Assembly (NCBI GenBank): GCA_902628195.1
Contig: CACOLY010000003.1
Span: 1-64,000, forward strand
Length of the DNA: 64,000 bases
Direction of reading: 5' to 3'
Source: an uncultured Pelagibacteraceae bacterium
Lineage (GTDB): Bacteria; Pseudomonadota; Alphaproteobacteria; Pelagibacterales; Pelagibacteraceae
Shown here: piece after piece, positions 1 through 64,000 of the stretch
How the letters are laid out: the number at the start of each line of letters is the position of its first letter
Numbering within the stretch: the stretch's first letter is position 1
Program-made: the position numbers and the translations under genes
Notes under the pieces: generated by a model
Told to the model about the DNA's origin: nothing
Seen by the model: only the letters and a program-made list of their open reading frames with translations
Database searches by the model: none

Positions 1-1
1 A

Positions 2-1471
2 CCATTTAATTTTTTTTTTATAAATTTTTTTACTTTAAGTATTTTTTTTATTTTTTTATTTAAAAAACTAAAAAAAGAAAAAAAAAAATTTTTCTTTTTT
101 AATGGTTGGTGTTTTGGTTTTGGTTATTTTTTGACAAATTTATATTGGATTACAATATCTTTAACTTTTGACGAAAATTTGAATTTTTTGATCCCACTTG
201 CTTTAATTATAATTCCATCTTTTTTAGCCATATTTTATGGCTTAATTACATTTTTATTTTGTCTTTTAAATCCAAAAAATCTTTTAAGCGCATTTTTTAT
301 TTTTTCTCTTTTATTTGGTGTTATGGAATATATTAGAGGAACAATTTTATCAGGTTTTCCTTGGAATTTGTTTGTTTATAGTTTTTCTAAAAATTTAAAT
401 TTTATAAGTATTTTATCTTTAATCGGTACATATTCATTAAACTTATTTGTTATAAGTTTATTTACAGTACCAGCTCTATACATTTTAAAAAGATCAAAAA
501 TAGATATGTTAATATGTATTTTGATATCGCTTTTACCTATCTTATTTTTAATTTACGGGACACTTCAAAAACAAAAATTTTCGAATATAGAGGAAATAGA
601 AATTCCATATACAATTAGAATTATTGGATCAAATATAAGTTTAGAGAAATATTATGATAGTGCTAGCACTAAAAGTGTTATTGAGAAATTAATTTTATTA
701 AGTTCGCCAACAAAAAACAAAAAGATATTTTTTTTATGGCCAGAGGTAATTATACCTAATACTTATAGAGATGAAATGTATCTTTATAATGAAATTTTCA
801 AAAAAAATTTTGATGAAAACCACATAATTGGTTTGGGTATTATAAGTCGAAAGCTTATTAATGATAAATATAGTTTTTATAATTCTTTTTCAATTTTTGA
901 TAAAGATTTAAGCTTAATTGAAAATTATGATAAAAATAATTTGGTTCCTTTTGGTGAATTTATTCCTTTTGAAAATCTATTAAATAAAATTGGTTTAAAA
1001 GTAATTACAAACAATTTTGGATCTTTTTCAAAAGGTAAAGAAAGAAGAATTATTAATATAAAAGATAATTTTGAGGAGTTTAAATTTCTACCACTAATTT
1101 GCTATGAAATTATTTATAGTGGAAATTTATCAAAAAATTTTGATTTTGATTTTATTTTTAATATTTCTGAAGATGGATGGTTTGGAAAATCTATTGGGCC
1201 TAAACAACATTTTACTCATAGCATATTTAGAGCAATAGAAAATGGTAAGTATGTTATTAGATCTGCTAATAATGGGATAGCTGGAGTGATTAATCCATTA
1301 GGAGAAATTGAACAAAAAATAAACTTTGGGGTAGATGGTTATATTGATTTTAATAAGAGAAAAAATATAGATAAAACAATTTTTTCTACAATTGGAAATT
1401 TAATATTTGTATTTTTAATTTTGTTGTATATTTTTCTTATATTTTCATTTAATAGGATCAAAAATGAGTAA
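2..1471 (+). CDS. lnt: Apolipoprotein N-acyltransferase (Lnt), 5'-truncated by the window edge
   Basis: The listed ORF starts at TTG 131, but the frame is open to the window start and encodes ...[18 protein letters not shown], typical of the Lnt N-terminal region. The nitrilase-like domain has [17 protein letters not shown] and SEDGWFG. Confidence 0.93.
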
Positions 1472-2633
1472 TTTAAAAGATTTTCTTTTTACTAGTGAGT
1501 CTGTATCAGAGGGACATCCTGACAAAGTATCAGATAGAATATCTGACATGGTAGTAGATACTTATATTTCTAGTGATCCTTACTCAAGAGTAGCTTGTGA
1601 AACTCTTACAACAACTAATAAAGTTGTATTAGCTGGTGAAGTTAGAGGACCTGAAATAAATAAAGAAGAACTTATTTCTAAAGTAAGAAATTGTATTAAA
1701 GATATTGGTTATGATCAAGATGGTTTTACATGGAAAGAGGCTACAAAAATAGAAAGCCACTTACATTCTCAATCAAAAGATATTGCTATGGGCGTAGATT
1801 CTGCTGGTAATAAGGATGAGGGGGCTGGTGATCAAGGGATAATGTTTGGTTATGCTTGTGATGATACAGAGGTATTGATGCCTGCTCCAATTCATTATTC
1901 TCACAAAATACTTAGATTAATGGCAGAAGATAGAAAATTAGGAAAGTTAAAATATATAGAACCAGACTCAAAAAGTCAGGTAACTTTTGAGTATATAAAT
2001 GGAAAACCATTTAAAGTTAAATCTGTTGTAATTTCTTCACAACATTCTGCTGATGTTAATCAAAAAGATGTTAAAGAATTACTAAGACCTTATATGTTAA
2101 ATTCTATTCCTAAGGAATTTATGGACGGATTTAATGAAGAAGAATTTTATGTGAATCCCACAGGCAATTTTGTAATAGGAGGGCCTGATGGCGATTGTGG
2201 TTTAACTGGTAGAAAAATTATAGTAGACACTTATGGAGGAGCTGCACCGCATGGCGGTGGAGCATTTTCAGGTAAGGATCCAACTAAAGTTGATAGATCA
2301 GCTGCTTATGCGGCAAGATATATTGCAAAAAATATTGTCGCTTCAAAAATTAGCAATAAGTGTTTAATTCAATTGGCTTATGCAATTGGAGTATCGAAAC
2401 CTTTATCAATTTATGTTGATCTTTTTGATAATGACATCGAAAAAAACAAATTTGTTATTGAAAAGATTAAAGAAAATTTTGATTTAAGCCCGAGAGGAAT
2501 AAGAGAGATGTTAAATTTAAATAAACCTATTTATGAAAAAACAGCTGCTTACGGCCATTTTGGTCGTTCACCTGAAAAAGATGGAGCATTTTCGTGGGAA
2601 AAAATAGACAAAATTAACGTTTTTTCAAAATAG
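1464..2633 (+). CDS. metK: S-adenosylmethionine synthetase
   Basis: [32 protein letters not shown] and [23 protein letters not shown] motifs; overlaps lnt by 8 nt. Confidence 0.98.
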
Positions 2634-2690
2634 TTTCTATTGAATATTTAAAAAACTCTAATATATTCCAATCACATTGTTGAATTGTCA

Positions 2691-2716
2691 AAATGGGCCT
2701 TGGCCCATTTTTTTTT
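2691..2716 (+). terminator. Perfect GC-rich hairpin plus T-tract between metK and nusA (terminator or attenuator)
   Basis: AAATGGGCC-TT-GGCCCATTT followed directly by a T run; ends about 14 nt before the nusA ATG. Confidence 0.8.
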
Positions 2717-2730
2717 GGAGCTAGTAAAAT

Positions 2731-4284
2731 ATGTTAAATAAAAGAGCAGATAAATTAGAATTATTAAGAATTGCCGAAGCTGTTGCTTTAGAAAAGTCTA
2801 TAGATAAAGAATTAATTATATCCTCTATGGAAACTGGTATAGCTAAAGCTGCAAAATCAAAATTTGGTCACGATAATGATATTAAGGTTTTGATAAATCG
2901 TGATAATGGGGATATTGAAATTTTTAGAAAACTTATAATTTCAGAAAATCCAGAAAACTCAAATATTGAAATTAATTTAGAAGATGCAATAAATCTTAGT
3001 GAGATTAATAAAAATAAAAAAATTGGAGATGAGGTTTTACAACCATTACCAGCTTTTGATTTTGGAAGAATAGCTGCTCAAACTGCAAAACAAGTAATTA
3101 ATTTTAATGTTAGGGAAGCTGAACGTGAAAGACAGTTCAATGATTTTAAAGATAAAAAAGATACAATTTTAAGTGGTATTGTTAAAAGATTGGAATTTGG
3201 AAATGTAATTATTGATCTTGGTAGAACAGAGGCATTACTTCAAAAAAATGAATTAATACCAAGAGAAAATATAAAAGCTGGTGATAGAATTAAAGCCTAT
3301 TGTTATGATGTAAGACGAGAACAAAGAGGACAACAAATATTTTTATCAAGAGCACACCCTAAATTTATGGAAAAACTTTTTATTCAAGAGGTGCCAGAAA
3401 TTTATGATGGTTTGATTGAAATAAAATCTTCATCAAGGGATCCAGGTAGCAGAGCAAAAATTTGCGTAAAAGCAGTTGATACATCTCTTGACCCTGTAGG
3501 TGCATGTGTAGGAATGAGAGGATCAAGAGTACAAGCTGTTGTAAACGAATTACAAGGTGAAAAAATTGATATTGTTAATTGGTCTGAAGATCCAGCAATT
3601 TTAGTTTCCAATGCTCTGTCACCTGCTGAAGTTCAAAGAGTAAATGTAGACCTAGAAAGAAAAAAATTAGATGTGATTTTAAGTGAAGAAAATTTAAGTA
3701 AAGCAATAGGTAGAAGAGGTCAAAATGTTAGATTAGCAACAAAGCTTTTAAACTATGAGATCAATATTATGACAGATCAAGAAGACTCAGAAAAAAGACA
3801 ATTAGAGTTCAAAGAAAAAACAGAAAACTTTGTTAAGAATTTAGAACTTGATGAAACACTAGGTCAATTATTAGTTGCTGAGGGTTTTTCATCAATTGAC
3901 GATATTAAAGATAGTTCAATAGAAAACTTATCAAAAATTGAGGGAATTGAGGAGGATACGGCTAAAGCATTAATTGAAAGAGCAAAGGAATTTCATCAAA
4001 AAGATCTGGAAGATATTTCTCAAAGAATAAAAGACTTAGGACTAGCTGATGATTTAATAAATTTAAAAGGTTTAACTCCAGGAATGTTGGTTACTCTCGG
4101 TGAACAAAAAATATTAAATTTACAAGATTTTGCTGATTTGGCATCAGATGAACTTACTGGTGGATTCGATATGATCAAAGGGGAAAAAATTAAAATTCAA
4201 GGATTTTTAGAAGATTTCGCTTTATCTAAAGGTGAGGCAGATGAATTGATAATGTCTGCTAGAAAAATTATTTATAAAGATTAG
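2731..4284 (+). CDS. nusA: Transcription termination/antitermination factor NusA
   Basis: S1/KH architecture; DPVGACVGMRGSRVQAVVNELQGEKIDIV and C-terminal acidic repeats. Confidence 0.97.
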   Translation: MLNKRADKLELLRIAEAVALEKSIDKELIISSMETGIAKAAKSKFGHDNDIKVLINRDNGDIEIFRKLIISENPENSNIEINLEDAINLSEINKNKKIGDEVLQPLPAFDFGRIAAQTAKQVINFNVREAERERQFNDFKDKKDTILSGIVKRLEFGNVIIDLGRTEALLQKNELIPRENIKAGDRIKAYCYDVRREQRGQQIFLSRAHPKFMEKLFIQEVPEIYDGLIEIKSSSRDPGSRAKICVKAVDTSLDPVGACVGMRGSRVQAVVNELQGEKIDIVNWSEDPAILVSNALSPAEVQRVNVDLERKKLDVILSEENLSKAIGRRGQNVRLATKLLNYEINIMTDQEDSEKRQLEFKEKTENFVKNLELDETLGQLLVAEGFSSIDDIKDSSIENLSKIEGIEEDTAKALIERAKEFHQKDLEDISQRIKDLGLADDLINLKGLTPGMLVTLGEQKILNLQDFADLASDELTGGFDMIKGEKIKIQGFLEDFALSKGEADELIMSARKIIYKD

Positions 4285-4294
4285 AGGATGAAAA

Positions 4295-6511
4295 ATGGAG
4301 AACAAAAAAACAAAACTAACTATCTCTGGAAATCCCAAAAAAAAATCATTTAAAAATTTTGACTCTAATAAATCTCAAGGAAAAAAAACTGTAATAATTG
4401 ATAGACAAAAAAGTGGATATACAAATAAAGGAACCTTTAACAAGCAATCTCCATCAAAATCATTTTCTAACTTTAGAAAAGATAAAAATTTTAAATCAAA
4501 TTTTGCTATAAAATTACCTCCAGCGGCGACAGATTTTGAGAGACGTAAATTAGCTGAACAAAGAGCCACAAAAAGACTTAAAGAGGATCCTAACAGTAAA
4601 GAGAGAAAATCGAAATCAAGTTCAAAAAAAAGAGAGGTAAAACTTACGGTTTCAAGAGCACTAAGTGATGAGATAGAAATTAGAGAAAGAAGTCTTGCAT
4701 CAGTAAAACGGGCTAGGCAAAAAGAACTTAAAAATGCTAATAAAGTTGAAGATAAAGATAAGTCAAAGCATATCAAAAGGGACATAAATATTCCAGAGGC
4801 TATTACTGTAAGAGAACTAGCAAATAGGATGGCTGAACAGTCTAGTAATGTAATTAAATACTTATTTGGTATGGGTGTAACAGTAACGATTAATCAAACA
4901 TTGGCTGCAGATACAGCTGAGTATTTGGTTAAAGAATTTGGTCATAATCCAATAAGAGAGGAAAAAGCAGAAGAAATAATTAAAAAAATAAAAGAGTCTA
5001 GAACTGAAAATTTAAAAAACAGGGCCCCAATAATAACAGTTATGGGACACGTAGATCATGGTAAAACTTCAGTGCTCGATGTGTTAAGAAGCGCCAATGT
5101 TGTGTCTGGAGAGTTCGGTGGAATAACACAACATATTGGTGCCTATCAAATTGAAAATAACTCATATAAATTAACTTTTATTGATACCCCAGGACATGCT
5201 GCTTTTACAGAAATGAGGGCTAGAGGTTCAAAATTAACTGATATAGTTGTGTTAGTTGTAGCAGCTGATGATGGAGTAAAACCTCAAACTATCGAATCTA
5301 TTAGGCATGCAAAAGCTGCTAAAGTTCCAATCGTAGTTGCAATAAATAAATGTGATTTACCTGAGGCAGACTCTCAAAAAGTTAAAAATCAATTACTTGA
5401 ACATGAGTTGATTTCTGAAGATTTATCTGGAGATACGTTAATGGTAGATATTTCTGCAAAAACAAAATTAAATATTGACAAATTAATTGAGGCAATAATT
5501 CTTCAAGCTGAAATATTAGATTTAAAAACAGATTTTGATTCTAAAGCAACTGGGATCGTTTTAGAGTCAAAAATTGATGTTGGTAGAGGTCCAGTAGCCA
5601 ATATAATTATTACTTCAGGAACTTTAAAAAAAGGTGATTATTTTGTGAGTGGATTAAGATGGGGAAAAGTAAGAGCAATTGTCAATGATAAAGGAAAAAT
5701 TATAAATAATGCATCACCATCCACTCCTGTAGAAATTTTAGGAATTAATGGTGCGGCAAAATCTGGAGATGATTTTATTGTTTTAGATAATGAGAAAGAA
5801 GCAAAATTACTTAGCGAAAATAGAACTCAAGAGAAAAAAGAAATTAAAAACCCTTTAACACTTGCTACTCAAGAGTCTGCATTTTCCAATAATTCATTAG
5901 AAGAATTAAATTTGATTATTAAATCAGATGTACATGGCTCTTCAGAGGCTATTAAAAATGCTATAAGTCAGATAAAACACGAAGAAGTTAAGCCAAAAAT
6001 AATTTTGGCTGATATAGGAATGGTAACTGAAACTGATGTAACTTTAGCTAAGGCCTCAAATGCCGTTTTAGTAGCATTTAACGTAAAACCTAGTAAAGAA
6101 GCAAAAAAACTTGCTGAAAAAGAAAATATAACAATTTCTTCATTCAATATAATATATGAAGTGTTAGATTTTATTAAAAAAAGATTATCAGGCTTATTAA
6201 CTCCTGATGTTCAAGAAACAGTTACTGGAACAGCCCAAATCTTGGAAATATTTAAGGTTTCAGGTGCTGGTAAAGTTGCTGGCTCAAAAGTTATGGATGG
6301 TGAAATATCTAGCTCTGCAAATGCACGGATAATTAGAGATGGAAGTATCATATATACTGGAAAAATTGGCTCAATTTTTAGAGAAAAAAATCAAGTAAAA
6401 CAGGTTAATAGTGGTCAGGAATGTGGAATTACTTTAAAAGACTATATGGATTTTCAAAAAAACGATACAATTGAGGCGTTTAATGTTACATCAAAAGAAA
6501 GAACAATATAA
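4295..6511 (+). CDS. infB: Translation initiation factor IF-2
   Basis: GTPase motifs VMGHVDHGKTSVLD, DTPGHAAF and NKCD; lysine-rich N-terminal region. Confidence 0.98.
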   Translation: MENKKTKLTISGNPKKKSFKNFDSNKSQGKKTVIIDRQKSGYTNKGTFNKQSPSKSFSNFRKDKNFKSNFAIKLPPAATDFERRKLAEQRATKRLKEDPNSKERKSKSSSKKREVKLTVSRALSDEIEIRERSLASVKRARQKELKNANKVEDKDKSKHIKRDINIPEAITVRELANRMAEQSSNVIKYLFGMGVTVTINQTLAADTAEYLVKEFGHNPIREEKAEEIIKKIKESRTENLKNRAPIITVMGHVDHGKTSVLDVLRSANVVSGEFGGITQHIGAYQIENNSYKLTFIDTPGHAAFTEMRARGSKLTDIVVLVVAADDGVKPQTIESIRHAKAAKVPIVVAINKCDLPEADSQKVKNQLLEHELISEDLSGDTLMVDISAKTKLNIDKLIEAIILQAEILDLKTDFDSKATGIVLESKIDVGRGPVANIIITSGTLKKGDYFVSGLRWGKVRAIVNDKGKIINNASPSTPVEILGINGAAKSGDDFIVLDNEKEAKLLSENRTQEKKEIKNPLTLATQESAFSNNSLEELNLIIKSDVHGSSEAIKNAISQIKHEEVKPKIILADIGMVTETDVTLAKASNAVLVAFNVKPSKEAKKLAEKENITISSFNIIYEVLDFIKKRLSGLLTPDVQETVTGTAQILEIFKVSGAGKVAGSKVMDGEISSSANARIIRDGSIIYTGKIGSIFREKNQVKQVNSGQECGITLKDYMDFQKNDTIEAFNVTSKERTI

Positions 6512-6879
6512 TGGCTGATAGAATTGGTAAACCATTGTCACAAAGACAATTAAGGGTAGGAGAAATGATTAAACAATCTTTGAGTATGATTTTTTTAAGA
6601 AATGAGGCTAAAGTGCCAAATTTAGAAACAAATACTATTACAGTAACCGAAGTAAGAATGAGTCAGGATTTAAAAATTGCTAAAGCATATGTTTTGCCAC
6701 TAGGAGGAAAAAATGCTGATCAAGTAATAGAAAAATTAAAGGAATATTCTTTTTTAATAAGAAAAATTTTATCTCAAAAAGTTATAATAAAATTTTTACC
6801 TAAATTACTTTTTAGAAAAGATGAGTCTTTTGAATATGCAGAAAAAATTGAAAATTTAATCAAACAAACAAATAAATAG
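6511..6879 (+). CDS. rbfA: Ribosome-binding factor A
   Basis: Position after infB (TAATG overlap); RbfA-like sequence QRQLRVGEMIKQSL...ITVTEVRMSQDLKIAKAYV. Confidence 0.93.
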   Translation: MADRIGKPLSQRQLRVGEMIKQSLSMIFLRNEAKVPNLETNTITVTEVRMSQDLKIAKAYVLPLGGKNADQVIEKLKEYSFLIRKILSQKVIIKFLPKLLFRKDESFEYAEKIENLIKQTNK

Positions 6880-6888
6880 GAAAAAAAT

Positions 6889-7137
6889 ATGAATAAAAAA
6901 GCTAATGAACTAGCAATGCATGATAGGGATACTGGTTCTTCAGAAATCCAGATAGCCTTATTGACAGATAAAATTGAGAGTTTATCTAAACATATTAAAA
7001 AATTTAAGAAAGATAAGCATTCTTCATTAGGGCTAATTAAAGCAGTTAATAGAAGAAAAAAACTATTAGACTATCTTAAAAAAAATAAGATGGACTCTTA
7101 TAAGAATGTACTGTCAAAATTGAATTTAAGAAAGTAG
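6889..7137 (+). CDS. rpsO: 30S ribosomal protein S15
   Basis: DTGSSEIQIALLTDKIESLSKHIKKFKKDKHS...RRKKLLDYL. Confidence 0.97.
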   Translation: MNKKANELAMHDRDTGSSEIQIALLTDKIESLSKHIKKFKKDKHSSLGLIKAVNRRKKLLDYLKKNKMDSYKNVLSKLNLRK

Positions 7138-7194
7138 AAATCAAGATAGATACAATATAATGGAACGAAAAGAAAGAAACGAAATGGAAATGAA

Positions 7195-9267
7195 ATGTTT
7201 AAAGTACACAAGAAGGAAATTGAAGTAGCAGGCAAAAAGATAAGTTTAGAAACAGGTAAAGTAGCAAGACAGGCAGATGGAGCGATAGTTGCAACATGTG
7301 GAGAAACAGTTGTTTTAGCAACAGTGGTGGGAGCAAAAAAAGTAAATCCTGATATGGATTACTTTCCATTATCTGTAAATTATCAAGAAAAATATTATGC
7401 AGCTGGAAAAATTCCAGGTGGATATTTTAAAAGAGAAGCAAGACCAACTGAAAGTGAAACGTTAATCTCTAGATTAATTGATAGGCCAATTAGACCTTTA
7501 TTTCCAGATGAATTTAAAAATGAAGTTCAGTTATTACCGACTGTAATTTCTTACGATAAGGAAAATGAAGCTGACATTTTATCAATTACAGCCTCTTCAG
7601 CTGCATTGGCTATATCAGGAATGCCTTTTATGGGCCCTGTAGGTGCTTCTAGAGTTGGATATATTGATGGAAAATACGTTTTAAATCCATCAAAAGCCGA
7701 TTTAGAAAAATCAAAATTAGATTTAGTCGTAGCAGGTACAAAAGATGCTGTGCTTATGGTTGAGTCTGAAGCAAATGGATTAACAGAGGAGGAAATGTTA
7801 AATGCAGTTAAATTTGGTCATGAGGGCTTTGTTCCAGTAATTAAAATGATCGAGGAACTTGCAAAAGAATGTAGAAAACCAGAATGGAATGTTGAAAAAA
7901 AAGATCTATCTGAAGTTAAAAAAAAGCTTGAGGAAACTTTTACAGAAGATCTAAAAAAAGCTTTTGCAACAAGAGACAAACAGGATAGATCAAATCAAAT
8001 TTCAGAAATTACTGATAAAGCTAAAAAACTTTATGAGGAAAATGAAAACTATACAGACTTAGATGTAAATTCTGAGTTAAAAAAAATAGAAAAAATAATT
8101 GTAAGAACAGACATTCTAAAAAATAAAAATAGAATTGATGGGAGAGGATTATCTGACGTAAGACCCATATCTTGTGAAGTTGGTATTTTGCCTAGAGTTC
8201 ATGGTTCTGCTTTATTTACTAGAGGAGAAACACAAGCAATAGTAACAGCCACTTTAGGTACTTCTGATGATGAGCAAAGAATTGAAAGTTTAGATGGGCT
8301 ACAAAGAGAAAGATTTATGCTTCACTATAATTTTCCACCTTTTTCAGTTGGTGAAACAGGAAGAATAGGAACAGGCAGAAGAGAAATCGGTCATGGTAAA
8401 TTAGCTTGGAGAGCTATTCACTCCTCATTACCATCAAAAGAGTCATTTCCGTATACTTTTAGAGTTGTGTCTGAGATTACCGAGTCAAATGGATCATCAT
8501 CAATGGCTACTGTTTGTGGTACGTCACTAGCATTAATGGATGCAGGAGTACCAATTAAAGAACCAGTTGCAGGTATTGCAATGGGATTGATTAAAGAAGG
8601 TGAAGATTTTAGCGTTTTATCAGATATTTTAGGTGATGAAGATCATTTAGGTGATATGGACTTTAAAGTTGCCGGGACAAAAAATGGAATTACCTCTCTT
8701 CAAATGGATATAAAAATTACAGGGATTACATTTGAAATAATGAAGCAGGCATTAAGCCAAGCTAAAGATGGAAGAGTTCATATCTTGGGAGAAATGAATA
8801 AGGCTCTATCTTCCTCTAGATCTGATGTTGGAAAACACACCCCAAAAATGGAAAAAATTAATGTTGATAAAAAAGATATTGCAGCTGTTATAGGTAAAGG
8901 TGGTGCAACAATTAGAGAAATTGTTGAAAAATCAGGTGCGAAAGTAGATGTAAATGATGAAGGAGTTGTAACAGTTGCTGCACCAGATGAAGAGTCAAGA
9001 AATATTGCCTTGCAGATGATCAAGGATATTACCGCAAAAGCTGAACTGAATAAGATTTACTCAGGTAAGGTGATGAAGATTATGGAATTTGGAGCATTTG
9101 TTAATTTTTTAGGTAAACAAGATGGACTTGTACACATATCAGAGCTTGCAGATAAAAGAGTAGTAAAAGTTACTGACGTTGTGAAAGAAGGTGATGAGGT
9201 AAAAGTTAAAGTAATTGGCTTTGACAGAGGTAAAGTGAAACTTTCTATGAAACAAGCTACCAAATAA
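7195..9267 (+). CDS. pnp: Polynucleotide phosphorylase
   Basis: PNPase core ([33 protein letters not shown]) with C-terminal KH ([14 protein letters not shown]) and S1 domains. Confidence 0.98.
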
Positions 9268-9270
9268 TAA

Positions 9271-9390
9271 TTAAAATCCACCTCGCCAATTATTTTTATC
9301 ATTAAATTGATCCTTTTCTTTTTTAGAGGTGGGTCTAAACAAATAGTAAATTAAAAATACTAAACAAATTAAAAATATGAATATTTCCAT
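9271..9390 (-). CDS. Unlisted 39-aa putative single-pass membrane protein
   Basis: Reverse-strand ATG...TAA encodes MEIFIFLICLVFLIYYLFRPTSKKEKDQFNDKNNWRGGF. It begins 13 nt after the fabI stop on the same strand and fills the gap to the convergent pnp stop. Confidence 0.55.
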   Translation of the reverse strand: MEIFIFLICLVFLIYYLFRPTSKKEKDQFNDKNNWRGGF

Positions 9391-9403
9391 AACTTGGTAA
9401 ATA

Positions 9404-10189
9404 TTAGCTAATATTTTTAGGATCTGGCATTCCTACCTTATTATATCCAGCATCTACATAATGAATTTCGCCAGTGACACCTTTAGCGAGGTCGCTTAAT
9501 AGATATAATGCTGAATTTCCTACATCGTGTATATCTACGTTTCTTTTAAGAAAAGAATGGTCTTCGTTCCATTTATATAGGAACTTTGCATCTCCAATAG
9601 CAGAAGCCGCTAATGTTTTAATTGGCCCAGCACTAATAGCGTTAACTCTTATACCTCTAGTTCCTAAGTCTCTAGCTAAGTATTTTACACTTGCCTCTAA
9701 AGCTGATTTACAAACACCCATTACATTATAATTTGGTATAGCCTTAGTGGACTCGTAAGTTAAAGTTAACATACTGCCACTCTTTTTCATTACTTTGGAT
9801 GCTTCTTTCGCAACTTCTGTAAATGAAAAGCATGAGATTAACATACTTCTTAAAAAATTTTCTCTAGATGTATTTAAATATTCACCTGATAATTCAGATT
9901 TATCCGAAAATGCTACAGCATGAACTACAAAGTCAATTTCACCCCATTTAGATTTAATATCTTCGAATAATTTTATGACTTCTTCTTTTTTTTCAACATC
10001 ACAGCTTAAGGTTACTTTTGAATTTAGTTTTTCAGCTAAAGGTATTACCCTTTTTTTTAAAGCATCACCTAAGTATGTAAAAGCTAGTTCTGCACCTGCC
10101 TCTGCTAATTTTTGTGAAATTCCCCATGCAATAGATCTTTCGTTCGCAACACCCATTATTAATCCTTTCTTACCTTTCATTAAACTCAT
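9404..10189 (-). CDS. fabI: Enoyl-[acyl-carrier-protein] reductase (NADH)
   Basis: GKKGLIMGVANERSIAWGISQKLAEAGAELAFTY and RGIRVNAISAGPIKTLAASAI. Confidence 0.97.
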   Translation of the reverse strand: MSLMKGKKGLIMGVANERSIAWGISQKLAEAGAELAFTYLGDALKKRVIPLAEKLNSKVTLSCDVEKKEEVIKLFEDIKSKWGEIDFVVHAVAFSDKSELSGEYLNTSRENFLRSMLISCFSFTEVAKEASKVMKKSGSMLTLTYESTKAIPNYNVMGVCKSALEASVKYLARDLGTRGIRVNAISAGPIKTLAASAIGDAKFLYKWNEDHSFLKRNVDIHDVGNSALYLLSDLAKGVTGEIHYVDAGYNKVGMPDPKNIS

Positions 10190-10191
10190 AA

Positions 10192-11403
10192 TTAAACCTT
10201 TTCAAAAATCAAAGCAGCGTTAGTTCCGCCAAAACCAAAACTATTGGACATCACTGTATTTAAATTTATTTCATTCTCAGTTTTAGAGACAATTGGAAAT
10301 TTTTTAGCCTCTTCATCCATTTCTTTAATATTTGCTGAACCAGCTATAAAGTTATTTTTCATCATTATTAAACAATAAATAGCCTCATGAACTGATGCAG
10401 CACCCAGTGGATGACCTGATAGAGATTTTGTTGAACTTATTTTTGGGATATTTTCTCCAAAAGTATCTTTAACTGCATTCAATTCAGTAATATCGCCTAC
10501 AGGAGTAGATGTACCATGAGTATTTATGTAATCAATTTTATTTTTTGCTGTTGCCAAAGCCATTTTCATACATCTAACTGCTCCTTCACCAGATGGAGCT
10601 ACCATATCATACCCATCTGAAGTAGCTCCGTATCCTGTTAATTCTGCATATATTTTAGCACCTCTTGCTTTTGCGTGTTCATACTCCTCAAGAACTAAAA
10701 CTCCACCACCACCTGCAATCACGAAACCATCTCTAGTTTTGTCATAAGCTCTTGATGCAGTCTCTGGAGTATCATTGTATTTCGATGATAAAGCAGTCAT
10801 AGCGTCAAACATTGCAGTCATAGCCCAGTGAATTTCCTCACTACCACCTGCAAATACAATATGTTGTTTACCCATTTGAATTAATTCCATTGAGTTACCA
10901 ATACAGTGGCCACTTGTTGCACAAGCAGAACTCATTGTATAGTTTGTTCCTTTAATTTTAAAAGGAACTGCAAGTGTTGCTGAGGCTGTACTAGCCATTG
11001 TTCTTGGAACAATAAATGGTCCCATTAATTTTGGAGTTTTGGCTCTAGTTTTATCTGCTGCTAAGATTACATTTTCAATCGATGGACCACCAGAGCCCAT
11101 TACAATACCGGTCTTAAAATTACTTACTTCTTTTTCCTCTAAGCCTGAATCTTTAATTGCTTCTTTCATTGCAATATAGTTATAAGCTGAACCTGAACCC
11201 ATAAATCTAATTGTTTTTCTATCTATGTAATCTTCAAGTTTAATATTAGGTTTTCCATGAATATGACTTTTTAGATTATGCTCTTTATATTCTTCTGAAA
11301 AAGAAATACCCGATTTTGAATTTAATAAGGATTTATAAACTTCTTCTTGGTTATTTCCTAAACAAGAGACAATTCCTAATCCTGTTATTACTACTCTTTT
11401 CAT
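10192..11403 (-). CDS. fabB: Beta-ketoacyl-ACP synthase I
   Basis: KAS motifs [23 protein letters not shown] and NSFGFGGTN; next to fabA. Confidence 0.95.
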
Positions 11404-11903
11404 TATTTGAATAATCCTACTTTTAAATTGTCAGCTGAATAAATTTTTTTTCCATCGGCTAACACAACTCCATTAGCAAGACCTACAGTTGTTCCTCCTG
11501 GTGACATAATTTTTTTCATATCAATTTCATATTTTACTAATTTTATATTTTGTAAAACCTCACCAGTAAATTTTACAGTTCCAACTCCTAAAGCCCTTCC
11601 TTTGCCTGGATTTCCTATCCAGCCTAAATAAAAACCAACTAATTGCCACATAGCATCAAGACCAAGGCATCCTGGCATTACTGGATCTTCTCTAAAGTGA
11701 CAATCGAAGAACCAAAGATCTTTTTTAATATCCAGTTCAGCTTTTACCGATCCCTTTTTAAATGCACCCTCGCTCTCATTAATTTCTGTAATTCTATCAA
11801 ACATGAGCATCGGTGGAAGGGGTAATTTTGCATTTCCTGGCCCAAATAAACCGCCTTCACCACAGTTAATTAGATCATTATAAGTATAGGAGTTTTTTTT
11901 CAT
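11403..11903 (-). CDS. fabA: 3-hydroxydecanoyl-ACP dehydratase
   Basis: [12 protein letters not shown] and [23 protein letters not shown]. Confidence 0.97.
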
Positions 11904-11962
11904 AAAATTTTGTACTCTTATTTACTTGATTTTGATATTATATAATATAAATTTTCGAGTAG

Positions 11963-11979
11963 TTTAGAATAATTTTAAA
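11963..11979. promoter_or_regulatory. Candidate Fur/Irr-family operator in the fabA-irr divergent intergenic region
   Basis: Imperfect palindrome TTTAGAATAATTTTAAA; differs at 2 of 17 positions from the site upstream of katG. Confidence 0.5.
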
Positions 11980-11997
11980 TAACAATATGGTTAAATA

Positions 11998-12396
11998 ATG
12001 AAATATATTGAAAAATTAAGAAATTCTGGATTACGCCCTACTAAACAAAGACTTCAAATATGTGAAGTTCTTTTTGATACCGAAAAAACATTTCATTTCA
12101 CAATTAATGAATTAAATCAAAAAATCAAAAAACAAATAAATAGCAACATTTCATTAGCTACAATTTATAACACCGTTCACGCTTTTGAAAAAAAAGGATA
12201 TCTAAAGCAAATACCTATAAATTCAAATCAAACTTATTTCGATACAAATATTTCTCATCATCATCATTTTTATGATTTAAAGGATGAAAAATTGATTGAT
12301 TTAGACAATTCAGATGTAGGTCCTATAAATATTTTAAAAAAAATAAACGGAAAAAAAATAAAGTCAGTAGAAGTTCTAGTAAAATTAGAAGATTAA
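11998..12396 (+). CDS. irr: Fur-superfamily regulator, probably Irr-type (PerR-like possible)
   Basis: Fur fold: LRPTKQRLQICEVLF...ISLATIYNTVHAFEKKGYLKQI; HHHH segment; adjacency to fabA as commonly seen for alphaproteobacterial irr. Confidence 0.8.
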   Translation: MKYIEKLRNSGLRPTKQRLQICEVLFDTEKTFHFTINELNQKIKKQINSNISLATIYNTVHAFEKKGYLKQIPINSNQTYFDTNISHHHHFYDLKDEKLIDLDNSDVGPINILKKINGKKIKSVEVLVKLED

Positions 12397-12438
12397 TTTT
12401 GTATCATTTGAGCGTCATTTTATAACAATTGACACTTA

Positions 12439-12455
12439 TTTAGAATCATTATAAA
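12439..12455. promoter_or_regulatory. Candidate Fur/Irr/PerR-type operator upstream of katG
   Basis: TTTAGAATCATTATAAA, about 31 nt upstream of the katG ATG; overlaps a possible promoter (TTGACA upstream, TATAAA within). Confidence 0.55.
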
Positions 12456-12486
12456 CTACATTTTTATCTATTGGAGACAAAAATAT

Positions 12487-14727
12487 ATGAGTACTGAAAA
12501 TTTTAAGAATAAATCATTCAAAGCTAATGAATTAAGCAAATGTCCATTTACTGGAAAAGGTACTCCTGCAAAATTTTCTGCAGGTAGAGGTCAAACAAAC
12601 AGAGATTTTTGGCCAAATAGTTTGAATCTTAAAATCTTAAGTCAGCACTCTAATTTAACAAATCCAATGGATAAAAAATTTAAATATTCTAAAGAATTTA
12701 AAAAATTAAATTACAAAGCTCTTAAAAAAGATTTAAAAAAATTAATGACCTCTTCTCAAGAGTGGTGGCCTGCTGATTATGGTCATTATGGACCTTTATT
12801 TATTAGGCTAGCTTGGCATGCCGCTGGAACTTATAGGACTGGGGATGGCAGAGGTGGTGCTGGAACTGGAAATCAGCGATTTGCTCCATTAAATTCTTGG
12901 CCAGATAATGTCAATCTTGATAAAGCGAGACTTCTTTTATGGCCAATAAAACAAAAATATGGAAAGAAAATTTCATGGGCTGACTTGTTTATTTTAGTTG
13001 GAAACGTTGCTCTTGACTCCATGGGCTTTAAAACTTTTGGCTTTGGAGCAGGAAGAGAAGATATTTGGGAACCTGAAGATGATATTTATTGGGGTTCAGA
13101 AAAAGAAATGTTAGATGTTAATAGATACAGTGGAAAAAGAGATTTAGAACAACCACTGGGAGCTTCGCACATGGGTTTAATTTATGTTAACCCTCAAGGT
13201 CCTGATGCTAATCCTGACCCATTATTAGCCGCTCATGATATTAGAGAGACATTTGGAAGAATGGCAATGAACGATTATGAAACTGCAGCATTAGTTGCAG
13301 GTGGTCATACATTTGGTAAATCACATGGTGCAGCACCAGAGTCTCACAAAGGCCCTGACCCTGAGGCTTCAAGAATTCAAGATCAAGCCACAGGTTGGAA
13401 TAGTAACTATAAGTCTGGAAAAGGTGTAGACACTATAAGTAGTGGTATTGAAGGTGCATGGACTCAAAATCCAATCAAGTGGGATATGGGATATTTAGAT
13501 TGTCTTTATGGACATGAATGGGAACTAACTAAAAGCCCAGCCGGTGCATATCAATGGACACCAAAGAAAAATGGTCAAGAAATCAAGATGGTTCCAGACG
13601 CTCATAATAAAAATGTTTTTCACCCTCCTATGATGCAGACCACAGATATTTCATTAAAAGTTGATCCAAGTTATGGCCCTATCACAAGGCATTTTCATGA
13701 AAATCCAAAAGAGTTTCACGATGCTTTTGCTAGAGCGTGGTTTAAATTAACTCATAGAGATATGGGACCGAGAGCCTGTTATTTAGGAAGCGATGTCCCT
13801 AAAGAAGAATTGATTTGGCAAGATCCAATTGATAAACCAAAATATAAGTTAAAATCAAAAGACATAGACATTTTAAAATCAAAAATATTAAAATCAGGCA
13901 TTTCTGTTTCTGAATTAGTATCTACTGCATGGGCTTCTGCTTCTACTTTTAGAGGTTCTGATAAAAGAGGTGGTGCTAATGGAGCAAGGATTATGTTAGA
14001 GCCACAAAAGAATTGGAAAGTAAACAATCCTGCTAAATTAGCTAAAGTTATTTCTGCTTTAAAGAAAATTAAAAAACAATTTGATGGCAAAAGTAAATCA
14101 GTTTCCATGGCTGATTTAATTGTTTTAGCCGGAGGTGTTGGAATAGAATTAGCAGCTAAAAAAGCTGGTTATAAAGTAAAAGTACCTTTTTCTCCTGGAA
14201 GAGGAGATGCAAGACAAGATCAAACAGATATTCATTCGTTTGGTTTATTAGAACCACAAGCTGATGGTTTTAGAAATTATTCAAATGGTGTAGTATCTAA
14301 TAATGTATCGACAGAAGAGAAATTGGTTGATAAAGCACAATTGATGGGTCTTTCAGCCCCAGAAATGACCGTCCTAATTGGTGGAATGAGAGTATTAGAT
14401 ACTAATTTTGACAAATCAAAAAATGGAGTTTTTACAAATAAAACTGGCGTACTTACAAATGATTATTTTAAGAATTTGTTAGACATGAATATAACTTGGA
14501 AAGAGACAGATAAATCAGAACAAATATTTGTTGGATCTAATCGAAAAACCAAAAAAGCTAAATGGAGAGGGACAAGAGTTGATTTGATTTTCGGATCAAA
14601 TTCACAACTTAGAGCTTTAGCAGAAGTTTATGCATGTGATGACTCACAAGATAAATTTATTAAAGATTTTATTTCAGCTTGGGTTAAAGTTATGAATGCA
14701 GACAGATTTGATTTAAAGTTAAACTAA
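12487..14727 (+). CDS. katG: Catalase-peroxidase
   Basis: [53 protein letters not shown] and [11 protein letters not shown]. Confidence 0.98.
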
Positions 14728-14751
14728 AATATAAAAGCGGAAATTACTTAT

Positions 14752-15345
14752 ATGGCAACAACTAGTTTCGAGGACTTTTATCAAGTCCCAGATCTTAATT
14801 TTGATATCACAAAATTGAGAACTGACCTAGATAAGATACTAAAATCTAAAAAATTTGTTACACCTGGAGTTACTCATTTTGGAGCAATACCAGTAAATCA
14901 AATTCCAAATGATGAGACTTCTATTGAAGGAAACAATATTAGAGGAAGATATTGGACTATTGCAGATGAAACTGGCAAGGAAGTTTCAAGAGATGTCTCG
15001 ATTGATGAGTCTAAATATACAGAATTAGTTCCTGAGTTCAAACAAACATATTTTGAGGAAGTTTATAGAACACTAAGTAAAAAATTTAAGCTTGGAAGAG
15101 TTAGATTGCTTTTAAAAGAACCTAGATCAACACTAAGTTGGCATAAGGATCCAGAATGTAGATTGCATGTACCAATTATTACCAACAAAGGTTGTTCAAT
15201 GGTCATAGAAAATGTTGCAAAACATCTTCCTGCCGATGGTAAAGTATGGATAACAAATAATACAAAATATCACAATTTTTTTAATGGTGGTGAACAAGCA
15301 AGAGTTCATTTAGTTGCTTGTGTTTTAGAAAGTCCTTTTGATTAG
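14752..15345 (+). CDS. 2OG-Fe(II) oxygenase-like protein (aspartyl/asparaginyl hydroxylase type)
   Basis: LSWHKDPECRLHVPI...NTKYHNFFNGGEQARVHLVACV fits an HxD...H...R cupin-fold oxygenase; 24 nt after katG. Confidence 0.65.
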   Translation: MATTSFEDFYQVPDLNFDITKLRTDLDKILKSKKFVTPGVTHFGAIPVNQIPNDETSIEGNNIRGRYWTIADETGKEVSRDVSIDESKYTELVPEFKQTYFEEVYRTLSKKFKLGRVRLLLKEPRSTLSWHKDPECRLHVPIITNKGCSMVIENVAKHLPADGKVWITNNTKYHNFFNGGEQARVHLVACVLESPFD

Positions 15346-15788
15346 CTTTTAAATTTACCCCAAATATTTTGGGTTTTGATCCAACCTTTAAATTTATCTG
15401 TTTTTATTTTGCACCAATTATTTTCACATTTTATTAATATTAAAACTCTACCCTTTCTAATTTTAGCTATTGGTTTAGAAAAGTTAGATGGTTTTTTAAA
15501 CAATATTTTATCTTCAAGAGGAATTAATGAATTTATTTTTTTTAATTGTGATAAATGAATCCACCCACTATTATTTTTGAAGTCAATTATTCTTCTCCAA
15601 TTTCCTTTTTTATCTATTTGTTTAATCGGTAGATTAATCTTTTTATACACATACTTTATTGGAGACTCAATGCTTGGACCATATCTTACATTTACAGTAT
15701 TTTTCTTTAATGAGAGAAAGATTTCTTCAGAAAAAGTATTAATTGGAAAAAAGAAGCAAATTATCGTTAGAAAGTATAATCTTTTCAT
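15342..15788 (-). CDS. SH3-domain (SH3b-like) exported protein
   Basis: N-terminal signal-like segment; two SH3b repeats (VNVRYGPSIESPIKYVYKK...WRRI...GWIHLSQL). Confidence 0.75.
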   Translation of the reverse strand: MKRLYFLTIICFFFPINTFSEEIFLSLKKNTVNVRYGPSIESPIKYVYKKINLPIKQIDKKGNWRRIIDFKNNSGWIHLSQLKKINSLIPLEDKILFKKPSNFSKPIAKIRKGRVLILIKCENNWCKIKTDKFKGWIKTQNIWGKFKS

Positions 15789-15802
15789 TATTAAGTAATA
15801 TC

Positions 15803-16540
15803 TTATCTCTTTTTAAATTTAATTTTTTTAAAATTAAGATTTAGTAGATCAATAATTAATATTTGATTTTTTAAGTTTTGGCCAATTTCCATTATCATTT
15901 TTAAAGCTTCATTTGCCTGAGTAGTACCAACAATTGTTGCTGTTGTTCCAAGCACTCCATCAAATTCACAATTTAAAACATCATCAGATATTTCTTTTTC
16001 TTGATAAAAATTTTTTAAGGAAGCTGTTTTTTTATTTTTAAAATCAAAGGTAAATATGTGTCCATCAAATTTACTTATAGCACCTGAGATCAATTTTTTT
16101 TTCATTTTTACACAAAAATCATTTATTAAAAATTTAGTTTTAAAATTATCAGAACCATCAATAATAATTTCATAATCTTTAAATATATTTTTAATATTGT
16201 TTTTGTTGAGCCTTGATCGGTAAGTTTTAATCTTTGTTAATGGATTTATCTCTTTAAGTTTTTGTGCAGCCACACTAACTTTTAATTTTTTAATATCTTT
16301 TGAATTAAACAAGCTTTGTCTATGAATATTAGAAAGATTAACCACATCATTATCTACCAGACCAATGGTTCCAATACCTGCTCTTACAAGATTTTCTGCA
16401 GCAGGGCAACCCAATCCTCCAACACCAACAATTAAAACCTTAGAAGACAAAATTCTTTTTTGTCCTTTAGCGCCAATATTTTTTAAAACTAATTGCCTAG
16501 AAAATCTTTCGATTTGAGATTTATCCAAACGAATTTTCAT
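15803..16540 (-). CDS. HesA/MoeB/ThiF-family E1-like adenylyltransferase
   Basis: SKVLIVGVGGLGCPAAENLVRAGIGTIGLVDNDVVNLSNIHRQSLF. Confidence 0.92.
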   Translation of the reverse strand: MKIRLDKSQIERFSRQLVLKNIGAKGQKRILSSKVLIVGVGGLGCPAAENLVRAGIGTIGLVDNDVVNLSNIHRQSLFNSKDIKKLKVSVAAQKLKEINPLTKIKTYRSRLNKNNIKNIFKDYEIIIDGSDNFKTKFLINDFCVKMKKKLISGAISKFDGHIFTFDFKNKKTASLKNFYQEKEISDDVLNCEFDGVLGTTATIVGTTQANEALKMIMEIGQNLKNQILIIDLLNLNFKKIKFKKR

Positions 16541-16974
16541 TTACCCGTCGAACCAAAACCACCTTCACCCCTGATTGACTCTGGAAGTTTGTTTGTCTCC
16601 TCTAGTTCCATTTTAATAACAGGCGTTAAAATCATTTGAGCAACTCTATCATTATTATTTATTATAAAATTTTTTTTACTGTGATTAAATAAAATAATCT
16701 TAAGCTCCCCTCTATAATCACTGTCAATAGTACCTGGAGCATTCAAAACGCTAATATTATTTTTAGCAGCTAACCCTGATCTCGGTCTAATTTGTATTTC
16801 ATATTCTTCAGGAAATACAACTGATAATCCAGTTGGAACAAGACAGGATTTACCTGGTTCTAAATTAATTGTTTTTTCTATACAAGCCATCAAATCCATA
16901 CCTGATGCTCCACTAGTTTTATAAGAAGGTAATTGTGCGGAGGAATTTAATTTTTTAATAAATACTTTAACCAT
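16537..16974 (-). CDS. dut: dUTP diphosphatase
   Basis: YKTSGASGMDLMA, RPRSGLAAKN, TIDSDYRGE and RGEGGFGSTGK motifs. Confidence 0.97.
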   Translation of the reverse strand: MVKVFIKKLNSSAQLPSYKTSGASGMDLMACIEKTINLEPGKSCLVPTGLSVVFPEEYEIQIRPRSGLAAKNNISVLNAPGTIDSDYRGELKIILFNHSKKNFIINNNDRVAQMILTPVIKMELEETNKLPESIRGEGGFGSTGK

Positions 16975-18173
16975 TAGTTTAAATGATTAATGATTTTTTC
17001 TACTATCTCATCTGAAATTTCAGACTTAAGTTTGTAAGCAAGTTTGTCAATTTTATCATTCTTATAAAAAATTGAGACCTCATTATAATCAGAATTAAAT
17101 CCAATCTTTTTATTCATTACATCATTTGCAATTATCCAGTCACAATTTTTTTCAATTAATTTTTTATTTGCATAATCTTCTAAATTATTTGTTTCAGCTG
17201 CAAAACCAACAACAAGTTTAGGTCTTAAAGAATTATGATTAGATACATAATTAAGAATATCTACATTTTTTTCTAATTCTAAATTGAGTTTGTCTTGCTT
17301 TTTAATTTTTATTTTAGAAGTCTTTTTTATCTTATAATCACCTACAGCAGCTGAAAATATTGCAACATCAACTGGTAAATTTTTTAGTGTTGCTTGAAAC
17401 ATTTCCTCAGCAGTTTCAACCTGTATTAAATTAATATCATTTTTTATTTTTAAATTTGTAGGTCCAGATATCAAGGTTGTATCAAAACCTTTTTTCGACA
17501 AAGATTTTGCAATCTCATAACCTTGTTTTCCGCTAGATTTATTCGTAATAAATCTTACTGGATCAATATACTCATTAGTAGGCCCTGCAGTTACAATTGC
17601 TTTAAATTTGTTTTTTGGTTTAAAATTTTTAAAATAGCTTTTTAAATGATTTATTATTTCTTTGGGGTCTAACATCTTCCCCTCACCATATTCTCCACAT
17701 GCCATATCTCCAATAGTAGGACCAATAATTTTATAGTTATAAGTTTTTAGTTTAGCTATATTTTCTTTAGTAGACTGATGTTCCCACATTCTTACGTTCA
17801 TGGCAGGAGCAACAAAAATTTTTTTATTTGAAGCAAGGGCAACCGTAGAAGCTAAATCATCAGAAATTCCATTTGCGAGTTTAGATATCGTATTAGCTGT
17901 AGCAGGAGCGATTAATATAAGATCTGCCCATCTTGACAGGCTAATATGATCCATTTCTGCTTCATTTTCTAAACTAAAAAGATCTTGATAAACTTTCGAT
18001 TGTGACAGTGAGGTAATTGAAAGCGGTGTTACAAATTCGGCACCGTTTTTTGTTAGTATCGTTTTTATAGTCACACCATTTTTTTTAAAAAGTCTTATTA
18101 TTTCAAGACTTTTATATGCAGCTATCCCACCACAAATTATTAATAAAACTTTTTTATTATTCAAATTATTCAT
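16974..18173 (-). CDS. coaBC: Bifunctional phosphopantothenoylcysteine decarboxylase/ligase
   Basis: Flavoprotein N-domain (GGIAAYKSLEIIRLFKK, PAMNVRMWEH) and CoaB domain (VTAGPTNEYIDPVRFITNKSSGKQGYEIA). Confidence 0.97.
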   Translation of the reverse strand: MNNLNNKKVLLIICGGIAAYKSLEIIRLFKKNGVTIKTILTKNGAEFVTPLSITSLSQSKVYQDLFSLENEAEMDHISLSRWADLILIAPATANTISKLANGISDDLASTVALASNKKIFVAPAMNVRMWEHQSTKENIAKLKTYNYKIIGPTIGDMACGEYGEGKMLDPKEIINHLKSYFKNFKPKNKFKAIVTAGPTNEYIDPVRFITNKSSGKQGYEIAKSLSKKGFDTTLISGPTNLKIKNDINLIQVETAEEMFQATLKNLPVDVAIFSAAVGDYKIKKTSKIKIKKQDKLNLELEKNVDILNYVSNHNSLRPKLVVGFAAETNNLEDYANKKLIEKNCDWIIANDVMNKKIGFNSDYNEVSIFYKNDKIDKLAYKLKSEISDEIVEKIINHLN

Positions 18174-18181
18174 CGTGTGAA

Positions 18182-19762
18182 TTAAAATACCAATAGACCA
18201 AAAATTACAAGGACTAATAAACCAATAATAGATTGGTTTCTAAAAGCAATCATCTCAATTTTTTTAGTATTCAAAGCTGTATATGAATTAGAATTTTGTG
18301 GAATTTGACCACTAGCTAAATACGTTAGAGCTTGATTAGCCTTATCCATAATTTCTGGAAATTCTGGTAATCTTTTAATTACTTCAGAAGTGTTTTTGAT
18401 TGTCTCATTTATTGTTGTCATTGGATCTTTTGTTTCTTTTAGCCAGTTTTCTAGAACAGGTTTTGATGTAGTCCAAATATTAGTATTTGGGTTCAGTTTT
18501 CTTGCAACACCCTCAACAACAACCATCGTTTTTTGTAACATTAACAGTTGAGGTTGGGTTTGCATATTAAATTTCTCAGTAACATCAAATAATTGTTTTA
18601 ACAATTTACCACCAGATATATCTTTTACTGCCTGACCAAAAATTGGTTCCCCTATAGATCTTAAAGCTTGAGCCAAATCATCGATTGGTACTTCTTTGGG
18701 AACTAAGCCAGCAACTAGATGAACTTCAGCAACTTTACGATAATCTCTTTGAATAAAACCAAATAATATTTCAGCTAAAAATCTCTTACTCATTTTATCA
18801 AGTCTACCCATTATTCCAAAATCAATCGGTACTATGTGTCCATTATTATCAATAAATATATTTCCCTGGTGCATGTCAGCATGAAAAAAACCATCTCTTA
18901 CAGCGTGTCTTAAAAAATTTTGAATTATATCCTCTGCAATTTTTTCTGTGTTAAAGTTTCTAATCTTAAGTTCTTCAGTTTCTCTTATTGAAATTCCTTC
19001 GACCCAATCTAAAGTCATGACATTTTCACTTGTGAAATTCCAATAAATTTGAGGAACTCTAAATCCAATATCATTTTTAGTATTTTCTGCATATTCGTTA
19101 GCTGCAGCAGCCTCGAATCTAAGATCCATTTCAAGATTAGTGATTTCTTTTAATAAAAAAACTACCTCAACTAATTTTAATCTTTTAGTTTTTTTCACAA
19201 ATGACTCAATCAAAAAAGCAAAAAGCATCATTGCACCTATTTCTTCATTAAATATTTTTTTAATATTTGGACGAAGAATTTTAATAGCTACATCTTTTAT
19301 TGTTCCATTGTCATTAATTTGAGCTTTATGTACTTGAGCTATTGAAGCAGCAGCTACTGGATCACTTAAATTTATAATAGAGTTGTAACAATCATTACCT
19401 AAATCGTTTTTAATTATTTCTTTTGCTTCCAGTAAAGAAAATGGAGGTAATTTATCTTGAAGAGTTTCAAGTTTTTTTGAAAGTTCTTCTCCAATAATAT
19501 CTGGTCTTGTAGCCAAAAATTGTCCAAGTTTTATAAAAGTTGTTCCCATTGACTCTAAAGTTTTGGATAATTTTTCACCCTCATTTATTGAGTTTTCTTT
19601 TTGTTTTTTTGGGCTAAATGAAAATGATAGAATTCTAAATATAATTTTAATTATCAAAGGAGGTTCTTGAAATTTTGATGCGATATCTAATATATCAGAT
19701 TTTGCGATTTTTCTTCCAAGCTTAAAAAGAGTAATTAATTTTTTTATCATTAAATCTTCCAC
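18182..19762 (-). CDS. ubiB: Ubiquinone biosynthesis kinase-like protein UbiB
   Basis: ABC1/ADCK motifs: GTTFIKLGQFLATRPDIIGEELSKKLETLQDKLPPF, AAASIAQVHKA and HADMHQGNIFI. Confidence 0.96.
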   Translation of the reverse strand: MEDLMIKKLITLFKLGRKIAKSDILDIASKFQEPPLIIKIIFRILSFSFSPKKQKENSINEGEKLSKTLESMGTTFIKLGQFLATRPDIIGEELSKKLETLQDKLPPFSLLEAKEIIKNDLGNDCYNSIINLSDPVAAASIAQVHKAQINDNGTIKDVAIKILRPNIKKIFNEEIGAMMLFAFLIESFVKKTKRLKLVEVVFLLKEITNLEMDLRFEAAAANEYAENTKNDIGFRVPQIYWNFTSENVMTLDWVEGISIRETEELKIRNFNTEKIAEDIIQNFLRHAVRDGFFHADMHQGNIFIDNNGHIVPIDFGIMGRLDKMSKRFLAEILFGFIQRDYRKVAEVHLVAGLVPKEVPIDDLAQALRSIGEPIFGQAVKDISGGKLLKQLFDVTEKFNMQTQPQLLMLQKTMVVVEGVARKLNPNTNIWTTSKPVLENWLKETKDPMTTINETIKNTSEVIKRLPEFPEIMDKANQALTYLASGQIPQNSNSYTALNTKKIEMIAFRNQSIIGLLVLVIFGLLVF

Positions 19763-20454
19763 CCACTATGTATAGAAACTATGCCTCCGGATAAGTTTCT
19801 AAAAGTACATTTCTTAAAATTATTTTCTACCATTAAATCTATTAATTCTTCTTGATTAAGAAAATTATCGATACTTTTAATTAGATATTCATAAGGCTCT
19901 CTTTCTCCAACTATAATTTTTCCAATAGATGGGATTATTTTTGAGTAATTCTTATATAAAAAATTAAGGTTTGAATTTTGAATTTTTGAAAATTCAAGAC
20001 ATAAGAAACGACCACCAGGCTTTAAAACTCTATAAGCTTCTCTCAATGTTTTTTTGATATCTTTAGTGTTTCTTAAACCAAAACTTATTGTATAAAAGTC
20101 AAAAGTATTATTTTTAATAGGTAAATTTTCTGCAGAAGATACTATCCATTTTAAATTTCTAAATTTTCTTAATTTATTTTTTCCTTTACTTACCATACCT
20201 TTATTAGGATCCACACAAGTGATGTGAGCATTTTTATTTGTATTATTCAAAAAAAGCTTTGCTATATCTCCTGTACCACTAGCAACATCAATCAAATTTT
20301 GATTATAAGATGGGTTCATCAAATAAATTAGATCTTTTTTCCATAATCGATGTATTCCTAATGACATTACATCATTCATTAAGTCATATTGATCAAAGAC
20401 TTTATCAAAAACATTTTGTACTAGTCCTTTTTTATTTTGAAGATATTGTTTCAT
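19750..20454 (-). CDS. ubiE: Ubiquinone/menaquinone C-methyltransferase UbiE
   Basis: VFDQYDLMNDVMSLGIHRLWK...DVASGTGDIA...FGLRNTKD. Confidence 0.96.
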   Translation of the reverse strand: MKQYLQNKKGLVQNVFDKVFDQYDLMNDVMSLGIHRLWKKDLIYLMNPSYNQNLIDVASGTGDIAKLFLNNTNKNAHITCVDPNKGMVSKGKNKLRKFRNLKWIVSSAENLPIKNNTFDFYTISFGLRNTKDIKKTLREAYRVLKPGGRFLCLEFSKIQNSNLNFLYKNYSKIIPSIGKIIVGEREPYEYLIKSIDNFLNQEELIDLMVENNFKKCTFRNLSGGIVSIHSGWKI

Positions 20455-20486
20455 ATAAAAAAATTATATACTCAATATAATATTAA

Positions 20487-21350
20487 ATGCCAGAATTACC
20501 AGAAGTAGAAATAGTTAGACAATCACTTAATAAAAAGATTAAAGGAAAAATTATCAAAAAAATAATAGTAAGAAATAGAAATTTAAGATTAAAGGTTCCT
20601 ACAGGATTTGAAGATTGTTTAAAAGATCAAAAAATTATAAAAGTTAATCGTTTCTCTAAATATCTAAAATTATTTTTATCAAACAATTATATATGTATTA
20701 TTCATCTTGGTATGTCTGGAACTATTCATTTAGTTCAAAATAAAAAAAAAAACAAGATAACTAATATGAGTTTCTATCATTCACCTTTTTTGCCAAAAAA
20801 ACATAATCATGTTGAAATTTTTTTTGATAATCTAAAATTAGTTTATAATGATCCAAGAAGATTTGGTTTTTTCGAGATTATTGAAAATTATAAACTTTTA
20901 GAAAAAAGATTTGATAAATTTGGACCTGAACCTTTTAGTCCAAAATTTAACTCAAAATATATTTTTTCATTTCTTAAAGGTAAACAAAAAAATATTAAAA
21001 GTTTTTTACTAGATCAAAAATTTGTTTCGGGAATAGGAAATATATATGCAAGTGAAATATTATACTTAAGCAAGATTAAACCTGATAAAAAAGGTAAATT
21101 TTTGAAAAAAGAAGAATGTAAAAAAATTGAAATTAATTCAAGAATAATTCTTCTTGATGCAATTAAGAAAGGTGGATCGAGTATCAGAAACTTTAAAAGT
21201 ATTATTGGTAAAGAAGGTAATTTTCAAAAAAACTTTAAAGTCTATCAAAGAGAAGGTCTTAAATGTAAAAGAAACAAATGCAATGGTGTTGTTAAAAAAA
21301 AAAATATTTCAAATAGATCCTCTTTTTTTTGCAATTCTTGTCAAAAATAA
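20487..21350 (+). CDS. mutM: Formamidopyrimidine-DNA glycosylase
   Basis: N-terminal MPELPEVEIVRQSL; C-terminal zinc finger CKRNKCNG...FFCNSCQK. Confidence 0.97.
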   Translation: MPELPEVEIVRQSLNKKIKGKIIKKIIVRNRNLRLKVPTGFEDCLKDQKIIKVNRFSKYLKLFLSNNYICIIHLGMSGTIHLVQNKKKNKITNMSFYHSPFLPKKHNHVEIFFDNLKLVYNDPRRFGFFEIIENYKLLEKRFDKFGPEPFSPKFNSKYIFSFLKGKQKNIKSFLLDQKFVSGIGNIYASEILYLSKIKPDKKGKFLKKEECKKIEINSRIILLDAIKKGGSSIRNFKSIIGKEGNFQKNFKVYQREGLKCKRNKCNGVVKKKNISNRSSFFCNSCQK

Positions 21351-21401
21351 TAAATTATTTGATTGACCAATATAAATTCTCAAGTTATATAGCTCGCGCA
21401 C

Positions 21402-21662
21402 ATGGCAAACACTAAATCAGCAATAAAAAGAATAAGAAGAATATCAAAGCAAACCGCAGTTAATAAAGCTAGAAGAAGTAGATATAAGAATGCTTTAAAG
21501 AAGATGAATTTGCTAATAGAGGGCAAAAAAAAAACTGAAGCATTAAAATTCTTACCCAAGTTGAATTCTGAACTAATGAAGATTTCTAAAACTGGGGTAG
21601 TTAAAAAACAGAATGCTTCTAGAAATGTGTCAAGAATTACAAAAAGAATAGCTCAAATTTAA
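21402..21662 (+). CDS. rpsT: 30S ribosomal protein S20
   Basis: MANTKSAIKRIRRISKQTAVNKARRSRYKNALKK. Confidence 0.96.
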   Translation: MANTKSAIKRIRRISKQTAVNKARRSRYKNALKKMNLLIEGKKKTEALKFLPKLNSELMKISKTGVVKKQNASRNVSRITKRIAQI

Positions 21663-21940
21663 TTTATACTCTGAGTTGATTTAAAATACAACTTATCGGT
21701 CTACAAAATGTATAGTTTAAAATATTTAAAATACAATATTTAGATTTAGTAAATATTTTTTTTTTTCTTATTCAATCAGAAATTTTATTTTTAAAAATTA
21801 AATATAAAAATTATTTATAATTTTTTTTAAATACATTAATAGATTGCACAATCCTAGATTTTATTTTTTTTTTTATTTTAAAAATTATTTGTTGCAATAA
21901 TTTTATAATAGATCTAACTGAAGTTTCTCCAAGATATTAA

Positions 21941-23350
21941 ATGAAAAATAAAATTATTAACCAAAATTTGAATAATTTAGAAGCTAAAAACTTTGATTGG
22001 AATTTAATTCAAAGTGAGATGAAAAATAAATTAGGTTTAGACATATTTGAAAGTTGGTTAAAAAAGATTGATTTTATTGAAGAACACCATAATTATCTTC
22101 TACTATCAGTTCCAACAAGGTTCATTCGTGATTGGATAACCTCAAGATATTTAGATCAAATTTTAAAAATTATAAAAGGTTATAAAAAAGATGTGACAAG
22201 GGTTGAATTTAAGATCATAGATATAAAAAAAAATGATCATAAAAATATTTTTGAAAAATTTAAGGATAGTAAAAATATATCATTTATAAAAGATACTTAT
22301 CTAGCATATAATCGAATTGATCCTAACAAAACATTTAATAATTTTATAACTGGTAAAAGCAATAAATTAGCACATCAAGCATCTTTAAAAGTTTCAGAAA
22401 AGGTTTCTTATTATAACCCTCTTTTTATCTATGGTGGAGTAGGTATGGGCAAAACTCATCTTTTAAATTCAATAGGATTTGAATTAAAAAAAGAAAAAAA
22501 AGTAATGTTTATTTCAGCAGAGAGATTCATGTATCAATTTGTAAAATCAATAAAAGCAAATGATATGGTAAATTTTAAAGAGTATTTTAGAAACACAGAT
22601 GTTTTACTAATTGACGATATTCAATTTATGAATGGTAAAGAGGCAATGCAGGAGGAGTTTTTTCATACATTTAACGCATTAATAGAGAAAGGTTCACAGA
22701 TAATTATTTCAGCTGATAGACCTCCAAATAAGCTTCCAAGAATACAAGAAAGAATCAAATCAAGATTTTCTGGTGGACTAGTTGTGGATATACAAAAACC
22801 AGATTTAGATCTCCGAAAAAAAATAGTTGAAAAAAAATTAGAGGAATTAGGAAATTTATATTCTGAACAAACTAAGATTTCACAAGATATACAAAATTTT
22901 ATAAGTTCTGAAATTACTACTAGTGTAAGAGAATTAGTTGGAGCGATTAATAGAATAGTTTCGTTTACAAGAATTTACAATAAAACTCCAAGCTTGTCAG
23001 AAACTAAAGTGGTATTGAAAGATTTACTTAATTTAAATGAAAATAATGTGACAATTGATTTAATACAGACTTTAGTTTGCAAATTTTTTAAAATTAGTAA
23101 AAATGAAATGTTATCATCTCGTAGATCAAGATATTTGGTAAGACCACGACAAACTGCCATTTATTTAACGAAGATTTTAACTTCAAAATCTTTACCTGAA
23201 ATAGGTCGTGAGTTTTCTAACAGAGACCATACAACTATAATTCATTCTGTTAAAACAATTGAAAAATTAAAAGAAAAAAATCCTGAGATAACCGAAAATA
23301 TTAATAAGCTTAAAAATCAAATATTATATAATAAAGAAAATGAAATTTAA
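21941..23350 (+). CDS. dnaA: Chromosomal replication initiator DnaA
   Basis: NPLFIYGGVGMGKTHLLNSIG, DVLLIDDIQF and C-terminal FSNRDHTTIIHSV. Confidence 0.98.
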   Translation: MKNKIINQNLNNLEAKNFDWNLIQSEMKNKLGLDIFESWLKKIDFIEEHHNYLLLSVPTRFIRDWITSRYLDQILKIIKGYKKDVTRVEFKIIDIKKNDHKNIFEKFKDSKNISFIKDTYLAYNRIDPNKTFNNFITGKSNKLAHQASLKVSEKVSYYNPLFIYGGVGMGKTHLLNSIGFELKKEKKVMFISAERFMYQFVKSIKANDMVNFKEYFRNTDVLLIDDIQFMNGKEAMQEEFFHTFNALIEKGSQIIISADRPPNKLPRIQERIKSRFSGGLVVDIQKPDLDLRKKIVEKKLEELGNLYSEQTKISQDIQNFISSEITTSVRELVGAINRIVSFTRIYNKTPSLSETKVVLKDLLNLNENNVTIDLIQTLVCKFFKISKNEMLSSRRSRYLVRPRQTAIYLTKILTSKSLPEIGREFSNRDHTTIIHSVKTIEKLKEKNPEITENINKLKNQILYNKENEI

Positions 23351-24452
23351 TATTAACCAGCAAGATTTACAACAAGCTTTGAGTTACTGCCAAGGAGTAA
23401 TAGAAAAAAGAAGCACACTCGAAATTTTATCTAATATTTTATTAGAAGCTAATAATTCAAAATTGACGTTAACTGCAACAGACCTAGATTTAATCTTTAT
23501 ACACCAAATTAACGACGTTGAAATTTTAGAGGAAGGAAAAACAACCACTAAATCCTCAATAATGCATGATATTGTAAGAAAATGTTCTTCCGGAAAAAAA
23601 ATAAATTTAAATCTAACAGATGTGAGCAAGTTACATCTTGAGTCTGAGAAATCTATTTTTAATCTGAACTGTATAAGTCCCTCGGAGTTCCCAGTTACTG
23701 ATGAAAATTTTAATGATAAAGAGTTTTCAATTAAGTCTAAACAATTACTAAAATTAATCAATAAATGTAAATTTTCTGTTTCAAACGATGAAACAAGACA
23801 CTATTTAAGTGGAATATATCTTCATCAAACTGAAGTGGAAGATAAAAATTATTTGACAGCTGTTGCAACAGATAGTCATCGTATGTCTATTTCAAAAATG
23901 AAATTGGAAAGTAAAATAGATTTTGATTCAGTTATTTTGCCAAAAAAAACTATTTTTCAATTATGTTCTTTATTAGAAAATTATGATGGTGATGTAAAAA
24001 TTTCAAATATTAAATCAAAAATTAAATTTGAATTACAAAATAGTATTTTAATTTCTAAATTAATTGATGGTAAGTTTCCAAATTATATTCAAGTTATTCC
24101 CAAAAATAATATTAAAAAATTAGAAGTTGATTTAAAATTATTTTTAAATTCTGTTGATAGGGTTGCTTCGGTTTCATTAGATAAAAAAGATGGTGTGAAA
24201 TTTTTATTGAAAAAAGACTCTTTAAATTTGTCAGTTAACAATTCTAATAGTGGAGATGGAGAAGAAACTTTATTGATCAACTTTGATCATGATCTAGAAA
24301 TAAGCTTTAATTCTAAATATCTCATAGATGTAGCATCACAAATTGATGGTGATAAAATAGAATTATTTTTTAATGACTCGGGATCACCAGTTTTAATAAA
24401 GGATCCCGGGGATTTTGATAGTATATACGTAGTTATGCCAATGAAAGGCTAA
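23340..24452 (+). CDS. dnaN: DNA polymerase III beta clamp
   Basis: DnaN-like start MKFNINQQDLQQALSYCQGVIEKRSTLEILSNILLEA and end YVVMPMKG; overlaps dnaA by 11 nt. Confidence 0.97.
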   Translation: MKFNINQQDLQQALSYCQGVIEKRSTLEILSNILLEANNSKLTLTATDLDLIFIHQINDVEILEEGKTTTKSSIMHDIVRKCSSGKKINLNLTDVSKLHLESEKSIFNLNCISPSEFPVTDENFNDKEFSIKSKQLLKLINKCKFSVSNDETRHYLSGIYLHQTEVEDKNYLTAVATDSHRMSISKMKLESKIDFDSVILPKKTIFQLCSLLENYDGDVKISNIKSKIKFELQNSILISKLIDGKFPNYIQVIPKNNIKKLEVDLKLFLNSVDRVASVSLDKKDGVKFLLKKDSLNLSVNNSNSGDGEETLLINFDHDLEISFNSKYLIDVASQIDGDKIELFFNDSGSPVLIKDPGDFDSIYVVMPMKG

Positions 24453-25150
24453 TTCAATATATTTAACTCAGAATAAATTTCGGTTTCAAGTGTTTTAAGA
24501 AATTCATCTTTATTTAATCCTGGATTTATTGGTTTAAGAATAGAAATAGTTATTTCCTTATTGGCATTTTTAATAGAATTTTTTGGCCAAACATAGCCTG
24601 AATTTATAGCTATCGGTAGGCAGTCAATTTTTAATTCCTCATAAATTCTAGAAACACCTTTTTTAAATCTTGGTCTTTCTGTTGGAGGAACTCTAGTAGC
24701 TTGCGGGAATATTATTAAAGGTCTATTAGAATTATTTATTTTATTAGATATATTCTCAAAAAAACTTAAATTATCTTTTGTTATTTTATCTCTTTTGATT
24801 GAAATTGAGCCAATTTTTTTTAAATACCAGCCGAAAACAGGAATATTTAAAAGTTCTTTTTTAAGAATAAAAATTGGAGAGTTAAAAATAGTTTGAAGAT
24901 AAAATGTTTCGAACATTGATTGGTGAGAAGAAGCAATAAAAAACTTTCTATCTTTTATAATATTTTCTGCACCTTTCAGTGTAATTTTAGTAGATAGAAT
25001 ACATTTTAAACAAAATATAGACCAGTATCCCATCAACTTTCCTCCAAATAAAACAATTTTTTGGGGTAAAAAAAAAGATGGAATAAAAATAATGGAAATA
25101 AAGATTATTCCTGTAAAAAAAAAAAATGAAAATAAAAAATTTCTTATCAT
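24449..25150 (-). CDS. 1-acyl-sn-glycerol-3-phosphate acyltransferase (PlsC-like)
   Basis: SSHQSMFETFYL (HX4D-like block) and IIFPQATRVPP. Confidence 0.87.
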   Translation of the reverse strand: MIRNFLFSFFFFTGIIFISIIFIPSFFLPQKIVLFGGKLMGYWSIFCLKCILSTKITLKGAENIIKDRKFFIASSHQSMFETFYLQTIFNSPIFILKKELLNIPVFGWYLKKIGSISIKRDKITKDNLSFFENISNKINNSNRPLIIFPQATRVPPTERPRFKKGVSRIYEELKIDCLPIAINSGYVWPKNSIKNANKEITISILKPINPGLNKDEFLKTLETEIYSELNILN

Positions 25151-25159
25151 TAAAAAAGT

Positions 25160-26374
25160 TTAAATTAAATCTTTTAGGTTCTGTCTTTTATTTATAATCT
25201 TTATTTTTGAATCCTTTATTAGTATTTCCAACGGTTTTGGTCTTGTATTATAATTAGAACTTAGTGACATACCATAAGCACCAACATCACAAATTAAAAT
25301 TAAATCATTCTCATATAATTTTTGAAATTTTTTAAGTGTTGAAAATTTATCTGTGCTCTCACAGATTGGTCCAACAAATTCATAACTTTTATTGGATTTT
25401 CTTTTATTTCTAACTGCAGGTATTATTCGGTGCCTTGCGTTATATAAAGCTGGTCTCATAAAATCATTCATTGCCGCATCTATTATTATGAAATTTTTTT
25501 TATGACCCTCTTTTATATATATTATTTTTGCAATTAAAATCCCTGAGTTTCCAATTATAGATCTTCCAGGTTCAAAAATTATTTTGGTTTTATGTTTTTC
25601 TTTAAATTTTTTAACAATAGATGAATATTTTTTAAGATTTAGCCTTTTATTATTATTTCCATAATCAATCCCCATACCTCCACCCAGGTCAATGTATTCA
25701 AAATGATAATTAATTTTTTTAATCATCTTGTCCAAAACTTTTAACATTTTTTCATAAGGTCTAGTATCAAGAATTTGACTTCCAATATGAACACTTAAAC
25801 ATTTAAGATTCATATATTTGGAGTTTCGAATATATTTTGATAATTCTAAAAAGTTTTTTTCAGATACACCAAATTTATTTTCTTTTTTACCTGTTGATAT
25901 TTGACTTAAAGTTTTAGCATCAGTATTTGGATTAAGTCTTATTCCAACATTTACTTGTTTTTTTTTAATTTTAGCTATTTTTTCAATTTCTAAAATTTCA
26001 CTTTTTGATTCCGCATTAATCAATAAAATTTTCTTTTTAATAGCAAAACTTATTTCATTTTTAGTTTTACCTACACCAGAAAATACTATTTTATTTGGCT
26101 TGATACCTGATTTAAGAGCCTTTAATAATTCACCAATAGAAACTACATCAGCACCTAGTCCTAATTTACCTATCTCATTTAATAATATTTTATTTGAGTT
26201 AGCCTTTACACTAAAACAAGTTAAAGGATCAATATGTTTAAAATTTTTATTAAAATTTAAGATATTTTCTCTAAGTTTTTTAAAGGAATAGCAATAAACA
26301 GGTGTTTTATATTTTTTTGCTATTTTATTTACATCAAACCCATCAATTGAAAAATTTTTTAATTTATATCTCAT
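25160..26374 (-). CDS. lysA: Diaminopimelate decarboxylase
   Basis: PLP type III fold: TCFSVKANSNKILLNEIGKLGLGADVVS, EPGRSIIGNSG, CESTDKF and DVGAYGMSLSSNYN. Confidence 0.96.
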   Translation of the reverse strand: MRYKLKNFSIDGFDVNKIAKKYKTPVYCYSFKKLRENILNFNKNFKHIDPLTCFSVKANSNKILLNEIGKLGLGADVVSIGELLKALKSGIKPNKIVFSGVGKTKNEISFAIKKKILLINAESKSEILEIEKIAKIKKKQVNVGIRLNPNTDAKTLSQISTGKKENKFGVSEKNFLELSKYIRNSKYMNLKCLSVHIGSQILDTRPYEKMLKVLDKMIKKINYHFEYIDLGGGMGIDYGNNNKRLNLKKYSSIVKKFKEKHKTKIIFEPGRSIIGNSGILIAKIIYIKEGHKKNFIIIDAAMNDFMRPALYNARHRIIPAVRNKRKSNKSYEFVGPICESTDKFSTLKKFQKLYENDLILICDVGAYGMSLSSNYNTRPKPLEILIKDSKIKIINKRQNLKDLI

Positions 26375-26499
26375 AACACCATAATTAATTTGGTGTTTGA
26401 GAATTCTAGTTTTGATTCTTTAAAAATTGGATCACCTTTTTTTCCACAGGAAAAAATAAAAATTCCAATAATTAAAAATAAATATATCTTTTTTATCAT
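26371..26499 (-). CDS. Unlisted 42-aa small lipoprotein, LptM/YifL-like
   Basis: MIKKIYLFLIIGIFIFSCGKKGDPIFKESKLEFSNTKLIMVL: signal peptide, lipobox-like IFSC, CGKKGDP. ATGA overlaps with the argH stop upstream and the lysA start downstream. Confidence 0.8.
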   Translation of the reverse strand: MIKKIYLFLIIGIFIFSCGKKGDPIFKESKLEFSNTKLIMVL

Positions 26500-27887
26500 A
26501 ATTCTTTTTTATATTTTATTATCATTTTTTTTATATTATCAAAAGCAGTTCCTCCATATGATTTTTTTGAATTAACAGAATTTTTTAAATCGAATATTTT
26601 AACTACATCATTTTTCAGTTTTGGTTCTATTCTTTTTAATTCTTGAATAGTTAACTCATTAAGTCTTTTTTTCTTTTTTTCTGCTAAGTTAACTATTGCA
26701 GCTGTTTTTTGGTATGCTTGTCTAAATGGCATGGCATAATTTTTTACCAAATGTTCAGCTAGATCGGTTGCAGTTATATACCCTGAGTTAGCAAGTTCTA
26801 GCATTCTTTTTTTATTTGGATTAAGATTATTTAAAATTTCAATCAATATTTTTAAACAATTATTAAGAACCTCAGTAGATTTAAAAATAATTTCTTTGTC
26901 ATCTTGTAAATCTTTAAAATAAGATAATGGTAATCCTTTTAAAATTGTAAGCATTGAAAAAAAATTTCCGTAAATTGTTCCTGTCTTTCCTCTTAAAAAT
27001 TCAAGAAGGTCTGGATTTTTCTTTTGAGGCATAATTGAAGAACCCGTAACAACTTTATCTGTGAGTGTGATTAAATTAAATGCATCTGAGTTCCAAATAA
27101 TTAAGTCTTCTGCAATCCTTGAAATGTGCATTGAACAAACAGAACAATTATATAAATAATCTAAAACAAAATCTCTATCTGATACTGTATCAATAGAATT
27201 ATTTGTGGGGTTTTTAAAACCTAATTTTTTAGTTGTATAATTTCTATCTATATTAAATGAAGTTCCAACTAAAGCTGAAACACCTAATGGATTTTCATTT
27301 AGACTTTGCATGTTATTTAAGAATCTTTTTTTGTCTCTGTTTAACATCTCAACATAAGCCATTAAATAATGTCCAAATGATAAAGGTTGAGCATTTTTAA
27401 GATGAGTGAAACCTGGCATAATTGTTTGAATATTTTTTTCTGCTAATTTTAAAGTTACTTTAATTGTTTGATTTAAATTATTATTAATATTTTTACTGGC
27501 AGATTTAATCCAAATTTTGAAATCTGTTATGACTTGATCATTTCTAGAACGAGCAGTATGAATATAACCTGCATCATCACCTATAATTTGGGACAATCTT
27601 TTTTCTATACTCATATGAATATCTTCATGTTTTTTGTTAAATTCAAATTTATTTTTTAAAATTTCTTTTTCAATTTTATTAAGGCCATAGACTATTTTAT
27701 TTTTGATTTTGAATGATATTATTTTTTGTTTATAAAGCATCTCAACATGAACAATTGACCCTTTTATATCTTCTTTATAAAGTTTTTTATCAATATCAAT
27801 TGAACTTCCAATTTTTTGAAACAGTGACGAGGTGTTATTTTTAATTCTTGTATTCCAAATTGCTGTATTGTTTTTATTTTTTACCAT
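26496..27887 (-). CDS. argH: Argininosuccinate lyase
   Basis: HTARSRNDQV, PGFTHLKNAQPLSFGHY and GSSIMPQKKNPDLLE. Confidence 0.97.
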   Translation of the reverse strand: MVKNKNNTAIWNTRIKNNTSSLFQKIGSSIDIDKKLYKEDIKGSIVHVEMLYKQKIISFKIKNKIVYGLNKIEKEILKNKFEFNKKHEDIHMSIEKRLSQIIGDDAGYIHTARSRNDQVITDFKIWIKSASKNINNNLNQTIKVTLKLAEKNIQTIMPGFTHLKNAQPLSFGHYLMAYVEMLNRDKKRFLNNMQSLNENPLGVSALVGTSFNIDRNYTTKKLGFKNPTNNSIDTVSDRDFVLDYLYNCSVCSMHISRIAEDLIIWNSDAFNLITLTDKVVTGSSIMPQKKNPDLLEFLRGKTGTIYGNFFSMLTILKGLPLSYFKDLQDDKEIIFKSTEVLNNCLKILIEILNNLNPNKKRMLELANSGYITATDLAEHLVKNYAMPFRQAYQKTAAIVNLAEKKKKRLNELTIQELKRIEPKLKNDVVKIFDLKNSVNSKKSYGGTAFDNIKKMIIKYKKEL

Positions 27888-27911
27888 GATAATTACTTAT
27901 ACCTATTAAAT

Positions 27912-28421
27912 ATGAAATTTTTAATAATATTCTTTTTTTTAAGTACAAGTGCTTTGGCAAATGTAGAGCAAGTTATTGAAAATCTTGTAATAAATAAAGA
28001 ACTAAAAAAATACAATAATTTAACCTTTTTAGATGCTAAAAAAAAAGAATTAAATTTAGATGATTTTCGTGGAAATCTGATTTTATTAAACTTTTGGGCA
28101 ACTTGGTGTGAACCATGTAAAGAAGAAATGCCATCTTTGGATATATTGCAAACAAAAAAAGAATTAGATAATCTTATTATTTTTCCGATAAATGTTGGAC
28201 AAGATAAAGTTGAGAAAGCTGAAAATTTTTTTCAAAAATTAAAAATTAAAAATTTAGATCTATATTTTGATAAATCTATGACAATGGCTAAAAATTTTAC
28301 ATTAAGAGGAATTCCAACTTCAATTTTGTTAAATAAAGATGGTGAAGAATTTGCAAGAATTATTGGATCTATAAATTTCAATGATAAAAATTTCATAGAA
28401 TGGTTACGTTCTTATAACTAA
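27912..28421 (+). CDS. TlpA-like thioredoxin-fold protein
   Basis: Signal peptide; LLNFWATWCEPCKEEMPSL active site; RGIPTSILL. Confidence 0.92.
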   Translation: MKFLIIFFFLSTSALANVEQVIENLVINKELKKYNNLTFLDAKKKELNLDDFRGNLILLNFWATWCEPCKEEMPSLDILQTKKELDNLIIFPINVGQDKVEKAENFFQKLKIKNLDLYFDKSMTMAKNFTLRGIPTSILLNKDGEEFARIIGSINFNDKNFIEWLRSYN

Positions 28422-28621
28422 TTTTTAAAAAAATAAGCAAAGCCAACCAAAACTATAATTGCAATGAACTGAAGCAAAACTCTTAACTGCATAAGCTTGT
28501 TGGAATATTTTTTACTTGTTTCTCCACCTTTGAATAGAGTACCAATTCCCAAAATAAGAACTATTCCAACAATTATTAATAATGAAATAGATAAGATTTT
28601 TATAAATATTTCAGAAATCAT
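28418..28621 (-). CDS. HIG1-domain twin-transmembrane protein
   Basis: 67 aa, two TM segments, LMQLRVLLQFIAIIVLVGFAYFF. Confidence 0.75.
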   Translation of the reverse strand: MISEIFIKILSISLLIIVGIVLILGIGTLFKGGETSKKYSNKLMQLRVLLQFIAIIVLVGFAYFFKN

Positions 28622-28670
28622 AGATGTATTGTAGGTTGTTTTAATAATAAAAAAACATAAATAAGCATAT

Positions 28671-29330
28671 ATGACATTTTGCCTAGACTCAGTTCAAATA
28701 AAGCCAGAGAAAAATCAAGAAATAGGAAATGCAATAATTCTACTCCATGGATACGGAGGGGATGGCAAAGATATAAGTATGTTGTCATTAAATTGGAAAA
28801 GACATTTGCCGAATACAATTTTTATTTGTCCAAATGGTCCTGAAAAATGTTTGATCAACCCATCTGGTTATCAATGGTTTGATTTAACTCAAGAAAATTC
28901 AAAATATATTTTAGAAGAGTCAAAAAAAAGTGAGGAAAAATTAAAAGAGTTCATAAATCAAATTAAAAAAGAGTATAATCTATTAAATAAAAATATATGT
29001 TTGTCTGGTTTCAGCCAAGGTTGTATGATGTCTATTAACTTAGGTCTGACATCTGATGACGAATATAATTGTATTGTTGGTTTTTCTGGAAAAATAATTG
29101 ATGAAAAAGATTTAGAGTCAAGAAAAAAAATTTCAGCAAATATATTATTGACGCATGGAGAAAATGACGAAATTGTATCACCAAATTTTATGTTAGCTGC
29201 AAAAGATTTTTTTATAAGGAATAACATTAATAATGAGACTCATTTAATTAAAAATTGTGGGCATCATATTCCTGTAGAAGCTTCAAGTATAGCATTGAAT
29301 TATATTTCAAAAAAATTTAATAATTCCTAA
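28671..29330 (+). CDS. Alpha/beta hydrolase (carboxylesterase/phospholipase family)
   Basis: AIILLHGYGGDGKDI, LSGFSQGCMMSINLGL (GXSXG) and LTHGENDEIV...CGHHIP. Confidence 0.9.
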   Translation: MTFCLDSVQIKPEKNQEIGNAIILLHGYGGDGKDISMLSLNWKRHLPNTIFICPNGPEKCLINPSGYQWFDLTQENSKYILEESKKSEEKLKEFINQIKKEYNLLNKNICLSGFSQGCMMSINLGLTSDDEYNCIVGFSGKIIDEKDLESRKKISANILLTHGENDEIVSPNFMLAAKDFFIRNNINNETHLIKNCGHHIPVEASSIALNYISKKFNNS

Positions 29331-29368
29331 ATATTGAAATAATTTTTTATTTAAGTTAAACTTAATTG

Positions 29369-29938
29369 ATGAATAATTTTATTGAACAGGAAGTTTCTTT
29401 AGAAAAATGCCCCGCGCTAGTATTAAATGCTGACTACAGACCTTTAAGTTATTATCCTTTGTCATTATGGTCTTGGCAGGATACTGTTAAGTCTGTTTTT
29501 TTAGATAGAGTAATTATAGTAAGTTCTTATGACAGAGTGATAAGAAGCCCTTCTTTTGATATGCAATTGCCTAGTGTCATAGCTTTAAAAAGTTATATTG
29601 TTCCACAATCAAAACCGAGTTTTACAAGATTTAACGTTTTTTTAAGAGATAAATTTTCTTGTCAATATTGTGGAAGTGGAGATGAACTTACCTTTGACCA
29701 TTTGTTACCAAGATCTAAAGGTGGAGAAACAAATTGGGACAATGTTGTTACCGCATGTTCAGATTGCAATGTTAAAAAGGGAGGAAAATTATTAAAATCC
29801 TCTGGAATGAAACTTTTTCAATATCCTTATCAACCTTCTACAGAAGATCTTCATCGTAATGGAAAAAATTTTCCACCAAATTATTTACATAAAAGTTGGA
29901 TGGATTATTTATATTGGGATGTAGAATTAGAAGCTTAA
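29369..29938 (+). CDS. HNH endonuclease family protein
   Basis: CQYCGSGDELTFDHLLPRSKGGETNWDNVVTACSDCNVKKG. ATG 29369 preferred over the track's TTG 29366. Confidence 0.92.
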   Translation: MNNFIEQEVSLEKCPALVLNADYRPLSYYPLSLWSWQDTVKSVFLDRVIIVSSYDRVIRSPSFDMQLPSVIALKSYIVPQSKPSFTRFNVFLRDKFSCQYCGSGDELTFDHLLPRSKGGETNWDNVVTACSDCNVKKGGKLLKSSGMKLFQYPYQPSTEDLHRNGKNFPPNYLHKSWMDYLYWDVELEA

Positions 29939-29941
29939 GTT

Positions 29942-30472
29942 CTACACTTTTTCCGAAATACGAATTGCTATCTTAGAACCTGTTTTAATTATTTTATCCA
30001 TAATAGAATATAGCCCTTTTTTTGAAGCACCTTCTTCATAAGCTATATCTTTATGATCTAATTCATCTTGTCTAAATTTAGTAATTTTTTTTTTTAATTC
30101 TTTTTCCTCTGGGCCTAATTGATTTATTTGATCTTGGTAATGTTTATCTATGACTTCTTCAACAGAGGCAGTACAAAGCATAGCTGCCTTTTTTCCAAGA
30201 ATTGTAGACCCAAAGCCTAAACTTACACCTAGCAGATCCCATAATGGTAAAAATTTTGTTGGTTTAATATTTCTTCTTTTTATTTCTTTCTCAAAAAATT
30301 GACAATGCTCTACCTCATGTTCTTTCATGTCTTCAATTGTTTTTTTTAATTCATCATTTTTTACAATTGTATTTAAAGCTAATAACTGGCCCTCATAAAT
30401 TTTGACGGCACCTCTTTCGCCAGCATGATCAACTCTAATAAATTCTTCAACTCTATTATTTGTTTTTTTCAT
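29942..30472 (-). CDS. coq7: Demethoxyubiquinone hydroxylase Coq7
   Basis: Di-iron carboxylate motifs: VDHAGERGAVKIYEGQ, EHEVEHCQFF, ASVEEVIDKHYQDQ and DELDHKDIAYEEGA. Confidence 0.95.
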   Translation of the reverse strand: MKKTNNRVEEFIRVDHAGERGAVKIYEGQLLALNTIVKNDELKKTIEDMKEHEVEHCQFFEKEIKRRNIKPTKFLPLWDLLGVSLGFGSTILGKKAAMLCTASVEEVIDKHYQDQINQLGPEEKELKKKITKFRQDELDHKDIAYEEGASKKGLYSIMDKIIKTGSKIAIRISEKV

Positions 30473-30941
30473 ATTTATTATAAATTTTTGCTAGGGTTAT
30501 AATAAAAAATATACTTATTACAATATTAATAGCAGTTAGTGATAATCCTAAAATCCTAAATGTCACATCTTTACAGCTTATAGTCTTTTCACTCAATATA
30601 TTAAGCAATTCTTCTTTACTCATATTTTCGGAAAAATTTTTCGCACCACAAACATTTGACTCTTGGAAAAAGCCTTGTTCTATACCGAAATGATATAATG
30701 AAATTGAAAAAGAAAAAATAAAAGTCAGTATTAATAGCAAAATAAAAAAACTTTCATTTTTTTTCATCATAAATATCAATGATATTAAAATTATACTAAA
30801 CCAATAGGGGATTCTCTCTATCAAGCATAAATTACACGGTTGGTGGCCCAAAACATGTTCTATAAAATAAGCAGAAATCAAAGCAATTAAACTAAATAGA
30901 AAAATTATTCTCAAGTAAATTTCAGCTTTAAGATTAAACAT
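30456..30941 (-). CDS. dsbB: DsbB-family disulfide bond formation protein
   Basis: Multi-TM with GHQPCNLCLIERIPYW and a second cysteine-containing periplasmic segment. Confidence 0.88.
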   Translation of the reverse strand: MFNLKAEIYLRIIFLFSLIALISAYFIEHVLGHQPCNLCLIERIPYWFSIILISLIFMMKKNESFFILLLILTFIFSFSISLYHFGIEQGFFQESNVCGAKNFSENMSKEELLNILSEKTISCKDVTFRILGLSLTAINIVISIFFIITLAKIYNKYEKNK

Positions 30942-31539
30942 GAGATTTAAAAATTTGATAAATTATTAGGCTAATGATAACAATTAATATTCCAATTATT
31001 GTAAACCATTTTGACCCATGCTTATCCATATATTCATTAAATAAATCGCCAAACTTATAAGAAAGATATGACACGATAAAAAATCTTAATCCTCGGGAAA
31101 TTAAGCTGATTAAAACAAAGATTAAAAAGTTAAAACCTATCAGGCCACTTGCAATTGTAAAAACTTTATATGGAAGAGGAGTAAAACCAGCTAAAAAAAG
31201 TACTCCTAACCAAGCATAAAAACCATCACTATTAACTAAGCTTTCTTTAATTCTAGATAACTTATCCTCATAACCATAAAAACTCATAATATGTGTTCCA
31301 AATTCAAAAAAGAATGCACCAATTAAATAACCTAGCATACCGCCCAAAACTGAAAAAATTGTAGTTATCAGAAAGATTTTAATGAAATCATTTTTTTTAG
31401 ATATTACCATTGGAATAACCATCACATCTGGAGGAATAGGAAAAAATGAACTTTCAATAAAAGAGATTATTGCCAAATAATATTTGGAACTTTTGTGAGC
31501 TGCTAAATTTAAACATTTTTTATAAAGATTATTAAACAT
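30934..31539 (-). CDS. YqaA/DedA (SNARE-associated) family membrane protein
   Basis: IESSFFPIPPDVMVIPMV and GFTPLPYKVFTIASGLIGFN. Confidence 0.88.
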   Translation of the reverse strand: MFNNLYKKCLNLAAHKSSKYYLAIISFIESSFFPIPPDVMVIPMVISKKNDFIKIFLITTIFSVLGGMLGYLIGAFFFEFGTHIMSFYGYEDKLSRIKESLVNSDGFYAWLGVLFLAGFTPLPYKVFTIASGLIGFNFLIFVLISLISRGLRFFIVSYLSYKFGDLFNEYMDKHGSKWFTIIGILIVIISLIIYQIFKSHV

Positions 31540-31598
31540 TTTTTGGTTTTAATATAATTTTAGTTCTTATACTATTTAATAAATTATTAAACAATTAA

Positions 31599-31683
31599 GG
31601 GCGAATGGCGGAACTGGTAGACGCGCACGACTCAAAATCGTGTTTCGCAAGAAGTGAGAGTTCGATTCTCTCTTCGCCCACCA
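31599..31683 (+). tRNA. tRNA-Leu (CAA anticodon)
   Basis: Acceptor GGGCGAA/TTCGCCC; anticodon stem CACGA-CTCAAAA-TCGTG gives CAA; long variable arm; GTTCGATTC T-arm; encoded CCA at 31681-31683. Confidence 0.95.
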
Positions 31684-31687
31684 AAAT

Positions 31688-33388
31688 ATGGAACTAAATA
31701 AAATTAATAGCTTAGTAGAACTTTTTTTTAAAAAATATAAAGAAAAAAAAGAATTTAAAAATCAACTATTTTTAAAATGGTTAAAAACAAGTGATGATGT
31801 TTTTTTTACATGGGAACAAGTAAAGGATGATATTTGTTTACTGTCCGAGTATTTAATAAAGAGATTATCTAAAGGGGACAGATGTGTTTTATTATCTGAA
31901 AATCGGCCAGAGTGGCTTATAGCGGATATAGCAATTATGAATGCAGGAGGTGTAACAGTTCCATTATTTACGACATATTCAGAAAAAGATTACGAATATA
32001 TAATTAATGACTGCAAACCAAAGATATGTATAGTTTCTAACGATATTCAATTTAAAAAAATTAAAAAGTTTATTTCAAATACAGTAGAAGTTATATCTTT
32101 TGAAAATTTTGATAAAAAAATTAAAAGTATTGAAAATATTTTAGAAAAAAATTCTCAAAAAGAAAAAATCAAAATTTCAAACAATTATAACAATGAAATA
32201 ATAAGAAAAGATCTTGCTTGTATTATTTACACCTCAGGCACAACTGGAAATCCAAAAGGGGTAATGTTAAGTCATGGAGGAATTTTGTCAAATTGTGAAG
32301 GTGCTAGAGAAATTTTAGACTCTTTAACTAAAAATGAACCTCCTGTTTTTTTAACTTGGCTCCCATTATCTCATTCATATGAACATACAGTTCAATACGT
32401 ACAAATAACTCTTGGTGCAAAAGTTTTTTATGCTGAAAGTTTGGAAAAGTTATTACCTAACATGTCAATTGCAAAACCTACAATTATGACTGCGGTGCCG
32501 AGATTTTATCAAAATTTATACAGCAAAATTTTTCTTAATTTTTCAAAACAAAAAGGTGTCAAAAAAAATTTGATTAAAAACACTATTTTAATTGGAACAA
32601 AAATTTTGAATAATGAAAAACTTAGTTTTAAGCAAAAAATAATTAATTTTTTTTGTGACTTATTAGTTAGAAGGAAAATTAAAAATCAATTTGGTGGAAA
32701 ATTAAAAGCCTTTGTTTCTGGCGGCGGTGCTTTAGACCAAAAAATAGGTGAATTTTTAAATTCTATTGGATTACCTACTTTACAAGGATATGGGTTAACA
32801 GAGGCATCACCGGTTGTTAGTTGTAATATTCCTGGAAAAATTAAAATTGAGACAGTAGGTCCACCTTTCAAAACAAACCAAATAAGAATTGCTGATGATG
32901 GTGAAATTTTAGTAAAAGGTGAAAATGTTATGCTTGGTTATTGGAATATGAAAAAAGAAACAGAGGATATAATTAGAAATGGCTGGTTACATACTGGGGA
33001 TATTGGTGAAGTAAGTAAAGAAGGTAATTTAAAAATAACTGACAGAAAAAAAGAAATTATTGTTAATCTTGGCGGGGACAATATTTCACCATCAAAAGTT
33101 GAAAATTTATTATGCTTAAATGAAAATATTAAGCAAAGCTTTGTTTACGGAGATAAAAAAACTTATTTAGTTGCTTTAATTGTAAGTGAGAGTGAAGAAA
33201 ATAAAAATGAAATTGAATTTTATATAGAAAATTTAAATAAAAGTTTATCCTTAGTGGAAAAAATTAAAAAATTTATCTTGATTGAAGAGGAATTTACAAT
33301 TGAAAATGGAATGTTGACACCAACATTAAAATTAAAAAGAAAAAAAATTTTAGAAAAATATAAAAATGATTTAGAAAAACTTTATTAA
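31688..33388 (+). CDS. AMP-dependent long-chain acyl-CoA synthetase
   Basis: IIYTSGTTGNPKGVMLSHGG, QGYGLTEASPVVS, WLHTGDIGE and ITDRKKEIIVNLGGDNISP. Confidence 0.93.
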   Translation: MELNKINSLVELFFKKYKEKKEFKNQLFLKWLKTSDDVFFTWEQVKDDICLLSEYLIKRLSKGDRCVLLSENRPEWLIADIAIMNAGGVTVPLFTTYSEKDYEYIINDCKPKICIVSNDIQFKKIKKFISNTVEVISFENFDKKIKSIENILEKNSQKEKIKISNNYNNEIIRKDLACIIYTSGTTGNPKGVMLSHGGILSNCEGAREILDSLTKNEPPVFLTWLPLSHSYEHTVQYVQITLGAKVFYAESLEKLLPNMSIAKPTIMTAVPRFYQNLYSKIFLNFSKQKGVKKNLIKNTILIGTKILNNEKLSFKQKIINFFCDLLVRRKIKNQFGGKLKAFVSGGGALDQKIGEFLNSIGLPTLQGYGLTEASPVVSCNIPGKIKIETVGPPFKTNQIRIADDGEILVKGENVMLGYWNMKKETEDIIRNGWLHTGDIGEVSKEGNLKITDRKKEIIVNLGGDNISPSKVENLLCLNENIKQSFVYGDKKTYLVALIVSESEENKNEIEFYIENLNKSLSLVEKIKKFILIEEEFTIENGMLTPTLKLKRKKILEKYKNDLEKLY

Positions 33389-33504
33389 ATTACTTTAATA
33401 AATTGATTATAATACGCATAAACGCTTACTTTTTTTACATTTCAATAATAAAAATTAAAAAATATTATTTTTGTTTTTAAAAAAATTTAAATTTAAATTT
33501 AAGA

Positions 33505-33533
33505 ATTGACATAACGCGTATAAAAAAATAAAA
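33505..33533 (+). promoter_or_regulatory. Candidate sigma70-type promoter for the small basic peptide gene
   Basis: TTGACA followed about 17 nt later by TAAAAA, upstream of the 33586 ORF; approximate coordinates. Confidence 0.4.
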
Positions 33534-33585
33534 ATAACTTAATAGCGAATCAAACTGATTCGTTTAACTAAAAAGGGAGCTAAAG

Positions 33586-33660
33586 ATGCCTAAGAGAAGA
33601 AAAAAAGCTAAGAAAGCTAAGAAAGCTAAGAAAAAAGCTAAAAAAAGAAGAAGAAGATAA
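33586..33660 (+). CDS. Unlisted 24-aa extremely basic peptide (MPKRRKKAKKAKKAKKKAKKRRRR)
   Basis: ATG...TAA ORF with Shine-Dalgarno GGGAG 6 nt upstream, upstream promoter-like element and 5' hairpin, and a strong terminator about 20 nt downstream. Confidence 0.75.
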   Translation: MPKRRKKAKKAKKAKKKAKKRRRR

Positions 33661-33680
33661 TAAATTAGTATTCTTTTTTA

Positions 33681-33722
33681 AAAACGCTTCTCATAACTTT
33701 TGTGTGAGAGGCGTTTTTTTTT
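33681..33722 (+). terminator. Intrinsic terminator after the small basic peptide gene
   Basis: AAAACGCTTCTCA...TGAGAGGCGTTTT (one G-T wobble) followed by a T run. Confidence 0.85.
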
Positions 33723-34566
33723 AGTCCTCTATATTCTCATCATTCTCAGCAATTGGTTCATCAACATTAAGATCAGCTGTAGGAGTTTTCACAACTTGAG
33801 TGGTTATTTCTTTATTTTCTGGATTTAAATTTCTTTTAAGAGCTTTATCTAATTTTTTTTGTGTGTCTTCTAAAGAAATATTTAAGATTATTTGAAATTC
33901 AGACAATATTCTCTCATACGCTTTTTCAAAAAGTTGTCTTTCACTATAGGATTGATCAACCATAAGATCATCGCCTTTATTTAAATCTCTTACAACTTCA
34001 GCCAATTCATAGATTTTTCCAGATGAAATTTTTGCTTCATACTCTTGTGCTCTTCTACTCCACATTGACCTTTTAATTTTTGGTTTACTCTTTAAAATTG
34101 AAATACATTTATTCACTTGATTAATAGTTGCAAGTGGACGGAGATGAGATTGTTTATTTACTGGAACCATTCCATTTGCTTTATCTTTTTCAAATTTAAT
34201 TATATAAGTTTCTACATCAATTCCACCGATACTAATCTTTTTAAATTCAGTAATTTGACCTACTCCATGTTTTGGATAAACGACGTAATCTTTTATTTTA
34301 TATTCTCGTTTTTCGGTTTCTTGTTTTTTTACTTTCTTGATTTCAGGTTTTGTTTCATTAGATTTTGAAATACGTAAATTTTCTGTTTTTAATTCAGATT
34401 TTTTTTCATCGACTTTGGCTACTTTTTTTGTAACTTTTTTCTTTAATTTAGATTTAAGTAATTTCTTTTTCTTATTTTTTGAATGAGTAACTCTTTTTTT
34501 TGTTACTTTTTTTTTCTTTTTATTAAATGTTTTCTTTAAAATATTTTTCAAACTTATTTTGCTCAT
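33721..34566 (-). CDS. carD: CarD/CdnL-family transcription regulator with a Lys-rich N-terminal tail
   Basis: [55 protein letters not shown] (34566) preferred over the track start 34608; still overlaps fdxA. Confidence 0.88.
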
Positions 34567-34849
34567 CTTTATATTTTTCATGATCCGATGGAGGATCTTT
34601 TTTTGCATTTATATTCGGCCAGATTTCAGAATACTTTTTGTTGATTTCTAACCATTTTTCACTTCCAGGTTCTGTATCAGCTTTAATGGCATCAACAGGA
34701 CATTCTGGTTCGCAAACGCCACAATCTATACACTCATCCGGTTTAATTACAAGCATATTTTTACCTTCATAAAAACAATCAACAGGACATACTTCAACAC
34801 AATCAGTTAATTTACATTTGATACATTTATCGTTAACTAGATAAGTCAT
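34523..34849 (-). CDS. fdxA: 7Fe ferredoxin
   Basis: [22 protein letters not shown]...[16 protein letters not shown]. Confidence 0.95.
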
Positions 34850-35262
34850 TATGGTTTTTCATTTTTGATTTTATTTTTAATATCCCCCATAGTAATATTG
34901 TCAATATATAATAAACCAGCAAGTCGTCTCATCAAGTTAGTCTCGTAAATATCCGCTTCTTTATTTGAATAAATAATTCTCCATAAATTTTCTATAATTT
35001 TTATTTTGCTATCAATATCCATATTTTTTACTTCTTTTGTAAATTCTAAAATTTGATTTGAGTCAGCCTCGATTTTTTTTCCTTCTTCAAGAATTTGATT
35101 TATATTCTCACTGTTTGCACCTATTTCTAAAAGTGTTTCTCTTATTATTTTTTCCTCAGCAGGTGAATAATTTTCATCAATTTTAGCAGCATGAATTAAC
35201 AAAGCCGAAATTTTGGTTAAATTATCATTTTCGATATAAATATTACCTTTTTTGAAAAACAT
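34849..35262 (-). CDS. TerB-like protein
   Basis: All-helical; [27 protein letters not shown]; clustered with helicase-fdxA-carD. Confidence 0.75.
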
Positions 35263-35266
35263 TATT

Positions 35267-37741
35267 TTAGTTTAATTGTAAATCCTTTAAAATTTTAAAA
35301 GGACTTTCTTTTGTATTTTTTTTGTTAAAAGTTTTTCTATTTATTTTTTTTGGAATATATTTGAAATAAACTTCATTTTTTTCTTCTTTAATTCTATAAT
35401 TCATGTTTTTTAATAGATTTATAAAACTCTCCTTGTTACATCCTAAAAGATTTAACATTTCTGGTATCATTTTTATTTCATTTTTTTCTTTAATATCAGA
35501 ATTAATAATTTGAACAAATAATCTTTCAAGAATATCTATTCTAATATAATAATTATTAAATCTTTCAAAACCACAAAGTAGCATGAATTTTTGATTGAGG
35601 TTTTTATCATCCAAAAAATTTAGACCAAATTTTGGAGGGATTAATTTAAAGTATTTTTGGTGAAAATTTTTCCATAATAATGTTCTCAGTGATACTGCTT
35701 CTGGTTTAATAAGTTTAAATAAAAAAATATGATATCTGCCAAATTTAACCCCAAGATCTCTTAAAATTTTCCTGTCATTTTGCTTTAGATCTTTTACATA
35801 TTCTTGTACATTTTCTCTTTTGAGAACCCCATTACTCTCATATAGTTGATAAGCCAAAGCTTTAATTGAGGAATTCTTATCTTTTAAGTTTTTTAAATCT
35901 ATAAGACTTTTTAGAGTAGTCTTAATTTTATTTTTTAACCACATTTCTAAATAAATCATTAATTTTTTTTTTGGATTTTGTTCTAAAATTTCGTCCACAA
36001 TTAATTCTAAGTCTGGATTCAAATAATCTCTTCCAGATATTAGTTTTGCTATTGGAGAATTATTCCAGTAAATTTTAAAATCATTGTGTAATTCAATTAA
36101 TCCTGTTTCCATTATCATTTGAATTCTTTTTTCAAATTCTGGACCAATAGTTTGTCTAGCGGCTTTTTTTAAGGATTTTATATCTGTTTCTAAAGCATTT
36201 TTTTTTAAATCTAGTTCTAATTTAAGTCCATTAATTTTACCTATAAACTGATCATCAATCATTACCTTGTTACCTAAAATTTTCACATCAAATTCCATAT
36301 CTTGTTTTAAACCTCTTGCAAGTATGCTTGCTCGTTTATCAATAAAAGTTTTTGTAAGTTCTTCATGAAGTCTATCTGAAAGTTTATCTTCTAATAATTT
36401 AGTTTTTTCAATCCAATAATCTTGGTTTTCTACCCAATTATTTTTATTAGAAACATAAGACCAAGTTCTCACATTTGCAATTCTATTTGATAAAGAATCT
36501 ACATTTCCCTCCAATTTATTAAGTTTTAGTAGTTGAAGACGCATATAATTTTCAGTTATTTTTCCTTTTTTTTCATTCAAAAATTTAAAAACATTAGCTA
36601 TTACCTCAAAATGATTACCGTAAGCTTTTTTTACAAAATCTGGTATTTGACAACATTCCCAAAGAAGTCTTAATTTTTCTTCATTCAATTTCATATTTTC
36701 AATATTTTTGTCTCTTAAAAAAAATTTGAGAGCCTTTTCATCCTCACATTCATGTATTTTTCTTAACCACCCTTTATTTGGTTTTTCATCTAATGACTTA
36801 ATAAGATTTAATGGATTTTTAAAATCTAGGTTTGAGTTTCTCCAAAATAAATATTGTATTTCCTCAAATCTATGATTTTCAAGTAAATCAACTTCTTCGG
36901 CATTAATTTCTTTGCATTGACCGGTAATTCCAAAATATCCATCATTTAAGTATCTACCCGCTCTACCTGCAATTTGGCCTATTTCTGATAAGTTAAGTTT
37001 TCTTAGCTTTCGTCCATCAAATTTTTTTAAATTTGAAAAATATACATGATTAAGATCCATGTTTATTCCCATTCCTATTGCATCCGTAGCAACTAAAAAA
37101 TCAACATCACCTGATTGATATAATTCAACCTGAGCATTTCTAGTTTTTGGACTCAATGATCCCATGACTATTGCTGCCCCACCTTTCTGTCTTCGAATTA
37201 ATTCTGCTATTGCATAAACTTCTTCTGCTGAAAATGCTATAATTGCAGTCTTTCTATTAATACGAGAAATCTTTTTATGACCTGAGTACGAGAGTTTTGA
37301 TAACCTATTTCTATTAATAAATTCTATATCATCCTCTAATTTTGATATTATATTTTTTATTGTGTTAGAGCCCATAAACATTGTTAATTTACTGCCTCTC
37401 ATATTTATCAAACGATCTGTAAAAATATGACCACGTTCATGATCTGCACACATTTGTATTTCATCTACCCCGACAAACTCTAATTGTTTATCAATTGGCA
37501 TTGACTCAACTGTGCATAAGAAATATTTCGCATTAGTAGGAATAATTTTTTCTTCACCTGTAATTAAAGCTACTTTGTCTAACTGAATTTTTTTGATTAC
37601 CTTGTCATAAACTTCTCTAGCAAGTAATCTCAATGGAAAACCAATCATTCCAGTATCAAAAGCTAACATTGTTTCAATAGCCAAATGTGTTTTACCTGTG
37701 TTTGTAGGACCTAAAACTGCTGTGATTTTATTTTTTGTCAT
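35267..37741 (-). CDS. SUV3/MgpS-like DExH-box RNA helicase
   Basis: AVLGPTNTGKTHLAIE Walker A, VDEIQMCAD motif II, QIAGRAGRY motif VI. Confidence 0.88.
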   Translation of the reverse strand: MTKNKITAVLGPTNTGKTHLAIETMLAFDTGMIGFPLRLLAREVYDKVIKKIQLDKVALITGEEKIIPTNAKYFLCTVESMPIDKQLEFVGVDEIQMCADHERGHIFTDRLINMRGSKLTMFMGSNTIKNIISKLEDDIEFINRNRLSKLSYSGHKKISRINRKTAIIAFSAEEVYAIAELIRRQKGGAAIVMGSLSPKTRNAQVELYQSGDVDFLVATDAIGMGINMDLNHVYFSNLKKFDGRKLRKLNLSEIGQIAGRAGRYLNDGYFGITGQCKEINAEEVDLLENHRFEEIQYLFWRNSNLDFKNPLNLIKSLDEKPNKGWLRKIHECEDEKALKFFLRDKNIENMKLNEEKLRLLWECCQIPDFVKKAYGNHFEVIANVFKFLNEKKGKITENYMRLQLLKLNKLEGNVDSLSNRIANVRTWSYVSNKNNWVENQDYWIEKTKLLEDKLSDRLHEELTKTFIDKRASILARGLKQDMEFDVKILGNKVMIDDQFIGKINGLKLELDLKKNALETDIKSLKKAARQTIGPEFEKRIQMIMETGLIELHNDFKIYWNNSPIAKLISGRDYLNPDLELIVDEILEQNPKKKLMIYLEMWLKNKIKTTLKSLIDLKNLKDKNSSIKALAYQLYESNGVLKRENVQEYVKDLKQNDRKILRDLGVKFGRYHIFLFKLIKPEAVSLRTLLWKNFHQKYFKLIPPKFGLNFLDDKNLNQKFMLLCGFERFNNYYIRIDILERLFVQIINSDIKEKNEIKMIPEMLNLLGCNKESFINLLKNMNYRIKEEKNEVYFKYIPKKINRKTFNKKNTKESPFKILKDLQLN

Positions 37742-37912
37742 TTCTATCTTTGGTATATTCTTTTTTTTACCTACCAGATATAGTTATTGCTAAAGAACAA
37801 AAATAGACTAAAACATGACCGAATCAGAGGATAAAAAGTTCTCATTTGCTTTATTAATTAAATTTATTTTATCACAATATAGTTTTTACAAAACATTAAT
37901 TCTGATAAGAAA

Positions 37913-38338
37913 TTATCCACCTGGTCCTAAATTAGATGGCTTAACTTTTAGAATCTTCCAAACTCCTGACGCTGAAGTGATAATTTTATTATCACATTTC
38001 AATTCACAGAAAACAAATACTAAAGTTTTTGTTTTTTTAAGAATTTTTACATGCCCTATTATTTCATCACCTAGTTTTGATACACCTATAAATTTTAGAT
38101 CTAACGAAATAGTTACACAAGGAGCATTATCAGCTGAACGGTGCACTGCAGTTCCTGCCCCTGCATCTACCAATGCAGATAAATATCCTCCATGAGTAAT
38201 ACCCGCAGCATTTAAATGATTTTCATTTATTTTAGATTTAAATTCATATTCTGTTTCTGAAATATTTCTAAACATAACACCACCGTTATGTTTCATAAAA
38301 CCCTGTTTTAAACTTATTTGCTCAAATTTTGTAGACAT
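37913..38338 (-). CDS. PaaI-family hotdog thioesterase
   Basis: HLNAAGITHGGYLSALVDAGAGTAVHRSA. Confidence 0.88.
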   Translation of the reverse strand: MSTKFEQISLKQGFMKHNGGVMFRNISETEYEFKSKINENHLNAAGITHGGYLSALVDAGAGTAVHRSADNAPCVTISLDLKFIGVSKLGDEIIGHVKILKKTKTLVFVFCELKCDNKIITSASGVWKILKVKPSNLGPGG

Positions 38339-38457
38339 AATTCTTTATAGTATAAAAGTTAAGATTAATAAAATTATGAAAATAATTATAAAAAAATATA
38401 TAACAGACATTTGAAGAGAAGCATTTAATAACCATTTTAACATATATATTACATTTA

Positions 38458-38534
38458 TGGTGCGCCTGCTAGGAGTCGAACCCAGAACCTCCTGGTCCGT
38501 AGCCAAGCGCTCTATCCAGTTGAGCTACAGGCGC
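38458..38534 (-). tRNA. tRNA-Arg (ACG anticodon)
   Basis: Reverse complement GCGCCTGTAGCTCAACTGGATAGAGCGCTTGGCTACGGACCAGG...GGTTCGACTCCTAGCAGGCGCACCA; loop CTACGGA gives ACG; CCA encoded. Confidence 0.96.
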
Positions 38535-38608
38535 ATTTCTAAATTTTTATTTAATTATAGTATACTAATTTTTAGTGTATTTTAATGCTAAGATAAATTT
38601 AAAATTTT

Positions 38609-39784
38609 ATGGTTGATAAATCGAAAGAAGTAGTGATCGTTAGCGCAATTAGAACACCGATAGGTACTTATAAAGGATCATTAAAAAATATACGCTCTGA
38701 TCAACTTGGATCCATAGTCATAAAAGAGGTTTTAAAAAGATCTAAAACTACCACAGAAGAAATTGATGAAATAATAATGGGACAAGTATTAACTGCAGGA
38801 GCTGGACAGAACCCAGCAAGGCAGGCTGCAATAAATGCTGGTATACCAATCTCCAAACCTGCACATATCATCAATCAAGTATGTGGATCCGGACTTAGAG
38901 CAGTTGTGTCAGGATATCAATCAATCAAATTAGGTGAGTCATTAAATGTAATTGTTGGTGGCCAAGAAAATATGTCAATTACTCCACACTCAATTTTTTA
39001 CAGAGATGAAAAAAAATTTTCTGAGGATAGATTATTGGATACAATGCTTAAAGATGGATTAATAGATGCATTTAATAATTATCATATGGGCGTTACAGCA
39101 GAAAACGTTGCAAAAAAATTTGATATATCAAGACAAACTCAAGATGAATTCGCATTAAATTCACAAAAAAAAACTGAAAAAGCAATAAACAATAATAGAT
39201 TTAGTGATGAATTAATTAAAGTAGATCTAGATGGTAATCTTTTAGATTATGATGAGCATCCAAGGTCAGATCTAAAAATGTCTGACTTAGAAAAATTAAA
39301 AACAGTTTTTAAAAAAGATGGAACAGTCACACCTGGAAATTCCTCTGGAATAAATGATGGTGCCGCTGCTTTACTCCTAACCTCTTTAAAAGAAGTAGAA
39401 GAAAAATCAATTAAGCCATTAGCAAAAATAGTGTCATGGGCATCAGTCGGAGTGGATCCTTCCTTGATGGGTTTAGGTCCCATAGATGCCGTACGCCTAG
39501 CTGCCAAGAAAGCAAAATGGAAATTAGATGAAATTGATTTGTTTGAAATTAATGAGGCTTTTGCTGCACAAAGTATTGCAGTAATTCAAGAGCTAGGTAT
39601 TGATCAAAATAAAGTAAATGTAAATGGAGGAGCAATTGCTTTAGGTCATCCAATTGGGGCATCGGGCGCAAGAATTCTAGTTACTTTGATACATGAAATG
39701 AAAAGACAAAAAAAAAATAAAGGTTGTGCAACACTCTGTATAGGTGGTGGAATGGGTATAGCTTTATGTGTTGAGAGAATTTAA
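38609..39784 (+). CDS. Acetyl-CoA acetyltransferase (thiolase)
   Basis: NQVCGSGLRAV active-site Cys; GGAIALGHPIGASGARIL; CIGGGMGIAL. Confidence 0.95.
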   Translation: MVDKSKEVVIVSAIRTPIGTYKGSLKNIRSDQLGSIVIKEVLKRSKTTTEEIDEIIMGQVLTAGAGQNPARQAAINAGIPISKPAHIINQVCGSGLRAVVSGYQSIKLGESLNVIVGGQENMSITPHSIFYRDEKKFSEDRLLDTMLKDGLIDAFNNYHMGVTAENVAKKFDISRQTQDEFALNSQKKTEKAINNNRFSDELIKVDLDGNLLDYDEHPRSDLKMSDLEKLKTVFKKDGTVTPGNSSGINDGAAALLLTSLKEVEEKSIKPLAKIVSWASVGVDPSLMGLGPIDAVRLAAKKAKWKLDEIDLFEINEAFAAQSIAVIQELGIDQNKVNVNGGAIALGHPIGASGARILVTLIHEMKRQKKNKGCATLCIGGGMGIALCVERI

Positions 39785-39992
39785 GAATTGATCTTTCCGT
39801 ATTTCTCTTCTAATAAAATTTTTTGTATCCATATTTTAGCATCTATATAAGTGCTAACTTTTGGCTGGATAAGTGTTTTTAATAACTTTTTTATCATTTT
39901 TGTAGCATATAACTAAAGAGTGTCAAAAAATTGAGCAGAATGTGTTAAGATTTGCATTTAACAACTTTTTTATAGTGTATAAAACATAAAAA

Positions 39993-42900
39993 ATGACTGA
40001 AAAATTATTAGTTCCAGACATTGGTGATTTTGAAAATGTTGAGGTAATTGAATTACTGGTTAAAGAGGGTCAAGAAATTAAAAAGAATGATCCTGTAATT
40101 ACTATAGAAAGTGATAAATCTAGTGTTGAAATACCATCAATTTTTTCCGGAAAAATTGTGTCTATAGCTGTGAAAGTTGGAGATAAAGTTTCTAAAGATG
40201 ATTTAATTTTAAATATATCAAGTGTTGAAAAAAAATCTTCTTCTTCACAGGATATTCCAAAAAATACTGAAAATTTAATTGAGGAAGCAGAAAGCTCATT
40301 AAAAAAAAATCAAGAACAAAAAAAAACGTTTCAAAAAATTGTTGAGGAAAAATCTGAAATAATACAGATTGCAAATGAAGGAGATATTGATCCATTAGAG
40401 ACAAGCGAGTGGTTAGAATCTCTTTCGGATGTAATAGAAAAAGATGGAAACCAGAGAGCTCACTATTTGATTAAGGAATTAATTAATAAAGCTTACATGG
40501 AAGGGGCTAATATTCCATATACACAAAATACCCCTTATATAAATACGATCCCTGCAAGTGATGAAAAAAAATCAAATGGTGATCAAAATATAGAGAGAAG
40601 AATAAGATCTTTAATAAGATGGAATGCTGCTGCGATGGTAGTGCGAGCAAATAAAAAATTTCCTGAACTCGGAGGCCATATAGGAACTTTTGCATCTGCT
40701 GCTACTTTATATGATGTTGGAATGAATCATTTCTGGAGAGCCAAAAATAATAAATTTGGGGGAGATTTAGTTTATTTTCAAGGCCACAGCGCTCCTGGTA
40801 TGTATGCTAGAGCATTTCTTGAGGGAAGATTGAATGAAAAACAGTTAGATAGTTTTAGACAAGAGGTTAATCCAGGTGGTTTATCCTCTTATCCTCATCC
40901 ATGGTTGATGCCAAACTTTTGGCAATTTCCAACTGTTTCAATGGGGTTAGGACCAATGCTTGCTATTTATCAAGCTAGATATATGAAATATTTGATCAAT
41001 AGAGGTCTAATTAAAGATGAAGGTAGAAAGGTCTGGGCATTTCTAGGTGATGGAGAAATGGATGAGCCAGAGTCTCTTGGAGCAATAGGTTTAGCTGCAA
41101 GGGAGAAACTAGATAATTTAATATTTGTGATTAATTGTAATCTACAAAGATTGGATGGACCTGTAAGAGGTAATGGGAAAATTATACAAGAATTAGAGGG
41201 AATTTTTAGGGGCGCAGGTTGGAATGTTATTAAAGTTATATGGGGCTCTTACTGGGATCAATTATTAGCAAATGATAAAACTGGTTATTTAGTAAAAACA
41301 ATGAATGAAACAGTTGATGGTGAATACCAAGCTATGAAAGCAAGAGATGGAGCTTATGTTAGAGAAAAATTTTTTGGAAAATATCAAGAAACTAAAGATT
41401 TGGTCTCTAGTCTTTCCGACAAAGATATCTGGAGATTAAACAGAGGTGGTCATGATCCTCATAAAGTCTTTGCCGCTTATGATAAAGCATCTAAAAATAT
41501 TGGAAGCCCAACAGTCGTAATTGCTAAGACTATCAAAGGTTATGGTATGGGCAAAAGTGGAGAAAGTGTAAATACAACACACCAAACTAAGAAATTAGAT
41601 GTTGATGACTTAATGTATTATAGAGATAGATTTGATGTTCCGTTGACAGATCAACAGGTAAAAAATATTGAATATTATAAACCTGATCAAAATTCTCCAG
41701 AGATTAAGTATATTAAAGAAAGAAGACTTCAATTAGGTGGATTTATTCCAGAAAGAACTTCCTATGCAAAACCAATTAAAGTTCCTCCTAGGGATATTTT
41801 CGATAATATGAAAGTTTCAACTGGTAAAAAAGAAATGTCTACTACAATGGCATTAGTTAGAATGTTAACAAATCTTCTAAGAGATAAAAATGTTGCACCT
41901 CGATTGGTTCCTATTATTCCTGATGAAGCTAGAACATTTGGTATGGAGGGTTTTTTTCAAAAAGTTGGGATATATGCTCACGAGGGACAAAAATATGAAC
42001 CTGAAGACTCTGCTCAATTGAGCTCTTATAGAGAGGAAAAAAGTGGACAAGTTTTAGAGGAAGGAATTACAGAAGCAGGTGCAATGTCATCTTGGATTGC
42101 AGCAGGAACTTCCTATACAAACCATGATATTGAGATGATACCTATTTATCTTTTTTACTCAATGTTTGGATTTCAAAGAATAGGGGATCTTGCATGGGCA
42201 GGGGCAGATAGTCAGTCTAGAGGATTTTTAATTGGAGCTACAGCTGGAAGAACAACTTTAGCAGGAGAAGGTTTGCAACATCAAGATGGTCATAGTCATC
42301 TTATGGCTTCAACAATTCCTAATTGTATATCATATGATCCAACATTTCATTATGAATTAGCAGTTATTTTTAGAGATGGATTAAGAAGGATGCATGAAAA
42401 AAAAGAGAATATTTTCTATTATATTACAACCATGAATGAAAATTATCCTCATCCTGCAATGCCTAAAGATAAATCTTGTGAAGAAGGAATTTTAAAAGGA
42501 ATGTATAAAATTAAAGAATTTAATAAATATAAAAAAACTAAAATTCAATTTTTGGGATCCGGCACAATCTTGAGAGAAATGATTGCAGGTGCTGAAATAT
42601 TACAAAAAGAATATCAAATAGACAGTGAAATATGGAGTGTAACAAGTTTTAATGAGTTAAGAAGAGAAGGTTTAGAGGTAGAAAGATATAATCTCTTAAA
42701 TCCAGATAAGGAACCAAAGAAGTCTTATGTTGAAAAATGTTTGGGTAAATCGGAAGGACCTATTTTAGCAGCATCCGATTACATGAGAATGAATTCAGAT
42801 CAAATTAGGCCCTACGTTAATAAAAGTTTTTATTCTCTAGGAACAGATGGCTTTGGACGAAGTGATACTAGAAAAAATTTAAGAAATTTTTTTGAAGTTG

Positions 42901-43031
42901 ATAAGGAGCATGTTATTACTTATGGATTAAGTGTATTAGCTAAAGAACAGCTTATAGCATCTAAGTATGCTCAAGAGGCAATCAAAAAATACAAAATAGA
43001 TATTAATAAACCTATGCCAACAAAATTATAA
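39993..43031 (+). CDS. aceE: Pyruvate dehydrogenase E1, homodimeric type, with N-terminal lipoyl domain
   Basis: Residues about 1-75 form a lipoyl domain with ESDKSSVE; from about 130 on it is AceE-like (DPLETSEWLESLSDVI..., GDGEMDEPES, GEGLQHQDGHSHL). Confidence 0.95.
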   Translation: MTEKLLVPDIGDFENVEVIELLVKEGQEIKKNDPVITIESDKSSVEIPSIFSGKIVSIAVKVGDKVSKDDLILNISSVEKKSSSSQDIPKNTENLIEEAESSLKKNQEQKKTFQKIVEEKSEIIQIANEGDIDPLETSEWLESLSDVIEKDGNQRAHYLIKELINKAYMEGANIPYTQNTPYINTIPASDEKKSNGDQNIERRIRSLIRWNAAAMVVRANKKFPELGGHIGTFASAATLYDVGMNHFWRAKNNKFGGDLVYFQGHSAPGMYARAFLEGRLNEKQLDSFRQEVNPGGLSSYPHPWLMPNFWQFPTVSMGLGPMLAIYQARYMKYLINRGLIKDEGRKVWAFLGDGEMDEPESLGAIGLAAREKLDNLIFVINCNLQRLDGPVRGNGKIIQELEGIFRGAGWNVIKVIWGSYWDQLLANDKTGYLVKTMNETVDGEYQAMKARDGAYVREKFFGKYQETKDLVSSLSDKDIWRLNRGGHDPHKVFAAYDKASKNIGSPTVVIAKTIKGYGMGKSGESVNTTHQTKKLDVDDLMYYRDRFDVPLTDQQVKNIEYYKPDQNSPEIKYIKERRLQLGGFIPERTSYAKPIKVPPRDIFDNMKVSTGKKEMSTTMALVRMLTNLLRDKNVAPRLVPIIPDEARTFGMEGFFQKVGIYAHEGQKYEPEDSAQLSSYREEKSGQVLEEGITEAGAMSSWIAAGTSYTNHDIEMIPIYLFYSMFGFQRIGDLAWAGADSQSRGFLIGATAGRTTLAGEGLQHQDGHSHLMASTIPNCISYDPTFHYELAVIFRDGLRRMHEKKENIFYYITTMNENYPHPAMPKDKSCEEGILKGMYKIKEFNKYKKTKIQFLGSGTILREMIAGAEILQKEYQIDSEIWSVTSFNELRREGLEVERYNLLNPDKEPKKSYVEKCLGKSEGPILAASDYMRMNSDQIRPYVNKSFYSLGTDGFGRSDTRKNLRNFFEVDKEHVITYGLSVLAKEQLIASKYAQEAIKKYKIDINKPMPTKL

Positions 43032-44290
43032 TGTCAGAAATTGAAATAAAAGTACCCAATATCGGAGATTTCAAGGATGTAGAAGTGATTGAGGTTTTAG
43101 TTTCTGAGGGTCAATCTTTAAAAAAAAATGATCCTTTAATAACAATAGAGAGTGATAAATCAAGCGTAGAAATTCCTTCAAATTTTGATGGTAAAATTAA
43201 AACTTTAAAAACAAAGGTGGGAGATAAAGTTTCAGAGGGTGACTTAATCTTAATTTTAGAAAATATTGATGAAGCAGATGAAAAAGTTGAAAAAAAACCA
43301 GCAATTGAAAAAGAGATTAAAAAAAATCAAGAAATAAAACCAGAGACTCAAAAAATATTAACTGATCAAAATAAAGTTTTAAATATATCATCCGCAAGTC
43401 CAAAGGTTCGAAAATTCGCAAGAGAACTTGGGGTAGATATTAATCAAGTTGTAGGCAGTGAACGCAAAGGTAGAGTTATTGAAAGTGATGTAAAATTATT
43501 TGTAGCTTCAAAATCTAATAATTTAGTTAATAATGAGAACAAAAGAAATGAAAAGATAAAACAAGAATATTCTCATTCAGAATTTGGAGAAGTAGATATA
43601 AAAGATATACCAAGAGTTAAAAAATTATCATCAAAATACTTGATGAATTCTTGGACAAATATTCCTCATGTAACCAATCATGATGAAGCAGATATCACAG
43701 AGCTAGAGGAATTTAGATCATCACTGACTGATATATATACTGGAGAAAAAAAAAAAATTACACCTTTAGCTTTTATCGTCAAAGCTTTGACTGCTTCATT
43801 GAAAAAATTTCCTAATTTTAATAGCTCTATCGATGATATTGATATTGGAAAAATGACTATTAAAAAATATTATCATATTGGAATAGCTGTAGATACTCCG
43901 CACGGTTTAATGGTTCCCAAACTAAGAAATGCAGACAATAAAAATATTAATCTTATAAGTTCTGAACTTAAAAATCTTAGCGATCAATGTAGAAATCTTA
44001 AAATTAATAAAAAAGAATTATTTGGTGGATCTATGACAATAACAAGTTTAGGTGGAATTGGAGGATCTTTTTTTACACCTATTATAAATTTTCCTGAGGT
44101 TGCGATATTAGGAATTGGAAGATCTGAAAAAAAACAAGTTTTCTTAGATGGAAAATTCGTTACAAGAACTATGTTGCCTTTATCATTGTCTTACGATCAT
44201 AGAATTATTGATGGAGCAGAAGCCGCTCGTTTTAACAACGAGTTGAAAGAAAATTTAGGAAAAAACTTTGCTTACAAATTAGCAGTCTAA
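43031..44290 (+). CDS. aceF: Dihydrolipoamide acetyltransferase (E2)
   Basis: Lipoyl domain (ESDKSSVE), peripheral subunit-binding domain (ASPKVRKFARELGVDINQVVGS) and catalytic LSYDHRIIDGAEAARF. Confidence 0.96.
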   Translation: MSEIEIKVPNIGDFKDVEVIEVLVSEGQSLKKNDPLITIESDKSSVEIPSNFDGKIKTLKTKVGDKVSEGDLILILENIDEADEKVEKKPAIEKEIKKNQEIKPETQKILTDQNKVLNISSASPKVRKFARELGVDINQVVGSERKGRVIESDVKLFVASKSNNLVNNENKRNEKIKQEYSHSEFGEVDIKDIPRVKKLSSKYLMNSWTNIPHVTNHDEADITELEEFRSSLTDIYTGEKKKITPLAFIVKALTASLKKFPNFNSSIDDIDIGKMTIKKYYHIGIAVDTPHGLMVPKLRNADNKNINLISSELKNLSDQCRNLKINKKELFGGSMTITSLGGIGGSFFTPIINFPEVAILGIGRSEKKQVFLDGKFVTRTMLPLSLSYDHRIIDGAEAARFNNELKENLGKNFAYKLAV

Positions 44291-44298
44291 AAAAAATT

Positions 44299-45189
44299 AT
44301 GTCAAAAACAGTCTCATTATTTAGTGCATTATTATGCACATTTATTTGGGGAACCACTTTTATTGCCCAGGATACAGGTATGGATAATATAGGTCCTTTC
44401 ACATTTAACGCTGTAAGATTTTTTGTCGGATTTTTGGCAATTTTACCTCTTGCATTTTTATTTGAGGTAAAAAAATTTAAATCAGAGTTCAAATTAGACT
44501 TTAAAACATTTGCTACACTATCCTTTTTAATTGGGTTATCACTTTTTTTAGGTTCAGCATTACAACAGGTTGCTCTTTTGTATACAGATGTTGCTAACGC
44601 AGCATTTTTTACAATTTTTTATGTCCCTATGGTACCAATTATAATTTTTTTATTTAGAAAAAAATCAATACATTGGAGTGTATGGCCATCTGTAGTTCTA
44701 TGTTTAATTGGTGGTTATCTACTTACGAATTTTTATGATGCAACAGTAAGACTTGGAGATACACTTGTTGTATTAGGCGCTTTGTTTTGGAGCACCCATA
44801 TCATTTTTACTGGAATAATAGTTACAAAATATGATTTACCTTTAACTTTAGGTGCTATTCAAACTTTATTAGTAGCGTTATTCTCTTTTGTGATTGGATT
44901 TATTTATGAAGAATTTATAATCGAAAATATTTTAAATGAAATTGACTCAATTTTATATGCAGGAATTCTCTCAGGAGGATTTGCTTTTGTTTTACAAATT
45001 TATGCACAAAAAAATATTACACCAGCTCCAGCAGCAATAATTTTTTCATTAGAAGGTGTTTTTGCAACAATTGCAGCCTGGTTTTTATTAAATCAGATAT
45101 TAGGAGTTAATAATTTATTAGGATGTTTTTTTATACTATGCGGAGTTTTATTATCTCAATTACTACCTTTAATAAAACGATCAGTTTAA
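44299..45189 (+). CDS. EamA/DMT-family transporter
   Basis: About 10 TM segments; WGTTFIAQDTGMDNIGPFTFNAVRF. Confidence 0.9.
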   Translation: MSKTVSLFSALLCTFIWGTTFIAQDTGMDNIGPFTFNAVRFFVGFLAILPLAFLFEVKKFKSEFKLDFKTFATLSFLIGLSLFLGSALQQVALLYTDVANAAFFTIFYVPMVPIIIFLFRKKSIHWSVWPSVVLCLIGGYLLTNFYDATVRLGDTLVVLGALFWSTHIIFTGIIVTKYDLPLTLGAIQTLLVALFSFVIGFIYEEFIIENILNEIDSILYAGILSGGFAFVLQIYAQKNITPAPAAIIFSLEGVFATIAAWFLLNQILGVNNLLGCFFILCGVLLSQLLPLIKRSV

Positions 45190-45971
45190 AAATAAATTAT
45201 TGATAATAAAATTAATGCAATTATTAATCTATAAATTACAAAAACATTTAATGAAAATTTATTCAAATAATTTAAAAAAAATTTTACTGTTATATACGAA
45301 AATAGAAAAGACAAAACTATAGCAATAATTACTAATAAATTGATTTCTAAAGTTTCTTTCTGTATATCTTTTAATCCAAGAAAACTTGCTCCTGCTAAAG
45401 CAGGTATAGAGAGCAAAAATGAAATTTTACCTGAATCGACTCTGTTGAATTTTAAAAATCTTGCAGCAGTCATTGTAATGCCTGCTCTACTCACACCAGG
45501 TACTAATGCAAGTATTTGAAATAATCCAATAAATAGAATAGCTTTTATATTAAGATTTGAAGAAATATTTTGATCAACTTTACTCTGATCAGCAAAGTAT
45601 AAAATGATTCCAAAAAATAATGTAGTCCATGCTATGATTTTAATATTTCTTAAAAGATGTATTAATTCAGTTGAATGTAGTATGTACCCAAATATGATAA
45701 GTGGTATAGAACCTATAATAATTAGTTTTAATAATTTTTGATTATGTTTTATATTAAATAAATCTTTTCTGAAAAAAAATATTATTGCTATTAAAGAACC
45801 TAAATGTAAACTTATGTCTATTAATAGTGAGCTTGCTTTAATATCATATAGACTAGACACTATTATCAAATGAGCTGATGAACTTATTGGTAAAAATTCA
45901 GATATTCCTTGGACGGCTGATAGTATGAGAATTTCTATAAAATTTTGGAGCATATTAGTGTGGTAGCTCAA
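45186..45971 (-). CDS. uppP: Undecaprenyl-diphosphatase (BacA/UppP)
   Basis: AVQGISEFLPISSSAHLI and ALVPGVSRAGITMTAARFL. Confidence 0.96.
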   Translation of the reverse strand: MSYHTNMLQNFIEILILSAVQGISEFLPISSSAHLIIVSSLYDIKASSLLIDISLHLGSLIAIIFFFRKDLFNIKHNQKLLKLIIIGSIPLIIFGYILHSTELIHLLRNIKIIAWTTLFFGIILYFADQSKVDQNISSNLNIKAILFIGLFQILALVPGVSRAGITMTAARFLKFNRVDSGKISFLLSIPALAGASFLGLKDIQKETLEINLLVIIAIVLSFLFSYITVKFFLNYLNKFSLNVFVIYRLIIALILLSIIYF

Positions 45972-46136
45972 ATAATAACCTTTTAAAACAATTCGATTTA
46001 ATCATACTAGGTATGCAAAAAATAAAATTTCTTTATTTTAAGCTTATTTTAGTTAAATATAGGTAATAAATATTGACCTAAATATTTCTTTTACTAATAA
46101 AAACAATGTATATTTTGCCATAAATTTGGAAAAAAA

Positions 46137-47576
46137 ATGACTGATAAAATGCTTAAATTTGTAAAAATAGGTCAACAGACTCCACCTAAAAGAGGTATTG
46201 AGACAAGAAAAGATGACTTCAATGAAATCTATGATGATTTTATAAAGCAAAAAGCTCAAGAACAATCAAGCAGATGTTCTCAGTGTGGAGTACCATTTTG
46301 TCAAGTTCACTGCCCTTTAAGTAATAACATCCCAGATTGGCTTAAGTTAACAGCAGAAGGAAGGTTAAAAGAAGCATACGAATTATCTCAAAGCACAAAT
46401 AATATGCCCGAAGTTTGTGGAAGAATATGTCCCCAGGATCGTTTGTGTGAAGGAAATTGTGTTATTGAGCAGTCAGGCCATGGAACGGTAACTATTGGGT
46501 CTGTAGAAAAATACATTACAGACAACGCATGGAAAAAGGGTTGGATTAAACCAATTGAAGTAAAATATGAAAAGGAACAAAGTGTAGGTATTATAGGAGC
46601 AGGTCCAGCAGGTTTGGCGGCAGCAGAACAACTTAGAAAACATGGATATAAAATAACTATCTATGATCGTTATGACCGCGCAGGAGGTTTATTAATTTAC
46701 GGAATTCCAAATTTTAAATTAGAAAAAAATGTAGTCGAAAGACGAACAAAACTTCTTAAAGATGGTGGTATAGAATTCTTGCATAACTTTGAAGTTGGTA
46801 AAGACGCTACATTAGGACAGTTAAGAAAGAAACATGATGCAATTTTGATTGCAACAGGAGTTTATAAGCCAAGAGAGATAAACTTGCCAGGAAGCGATTT
46901 AGAAAATATTTTTCCAGCTATGGAATTTTTAACAGCATCAAACAAAAAAGGATTAGGAGATAAAGTTGAATTATTCGATAAAGGAATTTTAAGTGCAGAA
47001 GGAAAAAATGTTGTTGTTATTGGTGGAGGAGATACAGCCATGGATTGTGTTAGAACTTCTATAAGACAAAAAGCTAATTCAGTTAAATGTTTATATAGAA
47101 GAGACAAAGAAAACATGCCGGGTTCTGCAAGAGAAGTTGCAAATGCTGAAGAAGAAGGTGTTGAATTTGTTTGGTTATCAAGTCCGAAGGAATTCAAAGG
47201 TACTAATAAGTTAGAAAAATTAATTGTTAATCAAATTCAATTAGGTGAACCTGATGATTCAGGTAGAAGAAGACCCGAAATAAAAATGGGTTCTGAATTT
47301 GAGATGAAAGCTGATATGGTTATTAAAGCTCTTGGATTTGATCCAGAAGATCTACCTTATTTATTTGATGCAAAAGAATTACAAGTAACAAAATGGGGAA
47401 CTTTAAAGACAAACTTCAATACAATGGAAACTAATTTAGAAGGTGTTTTTGCTGCAGGAGATATAGTTAGAGGTGCATCGCTTGTTGTATGGGCCATTAA
47501 GGATGGTAGAGACGCAGCAGCTGCTATGAAAACTTATTTAGAAAATAATGAATTAAAAAAAACAAAAGTAGCATAA
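46137..47576 (+). CDS. gltD: Glutamate synthase small subunit
   Basis: SRCSQCGVPFCQVHCPLSNNIPDW, GAGPAGLAAAEQLRKHGY and GGGDTAMDCVRTS. Confidence 0.96.
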   Translation: MTDKMLKFVKIGQQTPPKRGIETRKDDFNEIYDDFIKQKAQEQSSRCSQCGVPFCQVHCPLSNNIPDWLKLTAEGRLKEAYELSQSTNNMPEVCGRICPQDRLCEGNCVIEQSGHGTVTIGSVEKYITDNAWKKGWIKPIEVKYEKEQSVGIIGAGPAGLAAAEQLRKHGYKITIYDRYDRAGGLLIYGIPNFKLEKNVVERRTKLLKDGGIEFLHNFEVGKDATLGQLRKKHDAILIATGVYKPREINLPGSDLENIFPAMEFLTASNKKGLGDKVELFDKGILSAEGKNVVVIGGGDTAMDCVRTSIRQKANSVKCLYRRDKENMPGSAREVANAEEEGVEFVWLSSPKEFKGTNKLEKLIVNQIQLGEPDDSGRRRPEIKMGSEFEMKADMVIKALGFDPEDLPYLFDAKELQVTKWGTLKTNFNTMETNLEGVFAAGDIVRGASLVVWAIKDGRDAAAAMKTYLENNELKKTKVA

Positions 47577-50500
47577 TGAATAATTATAAAAAAAATCTTA
47601 AACTATTAAGTGAAAATCATGTTTATTCAAAAGAGATGGAACATGATGCTTGTGGCGTAGGTGTAATTGCTTCAACTGAGGGAAAGAAATCTAGAGAAAT
47701 TGTTGAATACGGGATCCAAGCCTTAAAAGCTGTATGGCATAGAGGTGCTGTAGATGCCGATGGAAAAACTGGCGATGGAGCAGGTATACACGTTGAGATT
47801 CCTAAAGATTTTTTTATAGAGAAGATTGAGGTTACAGGTCACGACTATGATAACTCTGAAATTTGTGTAGGTATGATTTTTTTACCTAGAAATGATTATT
47901 CTTCTCAAGAGGCTTGCAAAACTATTGTAGAAAGTGAATTAACTAAAAATAATTTTAGCATTTATGGATGGAGACAAGTTCCGGTAAATCCAAAAATTTT
48001 AGGTGTAAAAGCATTTCAAACCATGCCAGAAATAATTCAGGTTCTATTTAAATCTAACGATTCAAACTTATTAGATAAAAATTTAGAGAGAAAAATTTAT
48101 GAAACACGAAAAAAAATTGAAAATAAGGCATTTGAGTTATCATTAAACAACTTTTATATATGCTCAATCAGTTCAAAATCAATCATTTACAAAGGGCTTT
48201 ATCTAGCCGAAGCAATTTCAGACTTTTATTTGGATTTGAAAGACAAAAGATTTATTTCAAGATACGCAATATTTCATCAAAGATTTTCAACCAATACAGC
48301 ACCAAGTTGGAGTTTAGCCCAACCTTTTAGAGCTATTGCTCACAACGGAGAAATTAATACCTATAAAGGAAATAAAAATTGGATGAAAGTTCATGAACAA
48401 GAGATGAGCAGTCCGCTTTTTGATAATGTAGAAAATTTAAAGCCAGTAATTCAAAAGGGTGTTTCAGACTCAGCAGCTTTAGATAATGTTTTTGAATTAC
48501 TTAATAAATCTGGTCAATCTGCACCTTTAGCAAAATTAATGTTAGTACCAGATGCTTGGTCAAAAAAAAATAAAACTCTTCCAAAAAGCCATCAACAGTT
48601 ATTCAATTTTTTAAATAGTACCATGGAGCCTTGGGACGGGCCTGCTGCTATAGCAGCTACAGATAACGAGTGGGTTATTGCTGCTAATGATAGAAACGGA
48701 CTTAGACCTCTTAGATATGCAATTACAAAAGATAAAATGCTTTTCGCAGGTTCAGAAACAGGAATGATAGAATTAAACGAAAAAAGGATTTTGTCGAAAG
48801 GGAGATTAGGCCCAGGTGAAATCATTGGAGTAAGAATTGAAAAAGGGAAAATTTTTTCAAACGATCAAATTAAAGATTATTTGGCTAAGGAGTTTAAACA
48901 CTTTAATTCACAAATAATTGATTTAGATGAAAAATTAGCTATTTCAAATGAACAAAATAATTTCGAAGGAGAAAATTTAAGAAGAAGACAATACACCTTT
49001 GGAATAAGTCTAGAAGACTTAGAGCTTATTTTACATCCGATGGCTGAAGATGCAAAAGAAGCAACAGGTTCTATGGGAGATGATACACCCTTAGCTGTTT
49101 TATCTGATAGATATAGACCACTTTATCATTTTTTCAGACAAAATTTTAGTCAGGTAACTAATCCTCCAATAGACTCGTTAAGAGAAAATAAAGTAATGAG
49201 TTTAAAAACCAGATTTGGAAATTTAGGTAATATTTTAGATTTTGATACTTTAACTAAAGAAAATATTTATGTTTTAAACAGCCCAATCTTGTCTAATTCA
49301 CAATTTGATAAATTTATAAATTTTTTTGGTAAAAATTCTATAAATTTAGATTGTACATTTTTGCAAAATGAAAATCTAACAAATGCTATCACAAGAATTC
49401 AAAAAGAGGCTGAAATTGCAGTGAGACAAGGTGTTAAACAACTTGTTCTTAGCGACAAAGACCTTTCATCAGAAAAACTGCCTATGCCAATGTTATTATG
49501 TGTAGGAGCAATAAACACCTTTTTAATTGAAAAAAAATTGAGAGGATATGTTTCAATTAATGTTCAATCTGGAGAAGCTTTAGACACCCATTCATTTGCA
49601 ACACTTATAGGTGTTGGTGCTACTACAGTAAATCCATATTTAGCGTTTGATAGTTTATATCAAAGATATTCTAAGAAACTTTTTGGTCAGTTTAGTTTTG
49701 ATGAATGTGTTCAAAGATATATAAAATCAGTAAACGCTGGCCTTTTAAAAATAATGTCTAAAATGGGAATTTCAGTTTTGAGTTCTTATAGAGGAGGATG
49801 CAATTTCGAAACTGTGGGACTTAGCAGATCCATTGTTAATGATTATTTCCCTGGAGTTGTATCAAAAATATCAGGTATTGGTTTAACTGGTATTGAAAAA
49901 AAAATAAGAGAAATTCACAAAGAAGCATTTGAGAGTACAGAAACAGTATTACCAATTGGTGGTATCTATAGATATAGAAAAAATGGTGAAACTCATCAAT
50001 ATCAGGGAAATCTTATTCACTTGTTACAGAGCGCAGTAAGCTCTAACTCTTATGATGCTTATAAGAAATATGCTGAAGGTATATATAATTTGCCACCAAT
50101 AAATTTGAGAGACTTAGTAAATTTTAGAAAAAAGAAATTAGGTCCGTCAATAAAATTATCAGAGGTCGAACCCTTAGAAAATATTTTAAAGAGATTTGGT
50201 AGTGGAAGTATGTCTCATGGAGCGTTATCTAAGGAAGCACATGAAACCCTAGCAATAGGAATGAATAGAATTAAAGGAGCATCTTGTAGTGGTGAGGGTG
50301 GTGAAGATGAAAAAAGATTTAAAGTTATGGATGATGGAGACAGTGCAAATTCAAGGGTAAAGCAGATTGCCTCTGCAAGATTTGGAGTAACAGTAAATTA
50401 TTTAAATAATTGTAATGAAATTGAGATAAAGATTGCTCAAGGGGCAAAACCTGGAGAGGGCGGTCAATTGCCTGGGTTTAAAGTTACAGATGAAATAGCT

Positions 50501-52081
50501 CGATTGAGACATTCAACTCCTGGAGTAACATTAATTTCTCCACCTCCACATCACGATATTTATTCAATTGAGGATCTGGCTCAGTTAATTTATGATTTGA
50601 AACAAATAAATCCAAAAGCTAGAGTTGGTGTAAAATTAGTTGCATCATCTGGTGTAGGAACGATTGCTGCAGGAGTAGCAAAAGCAAAGGCAGACATAAT
50701 TTTAATTTCAGGTCACAATGGTGGAACCGGAGCAACACCACAAACAAGTGTAAAATATGTTGGTATTCCATGGGAAATGGGGCTTACAGAAGCCAATCAG
50801 GTCCTTACTCTAAATAACTTAAGACACAAAGTTACCTTAAGAACAGATGGAGGCATTAAAACTGGCAGGGACGTGGTTATTGCTGCTATGATGGGCGCAG
50901 AGGAATATGGGGTTGCAACAACTGCTTTAGTTGCAATGGGATGTATTATGGTGAGACAATGTCATTCAAATACTTGTCCAGTAGGTGTTTGCACACAAGA
51001 TGAAAAATTAAGAGAGAAATTTTCTGGTACACCTGATAAAATTGTTAATCTGTTTACCTTTATTGCTTCAGAAGTAAGAGAAATTTTAGCAGAACTAGGC
51101 TTTAAATCTTTAAATGATGTTATTGGACGAACAGATTTATTAATGCAAGTAAGTAAAGCTTCACCAAATTTAGATGATTTAGATTTAAATCCTTTATTTG
51201 TTCAAGCAGACCCAGGGAACAAGAAAAGATATTGCGAATCCCAGGATATAAATGAAGTCCCTGAAACATTAGATCAAGAAATTTGGCCTGATATAGAAAA
51301 GTCTTTAGATAATTCTGAGAGGGTTGAAAAAGAATTTGTAATTAAAAATACAAATAGAGCAGTTGGTACAAGAATTTCTCATCATCTTTTTACAAAGTAC
51401 GGTTATGAAAAATTAGATGAAAATTTTCTCACTTTAAACTTTAAAGGTTCAGCTGGTCAATCTTTTGGAGCCTTTTCAGCGAAAGGTTTAAAACTAAATC
51501 TTAAAGGAGATGCAAATGACTATGTTGGAAAGGGACTTTCTGGTGCAACTATTTCAATAAAGCTTTCTGATGAAAGTAATTTGATTTCAAATGAAAATAC
51601 CATTATTGGTAACACAGTTTTATATGGAGCTACCTCAGGTAAATTATTTGCTGCAGGACAAGCCGGAGATAGATTTGCAGTAAGAAACTCTGGTGCTGTA
51701 GCAGTTATAGAAGGATGTGATTCGAATGGTTGTGAATATATGACCGGTGGAACAGTTGTTATTCTTGGTAACGTTGGAGATAATTTTGCTGCTGGTATGA
51801 CAGGTGGAATGGCTTTTGTTTATGACAAATCAGGAGAGCTTGAAAAAAAAATAAATTCAGACTCCGTAGTATCACAAAGTGTTGAAACAAATTATTGGAT
51901 TAATTTTTTAATGAAATTAATCAAAGAACATTACGAAGAAACAGGATCTCAAATATCGAAAAAAATAATTAGCAATTTTACAGAGGAGATTAAAAATTTT
52001 GTACAGGTTTGTCCAAAAGAAATGTTAAATAAGCTTAAAAATCCAATTAGTTTAAAGTCTAAAATCAAACAAGTTAGTTAA
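47576..52081 (+). CDS. gltB: Glutamate synthase large subunit
   Basis: 1501 aa; DACGVGVIAS N-terminal nucleophile domain; GAKPGEGGQLPGFKV; SGHNGGTGATPQTSVKYVG; CHSNTCPVGVCTQD. Confidence 0.98.
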   Translation: MNNYKKNLKLLSENHVYSKEMEHDACGVGVIASTEGKKSREIVEYGIQALKAVWHRGAVDADGKTGDGAGIHVEIPKDFFIEKIEVTGHDYDNSEICVGMIFLPRNDYSSQEACKTIVESELTKNNFSIYGWRQVPVNPKILGVKAFQTMPEIIQVLFKSNDSNLLDKNLERKIYETRKKIENKAFELSLNNFYICSISSKSIIYKGLYLAEAISDFYLDLKDKRFISRYAIFHQRFSTNTAPSWSLAQPFRAIAHNGEINTYKGNKNWMKVHEQEMSSPLFDNVENLKPVIQKGVSDSAALDNVFELLNKSGQSAPLAKLMLVPDAWSKKNKTLPKSHQQLFNFLNSTMEPWDGPAAIAATDNEWVIAANDRNGLRPLRYAITKDKMLFAGSETGMIELNEKRILSKGRLGPGEIIGVRIEKGKIFSNDQIKDYLAKEFKHFNSQIIDLDEKLAISNEQNNFEGENLRRRQYTFGISLEDLELILHPMAEDAKEATGSMGDDTPLAVLSDRYRPLYHFFRQNFSQVTNPPIDSLRENKVMSLKTRFGNLGNILDFDTLTKENIYVLNSPILSNSQFDKFINFFGKNSINLDCTFLQNENLTNAITRIQKEAEIAVRQGVKQLVLSDKDLSSEKLPMPMLLCVGAINTFLIEKKLRGYVSINVQSGEALDTHSFATLIGVGATTVNPYLAFDSLYQRYSKKLFGQFSFDECVQRYIKSVNAGLLKIMSKMGISVLSSYRGGCNFETVGLSRSIVNDYFPGVVSKISGIGLTGIEKKIREIHKEAFESTETVLPIGGIYRYRKNGETHQYQGNLIHLLQSAVSSNSYDAYKKYAEGIYNLPPINLRDLVNFRKKKLGPSIKLSEVEPLENILKRFGSGSMSHGALSKEAHETLAIGMNRIKGASCSGEGGEDEKRFKVMDDGDSANSRVKQIASARFGVTVNYLNNCNEIEIKIAQGAKPGEGGQLPGFKVTDEIARLRHSTPGVTLISPPPHHDIYSIEDLAQLIYDLKQINPKARVGVKLVASSGVGTIAAGVAKAKADIILISGHNGGTGATPQTSVKYVGIPWEMGLTEANQVLTLNNLRHKVTLRTDGGIKTGRDVVIAAMMGAEEYGVATTALVAMGCIMVRQCHSNTCPVGVCTQDEKLREKFSGTPDKIVNLFTFIASEVREILAELGFKSLNDVIGRTDLLMQVSKASPNLDDLDLNPLFVQADPGNKKRYCESQDINEVPETLDQEIWPDIEKSLDNSERVEKEFVIKNTNRAVGTRISHHLFTKYGYEKLDENFLTLNFKGSAGQSFGAFSAKGLKLNLKGDANDYVGKGLSGATISIKLSDESNLISNENTIIGNTVLYGATSGKLFAAGQAGDRFAVRNSGAVAVIEGCDSNGCEYMTGGTVVILGNVGDNFAAGMTGGMAFVYDKSGELEKKINSDSVVSQSVETNYWINFLMKLIKEHYEETGSQISKKIISNFTEEIKNFVQVCPKEMLNKLKNPISLKSKIKQVS

Positions 52082-52820
52082 TGATTAATTTTAATTCTTT
52101 TTGTAAAATTTTTAACCATCTAGGTGAAGATAAACTATGATCCCCATTTTTGACTAAAACTAATTTTTTCTTTGAATCTACAAACATATTTAAGACTTTT
52201 TTTGAGTAAATGATTGGAACAGATTTATCTTTACTACCATGAACCATCGTTACATTGATTTTTTGATGAATTTTTCTATGTAATACTTTATTTTTTCTTC
52301 CATCTTTAATAAGTTGAAATGTAATAGGATATTCATAATCTCCATGTTTGAGATTAATTATTCCATTTTTTTTTATTTCTTTTTTCATTTTTTTTGAAAA
52401 TTTTTTCCACATCAAATATTGTAAAAATTCTGGAGCTGAACCTATTCCAATTAAACCAGAAATTTGATCTTTAAATTTTAAAATCTGATTTAAAGAAATC
52501 CATGTACCCATGCTTGAACCAATTAGTATCATTTTATTTTTTTTAACAATTTTTTTTATTAAATATGAAGTTTCTTTACTCCATTTTGAAATATTGCCAT
52601 TTATAAATTTGCCAGAGGATTTTCCGTGACCAGAATATTCTAAAGCTAAAAAACCTAATTTATTTCTTTTTGCAAAATTAAAAAAAACTTTAGGTTTTTT
52701 TCCTTCAAGATCTGACATAAAACCATGAAGAAAAACAAGATAAAGGCTTTTTTTTTGAAAAATCTTTAAATATCTTATCTTTTTATTTTTTGTTATTTTA
52801 AGGTAACTGAATTTGGTCAT
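52074..52820 (-). CDS. Alpha/beta hydrolase
   Basis: LVFLHGFMSDLEGKKP, LIGSSMGTWI (GXSXG) and VHGSKDKSVP...NGDHSLS. Confidence 0.87.
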   Translation of the reverse strand: MTKFSYLKITKNKKIRYLKIFQKKSLYLVFLHGFMSDLEGKKPKVFFNFAKRNKLGFLALEYSGHGKSSGKFINGNISKWSKETSYLIKKIVKKNKMILIGSSMGTWISLNQILKFKDQISGLIGIGSAPEFLQYLMWKKFSKKMKKEIKKNGIINLKHGDYEYPITFQLIKDGRKNKVLHRKIHQKINVTMVHGSKDKSVPIIYSKKVLNMFVDSKKKLVLVKNGDHSLSSPRWLKILQKELKLIIN

Positions 52821-52862
52821 AAAAGTTTATATCTTATATCTAATATTATATAATAATACTTA

Positions 52863-54017
52863 ATGACATCTAATTTAAAAGTTTTACAAGTAATCCCAAA
52901 ACTAGGATATGGTGGAGCAGAAACAGGATGTTATGATCTGGCACATTATTTACCAGAAAATAATTGTAAATCATTTATTGTTACAAGCGGTGGTGAATTA
53001 TTAAAATATGTTGATAAAAAAAAAGTAAAATTAATTAGACTACCAGTACATAGTAAAAATCCGTTATTGATGATATTAAATTCGATTATATTAATCTGTA
53101 TTATTTTAATTTTTAATATTTCAATTGTTCATGCACGTAGTCGAGCACCTGCTTGGTCGTGTCTATTAGCAACAAAAATTACCGGAAGAAAATTCGTAAC
53201 AACTTTTCATGGAACTTATAATTTCAAAGGAAAATTTAAAAAATTTTATAATTCAGTCATGGTAAGATCAAATTTAATAATTGCTGGTTCAAATTTTATT
53301 TTTTCACATATAAAAGACAATTATTCTGAATTTATAGATATTAAAAAAAAACTGTTAGTTATATTTAGAGGTATTAATGTAGATTACTTTGATCCTTCTA
53401 CAAAACTAGAAATTGAGGAAAAAAAACTTCGTCAAAAATGGGATATTAAAGATAATAAAAAAATTATTTTGCTACCAGGGAGACTTACTGGATGGAAGGG
53501 GCAAGAATTATTTCTAGAATCAATTAACTTAGTAAATATAAAACTTGGATATGAAGCATTTTATGTTGTGATTTTAGGAAATGATCAAGGAAGAAATTTA
53601 TATAAAAAAAAATTAATAGAATTAACCGAAAAGTATAGAATGACAAAACAAGTAAAATTTATAGATCATTGTAATGATATGGCTCTAGCATATAAAGTTT
53701 CAGATATAATTATTTCAGCATCAATTGAGCCTGAAGCATTTGGAAGAGTTGCTGTAGAAGCGCAATCAATGCAAAAACTTATTATTGCAAGTAATATTGG
53801 TGGCTCAAATGAGACTATTGATGATGAGAAAACTGGTTTATTATTTAAATCTGGTGATGCTAAATCTTTATGTGATAAAATTATTCAAGGATTTACTTTG
53901 GATGAAAGTACATTGAAAATCATGGGCAATGAAGGTAGAAAAAACATCATAAAAAAGTTTAATGTTGAAAAAATGTGTTTTTCTACTTATTCAGAGTATA
54001 AAAAATTATTTAATTAG
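52863..54017 (+). CDS. Glycosyltransferase family 4 protein
   Basis: PKLGYGGAETGCYDLA; LLPGRLTGWKGQELFLESI; SASIEPEAFGRVAVEAQSM. Confidence 0.9.
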   Translation: MTSNLKVLQVIPKLGYGGAETGCYDLAHYLPENNCKSFIVTSGGELLKYVDKKKVKLIRLPVHSKNPLLMILNSIILICIILIFNISIVHARSRAPAWSCLLATKITGRKFVTTFHGTYNFKGKFKKFYNSVMVRSNLIIAGSNFIFSHIKDNYSEFIDIKKKLLVIFRGINVDYFDPSTKLEIEEKKLRQKWDIKDNKKIILLPGRLTGWKGQELFLESINLVNIKLGYEAFYVVILGNDQGRNLYKKKLIELTEKYRMTKQVKFIDHCNDMALAYKVSDIIISASIEPEAFGRVAVEAQSMQKLIIASNIGGSNETIDDEKTGLLFKSGDAKSLCDKIIQGFTLDESTLKIMGNEGRKNIIKKFNVEKMCFSTYSEYKKLFN

Positions 54018-55934
54018 ATGCCTATAATAACTTTACCAGACGGAAATAGAATAAATTTTCCAAAAAAAGTGAGTGGCATCGAAATAGCTGAAAAAATAAG
54101 TAAATCTCTTGCTAAACAAGCACTTATAATGAGTGTTAATGGAGAATTAAAAGATTTATATTTTAATATAGATAAAGATAGTTCAGTTAAAATTTACACC
54201 GCAAATGATCCAGAGGGATTAGATGCAATTAGACATGACACAACTCATATAATGGCAATGGCTGTCCAAGAGTTATTTCCTGGTACAAAATTAGCTATTG
54301 GTCCAGCAATAAAGGATGGTTTTTATTATGATTTTTATAGAGAAGAACCTTTTACTCCTAACGATCTTGAAAAAATAGAGATTAGAATGAAAGAAATAAT
54401 CGAAAAAGATGAAAAAACAAGAAGGGAAGTCTGGGAAAGAGAAGAAACAAAAAAACATTATTCTAAACTTGGAGAAAAATATAAAGTTGAGCTTGTTGAT
54501 ATGATTCCAAAAGATAACGAGGTTTCCATTTATTATCATGGTGATTGGTATGATCTTTGTAGAGGTCCACATTTATTATCAACTGGAAGAATTGGTAAAT
54601 ATTTTAAGCTAACAAAAGTAGCTGGTGCTTACTGGAGGGGAGATTCAAAAAATGAGATGTTACAAAGAATTTATGGTACTGGCTGGGCTTCCCAAAAAGA
54701 CTTAGATAATTATTTAAAGAGAATTGAAGAAGCAGAAAAAAGAGATCATAGAAAATTAGGAAAAGAAATGGATTTGTTTCATTTTAGAGAAGAAAGTCCT
54801 GGATCAGTATTTTGGCATGAAAAAGGATGGGCTTTATTTCAAAAATTAATTAATTACATGCGAGCACGTCAAGATGCAGCAGGTTATAGAGAGGTAAACA
54901 CACCAGAAGTATTAGATAGATTGTTATGGGAAAAATCAGGACATTGGGAAAAATATGGAGAAAATATGTATACATCAAAAACCCCTGATGAAAAAGTTTT
55001 TGCTATTAAGCCTATGAATTGTCCAGGACATATTCAAGTTTTTAATCAAGGTTTAAAAAGTTATAGAGATTTACCTTTAAGAATTACAGAATTTGGAAAA
55101 GTTCATCGTTATGAACCTTCAGGAGCACTCCATGGACTTTTAAGAGTAAGAGCATTTACTCAAGATGATGCTCACATTTTTTGTTCAGAGGATCAAATTA
55201 CTAGCGAATGTTTAAATGTTACAAATTTGATTTTAGACATTTATAAAGATTTAGGTTTTAAAAATGTAGTTTTAAAATATGCTGATAGGCCTGACGTCCG
55301 AGTTGGAGATGATAAAGTATGGGATAAAGCTGAGGCATCATTATTGGATGCTGTTAAAGCTACTAAATTAGAATATTCTATAAACAAAGGTGAGGGTGCA
55401 TTTTACGGTCCAAAAATAGAATTTGTTTTAAGAGATGCAATTGGCAGAGACTGGCAATGTGGAACAGTTCAGGTTGATTTAAACTTACCTGGAAGATTAA
55501 ATGCTTCATATGTTGATAAAGATGGAACAAAGAAAGTTCCAGTGATGCTACACAGAGCTTTGTTTGGTTCACTTGAGCGATTTATCGGAATATTAATAGA
55601 AAATTATGCAGGAAAATTTCCATTTTGGATTTCTCCATTACAAACAGTTGTGATACCAATTTCAGAGGATTTCGAGGACTATGCAACAAATGTATCGGAA
55701 AAGATCAAAGAAGCTGGTATGAGTTCAATTGTTGATTTAAAAAACCATAATTTAAATTATAAAATAAGAGAACATTCATTGGCAAAAATACCAGTTTTAT
55801 TAATTTGTGGTAAAAAAGAAGTTGACAGTAATTCTGTAACCATTAGAAGATTGGATTCTAATAAACAAGAAAATATGGAACTAAATTCATTCTTAAAAAA
55901 ATTCTCTGCTTTAAACAAAGTATCCCAAAATTAA
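54018..55934 (+). CDS. thrS: Threonyl-tRNA synthetase
   Basis: TGS domain; HIMAMAVQELFPGTKLAIGP; MNCPGHIQVF; RRLDS near C-terminus. Confidence 0.98.
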   Translation: MPIITLPDGNRINFPKKVSGIEIAEKISKSLAKQALIMSVNGELKDLYFNIDKDSSVKIYTANDPEGLDAIRHDTTHIMAMAVQELFPGTKLAIGPAIKDGFYYDFYREEPFTPNDLEKIEIRMKEIIEKDEKTRREVWEREETKKHYSKLGEKYKVELVDMIPKDNEVSIYYHGDWYDLCRGPHLLSTGRIGKYFKLTKVAGAYWRGDSKNEMLQRIYGTGWASQKDLDNYLKRIEEAEKRDHRKLGKEMDLFHFREESPGSVFWHEKGWALFQKLINYMRARQDAAGYREVNTPEVLDRLLWEKSGHWEKYGENMYTSKTPDEKVFAIKPMNCPGHIQVFNQGLKSYRDLPLRITEFGKVHRYEPSGALHGLLRVRAFTQDDAHIFCSEDQITSECLNVTNLILDIYKDLGFKNVVLKYADRPDVRVGDDKVWDKAEASLLDAVKATKLEYSINKGEGAFYGPKIEFVLRDAIGRDWQCGTVQVDLNLPGRLNASYVDKDGTKKVPVMLHRALFGSLERFIGILIENYAGKFPFWISPLQTVVIPISEDFEDYATNVSEKIKEAGMSSIVDLKNHNLNYKIREHSLAKIPVLLICGKKEVDSNSVTIRRLDSNKQENMELNSFLKKFSALNKVSQN

Positions 55935-56480
55935 GTGGCAGACTTCAAACAAAATTATTTTCAAAAAAAAAATAAAGATCGTGGACCAAGATCTAATAAT
56001 AGAATTTTGTCACCAGAAGTTCAGGTAATATCTAGCGATGGAGAAAATTTAGGTATTTTAAATACGAATGAAGCAATAAATAAAGCAAAAAATGAAGGAC
56101 TTGATTTAATTGAAATAGCGCCAAATGCTAATCCTCCTGTTTGTAAAATAATGGATATGGGTAAATTTAAATATGATGCACAAAAAAAAGCTAATCAAGC
56201 AAAGAAAAAACAAAAAATAATTTCCTTGAAAGAAATTAAAATGAGACCAGTAACAGAAACACACGATTATGAATTTAAAGTTAAAAATGCAAAAAAATTT
56301 ATTGCAAAAGGTGATAAGGTTAAATTTACTATAAGATTTAAAGGAAGAGAACTTCAGCATTCCCATTTAGGAAATGAATTAATGAGTAAAATTAAAGAGG
56401 ATATGAAAGATATAGGAAAAGTAGAATTACATCCAAAATTTGATGGAAAACAAATGATAATGGTAATTCAACCTCTATAA
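55935..56480 (+). CDS. infC: Translation initiation factor IF-3 (GTG start)
   Basis: LDLIEIAPNANPPVCKIMDMGKFKYD; the GTG start directly follows the thrS stop. Confidence 0.96.
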   Translation: MADFKQNYFQKKNKDRGPRSNNRILSPEVQVISSDGENLGILNTNEAINKAKNEGLDLIEIAPNANPPVCKIMDMGKFKYDAQKKANQAKKKQKIISLKEIKMRPVTETHDYEFKVKNAKKFIAKGDKVKFTIRFKGRELQHSHLGNELMSKIKEDMKDIGKVELHPKFDGKQMIMVIQPL

Positions 56481-56534
56481 GGCCTTAATATAGGTTGTAA
56501 ATTTATACCTTTCTTTGTATAACGTCGCTCAATT

Positions 56535-56741
56535 ATGCCAAAACTTAAAACAAAAAGCTCAGCAAAAAAAAGATTTAAAATATCTGCCAGAGGTAAAGTA
56601 ATTATGGCTCAGGCTGGAAAAAGACATGGCATGATTAAAAGAACAAATTCGCAAATAAGAAAATTAAGGGGTACGACAACAATGTCTAAACAGGACGGCA
56701 AAATTGTTAAATCGTATATGCCTTACAGTATCAGAGGTTAA
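56535..56741 (+). CDS. rpmI: 50S ribosomal protein L35
   Basis: [21 protein letters not shown]. Confidence 0.97.
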
Positions 56742-56742
56742 G

Positions 56743-57099
56743 ATGGCAAGAGTAAAAAGAGGTGTAACTAGTAAAGCAAAGCATAAAAAAGTTTTAAAAG
56801 CAGTAAAAGGACAATGGGGCAGAAGAAAGAATACAATTCGAGTTGCTAAACAGGCAATGGAAAAGGCTATGCAATATGCTTATAGAGATCGAAGAAATAA
56901 AAAAAGAGATTTCAAATCACTTTGGATCCAAAGAATTAATGCAGGTGTAAGAGCTGAAGGGCTTACATATTCAAAATTTATTAATGGGTTAAATAAAAGT
57001 GGTATAAAAATAGATAGAAAAATTCTTGCTGAAATAGCCTATGATAGTCCAGAAGCCTTTAAATCTATTGTTCAAAAAGCTCAATCTGCATTAAATTAA
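56743..57099 (+). CDS. rplT: 50S ribosomal protein L20
   Basis: [42 protein letters not shown] 56743 is the expected start; the track start 56704 lies inside rpmI. Confidence 0.97.
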
Positions 57100-57142
57100 T
57101 CTTCTCTATTGTTTTATTTTTCTGAAGAAATAATCTGTAAAA

Positions 57143-58210
57143 ATGTCAGATCTAAAAAAAATAAGAGATGAATTTTTATCTAAATTAAGATCTAAACTAG
57201 ATCTTTCACAAGTTAACCAACTCAAGACAGAGTTATTTGGTAAAGATGGTTTAATAACAAAACAATTTAAAAAAATTGGATCAATTTCAGTTTCTGAGAG
57301 AAAAAAATATGCAACAGAACTTAATAAAATTAAAGATGAGTTACAAAATTTAATTATTTCAAAGATAGGTGAAATTGAAATTTCAGAGGTAAATGAAAAA
57401 TTAAAAAAAGAAAAAATTGACGTATCTTTACCAGAAAGATCAATTATAAGAGGTAAGATACATCCTGTATCACAAACTATAGATGAAATTTCATCAATAT
57501 TTTCAGAAATAGGCTTTAGTGTTGAGGAAGGTCCAGATGTTGAAAATGAATTTAATAATTTTACAGCACTGAATACTCCGGACCATCATCCTGCTAGAGA
57601 TATGCATGATACTTTTTATTTAGATGAGAAAAAACAAAAGCTATTAAGAACACACACATCACCTGTTCAAATAAGAACAATGATTAATAATAAACCACCA
57701 TTTAAAATAATTGCTCCTGGAAGAACTTATAGGTCAGATAGTGATCAAACACATGCACCAATGTTTCATCAGGTGGAGGGCTTACACATTGATAAAGAAA
57801 TAAATATGGGGCATCTAAAAGGATGTCTTAATTATTTTATAAAAGAATTCTTTGAGGTTGATAAAATTAAAATGAGATTTAGACCGAGTCATTTTCCATT
57901 TACTGAGCCATCAGCAGAAGTAGATATAGGCTACAAAATTAAAGATGGAAAAATTGTTATAGGCGAAGGTGATCAATGGCTTGAAATTTTAGGATGTGGA
58001 ATGGTTCACCCTAATGTTTTAAAAAATGTGAGAGTTGATCCAGCTAAATATCAAGGCTATGCTTTTGGAATTGGTATAGATAGATTAGCAATGCTAAAAT
58101 ACGGAATTAATGATCTTAGAGCTTTTTTTGATTGTGATTATAGATGGTTAAACCATTTTGGATTTGATCCTTTAGATGTGCCGACAAATTACAGAGGCTT
58201 AAGCAGATGA
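57143..58210 (+). CDS. pheS: Phenylalanyl-tRNA synthetase alpha subunit
   Basis: [24 protein letters not shown] and [16 protein letters not shown]. Confidence 0.98.
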
Positions 58211-60615
58211 AGATCACATTTGATTGGCTGAAAGATCATTTAAATACAAGCTTAAAAGAGAAATTTCTTATAGATCAACTTACTAATATCGGATTAGAAG
58301 TAGAAAGTGTAGAAAGCTTATCTGCAGATAATAAATTATTTAAAGTAGCAAAAATCACTAAAACAAAAAAACATCCCAATGCTGATAGGCTTAAAGTTTG
58401 TGATGTTGATGTAGGAGAAAAAGATATGAAAAAAGTTGTTTGTGGTGCAAAAAATGCTACCACAGGATTAATCACAATTTATGCTCCTCCCGGTGCTGTT
58501 ATTCCTAAAACTAAAACTAAATTAGTAGTAGCTAAAATTCGAGGTGTAACATCATATGGAATGTTATGTTCTGAGTCTGAATTAAATTTATCGGATGAAA
58601 GAGAAGGAATTGTAGAATTACCGAAATCTAAATATCAGAAAAGTGTTGGTAAAAATTATTTTCAAAATAATAATCCAAATTCTATTGATTTATCTGTTAC
58701 CCCTAATAGACCAGATTGTTTAGGTATTAGAGGGATAGCTAGAGATCTTGCTGCTTCTGGTTTTGGAAGATTAAAAAATTCTAAAGAAAAAAAAATTCAA
58801 TCTAAAATAAAACACACCTTGAGTGTAAAAATTACAAAAGAAAAGGGTCAAGGTTGTAGTGTTTTTGGCAGTTGTTTAATTACCAATGTTAAAAATACAG
58901 AAAGTCCTAAGTGGCTTAAAGATAAACTTATTTCAATTGGTCAAAAACCAATTTCAGCAATAGTTGATATAACTAACTATGTTATGCTTGATATTAATCG
59001 ACCACTTCATGCATATGATGCCGATAAAATTGAAAAAGGTATAATTGTTAGAAATTCTAAATCTGGAGAACAATTTACAGCTTTAGATAACAAAAATTAC
59101 AAAATGGAAAATGGTATGTGTGTTATAAGTGACAGCAAAGGTGTTTTAGGTTTAGGAGGAATAATAGGCGGAACAAGATCGAGTACGGAACTTGATACAA
59201 AAAATATATTATTAGAATCAGCTTATTTTGAACCAAAATCAATTAGAAAAACTGCAAAAAAATTAAATCTTGATACAGATGCAAAGTTTAGATTTGAAAG
59301 AGGAATAGATCCATTGTCTATTGAAGATGGTTTAAATAAAGCAGCATTATTGATTAAAGAGGTATGTGGTGGTGTAATTAGCAAGATAGATGTTCAGAGA
59401 ACTGAAAAATTTAAAGCTAAGACAATTAAATTTGATCTAAACTTATTCGAAAAAGTAACAGGTCTTGTAATTTCTAGGAATAAAATTTTAAAGATTTTAG
59501 AAGATCTTGGTTTTAAACTTAAAAAAGAAAAAAGATATCTTAAATTAACAATTCCATCATGGAGACCTGATATTTCCCAACCTATTGATATAATAGAAGA
59601 ATTGGCAAGAATACATGGATATGATCAAATAAAAACTATTGAGCCAATAAAAAAAAGGCATAAACCTACTTTAAACAAAACACAAAAATTATTTCATTTT
59701 TTACAAAGAGCAATTGCTTCAAAAGGTTATGTCGAAGCAATCACATGGTCATTTACAGACTCAAAATATAACAACTTATTCAAAGAAAACAAAAAAGAAA
59801 TTAAGATTATCAATCCATTAAGTTCAGAAATTGGTGTTTTAAGAAATTCAATTTTTTCAAATTTAATTTTTTACATGCGAAAGAATTTAAATAGAGATAT
59901 TAAAGATTTATCTTTATTTGAAATTGGACCAATATTCAGTGGTTCAAATCCAGGAGAACAAGAAACTGTTATTGGTGGACTGAGATCTGGAAAAATATCA
60001 AGATTATCATGGATAGAAGATGATAGAATTGTAGATATATTTGATGTTAAAAAAGATATTATTCAAACATTAATCGAGGCTGGATATGATAGATCTAAAA
60101 TTTATATAGATGACACAACTCCCAATTATTATCATCCTGGAAAATCGGGAAGAATTTTTATAAATAATGAAAAAGACAAAATTGTTGGTTATTTTGGAGA
60201 AATCCATCCAAATATAATCAAGAAAATTGAAATTAAAACGGAGTCACTTGTAGGATTTGAGATTTTTGTCGATAATCTAAAAAGACCTAAAAAATTATTA
60301 AGAGATCAAAAAAAGGTTTATCAAGTGTCAGATTTTCAAAAGTCAGAAAGAGATTTTGCTTTTATAATTGATAGAAACTTTAAATCACAAGAATTAATAG
60401 AAATTATTTCAAGTGTTAATCCAAACCTTATAAGAAATGTAGATATATTTGACGTTTATGAAGGCGAAAATATTCCTGTTGATAAAAAATCAATTGCAAT
60501 AAATGTAGGCATCCAATCGTTAGATAAGCCTCTCAATGATGAGGATTTAGAGAAAGTGAATAAACTGATAATTGATACCGTTGAAAAAGAAACTGGTGCT
60601 AAAATAAGATCTTAA
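58207..60615 (+). CDS. pheT: Phenylalanyl-tRNA synthetase beta subunit
   Basis: N-terminal tRNA-binding domain ([13 protein letters not shown]) and [21 protein letters not shown]. Confidence 0.98.
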
Positions 60616-60621
60616 AGTTTA

Positions 60622-62430
60622 ATGACAACTATTGATAATATAAGAAATTTTGCAATTATAGCTCATATTGATCATGGGAAATCAACAATTGCGGACAGAA
60701 TAATCCATCACTGTGGCGGGTTAACAGAAAGAGAGATGAAAGCTCAAGTTTTAGACTCAATGGATATAGAGAGGGAAAGGGGAATAACTATAAAAGCACA
60801 AACAGTTAAATTAAATTATAGAGCTAAAAATGGAAAAGATTATATTTTGAATATAATTGATACTCCCGGTCATGTTGATTTTAGTTATGAAGTAAGCAGA
60901 TCGCTTTATGCATGTGAAGGATCAATATTAATTGTTGATAGTACTCAAGGAGTTGAGGCACAAACTTTAGCAAATGTTTATCAAGCACTAGATACTAATC
61001 ATGAAATAATCCCAGTGTTGAATAAAATTGATTTGCCTGCATCCGATATTACAAAAACAAAAAAACAAATAGAGGATGTTATAGGTATTGATACAGAAAA
61101 TGCTGTTCCTTGTTCAGGAAAAACTGGAGAAGGAATTGATAATATCTTAGAGCAAATAATCGATAAATTACCTGGACCAATAGGAAATGCTAACGAAGAC
61201 CTTAAATGCTTGTTAGTCGATAGTTGGTACGATACCTATCTTGGTGTTGTAATATTGGTAAGAGTAATAAATGGAAAAATAAAGAAAAATATGAAAATTA
61301 AAATGCTTTCAACTAATCAAGATTATATCGTTGAAAAAGTTGGAGTTTTTACCCCTAAACCTAAAGATATTATCGAACTTAATTCTGGTGAGATCGGTTT
61401 TATTACAACAGGAATAAAAGTTTTATCTGAAACAAAAGTAGGAGATACAATCTGTGATGCTGCTAAAGTTTTAGCTGATCCTTTGCCAGGTTTTAAACCA
61501 AGTAAGCCTGTAGTTTTTTGTGGATTATTTCCTGTAGACAGTTCTGAATATCAAAAATTAAAGGATGGTTTAGCTAAATTACAATTAAATGATGCAAGTT
61601 TTTCATTTGAACCAGAATCTTCATCAGCTCTTGGTTTGGGTTTTAGGTGTGGATTTTTAGGATTACTCCATCTTGAAATAATAACTGAAAGATTAGAAAG
61701 AGAGTTTGATGTTAATTTACTTACAACAACTCCAGGTGTTGTCTATAAAATAAATTTAAATAAAGGAGATACTATTGATTTACAAAATCCTTCAAGTCTT
61801 CCAGATCCAACATTAATCAAATCAATTGAGGAGCCATGGATTAAAGCTACAATTATTACACCTGACGAATATTTAGGATCAATTATTAAATTGTGTCAGG
61901 ACAAAAGAGGTATTCAAAATAATTTAGGCTATTCTGGGAATAGAGCAGTCCTGGTTTATGAACTGCCTTTAAATGAAGTGGTATTTGATTTTAATGATCG
62001 TATTAAGTCAATGACCAGTGGGTATGCTAGTTTTGATTACGAAATAATTGGTTATAGAGAAGGTGAACTTGTCAAACTTGGAATATTAGTAAATAGCGAA
62101 CCAGTCGACGCTCTTGCAATGATGATACATAAAGATTTTGCTCAAAAAACCGGTAGAGAAGTTTGTGAAAAACTTAAAGATTTAATTCCAAGACATAATT
62201 TTATGATACCAGTGCAAGCTGCTATTGGAGGTAAAATAATTGCAAGAGAGACAATTAAAGGTTTTAAAAAAGATGTTTTGACCAAAATTCATGGTGGTGG
62301 TGCCACAGATAGAAAGAGAAAATTACTTGAAAAACAAAAAAAAGGAAAAGCAAGATCCAAACAATTTGGAAGAGTTGAAATACCTCAGGAGGCATTTATA
62401 GGTGTATTAAAGATTAATAAGGAAAAATAA
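60622..62430 (+). CDS. lepA: Elongation factor 4
   Basis: [36 protein letters not shown]-terminal [30 protein letters not shown]. Confidence 0.98.
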
Positions 62431-63309
62431 TTATCTAATATTTTTTAAAATATTAGATATAATTTTTTGAGAAGGAATTTTATCTGAATTAAAAAATTTA
62501 ACTTTGTTATAAATTGTTTTGCTGGATTTATTTGTATGTTTTGGATAATAAATACTAAATACCTTCTTTTTTAATGCAGCACCAATACAAATCGGACCTG
62601 ACTCATTTCCAATAATTAATGAGCAATTATTCATTATCACAATTAATTCATTAAAATTTGATGCGTATGTAAAAAATATCTTTTTTTCATTTTTAAATAA
62701 ATCTAATATTCTTTTAAAAGTTTTAATTTTTGATGGATCAAAATTGATAAAAATTTTATTAGTAGATCTTTTTTTTAAAATTTGTTTAATTAATTCAATA
62801 TAATAAATTTGGTTCCAATTATTAGAATCATGTCTTGAGTCAATACTTATGAATACGTTTTTTTTTGATATTTTGTTTTTCTTAAATTTAAGTAAATAGT
62901 TTTTATCGAATCGTATGTTTGGTAATTCAATTTTTGATTGTTTAATTATATATTTAGATAAATCTCTTGTATTATCTTTTTTAAAATAAACTTTTTTTTT
63001 TGAGTTTGAGAAAATTAAAGGAATTATCAATCTTCTAGTAGGCGCTGTAAGGATGCATATATCAGGTTTTAAGGAATTTATTTTTTTATAAAATAAAAAG
63101 GAATTTTTTATTTGTTTTTCTCTTTGAAAACTTATGTATTCAATTTTTTTTATTGATTTATCATTTCTAAGTAAATTTTTAGCTTTATTAACTTTGTTAG
63201 TAATTACAGTAATTTTAGAATTATATTTTTTTGACAATCCTCTAATTAAGGGTATATGAAAAATTAAATCACCTATGCCTCTATAAGGAATTACTAAAAC
63301 TATTTTCAT
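62431..63309 (-). CDS. Glycosyltransferase family 9 (heptosyltransferase-like)
   Basis: PYRGIGDLIFHIPLIRGLSKKYNSKITVIT and LIIGNESGPICIGAALKKKVFSIY. Confidence 0.85.
   Translation of the reverse strand: MKIVLVIPYRGIGDLIFHIPLIRGLSKKYNSKITVITNKVNKAKNLLRNDKSIKKIEYISFQREKQIKNSFLFYKKINSLKPDICILTAPTRRLIIPLIFSNSKKKVYFKKDNTRDLSKYIIKQSKIELPNIRFDKNYLLKFKKNKISKKNVFISIDSRHDSNNWNQIYYIELIKQILKKRSTNKIFINFDPSKIKTFKRILDLFKNEKKIFFTYASNFNELIVIMNNCSLIIGNESGPICIGAALKKKVFSIYYPKHTNKSSKTIYNKVKFFNSDKIPSQKIISNILKNIR
62432..62459. terminator. Perfect 13-bp inverted repeat at the convergent lepA/GT9 3' ends
   Basis: TATCTAATATTTT-TT-AAAATATTAGATA; T-rich tract follows (TAATTTTTT on + strand). Confidence 0.6.
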
Positions 63310-63385
63310 ATAAAATTGATGTAATTTTTGACTTTAGTTTAAAATAACCATAAAAAGACCAAAATAAACTTAAAAATCAATTTAA

Positions 63386-64000
63386 ATGAAAAAAGTATTA
63401 ATTACTGGTGGTGCGGGTTTTATAGCTCATCACATTATTGCATATATAATTAAAAATACAGACTGGAAAATTGTAACAATTGATAGATTAGATATTTCTG
63501 GCAATCTTAATAGGCTTAACGAAATTTTAGAACAGTTTTCAATTGAGGATAAAAAAAGATTAAAAATTGTTTTCCATGACTTGAAAGCAGAAATTAATTC
63601 TCAGATAGAATCAGCAATCGGCAAGCCAGATATAATACTTCATTTGGCAGCAGCTAGTCACGTAGATAGATCGATTACATTTCCAATGGAGTTTGTCCAA
63701 GATAATGTAGTAGGCACAGTTAATTTATTGGATTTTGCTAGAAGATTACCAAAACTTGAAAAGTTTGTATATTTTTCTACCGACGAAATATTTGGAAATG
63801 CTCCAGAAGGTGTTTCTTATAGCGAGTATGACAGATATAACTCTACTAACCCATATAGCGCAAGTAAAGCTTCCGCAGAAGAATTCTGTGTTGCGTATGA
63901 AAATACTTATAAATTACCAATCAATATTACCCATACTATGAATGTTTTTGGAGAAAGACAGCATCCTGAAAAATTTATACCTATGACGATTCAAAGAGTA
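63386..64000 (+). CDS. NAD-dependent sugar epimerase/dehydratase (SDR), 3'-truncated by the window edge
   Basis: MKKVLITGGAGFIAHHIIAYII...HLAAASHVDRSI...YFSTDEIFGNAPEG...YSASKASAEEFC; open to the window end, so absent from the ORF track. Confidence 0.93.
   Translation, partial: MKKVLITGGAGFIAHHIIAYIIKNTDWKIVTIDRLDISGNLNRLNEILEQFSIEDKKRLKIVFHDLKAEINSQIESAIGKPDIILHLAAASHVDRSITFPMEFVQDNVVGTVNLLDFARRLPKLEKFVYFSTDEIFGNAPEGVSYSEYDRYNSTNPYSASKASAEEFCVAYENTYKLPINITHTMNVFGERQHPEKFIPMTIQRV

Follow-up and report, generated by a model that had tools for sequence, protein, structure and literature searches.

The window that we analysed, a 64,000-nt stretch of a SAR11 (Pelagibacteraceae) genome of 1.02 Mb, contains a polybasic microprotein gene at 33586-33660 on the + strand. 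The gene encodes a peptide of 24 aa, MPKRRKKAKKAKKAKKKAKKRRRR, with a charge of about +18. Its 12 Lys and 6 Arg residues agree with the 18 basic residues reported in the initial annotation, and the AKK-type repeat described there was recovered by TRF as a tandem of a 9-bp unit (3.3 copies, 100% match). The neighbours are also as first named. An acyl-CoA synthetase (AMP-binding) gene lies upstream (31688-33388, +), and carD (33721-34608, -) is the convergent partner on the other side. The carD product contains the Pfam domains CarD_C and CarD_TRCF_RID, and its start codon may be internal (MKNIKMSK).

A promoter-like TTGACA, a Shine-Dalgarno (SD) sequence and a strong terminator had been pointed out around the ORF, and each was found again. 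The promoter-like site on the + strand consists of TTGACA (33506-33511), an 18-nt spacer and AAAAAT (33530-33535); it scores 10/12, although three promoter-like sites were found in this AT-rich region versus 1.7±1.6 expected. A promoter match alone is weak evidence, and conservation of the site is the better argument. TTGACA followed by an A/T-rich -10-like tract is present at 77 of 79 genus-level loci, the two exceptions probably being L036 and L060, on contigs that stop short of the site, and TTGAC lies 76-102 nt upstream of the ATG in all 24 leaders listed from across the order. The SD sequence, GGGAG at 33575-33579 (+), belongs to a GGGAG(C/T)TAAAG-ATG arrangement found at every one of the 79 genus-level loci, and GGAG is kept at 105/105 loci of the order. 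The terminator hairpin (33680-33718) has 16 pairs and a T-run on the + strand; one terminator of such strength was found versus 0.1 expected, and it is matched at 79/79 genus-level loci. Judged by its symmetry, this terminator probably also serves carD. An AACGC..GCGTT stem is kept in other genera of one of the two families that we sampled (f1), and the other family (f2) has a different T-tailed hairpin.

Conservation at the same locus in related genomes had been proposed as a check on the gene. Every intact locus, 105 of 105 with the window counted in, has a convergent polybasic ORF 3' of carD, and the loci represent 10 genera and the two families of Pelagibacterales that were sampled. They came from a CarD search (80 loci) and from another 30 genomes in which the region 3' of carD was inspected (27 loci); the other three of these 30 assemblies gave no CarD and are outside the count. 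Loci cut by contig ends (L047 and L070 of the 80, and L102 of the 27) were left out of the 105, though L102 still shows the end of a polybasic ORF. The acyl-CoA synthetase gene is upstream in 90 of the 99 f1 loci, and the remaining nine, several of them on short contigs, are outside the neighbour count. In family f2 the flank opposite carD differs and the acyl-CoA synthetase was not seen there, yet the ORF still adjoins carD, which is thus the constant neighbour across the order. A CarD tree, built to root the change in peptide length, separates f1 from f2 and has long branches. Beside carD at 70 loci of other alphaproteobacterial families, nothing comparable to the polybasic ORF was found. 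Judged by carD adjacency, the gene belongs to the order Pelagibacterales alone, where the scope of the statement is the carD-adjacent place plus one narrow DNA repeat pattern, which occurs in 1 of 143 genomes, the window's own. A protein search with the 76-aa form missed known copies in G001 and G032, and this kind of search is therefore useless for distant homologues. A lookalike on the carD side in genome G315 (locus L167, MGKKKRKKVKKVEILRRN) was set aside; it has no SD sequence and contains Ns.

Several lines of evidence make it almost certain that the polybasic gene is real, conserved and protein-coding. Among 45 single-base codon changes between nearest-neighbour ORF pairs, 33 are synonymous, versus 16.9±2.7 expected from random placement of the same changes and a maximum of 27 across 2000 simulated trials; neighbouring pairs may share branches, so that this figure is a guide and not an exact probability. 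In the distinct ORFs of the genus-level set, AAA and AAG codons number 625 and AAT and AAC codons number zero. The lengths of the ORFs vary by whole codons, and the start, SD sequence, stop and adjoining 3' flank remain in register. The synonymous excess indicates that the amino acids of the ORF are under purifying selection. Order-wide synteny, the fixed start, SD and stop, the in-frame length changes and the synonymous excess together strongly support a monocistronic, translated gene, as the initial description of a stand-alone, expressed-looking gene had suggested. We regard the reality of the gene, coding selection, synteny and the conserved leader as close to demonstrated. A chance A-rich ORF is ruled out by the conservation and by a genome-wide count, in which the polybasic ORF is the sole one among 5,365 ATG ORFs of 20-150 aa to reach K+R of at least 0.6 (1.14-Mb genome of a genus-mate).

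The gene might instead specify a small regulatory RNA in which the ORF is incidental. The hairpin stem in the leader is kept more strictly than the body of the peptide, and the transcript folds better than its shuffles (z -4.1), with the terminator supplying much of that energy. We consider this reading extremely unlikely, since a non-coding RNA should lack the reading-frame selection that the synonymous excess reveals, the SD sequence and ATG are universal, length changes are in frame with the stop kept, and family f2 has longer coding versions. An RNA structure that is kept while the protein is not had been named as the finding that would point to an sRNA; both are conserved. A dual-function RNA is possible. 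At gathering score, Rfam matches in the window were two tRNAs alone, with nothing at the polybasic gene. Two other candidates were rejected. A leader or attenuator peptide does not fit, as the gene has its own terminator and there is no same-strand gene downstream. A phage-borne module is likewise disfavoured: there was no similar DNA in phage records, no exact match to the SD/start pattern in viral contigs and no PHROG for the peptide.

The 5' hairpin seen at first in the leader also proved to be conserved. In the window it is a computed fold, CGAATCA-AAC-TGATTCG (33546-33562, +), near the predicted 5' end of the mRNA, and its pattern is unique in the window's own genome. Among 198 genomes of the order that were searched, 75 contain the exact 7-bp pattern, each a single time, and all 75 belong to the window's genus. 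A 6-bp stem is perfect in 90/90 members of the genus, with a loop of variable sequence and length, and the 5' arm CGAATC is present in 105/105 leaders of the order. The stem is re-paired further in for three genera (g2, g3 and g4), for example as TCACTTAAA/TTTAAGTGA, and the leader stem of family f2 is GAATCA..TGATTC. An operator palindrome, in place of an RNA hairpin, is disfavoured because the spacing of the arms varies by indels and the stems are re-paired in other genera, which suits a site for a dimer poorly.

The leader may also affect translation. A second helix, CTCC/GGAG, is predicted for g2 and g4, where it would mask the SD sequence (unpaired probability 0.01-0.04), and in g1, g5 and g6 the SD is predicted to be more open (0.43-0.99). 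This difference makes translational control via the leader plausible and suggests that it differs between genera; the CTCC/GGAG helix of g2 and g4 could be a translational switch. The SD-sequestering helix was predicted for leaders L109, L110 and L112-L114 and not for the window's genus.

The peptide varies widely in length and little in character. It has 23-35 aa within the genus, 21-24 aa in g5 and g6, 31 aa in g3, 36-38 aa in g2 and 37-58 aa in g4, giving a range of 21-58 aa in family f1, and it has 76-91 aa in family f2. One of the shortest forms (L107, 21 aa) has 17 basic residues by a count made by eye. Across the order, length changes by repeat number, the charge is at least +17 and K+R is 0.53-0.86. 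The f2 sequences, at the same locus, are K/A/P-rich like histone H1 tails (e.g., MEELKVIFAKARKKAKKKAAPKKRKKAAKRKPAKKKKAAP..). Because such sequences cannot be aligned convincingly, we argue for homology of the 24-aa and 91-aa forms from their shared position and leader. Neither short nor long forms have matches in Pfam or NCBIfam (in Pfam, up to E = 1 for the window peptide and up to E = 10 for longer and other-genus forms), although profiles are weak on low-complexity sequence, and a PDB sequence search gave no chain at E up to 10, with a short low-complexity query that lowers sensitivity.

Some very small basic proteins, such as bTHX, bS22 and bL37, are ribosomal and have a near-fixed sequence. 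The size and charge of the SAR11 peptide resemble theirs, and its own promoter and order-wide conservation would also fit a small ribosomal protein, or a ribosome-assembly or hibernation protein, that binds rRNA. We nevertheless consider this unlikely. A peptide docked on the ribosome would be expected to be more rigid, and the SAR11 peptide, with 21-91 aa and free gain and loss of repeats, has neither a fixed length nor a fixed sequence across relatives. Another basic ORF of the genus, of 27 aa, does hold a constant length and is 85-100% identical in 12 genomes. There was also no sequence match to these ribosomal families (Pfam and NCBIfam at E up to 1, PDB at E up to 10, with a short query).

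Protamines are proteins of a few kDa with about two-thirds or more basic residues and no fold; they are Arg-rich and eukaryotic. The SAR11 peptide shares their size, basic share and lack of a fold, but it is bacterial and mostly Lys, and we claim no homology. We suspect that it is probably a nucleic-acid binder that resembles a protamine or the tail of histone H1. Of the two functions guessed in the initial annotation, the H1-tail-like one is thus favoured, by the 76-91-aa K/A/P-rich versions of f2 and by the drift in repeat number, and the ribosome-associated one is not. Hc2 of chlamydiae, BpH1 of Bordetella and their relatives are likewise lysine-rich, repeat-built and polycationic, and Hc2 varies in size by the number of its lysine-rich repeats (PMC2848022). 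The SAR11 peptide has the same Lys-rich low complexity with short A/K/(P,T) repeats and the same kind of length variation between relatives, but proteins of the Hc2/BpH1 type have 149-237 aa (PMC2848022), far more than the f1 and f2 forms. The KPAA-repeat C-terminal domains of AlgP and PhaF of Pseudomonas are also K/A/P-rich H1-like tails, and the KKAAPKKK repeats of f2 resemble them in composition. In AlgP and PhaF the tail is part of a larger protein that also has an N-terminal domain (PMC9239181), whereas the SAR11 peptide is free-standing. Binding to DNA in vitro has been shown for peptides with the lysine-rich KPAA repeats of AlgP (PMC9239181). As no family library or solved structure matches the SAR11 peptide, the H1-like reading draws on composition and position.

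We postulate the following mode of action. The monocistronic, order-conserved gene would produce a disordered Lys/Arg polycation (24 aa in the window) whose action most likely resembles that of a protamine or of the tail in bacterial histone-H1-like proteins. Many copies of the +18 peptide could neutralise the phosphates of nucleic acids, probably in the nucleoid, with no sequence specificity. If charge and rough length alone matter, the number of AKK-type repeats can drift, and the observation that repeat number drifts freely while charge is kept favours such a non-specific electrostatic binder. The short mRNA would start with the conserved hairpin, which probably stabilises it or tunes its translation, and would end in the terminator common to carD. 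We infer that DNA is the main target, and likewise the level of expression and a role in nucleoid compaction or charge buffering. These genomes also have genes for two or three HU/IHF-type proteins, so the peptide would not be the only nucleoid protein and would supplement the ordinary ones.

Besides DNA, a polycation binds RNA, ribosomes, polyphosphate and membranes, which counts against a reading in terms of DNA only. The main ligand might not be the chromosome at all, and the peptide could be a general partner of polyanions such as polyphosphate granules, RNA (as a charge buffer or chaperone) or the inner membrane. Among bacterial H1-like proteins, AlgP is found in association with polyphosphate granules (PMC9239181), and peptides of pure charge are promiscuous. 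Since nothing at this locus points to a specific non-DNA target, we consider a non-chromosomal ligand quite unlikely. The position of the gene raises a further alternative, in which the peptide works together with CarD or RNA polymerase; for instance, it could act at promoters as a separate copy of the lysine-rich tail found at the N-terminus of CarD. SAR11 CarD does bear such a tail, and of the two flanks of the gene, the carD one alone stays the same in both families. However, the two genes are convergent and transcribed separately, and lysine-rich tails are also found on unrelated enzymes of the genus. We therefore regard a partnership with CarD as very unlikely, and an H1-tail-like or protamine-like polycation is the reading that we retain.

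The length of the peptide is below usual gene-calling cut-offs. Its predicted tryptic fragments have 1-3 residues, and with no family match it is effectively invisible to family libraries and routine proteomics. A trypsin caveat for lysine-rich proteins was also raised by the authors of the AlgP study (PMC9239181). In the library searched we found no paper that describes the gene; the main text of a survey of SAR11 ncRNAs mentions neither carD nor lysine (PMC2704228), and the gene is not shown in main-text passages of a metatranscriptome TSS paper (PMC5069720). The bacteria concerned, SAR11, are the most abundant in the ocean, and they probably make a protamine-like or H1-tail-like polycation that trypsin-based proteomics would largely miss. 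If the peptide does bind DNA, the packing of a chromosome by charge alone in a very small cell could be tested on a minimal model; peptides that differ in repeat number would form a natural series of lengths, and the conserved leader would offer a way to study regulation. More tentatively, we speculate that every SAR11 bacterium has a chromatin peptide of a few kDa that is protamine-like and free-standing, that was reduced by genome streamlining from a longer H1-like protein and that is autoregulated via its conserved 5' hairpin leader. Few chromatin proteins of free-living cells would then be as small, and the peptide might have been overlooked as too short for gene callers and shredded by trypsin. 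This fuller account is possible, though we hold it as rather doubtful.

Other basic sequences were observed in these genomes. The 27-aa ORF mentioned above, MGYPKKHRGRRKMGSKKRRARKKNKKK, is a second basic microprotein ORF with an AGGA SD sequence, at L222:2622 on the minus strand (G003:C1:502622), and the 12 genomes that share it are genus-mates. Searches of the window's own genome assembly and of eight f2 genomes did not recover it, it has no match in Pfam, NCBIfam or PDB, and it is possibly an undescribed small ribosomal protein. In a Pelagibacter genus-mate, Lys/Arg-rich N-terminal tails of 40-60 residues are present on metabolic enzymes, as on CarD. The proteins with these tails are an aldehyde dehydrogenase (PF00171), an acetyl-CoA synthetase (PF00501, PF16177) and a 399-aa protein without a Pfam match, and the loci are L240:17161-18897 (-), L198:19805 onward (+) and L252:18073-19269 (-). 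At a contig edge of the window's genome (L002:1-129), a protein that is cut off ends in a Lys-rich C-terminal tail, ..KKVVKKKKAAKKKKAKKKRRKKK, with a long ORF downstream.
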